Notes under the pieces: model-generated
Seen by the model: the letters and a program-made list of their open reading frames with translations, nothing else
Told to the model about the DNA's origin: nothing
The model's database searches: none
Program-made: the position numbers and the translations under genes
In this document: positions 1-38,220 of the stretch, in pieces
Layout: each line of letters starts with the position of its first letter
Position numbering within the stretch: the first letter of the stretch is position 1
Assembly: GCA_903920215.1 (NCBI GenBank)
Contig: CAIXLG010000007.1
Coordinates: 1 to 38,220 of the forward strand
DNA from: an uncultured Chlorobiaceae bacterium
Lineage (GTDB): Bacteria > Bacteroidota > Chlorobiia > Chlorobiales > Chlorobiaceae
DNA: 38,220 nucleotides
Direction of reading: 5' to 3'

Positions 1-1
1 A

Positions 2-469
2 CTAAATCTGCCGGTAAAGATTCACCATCTCTATGGCAGTCATGGCGGCATCAAATCCTTTGTTCCCAGCCTTCGTTCCTGCCCGCTCAATAGCCTGCTC
101 AAGATTTTCAGTGGTAAGAACACCAAATGAAACAGGAATCATGGTATCAAGAGCAACTTGCGCAATACCCTTGGTTGCCTCAGCTGCAATGACATCAAAG
201 TGAGGTGTGGAGCCTCTGATAATCACTCCAAGGGCAATAAGAGCATCATAGTTACCGGTAACAGCAACCTTTTTACTGACTAACGGCAGTTCAAAAGCAC
301 CGGGACAACGAACTATGGTAATATTCTCCTCCGATCCTCCATGGCGGCGAATACAATCCACAGCACCCTCAACAAGCTTTTGCCCTATAAAATCGTTAAA
401 ACGCGAAACTACCAGAGCAAACCTGATATCCTTTGCGTTCAATGCTCCTTCAATCTGCTTAATCTGCAT
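2..469 (-). CDS. ribH: 6,7-dimethyl-8-ribityllumazine synthase
   Basis: Penultimate step of riboflavin synthesis: condenses 5-amino-6-ribitylaminouracil with 3,4-dihydroxybutanone 4-phosphate in the cytoplasm. The 155-residue product has the family's usual length and hallmarks: the PGAFELP loop at residues 56-62 and the [12 protein letters not shown] segment with the probable catalytic His90, followed by AAEATKG. The frame stays open upstream to 601, but that extension lies over the end of gmhA and has no family resemblance, so I chose the ATG at 467-469, where the homologous sequence begins. No clear Shine-Dalgarno precedes it. It lies 25 bases downstream of gmhA on the same strand and is probably co-transcribed. 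The TAG stop is at 2-4, so the gene is complete at the very edge of the window. Confidence 0.95.
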
Positions 470-494
470 AGCGGTTTTGATTTTTTTGTTAATC

Positions 495-1130
495 CTACGA
501 ACGGCAGTACCCGAGCATCCGCTCAACAAGATCGATAATAACATGACCGATGGTAATATGGCACTCCTGAACCCGGTCTGCGGAACCTGAATGGGGTACA
601 ATTATTTCGAGATCTCCAGCTCCTTTCAATACGCCTCCATCTCCACCAAGCAGGGTAATGGTTTTCATCCCATGCTGCCGGGCATAGCCGAGAGCATTGA
701 CAACACTTTTACTGTTTCCGCTGGTAGAGAGACCAAGCAGAATATCCCCTTCACGGCCATAAGCCTCAACCAGTCTGGCAAATACCGCATCGTAACCAAG
801 ATCGTTCGCGCCGGCCGTAAGAGCCGATGTGTCGGTTGACAAAGCAATGGCCGGAAGTGCAGGCCGCTGAACACTGCTGCGATACCTGATAGTCAACTCT
901 GTTGCAAGATGTTGGGCATCAGCAGCACTGCCGCCATTACCACAAATAAGCACCTTTCCACCAGCCTCAAACGTTTCAGCAATCATTCGGGCCATAGCCA
1001 CAATAACCGCACTGTTCTGCCGCGCCACCGTCTCCTTGAGCTTCGCACTGTAAAGCATGGTATCAAGTACAACCTCTTCTAAACGAGTCCGATCTGTCAG
1101 ACTGTCGGAACACTTGCACTGTTTGGTCAT
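495..1130 (-). CDS. gmhA: Phosphoheptose isomerase (sedoheptulose-7-phosphate isomerase)
   Basis: Converts sedoheptulose 7-phosphate to D-glycero-D-manno-heptose 7-phosphate, the first step towards the heptose of the lipopolysaccharide core; cytoplasmic. The 211-residue protein is a single SIS domain. The phosphosugar loop [12 protein letters not shown] lies near residue 65, [10 protein letters not shown] near 135, and a C-terminal [15 protein letters not shown] helix supplies the usual metal/catalytic His and Glu. The N-terminus is about 10-15 residues longer than many GmhA proteins and Cys-containing (KQCKC), which is unremarkable. The start ATG at 1130 is the only reasonable one. It is followed by ribH after 25 bases. 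Heptose and riboflavin genes are not pathway partners, so the pairing probably reflects transcription only. Confidence 0.93.
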
Positions 1131-1263
1131 AAAAACGATAGTAAAAGTAAGTTAACTGAGAAAGGCATTCAATATAATGAAAAAACAAAAGTCCCCATCT
1201 CTGTGCTCGATCGGGGAAAACCGTCCCCCTTATATGGCATAGCGGGTTAAGCTGCTGATATTT

Positions 1264-1674
1264 CTATACGGCAAGCTCACTTGCAATCATCTCCGCCTGC
1301 TTTAACACCGTTTCGGTTGCAAGCAGCTGCATGTCGGGCGGGTAGCCGAACTGGCGCAAGGTTCGCCGGACAATTACTTTCAATTTGGCTTTAACGCTCT
1401 CTTTGATAGTCCAGTCAACGAGGCATTTTCGCGCACCCGCAGGGTAAGCACCACCGCCAGTTCGCGAAACTTATGCCAATCACTCATCGTTTTCGCCTTT
1501 CTGCAGTCGGGTATACATCTCCTCAAAAGAGTCGGAGATGTATTTGAGAAACATCAATCCAAGCACCACATGTTTGTACTCTGCCGCATCAATATTCTTG
1601 CGCAGCTTGTCGGCAGCTTTCCAGAGCTGCTTTTCGATCGGCTCTTCCTTGACCTCTTTGACCGCTTTTGCCAT
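1264..1674 (-). pseudogene. Collapsed type I restriction locus: hsdM start joined to hsdR end
   Basis: The upstream half (1480-1674) encodes 64 residues closely matching the N-terminal helical domain of HsdM methyltransferases ([32 protein letters not shown]), then stops at TGA after LQKGENDE, where real HsdM proteins continue for about 400 more residues. Immediately downstream, translation of the minus strand gives the C-terminus of an HsdR subunit: KFRELAVVLTLRVRENAS in one frame, then after a frameshift near 1420, DWTIKESVKAKLKVIVRR and FGYPPDMQLLATETVLKQAE, ending at the TAG at 1264-1266. An internal deletion appears to have removed the rest of hsdM, all of hsdS and most of hsdR. No active methyltransferase or nuclease can come from this. 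The fragments were read directly from the sequence; the deletion history is inferred. Confidence 0.82.
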
Positions 1675-1774
1675 AGTTGGTGGTAATTCTTGTGGTATGG
1701 TGCAATCTTTTGCGCGATGAAAGGTTCTTCAGCGCACTGGAACACTTGGCTTATGCATTAATGCTATACTTTTC

Positions 1775-2050
1775 TCATTTCTCAAGTTCCCGGTCAAGTC
1801 GTTCCTTGAGAAAAATTTTCAAAAGCGATTGGTAAGGAACATCACGCTCATTTGCTAAAATCTTCAACCGGTTCAACATCGGTTCCGGCAGACGAAGCGA
1901 GATGGTTTTCAGGGTTGGTTTCAGGTTAGGAAAAATAGCTTTCCCTGCTTTTTCCCAATCCACATAGTCTGCAGAGTCGTGTGAAGACCAGAACGCATGT
2001 TCTTCCACTTGATTCTTGAATTCAGGAATCAATGTCTTCTCTTTTTTCAT
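1775..2050 (-). CDS. brnA: BrnA/CopG-type antitoxin
   Basis: Antitoxin partner of the BrnT-like toxin encoded just upstream; expected to bind the toxin and repress the shared promoter. The 91-residue protein has an acidic N-terminal half with HAFWSSHDSADYVDWEKA, a segment usual in antitoxins paired with BrnT. Its C-terminal ribbon-helix-helix segment (KTISLRLPEPMLNRLKILANERDVPYQSLLKIFLKERL, split here only by reading) is typical of CopG/MetJ DNA-binding proteins. Its ATG lies inside the 3' end of the toxin gene (29-base overlap), so the two are probably translationally coupled. Toxin-first order is the usual BrnTA order. The assignment to BrnA rather than a generic CopG antitoxin rests mainly on the partner. 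Confidence 0.82.
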   Translation of the reverse strand: MKKEKTLIPEFKNQVEEHAFWSSHDSADYVDWEKAGKAIFPNLKPTLKTISLRLPEPMLNRLKILANERDVPYQSLLKIFLKERLDRELEK

Positions 2051-2330
2051 AAATAGTTTTCTCCTTTTTGCTCATATCTCTTGCCGAGATAACCCGGATA
2101 GTATCTTTCCGAATGGTAAAGACAACGAAAAGACGACGCCCTCCATTTGTTTTACCCAGTGCGAAGTGTCGTTTCTCAGTTCTTGAATGTTTTTCATCGT
2201 CCGCAACAATAATCGGCTGATTGAAAAACATTTCTTCACATTCAGAGTTTGAGACACTGTGTTTCTCCCAGTTCTTGAGAAAATTACCATTGTCCCACTT
2301 AAACCCCTGGACGTCATCAAAAATGGTCAC
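2022..2330 (-). CDS. brnT: BrnT-type ribonuclease toxin
   Basis: Predicted RelE-like ribonuclease toxin that arrests translation when its antitoxin is lost. The 102-residue protein shows the BrnT signature in order: FKWDNGNFLKNWEKHSVS at residues 10-27, ECEEMFFNQP, RHFALGKTNGGRRLFVVFTIR around 55-75, then IRVISARDMSKKEKTIYEK near the C-terminus. The conserved WEKH, ALG and ISAR blocks are all present, so the toxin looks intact. The start ATG at 2330 is followed directly by the expected beta strand. It overlaps the antitoxin gene by 29 bases, and a palindrome 9 bases upstream is a plausible operator. The pair sits next to the ruined type I restriction locus, so this stretch looks like a small defence/accessory insertion. 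Confidence 0.87.
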   Translation of the reverse strand: MTIFDDVQGFKWDNGNFLKNWEKHSVSNSECEEMFFNQPIIVADDEKHSRTEKRHFALGKTNGGRRLFVVFTIRKDTIRVISARDMSKKEKTIYEKREDIDS

Positions 2331-2338
2331 AACAAAAT

Positions 2339-2359
2339 TGTATATTGATGAAATATACA
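2339..2359. promoter_or_regulatory. Inverted repeat upstream of brnT, probable antitoxin operator
   Basis: Perfect 7-base arms TGTATAT and ATATACA separated by 7 bases, ending 9 bases before the toxin start codon. Ribbon-helix-helix antitoxins usually bind such sites over their own promoter. A minus-strand TACAAT that could serve as a -10 box overlaps the inner arm. The binding role is inferred. Confidence 0.5.
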
Positions 2360-2436
2360 GGACGACATGAAAAGTTCAAACAAATTCAGGATATTGGCTG
2401 CTGATCTGTTGCACTTCCATTCAGATTATTTTCTAT

Positions 2437-2473
2437 AAAAAACTCCGCCTCATGCATGACATGAGGCGGAGTT
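2437..2473 (-). terminator. Rho-independent terminator of hemE
   Basis: Perfect 13-base stem (2441-2453 with 2461-2473), GC-rich in its core and with a 7-base loop. On the minus strand it is followed by TTTT and an AT-rich run. It sits 28 bases after the hemE stop codon and separates hemE from the toxin-antitoxin pair. Confidence 0.85.
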
Positions 2474-2500
2474 CAAGAGGCGGGAAAAAGAACGATATGC

Positions 2501-3556
2501 TTAGTGGTACTGAGCACTCTCTTCTTTAACGAATTCTACAAGCAGCTTCAAATGTTCAGGATCCATATCAGGCAGGATACCGTGACCAAGGTTGAAAACA
2601 TGCCCGGAATGTTCGGTATGATGACCAAACGACTTGAGAATTTTTGCTGCTTCAGCCTTGATTCTCGCCGGAGTACCGTAAAGTACCGTCGGATCGAGGT
2701 TGCCCTGAAGAGCAACACGGTCATTAAGTTCTGTACGAGCTTTGCCGATATCAATACCCCAACCAAGACCCATGGCATCACAACCGGTATCGGCGATATC
2801 TGAAAGAATAGTGTTGCAATCCTTTGAGAAAACGATAACAGGGGTATCAGGATGTTTGGCCTTGATCGCCTGTACGGTATCCTTGATGTAAGGAAGAGCG
2901 TACTCGCGATAGTCATCCTCGGAGAGAGCACTTGCCCATGAATCAAAAATCTGGATGGCATCGGCGCCAGCTTCGATCTGCTTCAGCACATAGGCGGTTA
3001 TGACGCCTGAAATCTTGCCGAGAAGCGCATGGGCCATTGCTGGCTCACGGTACATCATCTGTTTGGCGTAAGCGTAGTTTTTGGAACCTCCACCTTCAAC
3101 AGCATAGGTAAAGAGTGTCCATGCCGCTCCAGTAAAGCCAATAAGAGGAACACGGTTATCGAGTTCTTTTTTAGTCATACGGAGTGCATCCATCACATAA
3201 CCGAGCTTTTCATCGATATCAGGTACAATCAGTTTGTCGATATCAGCCTGGGAACGGATCGGGGGAGTAAGTCTGATTCCTTTGGATTCGATAATCTCGA
3301 CATTCATGCCCATGGCTTCATTCACGACAAGAATATCGGAAAAAATAATAGCTGCGTCCACACCCATCAGTTCAACGGGCTGAATGGTCACCTCTGTTGC
3401 CAGCTCCGGGGTTTTACAAAGAGTTAGAAAATCTGTTTTTTCTCTCACAGCACGGTACTCCGGTAAATACCGACCGGCCTGCCTCATTACCCAGATTGGC
3501 GTCCGGGAACATGGCTGACGCTTTAATGCCCGGAGAAAAAGATCATTTTTGAGCAT
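2501..3556 (-). CDS. hemE: Uroporphyrinogen III decarboxylase
   Basis: Decarboxylates the four acetate side chains of uroporphyrinogen III to give coproporphyrinogen III, on the common path to heme and bacteriochlorophyll; cytoplasmic. The 351-residue product is full length. It has the substrate-binding RTPIWVMRQAGRYLPEYR near residue 20, a probable catalytic Asp in the IIFSDIL segment, GFTGAAWTLFTYAVEGGGSKN mid-protein, IQIFDSWA, and GLGWGIDI with LQGNLDP towards the end. I start at the ATG at 3556 (MLKNDLFLRALK), as in other Chlorobium HemE proteins; the frame is open three codons further (MHC). It appears to be a single-gene unit with its own terminator. Such high conservation fits the heavy tetrapyrrole demand of a green sulfur bacterium. 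Confidence 0.97.
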   Translation of the reverse strand: MLKNDLFLRALKRQPCSRTPIWVMRQAGRYLPEYRAVREKTDFLTLCKTPELATEVTIQPVELMGVDAAIIFSDILVVNEAMGMNVEIIESKGIRLTPPIRSQADIDKLIVPDIDEKLGYVMDALRMTKKELDNRVPLIGFTGAAWTLFTYAVEGGGSKNYAYAKQMMYREPAMAHALLGKISGVITAYVLKQIEAGADAIQIFDSWASALSEDDYREYALPYIKDTVQAIKAKHPDTPVIVFSKDCNTILSDIADTGCDAMGLGWGIDIGKARTELNDRVALQGNLDPTVLYGTPARIKAEAAKILKSFGHHTEHSGHVFNLGHGILPDMDPEHLKLLVEFVKEESAQYH

Positions 3557-3685
3557 GCAATGCAATAATTTGATGGGTTAACAAAACAAGATCCCCCTCA
3601 GAACATCCGGCAACATCCCGGCTGAGAGCAAAGTAAAAGTGCAAAGTTACTTTTTTTTAGCCTTTTATGAAAACTTTCCGGCAGA

Positions 3686-4534
3686 TCAGCACACAATGTG
3701 CCTTTTAATACCAAGCTGCTTTGCAGTGTAACCAAGGGCAAGACCGACCATTTCTGAAATATGAAAAACAGGAATAGAGCTGTCGATATGAGCCTGTTTG
3801 AGCGCTTTTGACTGATAACCATCAAGAACGGTATGGCAAAGAGGGCAGGGGGTTACAATAAAATCGGCTTTTGAATTGATCGCTTCTTCAAGCGCTTCAG
3901 CTGCGACATTGAGAGATTCTTCCTCGGCAACCAGAAGGGTATGAAAGCCACAACAGCGGTTTTTATGTTCAAATGGAATGGTTTGCCCCCCCAGCGCCTC
4001 AATCAACTGGTCAAGGGAACTTGGAGCAAGAGGATTGTCCCTTCCGAGAACTGTAGACGGCCTGAGAATATGGCACCCATAAAATGGGGCGATCCGATAA
4101 TTTTTCAAAGGGACCGTCACCTTGGCCTTTATTGTATCCAGACCGACATCATCAACCAGTACCCACAACAGATGCCGAACCTCGGAAGTGCCACGATATT
4201 CAAGCCCTTCCTTTTTCAGAATATCATTAACCTCTTTTTTCAGTGCAGGCGTTTCATCAAGCTTTTTCTTTGCAGTGCGAATAGTCATCAAGCAGGTATT
4301 GCAGGAAACGACAAGGTCCAGACCCATCTTTTCAGCAAGCGCAATATTACGCGCATTAACGAGCGCAAAATGTTTCGGACTGACGTAATCAAGGTTACTG
4401 CCCCCGCAACAGGTGCCTTCATGGAGCTTGACAAACTCAAGGCCAAGGTCTTTCTGCCAAAAATCGATCGAACGGTCCACCTCTTTCGTCATGGACTCAT
4501 TGATGCAGCTCATGTAATATGCATATCGCTTCAT
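3686..4534 (-). CDS. CCG-domain subunit of succinate dehydrogenase/fumarate reductase (SdhE/HdrB type)
   Basis: Third subunit of a non-classical succinate:quinone oxidoreductase, replacing the hydrophobic anchor of ordinary complexes. The 282-residue protein holds two CCG (heterodisulfide reductase B) modules. Module 1 has Cys10, Cys42-Cys43 (TCCGGSN), Cys78 and Cys81. Module 2 has Cys154, Cys194-Cys195 (RCCGFH), Cys230 and Cys233 (CPLCH). Such modules bind an iron-sulfur cluster, and in related enzymes this subunit docks to the membrane by amphipathic helices. No transmembrane segment is evident. It follows sdhB by 17 bases in the order flavoprotein, iron-sulfur protein, CCG protein. A role as HdrB in heterodisulfide chemistry is unlikely because the adjacent partners are clearly SdhA and SdhB. 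Confidence 0.88.
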   Translation of the reverse strand: MKRYAYYMSCINESMTKEVDRSIDFWQKDLGLEFVKLHEGTCCGGSNLDYVSPKHFALVNARNIALAEKMGLDLVVSCNTCLMTIRTAKKKLDETPALKKEVNDILKKEGLEYRGTSEVRHLLWVLVDDVGLDTIKAKVTVPLKNYRIAPFYGCHILRPSTVLGRDNPLAPSSLDQLIEALGGQTIPFEHKNRCCGFHTLLVAEEESLNVAAEALEEAINSKADFIVTPCPLCHTVLDGYQSKALKQAHIDSSIPVFHISEMVGLALGYTAKQLGIKRHIVC

Positions 4535-4551
4535 CCAGCAGTTCTCCCTTA

Positions 4552-5589
4552 TTATTTTTTATGAGATTTCAGATGATCCTGCTTAACGTGTTCGGTCATT
4601 TCCCTGAACATCGCCCTGAATATCTTTATTCCTTTAGCCGATTTTACAAGCGGCGGCGGTGGCGGGGTTCTTCGTTTGACAATCATTTTCATCGCCATCG
4701 GCAAAAGATTTCTCAGCGTCCATACTACTCCGTTGGTACGTATGGGAAGGGTTGCTTCGACCAGCTTGCCTTTCTTTTCAATATCCTCCATAAAGGCTTC
4801 AGCATGTTTGGCGCCGCTGGTATCTCTCGGCCCCCTGCTCTCGAGAGCATCTTCACGGATCGCATGAATGGCTTCCATAATCGGAATGCTTTTTACGCAC
4901 GATTCCTGACACCGATAGCAGTGAGTACAGTCCCATACTCCATGATCCTTGACCAGCTCGGCAAGACGCAGGTCATGAATGCCATCCCGGCTGTCGACAT
5001 TCATCCGGTAGGATTTCAACAGAACTGCAGGAGAGACATACTCTTTGTTCGCCCTTAATATGCTGCACTCCGACACACATGAAGCGCAGAGAATACAGTC
5101 TGTCGCCTTATCATACTGCTGAAACTCCTCTTCGGAAATCAAAAACTCTTTCTTGCCCATATCGGCAAGCGGCATGGTAGAATCAATCCAGTTTGAATAG
5201 CGCGTCATTTTATCAACAAGCGGATCCATATCGACAATAAGATCCTTGATCATCGGAAGACTGCGCAAAGGCTCAACCCTGATTATCCCCGGCTCGCGAC
5301 ATTTATCGAGCTCATCCCACACCTGGCTTGTACAGGCAAGTTTGGATATTCCATTGACACGCATACCGCAGGAGCCGCATATGCCCGCCTGACAGAATGC
5401 CCTGAAGCTGAGTGTTGCATCGACATGCTCTTTGATATAATTCAACGATCTGAGCACCGTAATACCTCTTTCTGCCGAAATGGTATAATCATCAAAGTAG
5501 GGCTTGCTGTCGACCTGTGGATTAAAGCGAAAAACCCGGAAGGTTACATCTCTTTTTCCTTCCTGATGCTGATCTATTATTTCCGTCAT
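4552..5589 (-). CDS. sdhB: Succinate dehydrogenase/fumarate reductase iron-sulfur subunit
   Basis: Carries electrons between the flavoprotein and the CCG subunit. The 345-residue protein is longer than a classical SdhB (about 240) because of a C-terminal extension of roughly 100 residues with a proline run (TPPPPPLV). The [2Fe-2S] ligands are Cys66, Cys71, Cys74 and Cys86. The first ferredoxin motif is Cys165, Cys168, Cys171, Cys175. The second is Cys221, Cys224, Cys227, Cys231. Classical SdhB has C-x5-C-x3-C at the last site and binds a [3Fe-4S] cluster there; the extra Cys224 suggests a [4Fe-4S] cluster instead, as described for type E enzymes. Its ATG follows the sdhA stop by 12 bases. In a green sulfur bacterium the complex may run as fumarate reductase in the reductive TCA cycle. 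Confidence 0.93.
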   Translation of the reverse strand: MTEIIDQHQEGKRDVTFRVFRFNPQVDSKPYFDDYTISAERGITVLRSLNYIKEHVDATLSFRAFCQAGICGSCGMRVNGISKLACTSQVWDELDKCREPGIIRVEPLRSLPMIKDLIVDMDPLVDKMTRYSNWIDSTMPLADMGKKEFLISEEEFQQYDKATDCILCASCVSECSILRANKEYVSPAVLLKSYRMNVDSRDGIHDLRLAELVKDHGVWDCTHCYRCQESCVKSIPIMEAIHAIREDALESRGPRDTSGAKHAEAFMEDIEKKGKLVEATLPIRTNGVVWTLRNLLPMAMKMIVKRRTPPPPPLVKSAKGIKIFRAMFREMTEHVKQDHLKSHKK

Positions 5590-5601
5590 AAGAGAGAATG
5601 A

Positions 5602-7305
5602 TTAATAAGTTCTTTCCTGGAGTTCATACCGTCCCATCGTTACCGGTTTTTCACCTGGAATGGCTTTTCCGTCAACAAGGGTTGCCAGAGTATGCTTGTG
5701 CCACTTTTCGTCATCCCTGACAGGAAAATCAATACGGGTATGGGAACCCCGGCTTTCCTCTCTGGCCAAAGCGCCAACGGCAACAGTTTCAGCCAGGTCA
5801 AGCATATTTTTCAGTTCAAGCACCTGTTGAAGGTTGGTGTTGAAAACATCACTTGAATCAAAAACGCGGACTTTTTTGAACCGCTCTTTAAGCTCGGCAA
5901 TATCCTGTATTCCTTTATGCAGCAAGGAAGACTCTCTGAAAATACCAACATTCAGGGCCAGAGTCTGACCAAGTTCCTCACGCAGGGCGCCATACCGCTC
6001 ATAGTGACCGGAAGGCTGCATTCTGGTTCTGATTTCCTCAACACTCTCCCTGAGCTCCTCCTCCGAAATGGAACCGGGCTCAAATTTTCCAGCCTCTTCA
6101 GCCGCCGTGTGCCCGGCAATTCGGCCAAATACAAGAATGTCGAGCAGAGAATTTCCGCCAAGGCGGTTTGCTCCATGCACCGAAACACAGGCACATTCAC
6201 CAGCAGCATAGACACCGTCCATTACCGTGCGTCCGAAGTTATCAGTATCGATGCCACCCATTGAGTAATGGGCAGTCGGCCTGATAGGAATCGGCTCTTC
6301 GATAGGATCAACACCCTCAAAATTCAATGACATCTCGCGTATCTGCGGCAGCCGTGATTTGATGAGATCAGCTCCAAGATGGCGGAGATCAAGATGGATA
6401 TATTTTCCTGCAGGGCTGTCAAACCCCCGTCCTTCAAGAATTTCTGTTTCAATTGAACGTGAAACAAGGTCTCTCGGTCCTAACTCCATCTTTTCTTTCG
6501 CATATCTGGCCATGAAACGCTCACCATCCTTATTGATAAGGTAGCCGCCTTCACCCCTGGCTCCTTCTGTAACAAGCAGGCCGCTCTTCCTCAGACCTGT
6601 AGGATGGAACTGGACAAACTCCATATCTTTCATTGGAATGCCTGCCCGATATGCAATGGCTTGACCGTCGCCGGTATTGCCCGCAGCATTGCTTGACCGG
6701 TTCCAGTACATCTTGGCATAGCCGCCAGTAGCAAAAATCACTGTTTTTGCGGGGAAAGCCTCAACCTTGCCGGTCTTCATATTCATGGCAATCAAACCCC
6801 TCGAACGACTTCCGTGGACAGAAAGGTTCAGTGCAAAATATTCATTGAAGAAAAGCACCCCTTTTCTCAAACACTGTTCATAAAGTGTCTGCAGAATAGT
6901 ATGGCCTGTTTTATCTGCACAGTAACAACACCGGGGACGACCGGCTCCGCCGAACGGCCTCTGCGCAATGGTGTTATCTTCCATTCTTGACCAGGGCGTC
7001 CCTATATTTTCAAGTTCACGGATAATTTTGGGAGCTTCAGAGCAGAGAACATCAACGGCATCCTGATCAGCAAGATAATCGCTTCCCTTGATGGTATCGA
7101 AAATGTGCATTTCAACACTGTCATCCTTTGCCTTATTGGCAAGTGCGGCATTGGCTCCACCTTGAGCCGCAGAGGTATGAGAGCGGTTTGGATAGACCTT
7201 GGACAGAACGGCGATATTCAGTGCAGGATTGGTTTTCATTGCCTCCATTGCGGCATACAGACCGGCACCCCCGCCTCCGACAATAACAATATCAAATGGT
7301 TTCAT
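5602..7305 (-). CDS. sdhA: Succinate dehydrogenase/fumarate reductase flavoprotein subunit
   Basis: Catalytic subunit interconverting succinate and fumarate. The 567-residue protein starts with the FAD-binding VIVGGGGAGLYAA (residues 8-19). His43 in RSHTSAAQGG lies where SdhA/FrdA carry the covalently attached FAD. Further landmarks are QFHPTGL, the substrate-loop EGARGEGGYLINKDGERF, the RDLVSRSIETEI segment, TAHYSMGGI and the GECACVSVHGANRLGGNSL block. Length and motif order are standard. It is the first gene of the sdhA-sdhB-CCG operon, with gaps of 12 and 17 bases. No hydrophobic anchor gene is present nearby. The direction of physiological flux cannot be read from sequence. Confidence 0.95.
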   Translation of the reverse strand: MKPFDIVIVGGGGAGLYAAMEAMKTNPALNIAVLSKVYPNRSHTSAAQGGANAALANKAKDDSVEMHIFDTIKGSDYLADQDAVDVLCSEAPKIIRELENIGTPWSRMEDNTIAQRPFGGAGRPRCCYCADKTGHTILQTLYEQCLRKGVLFFNEYFALNLSVHGSRSRGLIAMNMKTGKVEAFPAKTVIFATGGYAKMYWNRSSNAAGNTGDGQAIAYRAGIPMKDMEFVQFHPTGLRKSGLLVTEGARGEGGYLINKDGERFMARYAKEKMELGPRDLVSRSIETEILEGRGFDSPAGKYIHLDLRHLGADLIKSRLPQIREMSLNFEGVDPIEEPIPIRPTAHYSMGGIDTDNFGRTVMDGVYAAGECACVSVHGANRLGGNSLLDILVFGRIAGHTAAEEAGKFEPGSISEEELRESVEEIRTRMQPSGHYERYGALREELGQTLALNVGIFRESSLLHKGIQDIAELKERFKKVRVFDSSDVFNTNLQQVLELKNMLDLAETVAVGALAREESRGSHTRIDFPVRDDEKWHKHTLATLVDGKAIPGEKPVTMGRYELQERTY

Positions 7306-7360
7306 ACGCTCAAGTCTCTTTATGAAGCTGTTGGGAACGCCTCACTGATTAAACAGAAGA

Positions 7361-7378
7361 GCACTGCTGCGGCAGTGC
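7361..7378. other. GC-rich hairpin between the CBS gene and sdhA
   Basis: Perfect 7-base stem GCACTGC/GCAGTGC with a 4-base loop. It lies in the 234-base gap after the CBS-protein stop and 56 bases before the sdhA start. On the minus strand it is followed by a T-rich but imperfect run (TCTTCTGTTT), so it may be a weak terminator or attenuator of the upstream gene. Confidence 0.4.
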
Positions 7379-7539
7379 CCCGCTCGTTGAAATTGTCTAA
7401 ATGGTATTACAGAGGAAAGCAGTACAAGAGAACCTTACTGCCGGCAATTTTTTTTCTTGATGCGGGTTTGAGTAGCACGCTGGACATCGCTCCTTCCTTC
7501 TTGTACTCAAACCTTTCATGGCAACGTACAGAGACGCTG

Positions 7540-7986
7540 TTACATGGCTACATGATCGTCGTGAACCGGAAGCTCCTCTACAGCGTGAAGCACATCGGTC
7601 ATATTGAGAATACCCAAAACCTTATTGTTTTCCATAACGGTAAGGCGTCTGACATTGGTCCTTTTCATCAGGCGAAGCGCATACTTTATCCTGAGCCCAG
7701 GATTGACACTGATAACCGGCTTGCTCATAATCTGAAAAACAGGAGTATTCCAGGGATCACGATGGACGTCCTCGCCGGGATCGATTACTTTTTCAAGGAT
7801 ATCTTTTTCAGTCACAATACCATAGCAATCGTCCTCATTCCGAGGCTCAACAACAAGACCGCTCTCGTTGGTCTTTTTCATAATCTGAAGCGCCTCTGCA
7901 ACAGTACAGCTCCCTTTTATAATTTGAAAATCCTTCTGCATGAGTGCAGATACCGGCAGCGTCCGTAATGTTATAAGCTGATCCAT
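7540..7986 (-). CDS. CBS-domain protein
   Basis: Small stand-alone Bateman module of 148 residues with two CBS domains, roughly 12-72 and 84-140. Each shows the usual [18 protein letters not shown] / [18 protein letters not shown] pattern followed by GIVTEKDIL or GILNMTDVL. Such pairs bind adenosine nucleotides or S-adenosyl compounds and usually sense energy state; here no effector domain is fused. The partner is unknown. It lies 234 bases upstream of sdhA on the same strand, so a regulatory link to the succinate/fumarate enzyme is possible but only positional. The gap to the next upstream gene is 200 bases. Confidence 0.85.
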
Positions 7987-8186
7987 AATCGTCAGGTTGC
8001 TTAAATATTAAAAAAACACAGAAGGCCTCTATTAATGCGTTAAAAAAACAAAAATAGAGCACCGATATTATCTCTGAAAACAGGATAAGGCGGGATCCGT
8101 CAACCAGCATACCGAAAACTGGCGCAAGATATTAATTTATAAAAAAAAACAGCATAATTGCAAGAAAGGCCTGCGCAAAACAGGAA

Positions 8187-8828
8187 TTATGCAATCCCAT
8201 GAGTTTTTTTGTAGACAGCCCAGTTCTGTTTCAACAGGAAAAACGCATTGAAATCTTTCTGAAGAAGAAAGGGATTGTGTGAGCGCTCATTGCCTATGGA
8301 TGATACTGGAGTGAGCCCGTAATCATGTCCGGGATATACGTTAGTGGTATCAGGGAGCTGCATGATTTTGTGCTGCAGTGAGTGGTATTCCATTAAAGCC
8401 TGTTCTTCTGTGCCGGTTCCTCCAACCTTCCCCGTAAAAAGGGTATCACCGGTAAAGAGGGCATCGCCAATATAAATACAGAGAGAATCCTTTGTATGCC
8501 CGGGCGTATAGAGAATTCCGGCATCAAGCGCGCCAAGCGGAAACAGCGCTCCATCCTCAACTCTGACTCCATTACGCGCACAGGTCTCACCGTAGAGAAG
8601 GGGAGTGATCCCTGTCAGACGGCTGATGGTGTCATTGCCATTGATATGATCATCATGACCGTGGGTTGAAAAAATAAACCGTATGTCAAAACCGTGTTCT
8701 GCAGCATACCTCACAATCATTGCCGGATTGAAGGAAGCATCGATCACGAGAGCCTCCCGAGAAGCCTCATCGGCGACAAGATAACCGAAATTCCTGTCGC
8801 CGCCTGTACGAAACTGTTCGACAATCAT
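8187..8828 (-). CDS. MBL-fold hydrolase, glyoxalase II-like
   Basis: Metallo-beta-lactamase-fold hydrolase of 213 residues. Metal ligands are visible: His56, His58, Asp60 and His61 in STHGHDDH, His111 in TPGHTKDS, Asp128 in FTGDTLF and His168 in YPGHDYG. The FTGDTLFTGKVGGTG segment and the late SSIGNERSHNPFL resemble hydroxyacylglutathione hydrolase (GloB-like) proteins more than ETHE1/CstB persulfide dioxygenases. Green sulfur bacteria are not known for glutathione, so the natural thioester is uncertain. It starts 17 bases after the small PII-like gene and is probably the last gene of the efflux operon. An assignment as persulfide dioxygenase would fit the CstR-like regulators upstream, but the motifs do not favour it. 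Confidence 0.82.
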   Translation of the reverse strand: MIVEQFRTGGDRNFGYLVADEASREALVIDASFNPAMIVRYAAEHGFDIRFIFSTHGHDDHINGNDTISRLTGITPLLYGETCARNGVRVEDGALFPLGALDAGILYTPGHTKDSLCIYIGDALFTGDTLFTGKVGGTGTEEQALMEYHSLQHKIMQLPDTTNVYPGHDYGLTPVSSIGNERSHNPFLLQKDFNAFFLLKQNWAVYKKTHGIA

Positions 8829-8845
8829 TATAAAGCCCCTTGTTT

Positions 8846-9154
8846 TCAGGCAGTTTTTTCTACATTCATGAGAAAAACACGAGCAGGAAAATCCTTGTCT
8901 ACGGCTATAGGGTTCTTCTCAAATTCCTGCATGATAGCTTCTGCCTTATCATCATCAAGAATGGCAAAACAAAGCGATGAATAGGTACCGATCATCTCAT
9001 CGGTTGGCCACCATGCCTGTCCAGGGAATCCTGTTTTTTCGCAGTTACACCCCCTGATATCCATACTGCTGATCATTGACACCTTATGCTCCTGAAAGAG
9101 ACGCCGCACTTTCGGACGGGTCTCTTCGTGTCCCATTATAGCCAGAAATTTCAT
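8846..9154 (-). CDS. Small PII-like protein coupled to the RND pump
   Basis: A 102-residue protein of unrecognised specific function. The predicted strand-helix-strand pattern (KFLAIMGHEETRPKVRRLFQEH; MISSMDIRGC; YSSLCFAILDDDKAEAIMQEF; FPARVFLMNVEKTA) suits a ferredoxin-like or PII/CutA-like fold. Similar small PII-like proteins are known beside heavy-metal RND pumps. The ATG overlaps the TGA of the pump gene by four bases, so translation is almost certainly coupled. The two cysteines in the RGCNCEK loop (C-x-C) could bind a metal or sulfur species. The fold assignment is inference from pattern only. Confidence 0.6.
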   Translation of the reverse strand: MKFLAIMGHEETRPKVRRLFQEHKVSMISSMDIRGCNCEKTGFPGQAWWPTDEMIGTYSSLCFAILDDDKAEAIMQEFEKNPIAVDKDFPARVFLMNVEKTA

Positions 9155-12100
9155 GATTTTTTAGTTATAACAGGTTTTTCGGATTTCTTTTCAGCCATAT
9201 AATAGACAATCGGCACAACCACGAGCGTTAAAATCGTTGAAAGAATACCGCCCCATATCAGTGATATGGCAAGACCCTGAAATATAGGATCAAAAAGCAT
9301 GACAATTGAACCAATAACAACAGCTCCAGAGGTCAATATAATCGGACGTGTACGAACTGCTGCAGATTCAATGACCGCCTGCTTAAGCTCAACTCCTTCC
9401 GCCCTGCGGATCTGGATAAAATCAATGAGCAGCACAGAATTCCTTACCATAATGCCTGCAAGAGCAATCATCCCGATCATACTCGTAGCAGTAAAGAACG
9501 CTCCGTGCAGCATGTGCCCTGGAATAATGCCCACAAGGCTCAAGGGAATGGCGATCATCATGATCAGCGGTGTCTTGAAAGACTGGAACCACCCGATAAT
9601 CAACAAGTAAATAATAACAAGTACCACAGCAAACGCCGTTCCAAGATCACGGAATACTTCAAAGGTAATCTGCCACTCTCCATCCCACTTCATCGAAAGC
9701 TTATCCTCCGATGTCGGGCTCGCCGTATAAAGCGGATCAATGGAATAGCCAGCAGGAAGCTTGATCTTCTGGATTTTTTTATCCATGTCGAGCATGGCGT
9801 AAACAGGGCTTTCCGTTGCACCGGCAACATCCGCAGTCACATACACCACCCGACGAAGATCCTTGTGGAAAATACTCTTGTCCTGAATTTTTTCCTCAAC
9901 CTTCACCAGCTCCGACAGTGGAATCATTTCACCGGCACGCAGGCGTGTTGTCAGCGTTCCCATTCCCTGTGACTGAACAAAAATACCCGAAAGATCATGC
10001 AGCGATGTTCTGTCAGACTGTGGCAGTCGAACCTGAATCGTTACCGGATCAAGATCAGTTGCCGTATGAATCAGCCCCACATCCATGCCGGCAAGCGACA
10101 TGCGAAGCGTCTGGGCTATCTGCTCGGCACTGACTCCCCGGAACGCAGCCCGCTCTTTGTTGACCACCAGATTGTAAACCTTCTGGTCAGCTTCAACCAT
10201 CCAGTCAACATCAACAACCCCTGGAGTCTCTTTAAAAACTTTTTTCACCTCAGTAGCAAGGGCAATCTGCTCACTCTGTGAAGGCCCGTAAATTTCAGCA
10301 ACAAGCGTTGACATAACAGGAGGCCCTGGAGGAATCTCGACAATCTTGGCATTTCCATGGTAACGCTGCGCAATCTGCTGAACTCCAGGTCTGACCCGTT
10401 TGGCAATATCATGGCTCTGTGCCTTACGTTCACCTTTATGAACAAGATTAACCTGGATATCGGCCATGTTCGCCTTCTGTCGGAGATAGTAGTGGCGAAC
10501 AAGGCCGTTGAAATTGATCGGTGCATTGGTACCTACGTAGTACTGGTAGCTGCTGACCTCCGGAATGGTTTTCAGATAGGCGGAAATCTCTTTGGTAACT
10601 CTTGCAGTCTGCTCAAGCGAGGTACCTTCCGGCATATCCAGAATAACCTGAAACTCGTTCTTGTTGTCAAACGGCAGCATCTTCATCTGAACAGCCTTGA
10701 GCGGCACCAGCGCAATCGCCCCAGCCAGCATTAAGCCAACAACACCAAAAGCCAGCCACCGTTTAACCGGGCTTTCAATAAACGGAGAAAGAATCTTGTT
10801 GAAGAGCTTGTAATAGCCTGTTTTGGTAACATCATACTCTTCGTGATGGCCACTCTCTGTTTTCAAAAGCCGGAATGAAAGCCAGGGCGTTGCAATAAGG
10901 GCAACCAGAAGAGAGAATATCATGGCAAGTGAAGCGCCAATAGGCATTGGGCTCATATAAGGGCCCATCAGGCCTGAAACAAATACCATCGGCAGCACGG
11001 CGGCAATAACGGTAAACGTTGCCAGAATGGTCGGATTACCCACCTCATTGATCGCGGTAATGGCTGCCTGCAGTTTTGGCTGTCGCTTCATGGCGAAGTG
11101 ACGGTGGATATTTTCGGCAATAATAATGGAATCATCAACAACAATACCAGTAACAAAAATCAGCGCAAAGAGCGTCACCCTGTTGAGTGAATAATCCAGC
11201 AGGTAATAGATCAGCAGGGTAAGTGCAAAAGTTATCGGCACCGAAGCGAGTACTACAAGCGATCCTCTCCAGCCAAGGAAAAATCCGACAACAATGGTAA
11301 CGGCCACCACAGCCATCAGCAGATGCTCAAGAAGGGTAAAGACTTTCTCAGATGCAGTCGCACCATAGTTCCTTGTCTCGGTCACCGTGATGTCTGAAGG
11401 AATAACCGTCTGGCGGAGCCCGGCGACCCGCTCCATAACCTTGTCGGCAAGGACTGAGGCATCGCCCCCTTTTCGCTTTGCAACCGTCACCGTTACAGCC
11501 GGGTACTCACCTGAAACTGAACCTTTGGGAGCGGCTGCAGCCCATCCGAAAAAGTTGTAGTTATTGACCTCTTCAGGACCATCAACCACACTGGCGACAT
11601 CTCGGAGATAAACCGGTGTCGCACCATAGATACCCACCACAATATTGCCAACATCGCTGGCGCTCTCAAGAAACGTTCCTGTGCGGACAACAATCTCCTG
11701 GTTCATCTGCTTGAAATCACCGGAGGTCATCTGGCTGTTTGCCATCTGCACCTGACGGGTTATCTGCAGAGGACTCACGTTGTACTTCAGGAGTTTTTCC
11801 TTGTCAAGAACAATCTTTATCTGACGTTTCAACCCTCCCTTTATTTCAACATCACCGATATTTTTGATCTTTTTCAGTTCATCGGCAACCTCTACGGCTG
11901 TTTTTCTTATCTGGAAAGGATCCTTGCTCTTGCTCCAGAAGGTGAGATTAAGCACAGGAACATCATCAATCGAAACCTTTTTCATCAACGGGAACTGGAC
12001 ACCAGCTGGCATCTTGTCCATGTTTTTCATGAGGGTCGACCAAAGCTTGACCATGCTTTTCTCGGCATCCTCTCCTACTTTATAGCGGACAGTCACCAGA

Positions 12101-12381
12101 GCGACATCAGGCATGGAGGTTGAATAAACATAATCCACTCCCGGAATTTCAGTCAATGTCCGTTCAATCGGCTTGGCAACTCGCGCTTCAATCTCGGCCG
12201 GTGCAGCACCAGGGAAAGGAATAAAAAGATCAACCATGGGCACCACAATCTGAGGCTCTTCCTCTCTTGGAGTCATAAATGTCGCCATAATGCCCACAAG
12301 GAGAGCGGCCACCATCAAGAGCGGTGTAATCTTCGAATTGATAAACTGTTTTGCAAGTTTACCGGCAATACCTTCATTCAT
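9151..12381 (-). CDS. RND-family efflux pump, inner-membrane subunit
   Basis: Proton-driven export across the inner membrane and periplasm as a trimer with an adaptor and TolC. The 1076-residue length is full. It shows an N-terminal transmembrane helix, a periplasmic domain starting LFIPFPGAAPAEIEARVAKPIE, a membrane block from about residue 340 (TLLEHLLMAVVAVTIVVGFFLG), a second periplasmic domain and a final membrane block ending IVYYMAEKK. The proton relay pair Asp416-Asp417 is present in TGIVVDDSIIIAENIH, the HAE-1/drug pattern, whereas CusA-type metal pumps differ there. Substrate is unknown. The start ATG overlaps the adaptor stop by four bases and the stop overlaps the PII-like start by four bases. 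Regulation by the CstR-like repressor at the operon head is inferred. Confidence 0.92.
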   Translation of the reverse strand: MNEGIAGKLAKQFINSKITPLLMVAALLVGIMATFMTPREEEPQIVVPMVDLFIPFPGAAPAEIEARVAKPIERTLTEIPGVDYVYSTSMPDVALVTVRYKVGEDAEKSMVKLWSTLMKNMDKMPAGVQFPLMKKVSIDDVPVLNLTFWSKSKDPFQIRKTAVEVADELKKIKNIGDVEIKGGLKRQIKIVLDKEKLLKYNVSPLQITRQVQMANSQMTSGDFKQMNQEIVVRTGTFLESASDVGNIVVGIYGATPVYLRDVASVVDGPEEVNNYNFFGWAAAAPKGSVSGEYPAVTVTVAKRKGGDASVLADKVMERVAGLRQTVIPSDITVTETRNYGATASEKVFTLLEHLLMAVVAVTIVVGFFLGWRGSLVVLASVPITFALTLLIYYLLDYSLNRVTLFALIFVTGIVVDDSIIIAENIHRHFAMKRQPKLQAAITAINEVGNPTILATFTVIAAVLPMVFVSGLMGPYMSPMPIGASLAMIFSLLVALIATPWLSFRLLKTESGHHEEYDVTKTGYYKLFNKILSPFIESPVKRWLAFGVVGLMLAGAIALVPLKAVQMKMLPFDNKNEFQVILDMPEGTSLEQTARVTKEISAYLKTIPEVSSYQYYVGTNAPINFNGLVRHYYLRQKANMADIQVNLVHKGERKAQSHDIAKRVRPGVQQIAQRYHGNAKIVEIPPGPPVMSTLVAEIYGPSQSEQIALATEVKKVFKETPGVVDVDWMVEADQKVYNLVVNKERAAFRGVSAEQIAQTLRMSLAGMDVGLIHTATDLDPVTIQVRLPQSDRTSLHDLSGIFVQSQGMGTLTTRLRAGEMIPLSELVKVEEKIQDKSIFHKDLRRVVYVTADVAGATESPVYAMLDMDKKIQKIKLPAGYSIDPLYTASPTSEDKLSMKWDGEWQITFEVFRDLGTAFAVVLVIIYLLIIGWFQSFKTPLIMMIAIPLSLVGIIPGHMLHGAFFTATSMIGMIALAGIMVRNSVLLIDFIQIRRAEGVELKQAVIESAAVRTRPIILTSGAVVIGSIVMLFDPIFQGLAISLIWGGILSTILTLVVVPIVYYMAEKKSEKPVITKKS

Positions 12382-12800
12382 TTCTTCTGAACCTCCTCAG
12401 TCACACGCGGACTCTTTATTACGGTTACTCCTTCATTAAGTGTGGGATTGTAGGTACCCACAACAAACTCTCCCTTATCCAACCCCCCAAGAACAACAAC
12501 TTCACCATGCATCATTCGACCCGTGCTTATCCATCGTAGCGACAGGCGGTCATCAGCTCCCACGACAAGAATACCGGTAAGTTCGCCTCGACTAACAATT
12601 GCCGATTTCGGCACCAGCAAAACCTCTTCTTCCCCTGCTGAGCCAACGGCAGTGCGAACCGGTACAATATTTTCAACAGCCACAGGAACCTCCGCCTTCC
12701 CGCTCTTTACCGGCTTAACCTCATTGTTTCCACAGCCCGCAAGAAACAGTAACCCTGCTGCAGGCAAAAAAAGCAATTTCTTTTTGATAGGTATACCCAT
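12378..12800 (-). CDS. Truncated RND membrane-fusion lipoprotein
   Basis: Periplasmic adaptor reduced to 140 residues, against about 350-400 in the family. Residues 1-23 are a lipoprotein signal with lipobox LAGC (Cys23). Residues 36-55 (VPVAVENIVPVRTA) match the usual N-terminal start of an adaptor. From residue 58 (VLLVPKSAIVSRGEL) to 128 (NEGVTVI) it matches the C-terminal beta-barrel/membrane-proximal end. The helical hairpin and lipoyl domain are missing, as if an in-frame deletion joined residues 55-57. The frame is open and the gene is embedded between an intact tolC and an intact pump with a four-base overlap. Whether it still works as a mini-adaptor, or the system uses another adaptor, cannot be told. 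A genuine variant family is the alternative. Confidence 0.8.
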   Translation of the reverse strand: MGIPIKKKLLFLPAAGLLFLAGCGNNEVKPVKSGKAEVPVAVENIVPVRTAVGSAGEEEVLLVPKSAIVSRGELTGILVVGADDRLSLRWISTGRMMHGEVVVLGGLDKGEFVVGTYNPTLNEGVTVIKSPRVTEEVQKK

Positions 12801-12831
12801 GGACTTCTTTCTCTTCAGTTATTAAATCCTC

Positions 12832-14157
12832 TCAGTTTCCCCGGTAGTAGGCAAGCTCACTTTTTGCCACGCAGTAATCATACTTTGCCTGATTCAACCT
12901 CATTTTCGCATAGGTATAGGCCTGCTCCCTCATCAACAGTTCAAAGGTCATTGCCATACCGGTTTTGTACTGCGACCCGATATAATCCAGGCTGACTTTA
13001 CTCTCTTCAATTGACTTCTGGGCAACAGCGATTCTGGCTTTAGCAGTTCTCATTGACCGTATTGATTTATCAACTTCTGCAATGCTGTTGCTTCGGGCGT
13101 TTTCATAGTTGTACATCGCCTCGCGCTCCTTGGCTTTTGCCTCCTGAATCTGGCCGGCCGACGACATGCCATCGAAAATATTCCACTGCACATTCATACC
13201 GAGTCCCCAGCTTGAGCCTCCACTGAAAATATTATCACTATGCAGGTTTGTCTGCAGAAACGCGTTCACACGGGGCAGCCTTGACGCACGAGCCATATCT
13301 GCCTGATAACCGGCAATCTGCCTGCTTGTTTCGAGTGCCTTGAGATCAGCCCTGTTTTCAGGCACAGTTTTGTTTTCGCCACCCGGCACAGCACCATCAA
13401 TCACAAGATCTCCTGTCGGAACAATCGCAACATGAGAATCAAGATGCAGCAGCACATGGAGAGCATCGGTCGCATCTTTTATCGCGTCATACAGCATAAG
13501 CTTCTGCTCCTGAAGCTCTGCAAGCCTGACCTCTGTTGAAAGCTTGTCGGATTTTGTCATTAGCCCGGCACTAAAGGCTTTAGCCGCTTCGTTACTGTGT
13601 CCCTGCATGGTTTTGATGGACTGTTCGACAGCCTCAATATTTTTTCTGGCAAGAATCAGTCCGTAATAGACTTTGCTGACCTGAAAACCGATGGTTTCCT
13701 CAGTCCTGACAGCCATATGCTCCTCGGCTTTTTTGGCAGTAACCGCAATGCTCCGGCCTATTGCAGCATCGGCATTGTAAACAGGCTGCATAACCTGAAG
13801 AGAGGTATTAAAATCGTTGATGACATCGGGCTTGTTCAGCTTGTCCGGCAAAAAATCCATAGTCTGTATACTGCTCTGCTGCAGCTTGAACACTAATGCT
13901 GCTCCGGGATCATTGGTCACCATAAGAGTCTCCGACAGGGTGACTTTCGGTAGCGTCGTCTGGCGGGTCTGTACTATCCTTGCCTCAGCCTGATCAATCC
14001 GGCTGCGGGAAGCCTTAATGGAAGAATTGTTCTGACGGGCCATTGAGATGGCATCGGACAGAGAAAGCTTCAGGTTTGTTTCAGCGGCTTTAGCCTGAAG
14101 CGGCGAGGTCAGAGATCCCGCCACACAAAAACCGATCAGTGCTTTATGTACCTTCAT
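12832..14157 (-). CDS. TolC-family outer-membrane efflux protein
   Basis: Outer-membrane exit duct of the tripartite pump. The 441-residue protein begins with a signal peptide ending near QAKA (residue 24). Two TolC repeats follow: the first starts LSLSDAISMARQNNSSIKASRSRIDQAEA, the second around residue 260 with RADLKALETSRQIAGYQADMARASRLPRV. Long coiled-coil helices, LGMNVQWNIFDG (a barrel strand) and a C-terminal MLREQAYTYAK-like helix are present. It begins 6 bases after the repressor gene and ends 31 bases before the adaptor. The length and duplicated architecture are normal, in contrast to the truncated adaptor next door. Confidence 0.93.
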   Translation of the reverse strand: MKVHKALIGFCVAGSLTSPLQAKAAETNLKLSLSDAISMARQNNSSIKASRSRIDQAEARIVQTRQTTLPKVTLSETLMVTNDPGAALVFKLQQSSIQTMDFLPDKLNKPDVINDFNTSLQVMQPVYNADAAIGRSIAVTAKKAEEHMAVRTEETIGFQVSKVYYGLILARKNIEAVEQSIKTMQGHSNEAAKAFSAGLMTKSDKLSTEVRLAELQEQKLMLYDAIKDATDALHVLLHLDSHVAIVPTGDLVIDGAVPGGENKTVPENRADLKALETSRQIAGYQADMARASRLPRVNAFLQTNLHSDNIFSGGSSWGLGMNVQWNIFDGMSSAGQIQEAKAKEREAMYNYENARSNSIAEVDKSIRSMRTAKARIAVAQKSIEESKVSLDYIGSQYKTGMAMTFELLMREQAYTYAKMRLNQAKYDYCVAKSELAYYRGN

Positions 14158-14163
14158 GGTGCG

Positions 14164-14415
14164 CTACTGTTTTGTAATAAGTTTTAAAATCTTTTCTACA
14201 CTTTTCGAGTCGTCATGATTCACGCATTCCTTAAGGTTCCGCTGGAGTACTAACGAAAATGTATTGTCAAGTGCAGCTTTTGCCGCTTGAAACTGGGTAA
14301 TAATCTGAACACACTCCTCTTCCCTTTCAATCATCCTTGTCAATCCCTCAATCTGACCAGCCACCCTTTTCAGCCTGAGAATCACATCTTTCATAGACTC
14401 ACCGGTTGTAACCAT
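14164..14415 (-). CDS. CsoR/CstR-family sensor repressor, operon copy
   Basis: All-helical DUF156 repressor of 83 residues, or 76 if translation starts at the second ATG (14394), which has GGTGAG just upstream. Core: RLKRVAGQIEGLTRMIE, then EEECVQIITQFQAAKAALDN and LVLQRNLKECV. The sensing residues are Cys35 and Cys64. The copper-ligand His of true CsoR, four residues before the second Cys, is Asn60. Cys plus Cys with Asn is the pattern of CstR persulfide sensors rather than copper or formaldehyde sensors. It lies 6 bases before tolC, so it is probably co-transcribed with and controls the efflux operon. An operator-like sequence lies upstream at 14448-14469. Confidence 0.88.
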   Translation of the reverse strand: MVTTGESMKDVILRLKRVAGQIEGLTRMIEREEECVQIITQFQAAKAALDNTFSLVLQRNLKECVNHDDSKSVEKILKLITKQ

Positions 14416-14447
14416 AATCCCATAAATTAAAAATCCAGTGAAATACC

Positions 14448-14469
14448 AATACCCCGTATAGGTATAATA
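14448..14469. promoter_or_regulatory. CsoR-type operator-like site, copy A
   Basis: Imperfect dyad with ATACC and GGTAT arms around a C/G-tract core (14449-14465), 32 bases before the downstream repressor gene. TACCC...GGTA dyads are typical CsoR/CstR operators. The last 12 bases read ATAGGTATAATA, nearly identical to copy B at 14831-14852. Confidence 0.62.
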
Positions 14470-14550
14470 AAATCAAAAAAAGATGAACAACAAACAGTTT
14501 TCTTCTGTCCGGATCATTTCAATGCCCTGCACAGGCAGAGAATTATGATT

Positions 14551-14805
14551 TTAGTGCTTGGTAATAAGTTTTAAAATCTTTTCTACACTTTTCGAGTCGT
14601 CTTGACTCATGCACTCCTTGAGGTTGCGCTGGAGTACTAACGAAAATGTATTGTCAAGGGCAGCTTTTGCCGCTTGAAATTGCGTAATAATCTGAACACA
14701 CTCCTCTTCCCTTTCAATCATCCGTATCAATCCCTCTACCTGACCGCCAACCCTTTTCAGCCTGAGAATAACGTCTTTCATTGAACTGGTGCTGCTAACC
14801 ATCAT
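14551..14805 (-). CDS. CsoR/CstR-family sensor repressor, upstream paralog
   Basis: Second DUF156 repressor of 84 residues, nearly identical to the one at 14164-14415 from MKDVILRLKRV to the C-terminal VEKILKLITK. Differences are conservative (RVGGQVEGLIRMI; CMSQDDS). It has Cys36, Asn61 and Cys65, so it shares the CstR-like absence of the copper-ligand His. The two genes are separated by 135 bases, and identity at the DNA level is also high across the 3' half, which points to recent tandem duplication or gene conversion. Two ATG codons adjoin at 14805 and 14802; neither has a good Shine-Dalgarno, and a third candidate is the ATG of MKDV. It may form mixed tetramers with its twin. Confidence 0.87.
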   Translation of the reverse strand: MMVSSTSSMKDVILRLKRVGGQVEGLIRMIEREEECVQIITQFQAAKAALDNTFSLVLQRNLKECMSQDDSKSVEKILKLITKH

Positions 14806-14830
14806 CGTAATGATAAAAGTGAATCACCCA

Positions 14831-14852
14831 TATACCCGCCATAGGTGTAATA
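14831..14852. promoter_or_regulatory. CsoR-type operator-like site, copy B
   Basis: TATACCC then a short core then ATAGGTGTAATA, ending in the same 12-base stretch as copy A with one change (A to G). It starts 26 bases before the start of the upstream repressor gene. Conservation of the site across two otherwise diverged leaders supports a real binding site. Confidence 0.62.
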
Positions 14853-14927
14853 CAACTAAAAAAATGACCAACACGCCGTTTTATTTCTCTCTGGGTATAT
14901 TACCACTCATTGAGCTTAAACGGCGAG

Positions 14928-15560
14928 TTATTTTCCTCCGCTCGTAATGGCCATTTCTGCTGTCGAGCAGCAGATATCTGACTTTACCTGACAGAGCATG
15001 CTCTCAGTAGCCTGCTGCATGATCTGCGACATGATCGCGTCGCTCATAAACTTGAGGATACCTTCCGGCATGAGATTCAAGGGAAAAGAGAGGTCGAAAT
15101 CAAGAGAAATATCAGTGTCAAAATAAACTGATGTCCGGTCATCTTTTTGATGAAGAAGACATATCTCGGAACTGGCCTTTCCTATAAAGGTATTGGGAGT
15201 GTCTGATTCAAATTCCGGATATTCATGAACAGGACTCCATCTGATCCGCTTTGCTTTACTATGGAAATGAGTTCCATTTTTTAACTTGGAGGAAAACATC
15301 TGCCCATAGCTGTCATCAGGATCATCAAGAGAAAAACTCTCTTCCTGTTGACGAACGAAAAAAACCGCAGTAATTGGATGGCTGCGAGGATCGGATACCT
15401 GAAAAACCCATTGAAAAATATCCAACTCCATAAAATACTTGACGTTAGTGCAATAAGGATTACACTTGATCAGTTTTTCATGATTTGAAAAATATATGGA
15501 CGACTCATGTATACAAGAGTCAAGAATAATATGAGCATTGCTCTTTCCAACAACTTCCAT
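14928..15560 (-). CDS. Conserved protein, DUF1997-like
   Basis: A 210-residue soluble protein with no signal peptide or membrane helix. The layout, an N-terminal beta-rich part and a C-terminal helix after LDFDLSFPLNLMPEGILKFMSDAIMSQIMQQ, resembles DUF1997, a SRPBCC-like family known from cyanobacteria, plastids and green sulfur bacteria. Its function is unknown. The WSPVHEYPEF and INVEV-like alternation of strands fit a lipid/pigment-binding cup, but that is inference. It is on the same strand as the flavodoxin fusion, 150 bases downstream of it, and has no close partner otherwise. C-terminal cysteines (CQVKSDICC) could bind metal or form disulfides. The family call is tentative. Confidence 0.6.
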   Translation of the reverse strand: MEVVGKSNAHIILDSCIHESSIYFSNHEKLIKCNPYCTNVKYFMELDIFQWVFQVSDPRSHPITAVFFVRQQEESFSLDDPDDSYGQMFSSKLKNGTHFHSKAKRIRWSPVHEYPEFESDTPNTFIGKASSEICLLHQKDDRTSVYFDTDISLDFDLSFPLNLMPEGILKFMSDAIMSQIMQQATESMLCQVKSDICCSTAEMAITSGGK

Positions 15561-15710
15561 GATGTAAAAAAATTATAAGCTACTGATGGACTGTGCATTT
15601 TTTAACAGTTGCAATGTGTTGAGAGTTCCTGTTGGAAGCCTTCAAGCAGTTAACCTTAGAAAGTTCACCATTTCATCATACCTTGCCTCTTCTAACCGGC
15701 CCATCAGTAT

Positions 15711-16334
15711 TCAACCCCCAATTTCACCTTTAGCCTCCTCAAGTACGTCACAAGTAATTTCTTTATACCCCATCGCCTTGGCAAACTCTTCAGCCCCATC
15801 TTTGATCTTGCCCTGAAGAAATGAAGGGACACTATCAAGCCATTCCTGTGCTTCTATGGTCCATTTCAGTGAACCAATGCGTGATTTCAACGTTTTATTG
15901 TATTCATAAAGAACATCCTGTACAAACGTATCGATAACACTATTGTCATGAAAAACATTGGATGGGAATATTTTTTCGACAAGAATTTTATTCCGGACCA
16001 GATGAATTTTTAACTGCGGGAGATAAAGAACTGCCGCCATCGCTTCAGGACTTCCGCATGTCAAAAACATTGCGATTTTTTTTCTCTTCAGATTTATTTT
16101 CAGATTTCCATAATTCAGTGCCCCCAGAAGCTGAGAGGCAACGAGAAAATAGTAGACCGGCGCGCCAAGGATGACAAGATCAAATTCCCTGATAAAACTG
16201 TAATCCGCCAGTGCTTTACATTTTACCTTTTCCACATACGCACCGCTTTCCGCAAGCTGCAGACCAATGGCATCAATAAGAGCCTCTGTTGATCCGCCTG
16301 AGGTTTTACTGTCATATAAAATCACGGCTTTCAT
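15711..16334 (-). CDS. Flavodoxin fused to a PCP_red (BchB C-terminal) domain
   Basis: Residues 1-145 form a flavodoxin: KAVILYDSKTSGGSTEALI carries the FMN phosphate loop, then FDLVILGAPVYYF and KIAMFLTCGSPEA. Residues about 157-202 (KWTIEAQEWLDSVPSFLQGK, then AEEFAKAMG and EITCDVLEEAK) match the small domain at the C-terminus of the BchB/ChlB subunit of light-independent protochlorophyllide reductase, including the conserved Trp158 and Pro170. In BchB that domain lies near the substrate. The fusion suggests a flavodoxin that delivers electrons to, or docks on, a tetrapyrrole-reducing nitrogenase-like enzyme. It is transcribed divergently from csmB across a 389-base gap. The domain calls come from motif reading; the role is inferred. 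Confidence 0.8.
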   Translation of the reverse strand: MKAVILYDSKTSGGSTEALIDAIGLQLAESGAYVEKVKCKALADYSFIREFDLVILGAPVYYFLVASQLLGALNYGNLKINLKRKKIAMFLTCGSPEAMAAVLYLPQLKIHLVRNKILVEKIFPSNVFHDNSVIDTFVQDVLYEYNKTLKSRIGSLKWTIEAQEWLDSVPSFLQGKIKDGAEEFAKAMGYKEITCDVLEEAKGEIGG

Positions 16335-16723
16335 TGCTCACAGGTAAAGGTTTCGTTGAAAGTGAAATATACTGTCAAGTCAAACTCACCAGAAAAAAAT
16401 TTGACCTAATTTTACCAATATATTATTTAAAACCGCTCAATATGAAGGGCGATACCCGAAAAAAGAGGCGTGCGGCGCTCAGAAAAAAATTTTCAAACAT
16501 AATACTCCAGCCCCATACCGTAGTTATATGACAATGCTTTTCCTTTTATGTCGTCTAAAAGACTATCCTGAGCATCTATACGTGTGAAGATAATAGCCTC
16601 TTGATCATATTTTTCTATTTGCTATGGAGTGTAAAATGTTTTAACTTGATTAAAAATCGGTAATAATTACCGGAATCCATTTTTACCTGAATACCTTTCT
16701 TAAAACTCTAAACAAAAAAAGCC
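16335..16723. other. Divergent intergenic region before csmB, with a palindrome
   Basis: No convincing gene; an 80-codon plus-strand frame starting inside the flavodoxin gene has no family features. A perfect 15-base inverted repeat (CGGTAAT, A, ATTACCG) lies at 16658-16672, 51 bases before csmB, and may be an operator. TTGATT at 16646-16651 could be part of a promoter, but no well spaced -10 box is evident. Confidence 0.5.
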
Positions 16724-16945
16724 ATGTCAAACGGAACAAATGATGTATCGGGCGCTATCAGCAACCTTTTTGATACCTTCGGAAAACTTGCTCAGCAGCA
16801 GGTTGAATTGCTTAACAGCGGTATCAAAACAGCAACATCGCTTATCGAGCCTCTTGGAAAAACAGCTACAGAACTTGCAGGCAACTTGGTAAACGCTCTT
16901 TCTCAGGTTTTGCAGTCTGTATCTACAGCTATTGCTAGAAAGTAA
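16724..16945 (+). CDS. csmB: Chlorosome envelope protein B
   Basis: A 73-residue structural protein of the chlorosome envelope, the antenna sac of green sulfur bacteria, found in its lipid monolayer. It starts MSNGTNDVSGAI, has FGKLAQQQVELLNSG and TATSLIEPLGKTATELAGN, and ends LQSVSTAIARK. This matches the CsmB/CsmF family, whose members are about 75 residues, alanine-rich and amphipathic; the MSNGT start favours CsmB. There is no signal peptide. The ribosome-binding site is weak (an A-rich leader), though the protein should be abundant. It is a monocistronic gene ending at a strong terminator. The CsmF alternative would need a family alignment to exclude. Confidence 0.87.
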   Translation: MSNGTNDVSGAISNLFDTFGKLAQQQVELLNSGIKTATSLIEPLGKTATELAGNLVNALSQVLQSVSTAIARK

Positions 16946-16960
16946 AAGCTGCTTTTTTTT

Positions 16961-17000
16961 AAAAAGCACCTTATACCCAGAGTATAGGGTGCTTTTTTTT
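16961..17000 (+). terminator. Rho-independent terminator of csmB
   Basis: A 16-base stem (16961-16976 with 16982-16997, one G:T pair) with a 5-base loop, ending in a run of T. It starts 15 bases after the csmB stop codon. The opposite strand also gives a T run, so it may work in both directions. Confidence 0.88.
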
Positions 17001-17082
17001 TGCTCTCCAGAAAAGATTTGTCAATTGAAATCGTAGAAACTGGCCTCGTATTACAACGACACCTGCAGAGAAGGCTGCCTGT

Positions 17083-18090
17083 ATGACCATCCATAAAAAA
17101 ATCTCCAACCTGTTCAGCACTCATTACAGTAATAACGCCCTTTCAATCATAAAAATACAGGGTGATGCCTCAAGCCGTCAATATTTCAGAGTAACTGGCA
17201 CACATGGATCCGCTATTGCCTGTTACGACCCGGCATTTGAAAAAGCAACACCCGACACATACCCTTTTCTGTTATTGCACAGCCTTTTATCCCGTCATGC
17301 CATCCCTGTTCCGGCGCTTGTAACCGCTGATAATGAATACGGCCTTCTGCTTCTTGAAGACTGCGGCGACCTCCTTTTGCAGAACGTATTCGGATCATCA
17401 TTAGAGCACACTGCTCCTGAGCGCTACCGGGAGATCATTGATATCCTCATACAGCTTCAATCTCTGCATGGTCAGAACAACCAGATTCCGTTCAGCATCA
17501 GTTTTGATCATGAAAAACTCATGTTTGAATTTGATTTTTTTATCAAGCATGGCCTGCTCGACTATTTTTCTCCAGTTTTCGACCGGAAGTCAGTCGGCAG
17601 CTTACGACATGAATTTGAAACCATTGCAGAGCTCCTTGTCAAGCCAAAACATTTTGTTCTGAACCACCGCGATTTTCACAGCCGCAATATTCTTGTTTAC
17701 AATGAAAAACCGGTGATTATAGACTTTCAGGACGCACGAATGGGCCTGCCGCAATATGATGCCGTTTCTCTCATCAGAGACTCCTATGTCAAGCTCAGCC
17801 CCTCGCTGACCGAAGAGCTAAAGAACTATCACTATAATGCTCTCTATAACCATGGGCTGACCACCATGAGTTTTGATGAATATCTGTTTTATTTTGATAT
17901 CATGGCCTTTCAGCGAAATATCAAGGCCATAGGCACCTTCTGTTACCAGACCATGGTTAAAAAAAACAGTGCATTCCAGCACTCGATTTCTCCGACACTG
18001 AGCTACCTGCCCGATTATATAAACGCAAGAAAAGAGTTGAAAACAGCAGGAACAATACTTCAGGCTCTCCTTGATGACAGTGCCACATGA
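17083..18090 (+). CDS. amgK: Sugar kinase, AmgK-like (aminoglycoside phosphotransferase fold)
   Basis: Predicted anomeric kinase making MurNAc (or GlcNAc) 1-phosphate in peptidoglycan recycling. The 335-residue protein opens with a GDASSRQYFRV nucleotide-binding strand. It carries the kinase catalytic loop NHRDFHSRNILV (Asp at about residue 204) and the metal-binding IDFQDARMG. The PALVTADNEYGLLLLEDCGD segment is typical of AmgK and its homologues. Its stop overlaps the next start by four bases (ATGA), so it is coupled to the MurU-like enzyme, the same pairing as in Pseudomonas cell-wall recycling. A plain choline/aminoglycoside kinase is less likely because of the neighbours. The start ATG follows an AGAAGG-like site. 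Confidence 0.82.
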   Translation: MTIHKKISNLFSTHYSNNALSIIKIQGDASSRQYFRVTGTHGSAIACYDPAFEKATPDTYPFLLLHSLLSRHAIPVPALVTADNEYGLLLLEDCGDLLLQNVFGSSLEHTAPERYREIIDILIQLQSLHGQNNQIPFSISFDHEKLMFEFDFFIKHGLLDYFSPVFDRKSVGSLRHEFETIAELLVKPKHFVLNHRDFHSRNILVYNEKPVIIDFQDARMGLPQYDAVSLIRDSYVKLSPSLTEELKNYHYNALYNHGLTTMSFDEYLFYFDIMAFQRNIKAIGTFCYQTMVKKNSAFQHSISPTLSYLPDYINARKELKTAGTILQALLDDSAT

Positions 18091-19049
18091 AAGCATTTAT
18101 ACTTGCAGCTGGCTTCGGCACCCGATTGCGTCCATTAACCGATCATATACCAAAACCAATGATCCCGATTCTTAATATTCCGAGCCTTTTCTATACTTTT
18201 TTTCTATTGAAGCAAGCCGGAATTACAGAAATTATTTGCAACATCCACCATCATGCCGTTGCGATTCGGCGCTTTATAGAATCAAGCGACCTCCCGGGTC
18301 TTGCTATCACGTTTTCAGAGGAACCGGTAATTCTAGGAACAGGGGGCGGCCTGAAAAAATGTGAATCCCTTCTGGGATCTGACGATTTTCTTCTGGTCAA
18401 CAGCGACATTATTACCGATATTGATTTCAGGGCACTTATTCGCCACCATCACGAGTCTGGCTGTCCAGGAACCCTTGCTTTGCATGAAACACCGAAAGCT
18501 GCAGCTATTGGATATATCGGGGTTGAAAATAATCTTGTCAAAGACTTCAGAAATACACGCAATACCGGACTTGTTTCTTCGTATATCTACACCGGCATTG
18601 CCGTTCTCAACCCGAAGATTTTCCAGTTCCTGAAAGAGGAGTTTTCAGGAATTGTTGATACAGGATTTACAGGCCTTATTGATAATGGCGGCCTCAGTTA
18701 TTACCCGCATGAAGGGCTATGGAAGGATATCGGCTCCATGCAAAGCTACTGGCAGGCAAATCTCGATACAAACTCACGCATTACCGGCATGTCTCTTAAA
18801 ATGAACCTTGCAATCGGCATGTATCCGCATTACATCTCTGGGGAAGCTTTCATCAGTAAAGATGCTGAAGTATCCTGCTCCGTAATCGGAAAAGGATGCC
18901 ACATAGGAGCAGATTGTACCATCAGAAATGCAGTACTGCTGCCGGGAGTAACAGTAAAGCCTGGAACAGCCATCAGCAATGCCGTGGTCGATCCCTTCAG
19001 TACAACAATAATGGAGCAAAACGCACAAAACAGGATAAACTCATGGTAG
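18087..19049 (+). CDS. murU: Nucleotidyltransferase, MurU-like, with a beta-helix tail
   Basis: Predicted N-acetylmuramate 1-phosphate uridylyltransferase making UDP-MurNAc. Residues 1-230 form the nucleotidyltransferase domain: KAFILAAGFGTRLRPLT with the signature GxGTRLxPLT, PKPMIPI, GTGGGLKKC and LLVNSDIITDIDF. The remainder (about residues 235-320) resembles a left-handed beta-helix (GEAFISKDAEVSCSVIGKG; IGADCTIRNAVLLPG). Pseudomonas MurU is near 225 residues, so this version is longer. Mannose-1-phosphate guanylyltransferase or a GlmU-like enzyme is the alternative on sequence alone; the kinase and NamZ neighbours favour MurU. It overlaps amgK by four bases and the next gene by seven. 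Confidence 0.75.
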   Translation: MKAFILAAGFGTRLRPLTDHIPKPMIPILNIPSLFYTFFLLKQAGITEIICNIHHHAVAIRRFIESSDLPGLAITFSEEPVILGTGGGLKKCESLLGSDDFLLVNSDIITDIDFRALIRHHHESGCPGTLALHETPKAAAIGYIGVENNLVKDFRNTRNTGLVSSYIYTGIAVLNPKIFQFLKEEFSGIVDTGFTGLIDNGGLSYYPHEGLWKDIGSMQSYWQANLDTNSRITGMSLKMNLAIGMYPHYISGEAFISKDAEVSCSVIGKGCHIGADCTIRNAVLLPGVTVKPGTAISNAVVDPFSTTIMEQNAQNRINSW

Positions 19050-20206
19050 CAACAGGACTGGACATCCTGCTCAGAGATACCGACAGGTTTCTTAGCAGGA
19101 ACATAGGTCTCATCGTCAACCAGACATCTGTAACTCCTGAATTGAAATACTCATGGAACGTTCTGAAAGAAAAAGGGCTTCATCTGAGAAGAATTTTTTC
19201 CCCTGAACACGGCCTTTTCGCTACCGAACAGGATCAAATTTCCGTCACCTACCAGCCGGAACTGGACTGTGAAGTAGTAAGCCTGTACGGCGACACAGCA
19301 GAATCGCTTCTTCCTGAAAAAGCGCTGCTTGACAACCTTGATATTATATTGTTTGACATTCAGGATGTGGGCTCACGATACTACACCTATGTCAATACCC
19401 TGGCACTTTTTATGGAAGCAGTTTCCGGCAGGGATATAGAAATCATGGTGCTTGACCGCCCGAATCCTCTGGGAGGAACCATTATCGAAGGTCCATTGCT
19501 TGACCCTGCATTCCGTTCGTTTGTAGGTGTCTTTCCCATTCCAGTCCGCCACGGAATGACCGCCGGGGAGCTGGCCCATCTCTACCGTGACTTCAAAAAA
19601 ATTGATATCAACCTCAGCGTTATTGCAATGGAAGGATGGAACCGCTCTATGCTCTTCCCTGAAACAGGCCAGCCCTGGATTCCTCCCTCCCCAAACATGC
19701 CGACATTTTCGACTGCCGAGGTTTATCCGGGAATGTGTCTTTTCGAAGGACTGAACGTTTCTGAAGGGAGAGGCACTACCACACCGTTTCAACTCTCAGG
19801 AGCACCATTCATAAATCCCCGCGACCTTGCCGACCGTTGCACCGGGTATGGACTCCAGGGGGTTCTGTTCCGCCCGGTATGGTTCAAACCGACATTTCAT
19901 AAGTTTTGCGGAGAAGTTATCGGCGGCATCTGGTTGCAGGTTACTGATCACTCATGCTTCAGATCCTTTGCGACCGGGGTTGCCATAACAGCCGCACTCA
20001 ATGAAATGTACCCGCAGCAGTTGAAGTTTCTCAAGGGAGTATATGAATTCAACGATACCCTTCCGGCTTTTGATCTTCTTGCAGGCAGCAGCCATATACG
20101 GAGCATGATACTCGAAGGATGCGAGCCCGACAGTATTATTAATTCATGGCTAAGTGACGAAACTGGATTTGCAGAAATCAAGCAACGCTTTCACCTCTAC
20201 AATTAA
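19043..20206 (+). CDS. namZ: Exo-beta-N-acetylmuramidase, NamZ/DUF1343
   Basis: Predicted hydrolase removing terminal MurNAc from peptidoglycan fragments. The 387-residue protein shows family blocks GLIVNQTSVTP, RRIFSPEHGLF, LFDIQDVGSRYYTYVNTL, DRPNPLGG and PSPNMPT with EGLNVSEGRGTTTPF. I start at the ATG at 19043, seven bases inside the end of the MurU-like gene; an earlier in-frame start would lie deep in that gene. This start leaves no signal peptide, whereas characterised NamZ proteins are secreted, so the enzyme would be cytoplasmic unless exported otherwise. The position between murU-like and a symporter fits MurNAc recovery. The catalytic role is known for the family; the substrate here is inferred. 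Confidence 0.85.
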   Translation: MVATGLDILLRDTDRFLSRNIGLIVNQTSVTPELKYSWNVLKEKGLHLRRIFSPEHGLFATEQDQISVTYQPELDCEVVSLYGDTAESLLPEKALLDNLDIILFDIQDVGSRYYTYVNTLALFMEAVSGRDIEIMVLDRPNPLGGTIIEGPLLDPAFRSFVGVFPIPVRHGMTAGELAHLYRDFKKIDINLSVIAMEGWNRSMLFPETGQPWIPPSPNMPTFSTAEVYPGMCLFEGLNVSEGRGTTTPFQLSGAPFINPRDLADRCTGYGLQGVLFRPVWFKPTFHKFCGEVIGGIWLQVTDHSCFRSFATGVAITAALNEMYPQQLKFLKGVYEFNDTLPAFDLLAGSSHIRSMILEGCEPDSIINSWLSDETGFAEIKQRFHLYN

Positions 20207-20291
20207 ATGACACTCTTCATGCTGGGTTCAATTTTCATGACAGCTCTACCCGATACCCTTTTATATTAACCTCCCTCGAACAATACAGACA

Positions 20292-21701
20292 ATGCAGACC
20301 ATCGATCTTGCCATCATTATTCTGTTTCTTATTGGCAATACGCTCTTTGGTTTATGGCATGGTAAAAGCAACAAAAATTCCAGAGACTATTTTCACGGCG
20401 GCCACAATATGCCATGGATTGTTTCGATGCTCTCCATTGTTGCCTCAGAAACCTCAGTACTTACATTTGTCAGTGTTCCCGGTCTGGCCTACAGGGGCGA
20501 CTGGACCTTTCTTCAGCTTGCGATGGGATACATTATCGGCAGGATACTTGTCAGTTTCGTGCTCTTGCCTATGTATTTCAAACATGGCGTCAGCTCTATT
20601 TATGAAGTCATCGGTATCAGGTTCGGGCCAGGCATGCAGAAACTGGCCGCTCTTGTATTTCTGGTCACCAGAACTCTTGGTGACGCCATCAGGTTTCTCG
20701 CTGCCGGTGTTGTTGTTCAGGTTGTCACCGGCTGGTCCCTTCCGCTCTCAATCTTGATAATTGGTATGGTCACCCTTATCTACACCCTATCGGGAGGCAT
20801 TAAAGCCGTTATCTGGCTCGAAAGTTTTCAGTTTGCTCTTTACCTTCTGGGCGGCATTCTCTCGATAGTCTTCCTTCTTCATTCCATAGACAAGAGTCTT
20901 CCTGACATACTGATGCCGCTTGAAAAAGCAGGAAAATTAAACATCATCAATACAGACCCGCATATTTTCACCAACCCTCTTGCCTTTTTCAGCGCCTTTA
21001 CAGGAGGCATCCTCCTTTCACTATCTTCTCACGGAGTAGACTACATGATGGTACAGCGTGTACTCGGATGCAAAAATCTTGGATCCGCAAGGAAAGCCAT
21101 GATTGGCAGTGGCTTTTTTGTTTTTTTTCAGTTTTCAGTTTTTCTTCTCGCAGGCTCTCTGATCTCAGTGTTCATGCATGGTGCATCAATGGAAAAAGAC
21201 CGGGAATTTGCCTTTTTTATTGTTCACTATCTCCCCGCTGGATTAAAGGGATTATTAATTGCCGGAGTGCTGTCAGCCGCCATGTCCACACACAGTTCTG
21301 CTATCAATGCCCTGGCCTCTTCAACAGTAAACGACATCCTTGGAGGAAAAGCTTCGCTCGGCTTTTCAAAACTGATCAGCTTCATCTGGGCAATAGTGCT
21401 TATCATCATTGCACTTATGTTTGATGCTGGCAACAAGGCTATTGTCATGGTAGGCCTTGAAATCGCTTCGTTTACCTATGGAGGACTCCTGGGACTCTTT
21501 CTGTTATCAAAAAGCAAACGGGCGTTTCATCCGGCAAGTCTTGGGATTGGTCTTGTTGCCAGCATGGGCATTGTCTTTGTTCTTAAATTTTTTGGACTTG
21601 CATGGACATGGTATATTACCGTTTCAGTTTTAGTAAACCTTTTGGTAAGCCTTGGTATCGATATGGTCTTCTTTAAAAAAAGAGTTCAGCAGCAGCAGTG
21701 A
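20292..21701 (+). CDS. Sodium:solute symporter, possible muropeptide-sugar importer
   Basis: Inner-membrane SSS-family transporter of 469 residues with about 12-13 hydrophobic segments. The family core is visible: the start FLIGNTLFGLWHG, SRDYFHGGHNMPWIVSMLSIVASETS (the sodium-site helix 1) and VTLIYTLSGGIKAVIWLESFQF. It follows namZ by 85 bases on the same strand, so it is the natural importer for the sugar or disaccharide handled by this cluster. A SSS-type transporter (MurT) serves MurNAc uptake in Tannerella, which supports the idea. The specific substrate is inferred from context only; sugars, amino acids and other solutes also use this family. Confidence 0.85.
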   Translation: MQTIDLAIIILFLIGNTLFGLWHGKSNKNSRDYFHGGHNMPWIVSMLSIVASETSVLTFVSVPGLAYRGDWTFLQLAMGYIIGRILVSFVLLPMYFKHGVSSIYEVIGIRFGPGMQKLAALVFLVTRTLGDAIRFLAAGVVVQVVTGWSLPLSILIIGMVTLIYTLSGGIKAVIWLESFQFALYLLGGILSIVFLLHSIDKSLPDILMPLEKAGKLNIINTDPHIFTNPLAFFSAFTGGILLSLSSHGVDYMMVQRVLGCKNLGSARKAMIGSGFFVFFQFSVFLLAGSLISVFMHGASMEKDREFAFFIVHYLPAGLKGLLIAGVLSAAMSTHSSAINALASSTVNDILGGKASLGFSKLISFIWAIVLIIIALMFDAGNKAIVMVGLEIASFTYGGLLGLFLLSKSKRAFHPASLGIGLVASMGIVFVLKFFGLAWTWYITVSVLVNLLVSLGIDMVFFKKRVQQQQ

Positions 21702-21768
21702 ACTTTTTATTCTGGAAACTCGTATCTTTACATCAAAAAAAATAAAATCATATCCATATAACCTGTCC

Positions 21769-22131
21769 ATGATGAAAATTCTTGTTGTTGAAGATGACGC
21801 AGCTGTAAGAAAATTTTTGGTCACTGTACTGAAAAAAGAAAGCTATACTGTGTACGAAGCTGACAACGGTATCAATGCCCTTTTGATCCTGAAGGAGCAA
21901 AAGGATATCTCTGTGATGATCACCGATCTCATCATGCCCGAAAAAGAGGGCTTTGAAACGATTATCGAGGTAAAAAAACAATATCCAGCTATAAACATCA
22001 TAGCTATTTCAGGCGGTGGGCAAGTTGGCCCTGAAAACTTCCTTGTTCTGGCTGATGCCCTCGGAGCGCACACCACACTTAAAAAACCTTTCAGTGGTCA
22101 CGAACTGATTCGTGCTATAAAAAACCTTTAA
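21769..22131 (+). CDS. Single-domain response regulator (CheY-like receiver)
   Basis: A stand-alone receiver domain of about 120 residues. Acidic pocket residues are at ILVVEDD (Glu8, Asp9, Asp10), the phosphorylated Asp53 in MITDLIMPEK, Ser81 in AISGG where Thr is common, and Lys106 in KKPF. There is no output domain. Two start codons adjoin at 21769 and 21772 and cannot be separated. An upstream in-frame extension overlaps the symporter gene and is rejected. It lies 67 bases after the symporter and might be co-transcribed. The partner kinase is not in the window. Confidence 0.88.
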   Translation: MMKILVVEDDAAVRKFLVTVLKKESYTVYEADNGINALLILKEQKDISVMITDLIMPEKEGFETIIEVKKQYPAINIIAISGGGQVGPENFLVLADALGAHTTLKKPFSGHELIRAIKNL

Positions 22132-22186
22132 CTTCAACTGATAAAGAACCTTTCGCTGGGGGGACTCAAGGAAACTTTATATCATT

Positions 22187-22888
22187 CTATTCAGGAAGTG
22201 TATCATAGTAATGTTCCAGCCCCTCTTGCTCTTCATCAGCTTCATTGATAACTTCAAATGTTTTATTTTTTGCCTTTTCAACCCATAATGCCACAACAAG
22301 AAGCTCTGCTACATCAGATCGATTGATAAACCCGCTCCACAATCTGTCGCCAGTATCTACATGAAGCTTATGCTGCAAAGGTTCCCCATCCTTTAAACCC
22401 CCGGGCCTCACAATGGTATACGATCGCCCACCCATTGAGAATACCTTTCTCAGATGCTCCTCCGCTTCCCATTTTTTAGACAGTACACCAGCAAAAAGAT
22501 TAAGCGGATGATACCATTTGGTAACAGCCATTGAACTTACCAGTCCAAAATGCTTTACCCCGGCATTTGCAGCTTCATCGACAAGCCTGATCACGCCATC
22601 CCGATCAACATCCCCTGGAGATGATTCGCCACTCACAGAACTGGATCCAAGCGCAGAAATTACAGCATCACAACCCGTTACAGCCTTTGCTATTTCTGCA
22701 GCACTTTGAATCTTGCCAGTTGCAATTTCTACACTTTCGCCAAACATACCGACAGCCTTTTCCCTCTCTCTGGAAAACACTCTTACCTTTACCCCGTAAT
22801 GCAATAGTCTTTTAACTACCCATTGCCCGGTTTTTCCCGTTGCCCCGACAACGAGCACTTTTCCCTTATATCCAGTGTTGGCATCCAT
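22187..22888 (-). CDS. NAD(P)-binding protein, atypical SDR (NmrA/TIC62-like)
   Basis: A 233-residue Rossmann-fold protein. The dinucleotide-binding loop VLVVGATGKTGQWVV lies at residues 11-25, SREREKA follows, then CDAVISALGSSSV (about 90-102) and KHFGLVSSMAVTKW. The catalytic Tyr-x3-Lys of classical SDRs is not evident: the corresponding region reads KKWEAEEHLRK, as in atypical a5 members. YTIVRPGGLKDG is the usual later motif. Relatives occur in plants and cyanobacteria as TIC62 or isoflavone-reductase-like proteins. Its substrate is unknown. It is convergent with the response regulator and divergent from the pentapeptide protein. Confidence 0.83.
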   Translation of the reverse strand: MDANTGYKGKVLVVGATGKTGQWVVKRLLHYGVKVRVFSREREKAVGMFGESVEIATGKIQSAAEIAKAVTGCDAVISALGSSSVSGESSPGDVDRDGVIRLVDEAANAGVKHFGLVSSMAVTKWYHPLNLFAGVLSKKWEAEEHLRKVFSMGGRSYTIVRPGGLKDGEPLQHKLHVDTGDRLWSGFINRSDVAELLVVALWVEKAKNKTFEVINEADEEQEGLEHYYDTLPE

Positions 22889-23055
22889 GATACAATCGTT
22901 TAGAAGATTGAATACAACTTATTGTCTAATAATCCATTAATAATTAAACCACCTGCAGCTGCAATTAAGTTTCTTTTTCACAGCAGATATTTAATTACTT
23001 TTTCTGACGAAGCATTTTTCGCCCTCCCCCTGAGAGTTCATGTAAAGCTTTTTTT

Positions 23056-24432
23056 ATGCGTCACTCATCAACTAGACTCCTTATGAAACATCAACACCAT
23101 CGTATTGCAATGTTCTGTTCCTCTATGGCACTGTTGTTGATGACCCAACCTGCATCAGCATTCGATCCTGATGCACTCAACACCCTTAAAAAAAGTGTTT
23201 CGGAATGGAATGCCATGCGTCTCCATAGACCAGAACAAAACATCGACCTCTACAAGGCTCAACTTGAAAATGCAAATCTGACTGGTGCAAACCTCAGCAG
23301 AACGGTACTTGTCAGAGCAGAACTGAGCGGATCAACGCTCAACATGGCCGATATGAAGGCGTCAAACCTCATGATGGCGTATATACAAAAAGCAAATCTG
23401 AAAAACACCGACCTCTCCAGCGCTTACCTTGTCAAAGCAAATCTTAAGAAGTCATTCATGAAAGGGGCAAATTTTACTGGCGCCAACCTTCAAAGTGTCA
23501 ATCTGAGATGGACCATGCTGGAAAACGCAAACTTCAGCAAAGCTAACATGGCAAATACCATTCTTTTTGAGGCTAATCTTGAAAATGCAAATCTGAAAGG
23601 AGCCAACCTCAAAGGAGCCATGTTCATCGAACAGGCTAATCTTGCGGGAGCCACACTGTCCAATAACACCGTCCTGCCATCGGGGGAAAAAGCTTCTTTG
23701 TCATGGAGTGCCCGGCACAATGCATTATTTATCAATGAAGCTGAAACAGGCCCCATTGCCTATGACACGCCACCACCTGTTGAGCTTGTAGAGAATAAAA
23801 ATACACCACGGCCTTCGCCTGCCGGATCTACGATGTTACCGCAGACTGAAAGCAGAAAACAAGAGTCGCTGATAGCAGAAAATGTTGAATCGTGGAACAA
23901 AATGCGCAGCTTGAGTCCTGAGGTACCGGTAACTCTAAAAGAAGAAAAGCTGGAAAATTCTCATCTGAAAGGGATCAATCTTCAGCAAGCGGTTCTTGCC
24001 GGTTCGAGCTTTGAAGGAGCTTCTCTCGATAACGCCAACATGGCAGGAGCAGATCTAAGCGCAGCCAATTTCCATAAAGCTGACATGAAGTCAGCCCAAC
24101 TGCAAGGCGCAAATCTTCATGGAGCAAACATGGATCGTGCCTTTCTCAAGGGAGCAGACCTCAGCAAAACCAATCTATCCAATGCTGTTCTTTATGGAGC
24201 CATACTCACCGGTGCAAATCTGAGCGAAGCCAATCTGGAAGGAGCATCTTTGTTTGATGCTGATCTTGAAGGTGCCAATCTGGAAGGAACTAACCTGAAA
24301 GGAACAAACATTACAGATACAAATTTCAAGAATGCAACACTGTCACCGCTGACCATCCTCCCTTCTGGAATAAAGGCGACATCTGGCTGGGCAACCCTGA
24401 AAGATGCCATATTTGTAAACAAAACCAAGTAG
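23056..24432 (+). CDS. Exported pentapeptide-repeat protein with two repeated halves
   Basis: A 458-residue protein, or 449 if it starts at the ATG at 23083. A signal peptide ends near TQPASAF. Two homologous halves follow. Each opens with a short motif (VSEWNAMRLHRPE; VESWNKMRSLSPE), runs through an A(D/N)LxxANL pentapeptide block of 20-odd repeats forming a right-handed quadrilateral beta-helix, and closes with LPSGxKA, W, then a conserved AIFVN/ALFIN ending. The linker between halves is proline-rich. The duplicated half suggests an ancient gene duplication of one module. The periplasmic location is inferred from the signal. Function is unknown; DNA-mimic pentapeptide proteins are cytoplasmic, so that role is not indicated. 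Confidence 0.85.
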   Translation: MRHSSTRLLMKHQHHRIAMFCSSMALLLMTQPASAFDPDALNTLKKSVSEWNAMRLHRPEQNIDLYKAQLENANLTGANLSRTVLVRAELSGSTLNMADMKASNLMMAYIQKANLKNTDLSSAYLVKANLKKSFMKGANFTGANLQSVNLRWTMLENANFSKANMANTILFEANLENANLKGANLKGAMFIEQANLAGATLSNNTVLPSGEKASLSWSARHNALFINEAETGPIAYDTPPPVELVENKNTPRPSPAGSTMLPQTESRKQESLIAENVESWNKMRSLSPEVPVTLKEEKLENSHLKGINLQQAVLAGSSFEGASLDNANMAGADLSAANFHKADMKSAQLQGANLHGANMDRAFLKGADLSKTNLSNAVLYGAILTGANLSEANLEGASLFDADLEGANLEGTNLKGTNITDTNFKNATLSPLTILPSGIKATSGWATLKDAIFVNKTK

Positions 24433-24480
24433 TACCCACTCCAAAAGTGAAAACAAGGAGAATGAGCCGGAAAATGGCCA

Positions 24481-24777
24481 TCAGATCACTTCGTTCAGCC
24501 CAAGAAATCGCTTGCGATAAATAAGATGCTGAAGCAGATGGGCTTTAGTGATATTGGGATCACTGGCTTCAAGCCTGTGTTTTTTGCCTGTCCGGGTAAC
24601 CACATCGAGCGTACCGTCACCATTGACTTGGACAACTTTCCAAAACTTGTCTACCACATAATGATACTCCTCACCGTGTTCCAGAGGATACACCTGCTTG
24701 GCCCTGGGTCCAGGACAAAAAGAACTTTTAGGCTTATGGTAAACAATTTTATCACCGACTCTGAAATGTTGTATCAT
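24481..24777 (-). CDS. Conserved protein of unknown function, 98 residues
   Basis: I do not recognise a named family. The 98-residue protein begins IQHFRVGDKIVYHKPKSSF with a basic, proline-rich stretch, then YHYVVDKFWKVVQVNGDGTLDVVTRTGKKH, then a basic helical tail HLIYRKRFLGL. The alternation of short strands with VGDKIVY and VQVNGDGTLDVVTRTGKK resembles a small SH3/KOW-type barrel. A good ribosome-binding site AAAGGAGG lies 5 bases before the ATG, which makes expression credible. It faces away from the pentapeptide gene, whose stop is 48 bases beyond its own. The basic content fits binding to nucleic acid, but this is a guess. Confidence 0.7.
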   Translation of the reverse strand: MIQHFRVGDKIVYHKPKSSFCPGPRAKQVYPLEHGEEYHYVVDKFWKVVQVNGDGTLDVVTRTGKKHRLEASDPNITKAHLLQHLIYRKRFLGLNEVI

Positions 24778-25167
24778 CTCGACCTCCTTTCCGGCTGAAT
24801 AACCGAACTTTATTTATTAACAATGCTCCTTATTGCTATATAAAAAATAAAAGTATAAAAAAAACGATTTTTTACTTTTTTCATCCACTTATTGTCTCCA
24901 GTACATTTATTTCACAAACCGGATAAGGACACGATCGTTATCCATCCCGGCGCCCTTTGTTTTAGGGAAGGCAAGCACTTGAGGATGAAACATGTCTCGC
25001 CTGCAGTCAGCTCGTCACAACTTTTGCCAGGATTTATCTGGTTTTTTGGAATTCCCGGCAAAAAAAGCTCTAAAAATCAGAAGGGAAGGAACAGCCTTAT
25101 AGAAAGCGCTGTATAAAAGCGGGATTCCTGAGAGATACTTTAAAAAAGAAAAACTGGATAAATACCA
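24778..25167. other. Gene-free stretch, 390 bases
   Basis: AT-rich, with a run of A/T around 24838-24885. It contains only the ribosome-binding site for the 98-residue protein at its left end. A 74-codon plus-strand frame (24892-25116) has no family features or ribosome-binding site. I see nothing else in it. Confidence 0.5.
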
Positions 25168-25848
25168 TTAACTCCCTGCACGCCTTAGAATTATGGCATA
25201 ATCATGTAATTCTGACATCGGTTTACTCTTTATATACATACACCACTCTACATTAATATAAGCACCTGTGGCTGTTTTAAATCGAGAATGAAATGAAAGA
25301 ATATCATCTCCCGGCCCTTTCTGTTGCAAGGCACTATGCATAGAAGCATAATCGTCCGGATGGACCACACTGGCCAATCCAACTTCAAATAACGCATTTT
25401 TGTCATACCCTAAAAATGCTTCAATAGAGCCAGTCAAATCCACAAACCGTTCATCATGATCAATGACCGCATAAGCATCGATCTCAGGTTTATATATATC
25501 GGTACCTTTGCCTGAGCGCAGACGGACTTGCCGGAAAAGATTATCTATTTCTACACGATACCGTGATAACGCCATGGCATTACTGAGTGGCGCCAGTGCA
25601 TCGCCTTTAGAATAGCCGCTCTGCAACCATTGAATATCAGCACCATCTTTTTGCAGGCGCTCAATCATTTTCTTCCCGGGCTGGCATTTCCCCTTAAGAT
25701 AGGGGGTCATTTGGGCAGGATATTTTATTCCGGTTGCTCTGCAAAACGAGTTTACGGAACCATGTTTTTTCAGAATGTAGTCCCTGAGCCGCTGGCTGAA
25801 TCCCTTATTTAAAGCGCTAGGGAGAGCTGATTCGTTCATCAATACCAT
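25168..25848 (-). CDS. HTH-PAS regulatory protein
   Basis: A protein of about 226 residues joining an N-terminal helix-turn-helix and a C-terminal PAS domain. The HTH-like part is FSQRLRDYILKKHGSVNSFCRATGIKYPAQMTPYLKGKCQPG, like a Cro/XRE domain. The PAS part begins near residue 125 with YAVIDHDERFVDLTGSIEAFLGYDKNALFEVG and VVHPDDYASMHSAL, and ends ITLRR-like. The ATG at 25848 is my choice; the frame is open to a TTG at 25857, and a third option is the ATG at 25839. No signal residues for a cofactor can be fixed. It may be a transcriptional regulator or sensor; neighbours give no target. Confidence 0.7.
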   Translation of the reverse strand: MVLMNESALPSALNKGFSQRLRDYILKKHGSVNSFCRATGIKYPAQMTPYLKGKCQPGKKMIERLQKDGADIQWLQSGYSKGDALAPLSNAMALSRYRVEIDNLFRQVRLRSGKGTDIYKPEIDAYAVIDHDERFVDLTGSIEAFLGYDKNALFEVGLASVVHPDDYASMHSALQQKGPGDDILSFHSRFKTATGAYINVEWCMYIKSKPMSELHDYAIILRRAGS

Positions 25849-26003
25849 TGTAACCAAACAAGCTTGATAGATATATTACCTATAGGGTTCAATATAAAGC
25901 TAATTGATTGACTTTTCCGCGCAGTTTTATAGATACACGTTTGTTGTTCTGCCGCGTTGCATCCGAAATGAAAGCCAGCATAGCACTTGTAGAACAAAAT
26001 CTT

Positions 26004-27917
26004 TCATATCTGCACTAAAAGACCTATCTCGATCACCTGACCCGCAGGAAGATTGTAGTATGCAGTTGCGCTTAGCGCATTCCGAGCCATTAAGGCAAAA
26101 AGTTTTTTGCGCCATACTGCCATTTTAGACTTTATCCCTGTAACAATTTTTTCCCTGCTCAGGAAAAAGCTGATCGATTCCGGTTTAAAATGAAGTCCCT
26201 CTTGATTTGCCAGATCAATAACCTGGCTGATATTGGGATATTCAAGGAACCCGTATCGCGCTACAACCTTGAAAAAACCGTCGCTCAATTTTGTTACCTC
26301 AACTCGTTTACTGCCAAGAACCCTCGGAACCCTTTCCAGACTGAAATGAAAAAGGGCTACTTCCGAATGCAAAACCTTGTTATGTCGAAGATTATGAAGC
26401 ATTGCCATAGGAACAGTGTCGGGATTTGCTGTCAGATAAATAGCCTGCCCATTCACTCGCTGAGGCTGCTGCAATAAAAGGCTCTGCATAAACTCTTCGA
26501 CGGTCAATGTTCGATCCTTCAGCTGTTTGAGTAAAAGCATACGGCCCTCATTCCAGATAAGCATAAATGTAAACACCACCAAACCTATCAACAAAGGGAA
26601 CCATGCGCCATGAAACAGTTTTGTCATACTTGCGCCGAAAAAAGAAAGATCTATAATCGCAAAGAAACTGATCATGAGATTGAGTGCCGACCTGTTCCAT
26701 TTCCATATATCACTTGCAACGTAATAAAATAAAATGGTGGAAATCAGCATAGTTGCAGTTACAGCAACACCGTAAGCAGCAGCAAGCTGGCTGGACGACC
26801 CGAATCCGGCAACCAGTCCAATTGTTGCAATCATTAACGACCAGTTTGCTGCCGGAACGTAAATTTGCCCAATGTGCCGAGCCGAAGTATGCGTCACCGT
26901 CAGGCGAGGGAGATAACCAAGCTGAATAGCCTGCTGGGTCAAAGAAAAAACACCCGTGATCAACGCCTGAGAGGCAATAATGGTTGCGGATGTCGCAAGA
27001 AGCACCATTGGAATCATCCCCCATGAAGGTACAAGGCCATAAAAGGGATTATGGGACTCTTGAGGGAAATTCAGCAGCAGCGCCCCCTGACCGAAATAGT
27101 TCAGCAGCAATGCTGGAAGTACAAGCAGTGCCCAGGTCAGGCGGATAGGATTTTTACCGAAATGACCCATATCGGCATAGAGCGCCTCAGCTCCCGTAAC
27201 AGAAAGGAAAACAGCCCCCAAAACCATAAAGCCCTGGATATGGTTGCTGAGCAAAAATGAAATACCGTACCAGGGCAGTATCGCCTTCAGAACCTCTGGG
27301 TATCGTTGAATTTCAACTATACCAAGTATGCCGATAACTGTAAACCACAAAAATATAATCGGACCGAAAAGGGCACCCACTTTTGCCGTGCCATGATGCT
27401 GGAACAGAAAAAGACCGGCAAGAACCAGAATGGTAACCGGTATAACAAGATCCTTGAATGCCGGGGCAATAATCTGGACACCTTCCACAGCACTGAGAAC
27501 TGAAATTGCCGGAGTAATCATACCGTCGCCATAAAGCAATGCTGCCCCGAACAAGCCGATACCTACCAGAAACCAGCGTTCGTAACCATTTTTTTTGCTA
27601 TGCGTGATAATTAATGCCGTAAGTGCAAGAATCCCACCCTCACCATCGTTATCAGCTTTCATAATAAAAGTGAGATATTTCAGGCTGACAATCAGAATAA
27701 GAGACCACACAAGCAATGAAAGAACCCCAAGCACATTGGCATGTGAGACGGGAATGCCATACTCACCATGAAAGCACTCCCGAAGAGCATAAAGAGGGCT
27801 GGTGCCAATATCACCGAATACCACACCAAGAGCGGCAAGGGAAAGCCCGGCGAATCGTTTAAGCCCGGACTCCGCAGAATGGAGCGTTACATCAGTCTCT
27901 TCAGAGTGAGTTGACAT
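26004..27917 (-). CDS. kup: Low-affinity potassium transporter Kup
   Basis: Inner-membrane K+ uptake protein of 637 residues, the usual length of the KUP/HAK family. Landmarks are LSLAALGVVFGDIGTSPLYALRECF near residue 28, the MKADNDGEGGILALTALI loop near 85, YGDGMITPAISVLSAVEG and GTGAEALYADMGHFGK in mid-protein. The C-terminal cytoplasmic region (about 480-637) includes the PVAMLHNLRHNKVLHSEV-like stretch. The start ATG at 27917 precedes an N-terminal tail before the first membrane segment. A 645-base AT-rich region lies upstream. No riboswitch motif that controls kup elsewhere could be recognised. Confidence 0.94.
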   Translation of the reverse strand: MSTHSEETDVTLHSAESGLKRFAGLSLAALGVVFGDIGTSPLYALRECFHGEYGIPVSHANVLGVLSLLVWSLILIVSLKYLTFIMKADNDGEGGILALTALIITHSKKNGYERWFLVGIGLFGAALLYGDGMITPAISVLSAVEGVQIIAPAFKDLVIPVTILVLAGLFLFQHHGTAKVGALFGPIIFLWFTVIGILGIVEIQRYPEVLKAILPWYGISFLLSNHIQGFMVLGAVFLSVTGAEALYADMGHFGKNPIRLTWALLVLPALLLNYFGQGALLLNFPQESHNPFYGLVPSWGMIPMVLLATSATIIASQALITGVFSLTQQAIQLGYLPRLTVTHTSARHIGQIYVPAANWSLMIATIGLVAGFGSSSQLAAAYGVAVTATMLISTILFYYVASDIWKWNRSALNLMISFFAIIDLSFFGASMTKLFHGAWFPLLIGLVVFTFMLIWNEGRMLLLKQLKDRTLTVEEFMQSLLLQQPQRVNGQAIYLTANPDTVPMAMLHNLRHNKVLHSEVALFHFSLERVPRVLGSKRVEVTKLSDGFFKVVARYGFLEYPNISQVIDLANQEGLHFKPESISFFLSREKIVTGIKSKMAVWRKKLFALMARNALSATAYYNLPAGQVIEIGLLVQI

Positions 27918-28562
27918 GGTCGATTAAGATAATAAATGAAGATAAAAAAAGCGGCTATTGCTGTCATAACATAGAGTCAATCCTACCTTTCTCGAAAAAG
28001 GAAAGCTGGAGCATCTATGGGAAGACGAAAACACACTGAAAACGCCATAACACCTTTACATTAAAGGAGATCGTGTTATTTAGCGAATAAAAGAACGGTA
28101 TAATATAGCCAATAGTTAATAAAATAAATCAAATATCCCGATCAACAGACCCCGCACGAAACCCTGACTGCTCAACCAACGCTGCCTTCATAGGCCTGCT
28201 ATTATTATAATAGAGACACAAAGTGATCATAGCAACAAAAAAGAACATAATCACTGAACAAACATGCACACCATGGATAATGATGCATATTTATGAATAA
28301 ATAATTGACCACTCAACATCAAAACCCCGGAAAGAAGACCAACGATCGATTAATGAATATTGGTAAGTATTATGATAATTGGCCCGCAAAACAGGCTATA
28401 AACCCTTTAAAACAAGGCTTTTCAGTATAAATTGCTTGTTTTATGTTATTTTCATTATATTAATACCTACAGCAAGATTGGATAGGGTGTCAGTTTTTAT
28501 TCATTTTGCCAGCTCTTTTCATGTGTACTGTTTAATAAACAGCACCGTAAACCCGTGAGCCT
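27918..28562. other. 645-base AT-rich intergenic region between kup and rlpA
   Basis: Divergent promoter region without a convincing gene. A perfect 15-base palindrome (CTATTAT, T, ATAATAG) lies at 28199-28213. A TATAAT is present near 28099 but lacks a good -35. No tRNA or known riboswitch structure was recognised. Confidence 0.5.
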
Positions 28563-29078
28563 ATGAGGTATGACAAACATTTTTTTTCTCTATCATTTTT
28601 TGCAATCCTGATTGCGATTGGTTTCTCTCTTGAACAGAACGGTATGCATATTTCAGGCATAACCGGCTATTTTAACCCATTCTATAATTCCGCTGAAGCA
28701 GCCCAGCTGCCAAAGAAAGTCACCGCGGTTACACATTCAGCTAAAAACAAAGGCATCACTCTTGTGGGTGAGGGTAAAGCCTCCTACTACTCCGATGAGT
28801 TTCACGGACGCAAAACGGCAAACGGCGAAACCTTCAATATGAATAAACTGACGGCAGCCCACCCTTCACTTCCATTCGGTACCTGGGTTAGAGTAACGAA
28901 CCTGAGAAATGGCAAAGATGTAGTTGTACGCATCAATGATCGAGGCCCGTTTGTCAAAGGAAGGATCATTGACCTCTCTGTTCATGCAGCTACAGAGCTT
29001 GGAATCATTCAGTCCGGAACCGTAAAGGTAAAACTTGAAGCTCTCGGATCAGGCAACTTGGCATCATCCGCTGGGTGA
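28563..29078 (+). CDS. RlpA-like protein 1 (double-psi beta-barrel)
   Basis: Envelope protein of 171 residues. An N-terminal hydrophobic segment ([13 protein letters not shown]) targets it to the periplasm or membrane. The DPBB domain at about 68-162 has the RlpA signature: [43 protein letters not shown] and [17 protein letters not shown]. The family is septal lytic transglycosylase-like and cuts denuded glycan strands. The usual C-terminal SPOR domain is absent, so this is a short variant. It is one of two tandem copies, 258 bases before the second. The catalytic His of TAAH and the Asp of NDRGP are present. Confidence 0.87.
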
Positions 29079-29336
29079 TGGGCAACAATTGCTGCAACCG
29101 ATAAGATTGATAAATACATCCCTGCCAGGGTATGAGCTGTTTTACAGAGGTTTTAGTGTATTAAGCGCTTGGGGGCAGTTGATCGCCTTATCGATATTCG
29201 AAACAAGTTGGCATCACAAGAAGAGTACAGAATAACAGGATATATTGAGTAGCACCTAAAAAGCAATAACTGAGCAACCTGCGGGAGACCGCCGTAATGG
29301 TAACCGTTTGACGAAACGCGCATAACCTTTAGCATT

Positions 29337-29831
29337 ATGACGACAATAAAACCATTCAGTTCAGTACTCCTCTTTCTCCTGATTTGTTCAGCATCAATGA
29401 ACACAGGCACACTCCAGGCAACAGAAACACACGATATTGCAGAAACAGCCGCCACTAGTGTTCAGTGGTTGCCCGAAAACAGTAACAGTAATCCCTCATC
29501 GTCAACAACTGGACGGTCAATAGTCTCTAATGAACGTTGTCTTGTTGCCGAAGGAAAAGCTTCGTACTACTCCAACCATTTCCATGGAAGGAAAACAGCC
29601 AGCGGCGAGTCATTTAACCACCGTCATTTCACTGCAGCCCACCGTTCACTCCCGTTCGGCACCAGCGTCAGGGTTATTAATCTTGAAAATGGAAAAAATG
29701 TGGTAGTGCGCATCACTGACCGTGGGCCACACATGAAGGGGAGAATTATTGACGTTTCACAGGCAGCAGCTAAAGAGATTGGACTTTTTGGCAATGGCAC
29801 AGCAAACGTCCGTATTGAGGCCTTCAATTAA
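29337..29831 (+). CDS. RlpA-like protein 2 (double-psi beta-barrel)
   Basis: A 164-residue paralog of the upstream gene, with a signal peptide ([16 protein letters not shown]). Its RlpA domain reads [45 protein letters not shown] and [17 protein letters not shown]. The linker is serine/asparagine-rich ([12 protein letters not shown]). Like its neighbour it lacks SPOR. Divergence between copies is moderate at the protein level, so the duplication is not recent. Its stop lies only 7 bases from the convergent methyltransferase stop, leaving no room for a conventional terminator between them. The pair may serve at different growth stages; this is not visible in the sequence. Confidence 0.87.
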
Positions 29832-29838
29832 GGAGCCC

Positions 29839-30552
29839 TTACCCCTTTTGAAAAACCATAATAAGCCCGGAATAGCAATCCGTGCTGAATGCTGATTTAT
29901 CGAACCCCGCATAAACACCTGCAAGAGAGAACCCCGCAGCCTGATGCAACTGAAGAAGAAGGTCTGAAGTAAACGGGTAGAGATGTGATTGATCGTTAAA
30001 CACTGTTTTCCCTTCTACAGTAAGCTGCACTTCAAAAACTACCCCTTCGGGCGATATCTGAGAGTAACAACGATGAAAGGTTACTGCTCCCCCGGCAAGA
30101 GTTTTTACTGGAAAAGTATAATCATTCAGTCTCAACAGATAGTCCCAGTTCACCACCTGAACAATCCAGCACCCCCCCGATTCAAGAGCCGCATAAACAT
30201 CGGCAAGAAAAGCTTCTGTCTTTTCAAATGAAAGATAGGCCAGCACATTTCCAATTGAATAAATAAGCGTAAAAGAACTCTGAAGGGAAGCAATCCCCGC
30301 AATATCCATGCATTGGAATATTCCCTCCGGATAGGCTGCTGATGCCGCGTCAATCATCATCCGGTCGAGATCAATCCCTGTAACCCGAAATCCGTCACGC
30401 AAAAACATGCCACAATAGTGACCAGGTCCGCATCCCGCATCAAGCACAGCTCCCCCATACCCGCCAGCGTGTTCGGTGAGAAATGAATATACCTCCTCCC
30501 GAAAGGGAAACACCAGTTCGTAATAAGGCGCAAAATCAGAATAAAAAGACAT
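29839..30552 (-). CDS. Class I SAM-dependent methyltransferase
   Basis: A 237-residue methyltransferase with motif I VLDAGCGPGHYCGMF (about residues 36-50), motif II RVTGIDLDRMMIDAA and a motif IV-like FTLIYSIGNVLAYL, where catalytic small-molecule methyltransferases carry their substrate loop. The C-terminal half (about 150-237) has beta-rich repeats. Family members act on small molecules or act as ubiquinone-type methylases, but the substrate here is unknown. It follows dsbD by 29 bases, so it may close the dsbD transcription unit. It converges on rlpA 2. Confidence 0.82.
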   Translation of the reverse strand: MSFYSDFAPYYELVFPFREEVYSFLTEHAGGYGGAVLDAGCGPGHYCGMFLRDGFRVTGIDLDRMMIDAASAAYPEGIFQCMDIAGIASLQSSFTLIYSIGNVLAYLSFEKTEAFLADVYAALESGGCWIVQVVNWDYLLRLNDYTFPVKTLAGGAVTFHRCYSQISPEGVVFEVQLTVEGKTVFNDQSHLYPFTSDLLLQLHQAAGFSLAGVYAGFDKSAFSTDCYSGLIMVFQKG

Positions 30553-30581
30553 GTTTCCCTTTACTCTCTTTAGACCACTGT

Positions 30582-32429
30582 TTAAAGACCCTTCAAATAC
30601 TTTGTAATATGATCAACAAAAGCATTGGCATCAAGAATACCTACAATTCGGCTTTCAGGAATTTCCGTTCCCGCTTTATCAAAGAAAATAATTCCTGGAG
30701 GGCCGAACAGGCCAAACCGCTTCATTAACGCCCGATCATCTTCAGTATTGGCGGTAACATCTACTTGCAGCAACGTCAATCCATTGAGCTGTTCAATAAC
30801 CTTCTTGTCATGGAAAGTAAACCGATCCATCTCCTTGCATGCTACGCACCAATCCGCAAAGAAATCAAGCATAACGGGTTTATTGGCGGATTGAAGTGCG
30901 CGGTCAAGTTCCGCTCCCGATCTGATACGGGTGAAATTAACTTTTTTCTCATCACCTGATCCGCCAGACAATTGCGATGCTGCACGGAATTGAGCAAGTG
31001 GTTCAAGAACGTTAATACCACCTGAAGCAGCTCCGACAAGTTCAAGCAACCCGAGAATAAGCAAGACGATACCAAAAGTCTTTCCAAAACGTTGTGCTAT
31101 GGAAAGCTTTTCAGGAGATGCTTTGAAAACATTGAGAAACACAGCACACAGAATTGCAAAAGCACCCCAGAAAATCATAACAACTTGAGCCGGAAGAACA
31201 GGCGAAACCATCCAGATGGCAACGGCTATCAACATAAGCCCAAAAACATATTTAACCCCTATCATCCACGCTCCTGCCTTCGGTAACAGACTACCGGCTG
31301 ACAGTCCGACAAGAAGCAGGGGAACACTCATTCCCATCGCCATCGAAAAAAGTGCCAGGCCACCGAGAAACACATCCTTGGTCTGACTGATATACACCAG
31401 GGTCCCTGCAAGTGGGGCAGCAACGCAAGGCCCAACAATAAGAGCCGATAAAGCCCCCATAATAAAGACTCCGGCAAAACGTCCACCCTTTAAATTTCTC
31501 GAGGTGTTGTTAAGTTTGTTTTGTATTGCAACCGGCATTTGCAACTGATAAACATCGAACATCGACAGGGAAAGAAACACAAGCAGCACAGCAAACAGTA
31601 CAAGTACCCAGGGCTTTTGCAGTGCGCCGGCAAGCCCTTCACCAGCGAGTCCAGCTGCAACGCCGAGGCTTGTATAAACTAATGCCATACCGAGACAGTA
31701 CGCGACAGCCATTAAAAAACTGCGACGTCTGTTCACATCACCCTCTCCCACAATGATAGAAGAAAGAATAGGAATCATTGGCAGAACACAAGGCGTAAAC
31801 GATAACAACAACCCGAAAGCAAGAAAAGCCAGAGAGATTTGCCATAAACTCCCGCCTGCAAGAGTAGCTTTGGCAAGAGAAAGATCATTATCTGCCGAAC
31901 TCTGTTTCGGCGACTGCTGAGAAGTCAGCTTCTCAGCAACAGAAGCACTTGCGCCCGCATTTTCGCCAGCAAAAGCAAGCACTCCCGGCTTGTTCGGATC
32001 AACCTTGAACAAACGGGTCATAGGCGGATAACAGAGACCATCCTCAGCACACCCCTGATACTCAACGCTTAGCGTAAATAATCCATCCGTCTTCACCAGA
32101 GGCACGTCTACCGTCAAGGTATCATGATAGATCTCAACCGATTCACCGCTTGTTGGATCAGTAACCTTTATGGCTTTCGGCAATACAAGAGGCTGCAACT
32201 GAGCTTTACCGCTTTCAACGCCAACCTTCACCCTGTCGCGATACAATTTATACCCCTTGGCTATATCCCAATGCACAACAACTGATTTGGCATTGTTCAG
32301 TTCAGCCTTGACTTTGAAAGCCTGTTCAGGATCAAGGAAATCAGTCGCAAAACAAGCAGTTGCCCTTAGGAAAAGGGCAACTAAAACGACAATGAATGCG
32401 GCGTGACGCAGAAAAGATTTATGATTCAT
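30582..32429 (-). CDS. dsbD: Thiol:disulfide interchange protein DsbD
   Basis: Carries electrons from cytoplasmic thioredoxin to periplasmic substrates. The 615-residue protein has a signal peptide, an N-terminal immunoglobulin-like DsbD-alpha domain with two cysteines (GCAEDGLCYPP), a central eight-helix core with the two conserved cysteines in FTPCVLPMIP and GPCVAAPLAG, and a C-terminal thioredoxin domain with Cys528 and Cys531 (WCVACKEMD). The frame opens upstream at a TTG (32471) with no ribosome-binding site; I chose the ATG at 32429 before the signal peptide. It follows apbE by 44 bases. It probably supplies electrons to the TlpA-like thioredoxin encoded upstream. Confidence 0.93.
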   Translation of the reverse strand: MNHKSFLRHAAFIVVLVALFLRATACFATDFLDPEQAFKVKAELNNAKSVVVHWDIAKGYKLYRDRVKVGVESGKAQLQPLVLPKAIKVTDPTSGESVEIYHDTLTVDVPLVKTDGLFTLSVEYQGCAEDGLCYPPMTRLFKVDPNKPGVLAFAGENAGASASVAEKLTSQQSPKQSSADNDLSLAKATLAGGSLWQISLAFLAFGLLLSFTPCVLPMIPILSSIIVGEGDVNRRRSFLMAVAYCLGMALVYTSLGVAAGLAGEGLAGALQKPWVLVLFAVLLVFLSLSMFDVYQLQMPVAIQNKLNNTSRNLKGGRFAGVFIMGALSALIVGPCVAAPLAGTLVYISQTKDVFLGGLALFSMAMGMSVPLLLVGLSAGSLLPKAGAWMIGVKYVFGLMLIAVAIWMVSPVLPAQVVMIFWGAFAILCAVFLNVFKASPEKLSIAQRFGKTFGIVLLILGLLELVGAASGGINVLEPLAQFRAASQLSGGSGDEKKVNFTRIRSGAELDRALQSANKPVMLDFFADWCVACKEMDRFTFHDKKVIEQLNGLTLLQVDVTANTEDDRALMKRFGLFGPPGIIFFDKAGTEIPESRIVGILDANAFVDHITKYLKGL

Positions 32430-32473
32430 AGGGTAGTGAGGGAAAAAAATTATCAAGTACTTCTGTATCAACG

Positions 32474-33364
32474 TTATGTGTTCTTGTAAAACATCTCTCC
32501 AAGCTGGTCAACAGCAAGGTATCCCATCCCGGAGTTCTCCAGAAAGGCTAATCCCTCCGCCCCTTTCAGCATTGCTATTGTGGAGTAGCTGCCTGCTGTA
32601 ATAGCTAACGGGGCTACAACCGTTACTGATCGCCAGTAGGTGACTGGATACCCTGTACGAGGATGAATAATATGACAGTAGCGATGACCGTCCACTTCAA
32701 AAAAGCGCTCATAGTCGCCACTGGTCGCTAACGCTCCAGTAAAAAGAGGAATAGAGGCAATCGTTCTCTTTTTATGACGCGGATCCTGAATCCCGATCAA
32801 CCAGGGGCTCTCGTCAAGCTTTGGGCCAACAACCCGTATATCTCCTGCAAGGTTTACATAGCCATTTCTGATCCCTTTACCATGAATCAATGCCGCAGCC
32901 CTGTCAGCAGCATACTCTTTGCCGAATCCTCCAAAATCGAGCTCCATGCCGGCTATAGGCAACCGAACGGAATTGCCCTGACGCTCAACACTATTCCAAT
33001 TAATCAGACCGCATCGCCCGGACAAAACTCCATTATCGGGCACAACAGCATTACCGAAATCCCATGCATGGCGCAAAACACCTGCAGTAATATCGAACAG
33101 TCCACCACTACTTTCGTACAACGTATCAGCATACTGGAACAAAGAGAGCGTCTCTTCATCACACTCAACCCAGTCCAGACCCGCTGCGGCATTTATGCGT
33201 GAAACGATGCTATCACTCCTGTAGCGGGAGAACTTGCGTTCAATTCTTGAAACCTCTTCAATTGCACACCCTGCAATTGTCTGAGCATCCTTTTTAGATT
33301 CTGCAACAATAACAACCTCACAGCCACTTCCCATGGCATCAAATCGAAAATGAAAACTATCCAT
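32474..33364 (-). CDS. apbE: FAD:protein FMN transferase (ApbE family)
   Basis: Transfers FMN from FAD onto a Ser/Thr of a target protein. The 296-residue length is standard. Landmarks are FDAMGSGCEVVI at the N-terminus, RIERKFSRYRSDSIVSRIN, the LFDITAGVL segment, LDFGGFGKEYAADRA with the family's GG-x-GKGYAAD-type motif, VNLAGDIRV, LATSGDYERFF and HIIHPRTGYPV. The in-frame codons just upstream of the ATG include TAA and TGA, so there is no signal peptide; many ApbE proteins are exported. It belongs to the DsbD/TlpA/DUF3570 cluster, and its target protein was not identified in this window. Confidence 0.92.
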   Translation of the reverse strand: MDSFHFRFDAMGSGCEVVIVAESKKDAQTIAGCAIEEVSRIERKFSRYRSDSIVSRINAAAGLDWVECDEETLSLFQYADTLYESSGGLFDITAGVLRHAWDFGNAVVPDNGVLSGRCGLINWNSVERQGNSVRLPIAGMELDFGGFGKEYAADRAAALIHGKGIRNGYVNLAGDIRVVGPKLDESPWLIGIQDPRHKKRTIASIPLFTGALATSGDYERFFEVDGHRYCHIIHPRTGYPVTYWRSVTVVAPLAITAGSYSTIAMLKGAEGLAFLENSGMGYLAVDQLGEMFYKNT

Positions 33365-33471
33365 GCCTGTGTTTCATTATGCATCGACCCTTTTTCAAGA
33401 GCGGTTAATCTTTCAAAGCAAATAGGGAAATAACGGTAATTTACTTCACTACCATAACCGGAAGCCCCTCA

Positions 33472-34614
33472 TTATAAAAGAACCCACGAAAGAATACCCA
33501 GTATTCCAACACCAGCCAATGCAGGTGCAGTATAGCTGCTGCCATCTGCCGGAAGAGCTGTAGTAGGAATCACTGTCGGAGGTGTGAGCGCAGTTGCAAC
33601 AGTTGAAAAGTGATAGGCCGTTGTACCTGAGTATCCATTACCTGCCAAATCCTGTATGGAGCCCTGAGCCAGCGTAACATAGTAATCTGTCCCGTTTGAA
33701 AGATCTGCTGTCGGATTGATTGTCAGCGTCGTACCCGAAACAGTCAGTGATTCAGTTGGATTGGTGGCCGCATTGGTCGCCACAACTGCACCGGTAGCAG
33801 AACCACTATGAACTTCAATCAAACCAGCACCTAACTGTACCGCTTCACTGAACGTAAGAACTATATTGTTGCCAACCGCTACACCCGTACCCCCGGACGT
33901 TGGACTGAACGTAACCACTGTTGGCGGTGTGGTGTCGGTAGGAACAGTGCCTGCTGCTACAGTCGTAAAGTCATAGGATGACGTGCCAGCAAAACTGTTA
34001 CCCGCCAGATCCTTAATGGAGCCTGAGGCCAGCATAACAAAGTAATGCGTTCCATTCGCAAGATCTGCCGTTGGATTGATTGTCAGCGTCGTACCCGAAA
34101 CAGTCAGTGATTCAGTTGGATTGGTGGCCGCATTGGTCGCCACAACTGCACCGGTAGCAGAACCACTATGAACTTCAATCAAACCAGTCCCTAATTGTAC
34201 CGCTTCACTGAACGTAAGAACTATATTGCTGGCAACCCCTACCCCCGTAGCTCCAGCCACTGGACTGAACCCTGAAACCGTTGGAGGAGTTGTGTCGGTC
34301 GGTGTGATAGGAGTACCGTAGGATAACTGGACCGTTGTGTCACTAAATTTCAGGGATTCAACGCTTGTGAGATTGAATGTAAATCTTGCCCCACCACCGC
34401 TAGCGCCAGAGACTACAATCATTCCATTAGCATCAGCTGGTCCTATTGAAAAACCTTTGCTATTAAATGTTGAGTAGTTTTGACCTGTAACAAGATCAAA
34501 CGTATCAGTTCCGGCAAGACCATTTAATGTATAAGTATTTGATGTCCTATTCGGCGTACCCAAGCGAGCAAGAAGTACATTATCATTATTCGTGGTTCCG
34601 GTCCAGTTAGGCAT
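33472..34614 (-). CDS. Ig-like (Big_5/SbsA) repeat protein, exported type
   Basis: A 380-residue protein. The N-terminal about 100 residues contain TGTTNNDNVLLARLG and LAGTDTFDLVTG, resembling a beta-roll or calcium-binding segment, with no classical signal peptide. Two Ig-like domains follow (about 108-220 and 228-340), each beginning PTDTTPPTV and running through LTFSEAVQLG, IEVHSGSATG, TLTINPTADL and GSIxDLAGN. The C-terminal 20 residues are hydrophobic (LAGVGILGILSWVLL) without a basic tail. The repeats are nearly identical at DNA level, suggesting recent duplication or exchange. It sits between DUF3570 and apbE. Adhesin or S-layer type roles are possible but not shown. Confidence 0.75.
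   Translation of the reverse strand: MPNWTGTTNNDNVLLARLGTPNRTSNTYTLNGLAGTDTFDLVTGQNYSTFNSKGFSIGPADANGMIVVSGASGGGARFTFNLTSVESLKFSDTTVQLSYGTPITPTDTTPPTVSGFSPVAGATGVGVASNIVLTFSEAVQLGTGLIEVHSGSATGAVVATNAATNPTESLTVSGTTLTINPTADLANGTHYFVMLASGSIKDLAGNSFAGTSSYDFTTVAAGTVPTDTTPPTVVTFSPTSGGTGVAVGNNIVLTFSEAVQLGAGLIEVHSGSATGAVVATNAATNPTESLTVSGTTLTINPTADLSNGTDYYVTLAQGSIQDLAGNGYSGTTAYHFSTVATALTPPTVIPTTALPADGSSYTAPALAGVGILGILSWVLL
33713..33827 (-). repeat. 115-base exact direct repeat, copy 2 in the gene
   Basis: Identical to 34073-34187 over 115 bases, exactly 360 bases apart, inside the Ig-like protein gene. Flanking sequence remains similar over about 300 bases. Confidence 0.9.
34073..34187 (-). repeat. 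115-base exact direct repeat, copy 1 in the gene
   Basis: Identical partner of 33713-33827. Perfect DNA identity inside a longer diverged repeat implies recent gene conversion or duplication of the Ig-like domain. Confidence 0.9.
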
Positions 34615-34774
34615 ATTTCCCCCTGTATATTTAATTTTTATAACGTTTTGTATGGTTTTCTATATAAATTACATAGGCCTAAACCTATATAATTGTACTC
34701 GGACGACAAGCCTCAAGATTAAATAGCTACACATATCTTGGTCATGATTCTATGTTGCTGAATCATACCCCTGC

Positions 34775-35893
34775 TTAAAAGTGTCGCGACAAGCCAAGTT
34801 GAATACTTCCAGCATAGAATGGTAAAAGCCCCGTGTCACCACCACCTGATAAGCACCACTCTGGACGCTGCTCATAACTCTCGATTCTCGCATCAGCAAG
34901 CCACTCTTTGGCAATTTTTTTCTCAATTTTTATACCAATTGATGTTGCGCCAAAAGCTGAAAGACGCTGATCTAGAGAATAATTTGTGGGAAGAGTCGCT
35001 AGAGGATCAGACGTTGGCAGATAAAAGTTCGCCGCTGTTTGTGAGTAAAATCTGAACAGTGGCGTTACCGTCCATTCATGAGGTAATGGCTGCACGTACT
35101 CCAATCCGAATGTATGCGCATTGATACCGAATGAGTCAGTGTAATATCGATAGGATAACCTGGCAGTCCCGTCTCTGCGGTCAAAATGATGGTTCCACCT
35201 GGTCATGACCGTCTTGCTTTCCCGCTTGTCCGGCCGTAGATCAATTAACTTGTAGGGGTCGCTAAAATAGCCCTTGCCGCTGGAATACCCAACGTTAAGC
35301 TGAACGATGTCCTCCTTTGTCAGCACCTGTGTAACACCGATCATCCCTGAATAAGATCGTTTATCGTAAAATGATGCTTTATTAATGGTTGGGTTGATAG
35401 TATCGGTAGTATAGCTGCCGCCGAACGTGAAGGTCGTATTCTTATCATCAGTAGAGATACTCTCCTGTGCAGAATAGCCACGTGAAATGTAATCATGTTC
35501 CTTTGAATAACTGCTTCCAAGAGTAACCGATCCTTTAGGAAGGTAGCGGGTAACGCTAAGATCAACAGCCTGCCTGTTTTCAGTCATCCTGGATGCACCG
35601 GAAACAACCGTAGAATGCGCATCCGGGGATGCACCGGAAACAGAATCATTCGTGTAGGTTGTACTTATTGACCACTTTCCCGCAATTGGAACCATGCCCA
35701 TTACAGAATAAGCATTGACACCAACCCTATCCTTACCTGGTTGACTATCCTCGTAATTCAGGTATTTGAAGCTTACAATGCTGCTTTCCGGCGCAGCCTC
35801 TGCAAAAGCAGTTTGAGATGACGGTAATGCCATAGCTGCAGCAAAAAGAGCTGCTCCGACAACATTCGTTGTTTGGTTTGTGACTGATTTCAT
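34775..35893 (-). CDS. DUF3570 outer-membrane beta-barrel
   Basis: A 372-residue protein with a signal peptide ending near TAFA (residue 31). It consists of amphipathic beta strands (VSFKYLNYEDSQPGKDRVGVNAYSV; RLSYRYYTDSFGINAHTFGLEYVQPL) and ends with an aromatic residue (SRHF), as in outer-membrane barrels. DUF3570 is a family of unknown function. Relatives usually lie next to a DUF4266 lipoprotein, as here (27 bases downstream of it), often with ApbE and a thioredoxin. The barrel is likely large (16 or more strands). No plug or metal-binding motif is visible. The gene order suggests translation soon after the lipoprotein. Confidence 0.85.
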   Translation of the reverse strand: MKSVTNQTTNVVGAALFAAAMALPSSQTAFAEAAPESSIVSFKYLNYEDSQPGKDRVGVNAYSVMGMVPIAGKWSISTTYTNDSVSGASPDAHSTVVSGASRMTENRQAVDLSVTRYLPKGSVTLGSSYSKEHDYISRGYSAQESISTDDKNTTFTFGGSYTTDTINPTINKASFYDKRSYSGMIGVTQVLTKEDIVQLNVGYSSGKGYFSDPYKLIDLRPDKRESKTVMTRWNHHFDRRDGTARLSYRYYTDSFGINAHTFGLEYVQPLPHEWTVTPLFRFYSQTAANFYLPTSDPLATLPTNYSLDQRLSAFGATSIGIKIEKKIAKEWLADARIESYEQRPEWCLSGGGDTGLLPFYAGSIQLGLSRHF

Positions 35894-35920
35894 TGGTATG
35901 CCCTAAAATTTATATGTTCA

Positions 35921-36160
35921 TTAATTGCATCCGCATCCACCGCCACCGACACCTGAGCCACCTGAAGCAGCCTCTTTACTGCTGTAAATATGCTCAGTGT
36001 ACTTTGAATCGAGCGGATCACCTTCAAAAGTCATCTCCGGCCTTGCCAGAGTCTCTTTCTCCCAAGGCTGAACTGCAGGCCCTATAGAACAACCCGTCAA
36101 CCCAAGCACAATCAGATACAAAAGCGCTCGCAGTGATTTGAGTATGAAATTGGATTTCAT
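35921..36160 (-). CDS. DUF4266 lipoprotein with Gly-rich C-G-C tail
   Basis: A 79-residue lipoprotein. The lipobox LTGC places the acylated Cys at residue 24. The middle (PWEKETLARPEMTFEGDPLDSKYTEHIYSSKEAA) is the DUF4266 signature. The tail is glycine-rich and ends with two cysteines (Cys76 and Cys78) and a terminal Asn. That tail is conserved in DUF4266 proteins and would be a surface-exposed metal or redox site, or a point of modification. The ATG overlaps the TGA of the TlpA-like gene by four bases, so the two are coupled. Its function is unknown. The tail's resemblance to a cysteine-rich peptide substrate is only a hint. Confidence 0.85.
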   Translation of the reverse strand: MKSNFILKSLRALLYLIVLGLTGCSIGPAVQPWEKETLARPEMTFEGDPLDSKYTEHIYSSKEAASGGSGVGGGGCGCN

Positions 36161-36672
36161 TTTTTTCCCTCCAATGCGGTCTGAATCTGCTTTTCAAGTC
36201 CGTCCCTGTCGCTGGCTTTAAATCCTAAATGCTGAGATATGATTTTACCATCGCGGCCAACGAGAAAACTGGTTGGCATACCCTTGACGCCGTAATGTTT
36301 AGGGGTCTCACCTTTTGAGTCAAACGCTACAGTAAAAAGTGCAGGGTTCTGCGCAAGAAATTTTTTTGCATCCTCTGTTTTGCCATCAAGATTAACCCCG
36401 ATAATTTTCACTCCTTTGGACCTGTATTTTTCCTGCATGGCATTCATCCAAGGGAACGACTGCTGGCATGGACCGCACCATGATGCCCAGAAATCAACAT
36501 AGACTACAGAGCCTGCTGTGCTTGAAAGCCTTACTGTTCCCTGCGCCCCTGGCAATTCAAAATCCGGAGCCTTGCTGCCGGGTTCTAAAGCATAGAGGTT
36601 TCCAGTAAAGCTGATGCAAAAAATCATTGAAAGGAGGAATCCCTTCAATTTTTTTCTTTTTAACTCTTCCAT
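36157..36672 (-). CDS. TlpA/ResA-like periplasmic thioredoxin
   Basis: A 171-residue exported thiol-disulfide protein. The signal peptide is MEELKRKKLKGFLLSMIFCI onward, ending near YA (residue 28). The thioredoxin domain has VVYVDFWASWCGPCQQSFPWMN with Cys66 and Cys69, the cis-proline region KGMPTSFLV and an IIGVNLDGKTEDAKKFL insertion typical of TlpA/ResA. I chose the ATG at 36672; the frame is open to 36765, but that extension would precede the signal peptide. It is the first gene of the DUF4266-DUF3570 operon and probably keeps the cysteine tail or the barrel in the right redox state. DsbD downstream is a natural electron donor. Confidence 0.9.
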   Translation of the reverse strand: MEELKRKKLKGFLLSMIFCISFTGNLYALEPGSKAPDFELPGAQGTVRLSSTAGSVVYVDFWASWCGPCQQSFPWMNAMQEKYRSKGVKIIGVNLDGKTEDAKKFLAQNPALFTVAFDSKGETPKHYGVKGMPTSFLVGRDGKIISQHLGFKASDRDGLEKQIQTALEGKK

Positions 36673-37095
36673 AGCGGTAATGTTTGATTTATTAAAACGG
36701 AAATTCCAGATGAAAACACAGTAAATAATAAAGCCGGTAAACACTGCTATCTTTAAGCTTACCATGGAGGTAAATAATTGACTTCACCAAAATACTATGG
36801 CAGCACTTTACAGTAATTAATAATCCATGTGTGAAATGCAGTAAGTACCGAAACACTGCGTCGTTGATTATTACAGAAATAAAGTACCCAACATGAACTT
36901 AAACCATCATTAAGAGACTCTTAAAAAAGGCTTAAATTTGGCCAACAATAAAAGTTTTTATGCGATGTGTGTTTTATACAATTTTCCCAACGGTAGCGTT
37001 AGACTCTAATTTCAGATAAGTAGCCATTAACGCTTTTTATAGCATGAGGTTTGAGTAGCTTCTCGGCTATGCTTACTTGAAAAGAGTTCATAACA
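36673..37095. other. 423-base intergenic region before the TlpA-like operon
   Basis: No credible gene. A perfect 15-base palindrome (TTAAGAG, A, CTCTTAA) lies at 36910-36924, about 240 bases upstream of the operon start, a possible regulator site. The rest is AT-rich with no recognisable RNA. Confidence 0.5.
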
Positions 37096-37135
37096 AAAAA
37101 AGGATACCTGATTATTAGCAGGTACCCTTTTTTTT
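37096..37135 (-). terminator. Terminator after the cupredoxin-like gene
   Basis: A 16-base stem (37096-37111 with 37120-37135, one G:T pair) with an 8-base loop. It has A runs on one arm and T runs on the other, so it gives a U tail on either strand. It lies 30 bases after the cupredoxin stop. Confidence 0.88.
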
Positions 37136-37165
37136 GTCATGCATCAAGAAATAGAAGTAGTGCAG

Positions 37166-37762
37166 TTATTTTGCCAATTTGACGGTAACAGTAGCAGTTT
37201 TACCATCAGCGACGGTAACTGTACCTTCCTGGGCTTTGAGTTTTTCGCTCCAGGCAGTGATCTTGTATGTTCCAGCAGGAACATTACTAATGGTGAATTT
37301 TCCATCATGTTCGGTCACTGCGGCATATTGATTTTCTGTAACAACAACCCAGCCTGACATTTCAGAGTGGACATTGCAAAGCAGATTCACTACACCTGGC
37401 TTGTCAAAAGTAACAGGCTTGGACATGCCAGGATTATAGGTGCCAAGATTGAATTTTTTGGCGGCTGATGCTGAAAAAATATTATGGTTGACTTTATCAT
37501 TATTCTTGAAGTCAACCGTTGAGCCGACAGGCACAGTAGTAACATGTGGAACAAAAACAAGGCTTTTCTGATCAACTGATTCATGCTTTGGCACAACCGG
37601 ACCCTTAACACCCAATAAGTACACAACAGCATCTGCTTTGTACTTAGCTATGCTTGCATCAACAGTACCAGTAACTGTCCCACCACAAAAAGCATTCGAT
37701 GCCATAAAACCGAACCCTGTCATCAACAGTGCGGTTTTCAAAAACTTGCTTGTAGATTTCAT
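37166..37762 (-). CDS. Exported cupredoxin-like copper protein with carboxypeptidase-regulatory-like tail
   Basis: A 198-residue protein with a signal peptide (KFLKTALLMTGFGFMASNAFC). The blue-copper set is visible: His93 (VNHNIF), Cys129, His132 and Met135 in LLCNVHSEMSG, a C-x2-H-x2-M site. The region 140-198 (DGKFTISNVPAGTYKITAWSE) is a carboxypeptidase-regulatory-like beta sandwich. The frame extends five codons to 37777; I chose the ATG at 37762. It lies 88 bases downstream of the c-type cytochrome. Together they look like a periplasmic electron-carrier pair. Methylamine-utilisation-type homologues are the closest description; the electron partner is unknown. Confidence 0.85.
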   Translation of the reverse strand: MKSTSKFLKTALLMTGFGFMASNAFCGGTVTGTVDASIAKYKADAVVYLLGVKGPVVPKHESVDQKSLVFVPHVTTVPVGSTVDFKNNDKVNHNIFSASAAKKFNLGTYNPGMSKPVTFDKPGVVNLLCNVHSEMSGWVVVTENQYAAVTEHDGKFTISNVPAGTYKITAWSEKLKAQEGTVTVADGKTATVTVKLAK

Positions 37763-37850
37763 TGTTTTGTGCTCCATTACATTTTGGTTTTTAATAAAAT
37801 AGCCCTCTCATAAATCAACAGAAATAAAACAAAAAGAATTACTGGAAAGT

Positions 37851-38220
37851 TCAGTTGGTGGCTAGAGTTCTGATATAGGCAACAATGAACTCGAGCTCCT
37901 CGCTGTGGAACGATTTGCCCCATGGAGGACACATGTTGGACTTGCCGACTGAGGCAGAACCCTCCATGATCGCCTTGAAAAGCCTCTCATTCGTCATGCT
38001 CTTCATAAAGGCCTTATCGGTGAAATTGGCCGGCGTTGGAGTCAAACCATAGTACTGACCGCTTCCATCACCAGTCTCCCCATGACAGACAGCACAGTAG
38101 TGCGAGAAAAGCCGCTTGCCTTCTTTCAGGGCATAGGGCACCTTTGTGGCGGTGACGGCTGAGTCAGCAGCCGTCATCGGTTTTTTGAGGTCAGCTTTTC
38201 CTGATGCGCCTGGTTTCTTG
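37851..38220 (-). CDS. c-type cytochrome, 5' end outside the window
   Basis: Partial gene. The reading frame stays open beyond the ATG at 38177 to the window end (KKPGASGKADLKKP precedes it), so the signal peptide and true start lie beyond 38220. The visible 108-plus residues hold a heme-binding CAVCH near YCAVCHGETGDGSGQYYGL, a probable axial Met in SNMCPPWGKSF and a terminal helix ELEFIVAYIRTLA, matching a class I cytochrome c. It is 88 bases upstream of the cupredoxin-like gene on the same strand, probably one operon. Confidence 0.9.
   Translation of the reverse strand, partial: KKPGASGKADLKKPMTAADSAVTATKVPYALKEGKRLFSHYCAVCHGETGDGSGQYYGLTPTPANFTDKAFMKSMTNERLFKAIMEGSASVGKSNMCPPWGKSFHSEELEFIVAYIRTLATN

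Follow-up and report, generated by a model that had tools for sequence, protein, structure and literature searches.

The DsbD/DUF3570 flavinylation system was defined by Meheust et al. (2021, eLife; PMC8238504), who drew attention to the C-terminal CXC of DUF4266 and proposed that it undergoes redox cycling. In the same work (PMC8238504), the DUF3570 protein of Chlorobium luteolum was shown experimentally to be an ApbE substrate that receives FMN at two sites, co-expression of leader-truncated constructs in E. coli gave flavinylated DUF3570 in the insoluble pellet, and the VIT1 iron transporter was found in 25 published clusters. The locus described here, in a window (the whole stretch of DNA analysed) of 38,220 nucleotides from an uncultured Chlorobiaceae bacterium, is this already described system. 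It shares with the published one an ApbE, a DUF3570 protein with two [S/T]GA[S/T] motifs (residues 86-89 and 98-101), a thioredoxin-like protein, a DUF4266 protein with a C-terminal CXC and a DsbD, the C-terminal domain of which matches PF13899, the family named by Meheust et al. 2021. The ApbE and DUF3570 genes lie in one cluster with a Big_5 gene between them, and they are directly adjacent in G108 and other genomes. The first-pass annotation, which is partly supported as a whole, had taken the locus for an undescribed system and DUF4266 and DUF3570 for families of no assigned function; the system was published in 2021, with roles proposed or shown for both families (PMC8238504). New beyond that paper, and all computational, are the absence of a leader on ApbE, the outer-loop position of the FMN sites, the membership of the Big_5 protein and the invariant length of the DUF4266 tail; the leaderless ApbE, the outer-loop sites and the Big_5 protein are absent from the text of PMC8238504.

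The six genes, in transcription order tlpA, DUF4266, DUF3570, Big_5, apbE and dsbD, all lie on the minus strand (Table 1). The coordinates confirmed what had been read from the sequence at first pass: six same-strand genes, an overlap of 4 bases between tlpA and DUF4266 (36157-36160), a gap of 27 bases between DUF4266 and DUF3570 (35894-35920) and a Gly-rich tail followed by Cys76 and Cys78. The Big_5 gene was counted among the six in that annotation, although its title left it out. The TlpA-like gene has two possible starts, 36672 and 36765, and the former was preferred since the relatives are 171 aa long; its product matches both Redoxin and AhpC-TSA, with the CGPC cysteines at Cys97 and Cys100 when numbered from the longer start (36765). 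All six redox cysteines of DsbD are present (pairs 141/147, 228/349 and 542/545), and the ApbE domain scores 251.6 bits against a curated cut-off of 25.6. The expectation of a conserved neighbourhood was borne out by genome comparison: the neighbourhood recurs far beyond chance in Chlorobia and in beta/gammaproteobacteria, and in part in other Bacteroidota, where DUF4266-DUF3570-ApbE recurs.

Table 1. Positions of the cluster genes and of their redox sites in the window.
Feature	Position	Strand	Basis
TlpA/ResA-like thioredoxin-fold protein, N-terminally anchored, CGPC active site	36157..36672	-	Redoxin 9e-26 (Pfam)
DUF4266 lipoprotein, 79 aa	35921..36160	-	PF14086 3e-24; lipobox LTGC, Cys at residue 24
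CXC tail of DUF4266, Cys76-Gly-Cys78	35927..35935	-	CXC in 84/84 distinct homologues
DUF3570 outer-membrane 16-strand beta-barrel, flavinylation substrate	34775..35893	-	PF12094 4e-71; AlphaFold model
FMN site 1 of DUF3570, S86-G-A-S89, D83 ahead	35627..35638	-	Conservation; same motif type flavinylated in a close relative, C. luteolum
FMN site 2 of DUF3570, S98-G-A-S101, same outer loop (87-103) as site 1	35591..35602	-	Homologue comparison and model
Big_5 protein, leaderless: N-terminal domain (about 1-100), two Big_5 domains, hydrophobic C-terminal tail	33472..34614	-	Big_5 5e-43 (Pfam)
Candidate FMN site of Big_5 protein, S69-G-A-S72	34399..34410	-	Motif recurs at same place in homologues
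ApbE flavin transferase without signal peptide	32474..33364	-	PF02424 1e-74
DsbD, full three-domain reductant conduit	30582..32471	-	DsbD_TM 2e-94 (Pfam); NCBIfam PRK00293 2e-175

The AlphaFold model of DUF3570 (pLDDT 87, pTM 0.83) is a closed barrel of 16 strands, its fold matches the solved barrels CdiB, PelB, CymA, BcsC and OmpG (Z 17-22), and its C-terminal residue is Phe, as in outer-membrane barrels; the signal peptide was called by eye and by a hydrophobicity rule. Short turns of 2-5 aa lie on the side of both termini and the motif loops on the opposite side, so that in this predicted model both FMN sites are carried by one outer loop. Among 65 homologues, G87 and A88 of site 1 are invariant, D83 is found in 64, and every [ST]GA[ST] falls in outer loop 1 or 2; in G108, where the apbE beside DUF3570 is leaderless, loops 1 and 2 carry one motif each. 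The model suggests that the barrel displays its covalent FMN at the cell exterior, but loop 2 could be folded into the lumen instead of facing the medium. As for DUF4266, each of the 84 distinct tails compared, from Chlorobia and proteobacteria, closes with CGCN or CGCG at a constant 16 residues beyond a conserved Glu, and the tail cysteines are therefore as invariant as had been anticipated. A flavin on this lipoprotein had been thought possible; it is rejected here since the [ST]GA[ST] motif, of which the barrel has two, was searched for in DUF4266 and not found. The flavoprotein is the barrel and not the lipoprotein. The tail as a cleaved modified peptide was provisionally set aside, no maturation enzyme having been seen. 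The genome G007 has DUF3570, ApbE and DsbD and lacks DUF4266, which indicates that the tail is not indispensable everywhere. The earlier ideas of a thiol/flavin redox theme and of the barrel as partner of the lipoprotein are both supported.

The cluster ApbE, the only ApbE in the genome, has neither the signal peptide nor the lipobox of a classical (extracytosolic) ApbE, and its open frame of 299 codons for 296 aa leaves no room for a leader. The ApbE was likewise leaderless in all 26 DUF3570-containing Chlorobia genomes checked, and usually their only one, whereas a lipoprotein ApbE was found in eight of the nine Chlorobia genomes free of DUF3570 (26/0 vs 1/8 leaderless to lipoprotein, p 4e-7); in the ninth genome, a contig end interrupts the cluster. 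The lack of a leader implies flavinylation in the cytosol, ahead of export, and these sequences suggest that FMN is attached to the barrel before it leaves the cytosol. Cytosolic modification is not universal, since in some clusters of other families (L050, L051, L176, L180, L183 and L186) the ApbE has a signal peptide. Cytosolic loading would also require Sec to export a chain bearing two FMN groups, a point against it. Neither the leaderless ApbE nor the membership of the Big_5 protein had been noticed at first pass.

In 40 of 46 matches to the N-terminal domain of the Big_5 protein, a domain that no Pfam family covers, DUF4266 is no more than 7 kb away; on this linkage the Big_5 gene is counted as part of the system, and an unrelated insertion is rejected. 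Among 13 genomes that lack the Big_5 domain in the cluster, there was one marginal match elsewhere (E 6e-4). The flavinylation motif occurs in this domain, at the same place, in 23/25 Chlorobiales copies and 8/14 beta/gamma copies, and this recurrence makes the Big_5 protein a candidate for a second substrate of ApbE. It has no N-terminal signal peptide, as in type I secreted RTX proteins, but it is not classed as an RTX protein, for GGxGxDxxx nonapeptide repeats are absent and no RTX family matches. An HlyD-type gene lies elsewhere in the genome, away from the cluster, and no type I exporter gene is among the 25 commonest neighbour families of 38 loci. A fold search with the Big_5 model returned mostly Ig-like domains and was uninformative on the N-terminal domain, and the sequence of that domain found no convincing match in the PDB.

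Taken together, we consider it somewhat probable that this is the DsbD/DUF3570 system in a form that presents covalent FMN on the outer face, with the following electron relay. Using cytosolic FAD as the donor, the leaderless ApbE would place FMN on both SGAS sites of DUF3570 ahead of export by Sec. The barrel would then enter the outer membrane, where the loop that carries FMN would either point outwards or fold into the lumen. Electrons might pass from cytosolic thioredoxin through DsbD to the TlpA-like protein, which would reduce the CXC cysteines of DUF4266, an outer-membrane lipoprotein that carries them at the tip of a flexible Gly-rich tail. This dithiol could exchange electrons with the barrel FMN by dithiol-flavin chemistry such as that of disulfide reductases, and the FMN would deliver them to an outside acceptor, possibly through the secreted Big_5 protein if it is also flavinylated. 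An extended form seems to us unlikely: a cytochrome-free route to the surface in which cytosolic ApbE would load both the barrel and the leaderless secreted protein with FMN ahead of export, and the Gly-rich CXC tail of invariant length would enter the barrel to exchange electrons with the outer-loop FMN.

Other explanations have to be weighed against this relay. One is that ApbE might enter the periplasm by some non-classical pathway and flavinylate the barrel in that compartment, in the manner of textbook ApbE systems; an extracytosolic site of action is the rule for nearly all ApbEs that have been studied (review PMC12052999), and the signal peptides on ApbE in some clusters of the system point the same way. 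We nevertheless find this very doubtful, as about 95 ApbEs from two phyla are without a leader, the same bacterial family has a normal lipoprotein ApbE where DUF3570 is absent, and the insoluble flavinylated DUF3570 obtained from leader-truncated constructs in E. coli (PMC8238504) indicates that ApbE can act on an unexported chain. Metal handling as the main role, with the CXC tail binding iron or copper, the barrel serving as a metal or metallophore channel and the flavin reducing the metal, would fit the VIT1-containing clusters (PMC8238504), the ability of CXC tails to bind soft metals and the cupredoxin and cytochrome c genes upstream of the cluster in Chlorobia. Yet the presence of DsbD and TlpA in the cluster points to thiol exchange as what keeps the tail reduced, metal transporters are not among the 25 commonest neighbour families (38 loci) and DUF4266 has no other obvious invariant metal ligands, which makes this role improbable in our view.

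That the SGAS of the Big_5 protein is a structural beta-turn and no flavin site, in an adhesin sitting in the cluster by chance, appears to us almost as plausible as not: [ST]GAT arises by chance in adhesin repeats (e.g., AISGATGT), SGAS also occurs once in a TlpA, the Asp three residues ahead of the motif is missing in most Chlorobium copies, SSAS or SAAS replaces the motif in some beta copies, and Big_5 is missing from many clusters. Against a simple turn, the motif stands at one fixed place in 31/39 copies, where shuffling predicts 0.8 (with no correction for relatedness), and it is found in 0/7 RTX paralogues. Beta copies read DSVSGAS, identical to the DUF3570 form, one copy has shrunk to MAAIDFISGAS plus repeats, and the N-terminal domain was found only in genomes with the system.

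If the preferred relay holds, a Gram-negative cell can display covalent surface flavin without hemes, FAD export would no longer be needed since the flavin is attached before export, and in green sulfur bacteria a shared function, open to testing, could be assigned to DUF3570, to DUF4266 and to a secreted domain that lacks annotation. A cytosolic ApbE without signal peptide has a counterpart in the Klebsiella fumarate reductase ApbE, as cited in PMC12052999; the substrate given there is the soluble fumarate reductase, whereas the known substrate here is an exported barrel. In its way of working, the relay resembles the extracellular electron transfer of Listeria through flavinylated PplA, in which covalent FMN outside the cytosolic membrane is the electron exit. 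That system is Gram-positive and relies on an extracytosolic ApbE-like enzyme, FmnB (PMC9973259). It is not known to include a barrel, a DsbD or a CXC lipoprotein. With MtrCAB-type outer-membrane conduits, the likeness is at most one of working, a barrel and redox cofactors joining periplasm to surface, but MtrCAB uses hemes where the cluster described here would use flavin and thiols.

The six-gene, minus-strand envelope redox cluster proposed in the first-pass annotation is borne out by gene calls and domain matches, and both the 4-base overlap and the 27-base gap given there are correct. It encodes a TlpA-like protein with a CGPC motif, a DUF4266 lipoprotein (lipobox at Cys24, C-terminal end GGSGVGGGGCGCN), DUF3570, a Big_5 repeat protein, ApbE and a DsbD with all six redox cysteines, and its closest loci are those of Chlorobium and Chlorobiaceae MAGs, the source being a Chlorobium-like green sulfur bacterium. 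The cupredoxin and cytochrome genes keep their linkage to tlpA in many Chlorobia and at locus L051, and their products may be part of the cluster's electron route. The tandem RlpA-family genes adjoin the cluster, and relatives keep them together with genes for Kup and a methyltransferase.

Features of the window and of its genome, with coordinates
Feature	Coordinates	Remark
140-aa lipoprotein	12378-12800	membrane-fusion-adaptor-like but far too short
RND pump	9151-12381	flanks the 140-aa lipoprotein
TolC-like gene	12832-14157	flanks the 140-aa lipoprotein
RlpA-family genes, two in tandem	28563-29078, 29337-29831	
Near-identical DNA	33720-33850, 34080-34210	inside the Big_5 gene
Cupredoxin plus carboxypeptidase-regulatory-domain protein	37166-37777	directly upstream of tlpA
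Monoheme cytochrome c	37851-38219	directly upstream of tlpA
Second, incomplete cluster	L033:378-3199 (G000:C2)	elsewhere in the window's genome

Co-occurrence across genomes and invariance of the tail cysteines had been named as checks, and both were found. The comparison covered 80 genome_contigs loci plus 20 other genome regions and showed the gene neighbourhood to be shared by Chlorobia and beta/gammaproteobacteria; DUF4266 is present in 112/394 genomes of the window's phylum. All 84 distinct DUF4266 proteins from Chlorobia and proteobacterial loci keep the CXC and a constant tail of 16 residues past a conserved Glu, and CGC is also kept in tails from other Bacteroidota. In some betaproteobacteria (L101, L105, L109, L112, L114, L116 and other loci) the TlpA gene lies after DUF3570 and not before DUF4266, so that gene order varies with content constant. 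DUF5666 (6/105) and DUF6502 (5/105) occur among the proteins neighbouring betaproteobacterial loci (alignment A4) and are possible further partners in that group.

The AlphaFold model of DUF3570 is a 16-strand barrel (pLDDT 87, pTM 0.83) that matches solved outer-membrane barrels along its length. Turns of 2 to 5 residues lie on the side of both termini, loops of up to 28 residues on the opposite side, and the C-terminal residue is Phe; by the usual barrel topology, both SGAS sites (loop 87-103) would be on the outer side, the loop being directed outward or into the lumen. All 65 DUF3570 proteins compared have G87 and A88, and 64 have D83; every [ST]GA[ST] motif of this set falls within the first or second outer loop, and the second FMN site is in either loop depending on the homologue. 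The second cluster has a single DUF4266 gene and a tandem pair of DUF3570 genes, whose products carry FMN motifs in loops 1 and 2, and it has no apbE of its own.

The window ApbE, the only one of its genome, has no leader (signal peptide or lipobox), and its reading frame leaves no space for one. The leader is absent in about 95 of the 115 ApbEs compared; the remainder are mostly leader-bearing proteins, encoded in other families' clusters or in Chlorobia that lack DUF3570, and a few were scored as leader-bearing in error by the hydrophobicity rule. Of the 35 ApbE-encoding Chlorobia genomes, the 26 that also encode DUF3570 all carry a leaderless ApbE, usually as the sole copy, and 8 of the 9 without DUF3570 have a lipoprotein ApbE, the ninth cluster being cut by a contig end (Fisher p 4e-7, relatedness ignored). 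Leaderless ApbE is the rule in Chlorobia and in the proteobacterial clusters. In one single-contig genome (G108) it adjoins a DUF3570 whose two outer loops each hold one motif; provided that this strain is the one studied by Meheust et al., modification of both loops follows from their double mutant.

The most economical reading is a thiol-to-flavin relay that would run from DsbD through TlpA and the CXC tail to the FMN of the barrel and end at the cell surface; we infer the steps from TlpA to FMN, the electron direction and the acceptor. Its main rivals are a metal-centred role for the system and export of ApbE by an unspecified route, with the barrel modified in the periplasm. Cytosolic ApbEs are mentioned in a review only with substrates staying inside (PMC12052999). 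The E. coli co-expression used leader-truncated constructs and found DUF3570 in the insoluble pellet (Meheust et al. 2021, PMC8238504), which fits flavinylation before export.

The Big_5 protein is linked to the cluster and is probably secreted. The N-terminal 100 residues are modelled as a beta-rich domain (pLDDT mostly 82-96) that matches nothing in Pfam. At E 1e-8 or better this domain is found in 39/394 genomes, 38 of which also have DUF4266 (Fisher p 3e-22 overall, 6e-6 within family), and by coordinate comparison 40 of 46 hits lie <=7 kb from a DUF4266 gene. The protein has no signal peptide; a HlyD-type gene is present elsewhere in the genome, and Chlorobium copies have a hydrophobic C-terminal tail, unlike RTX paralogues. 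The near-identical DNA within the gene probably reflects a recent internal duplication of a Big_5 unit. Chances are about even that the protein is a second ApbE substrate. [ST]GA[ST] stands at one fixed place, the turn ahead of a conserved L-x-S-V-E strand, in 23/25 Chlorobiales copies (including L055, cut short, and L061, with the motif at the N-terminus) and in 8/14 beta/gamma copies, against 0/7 ordinary RTX paralogues at the corresponding place, and the beta copies read DSVSGAS, identical to DUF3570. Against a flavin site count the missing Asp ahead of the motif in most Chlorobium copies and the chance occurrence of such tetrapeptides in adhesins.

DsbD systems comprising ApbE, DUF3570, a thioredoxin-like protein and DUF4266 were described by Meheust et al. 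(2021, PMC8238504), who remarked on the C-terminal CXC of DUF4266, which may cycle, and showed two [S/T]GA[S/T] sites of Chlorobium luteolum DUF3570 to be flavinylated by its ApbE. The window cluster accordingly belongs to this system and is not the undescribed one first suggested; the flavoprotein is the barrel, and not the lipoprotein on which a flavin had been envisaged. As a system the cluster is ordinary and already published, to which the leaderless ApbE rule, the outer-loop flavin sites and the linked motif-bearing protein are three additions that allow sharp tests.
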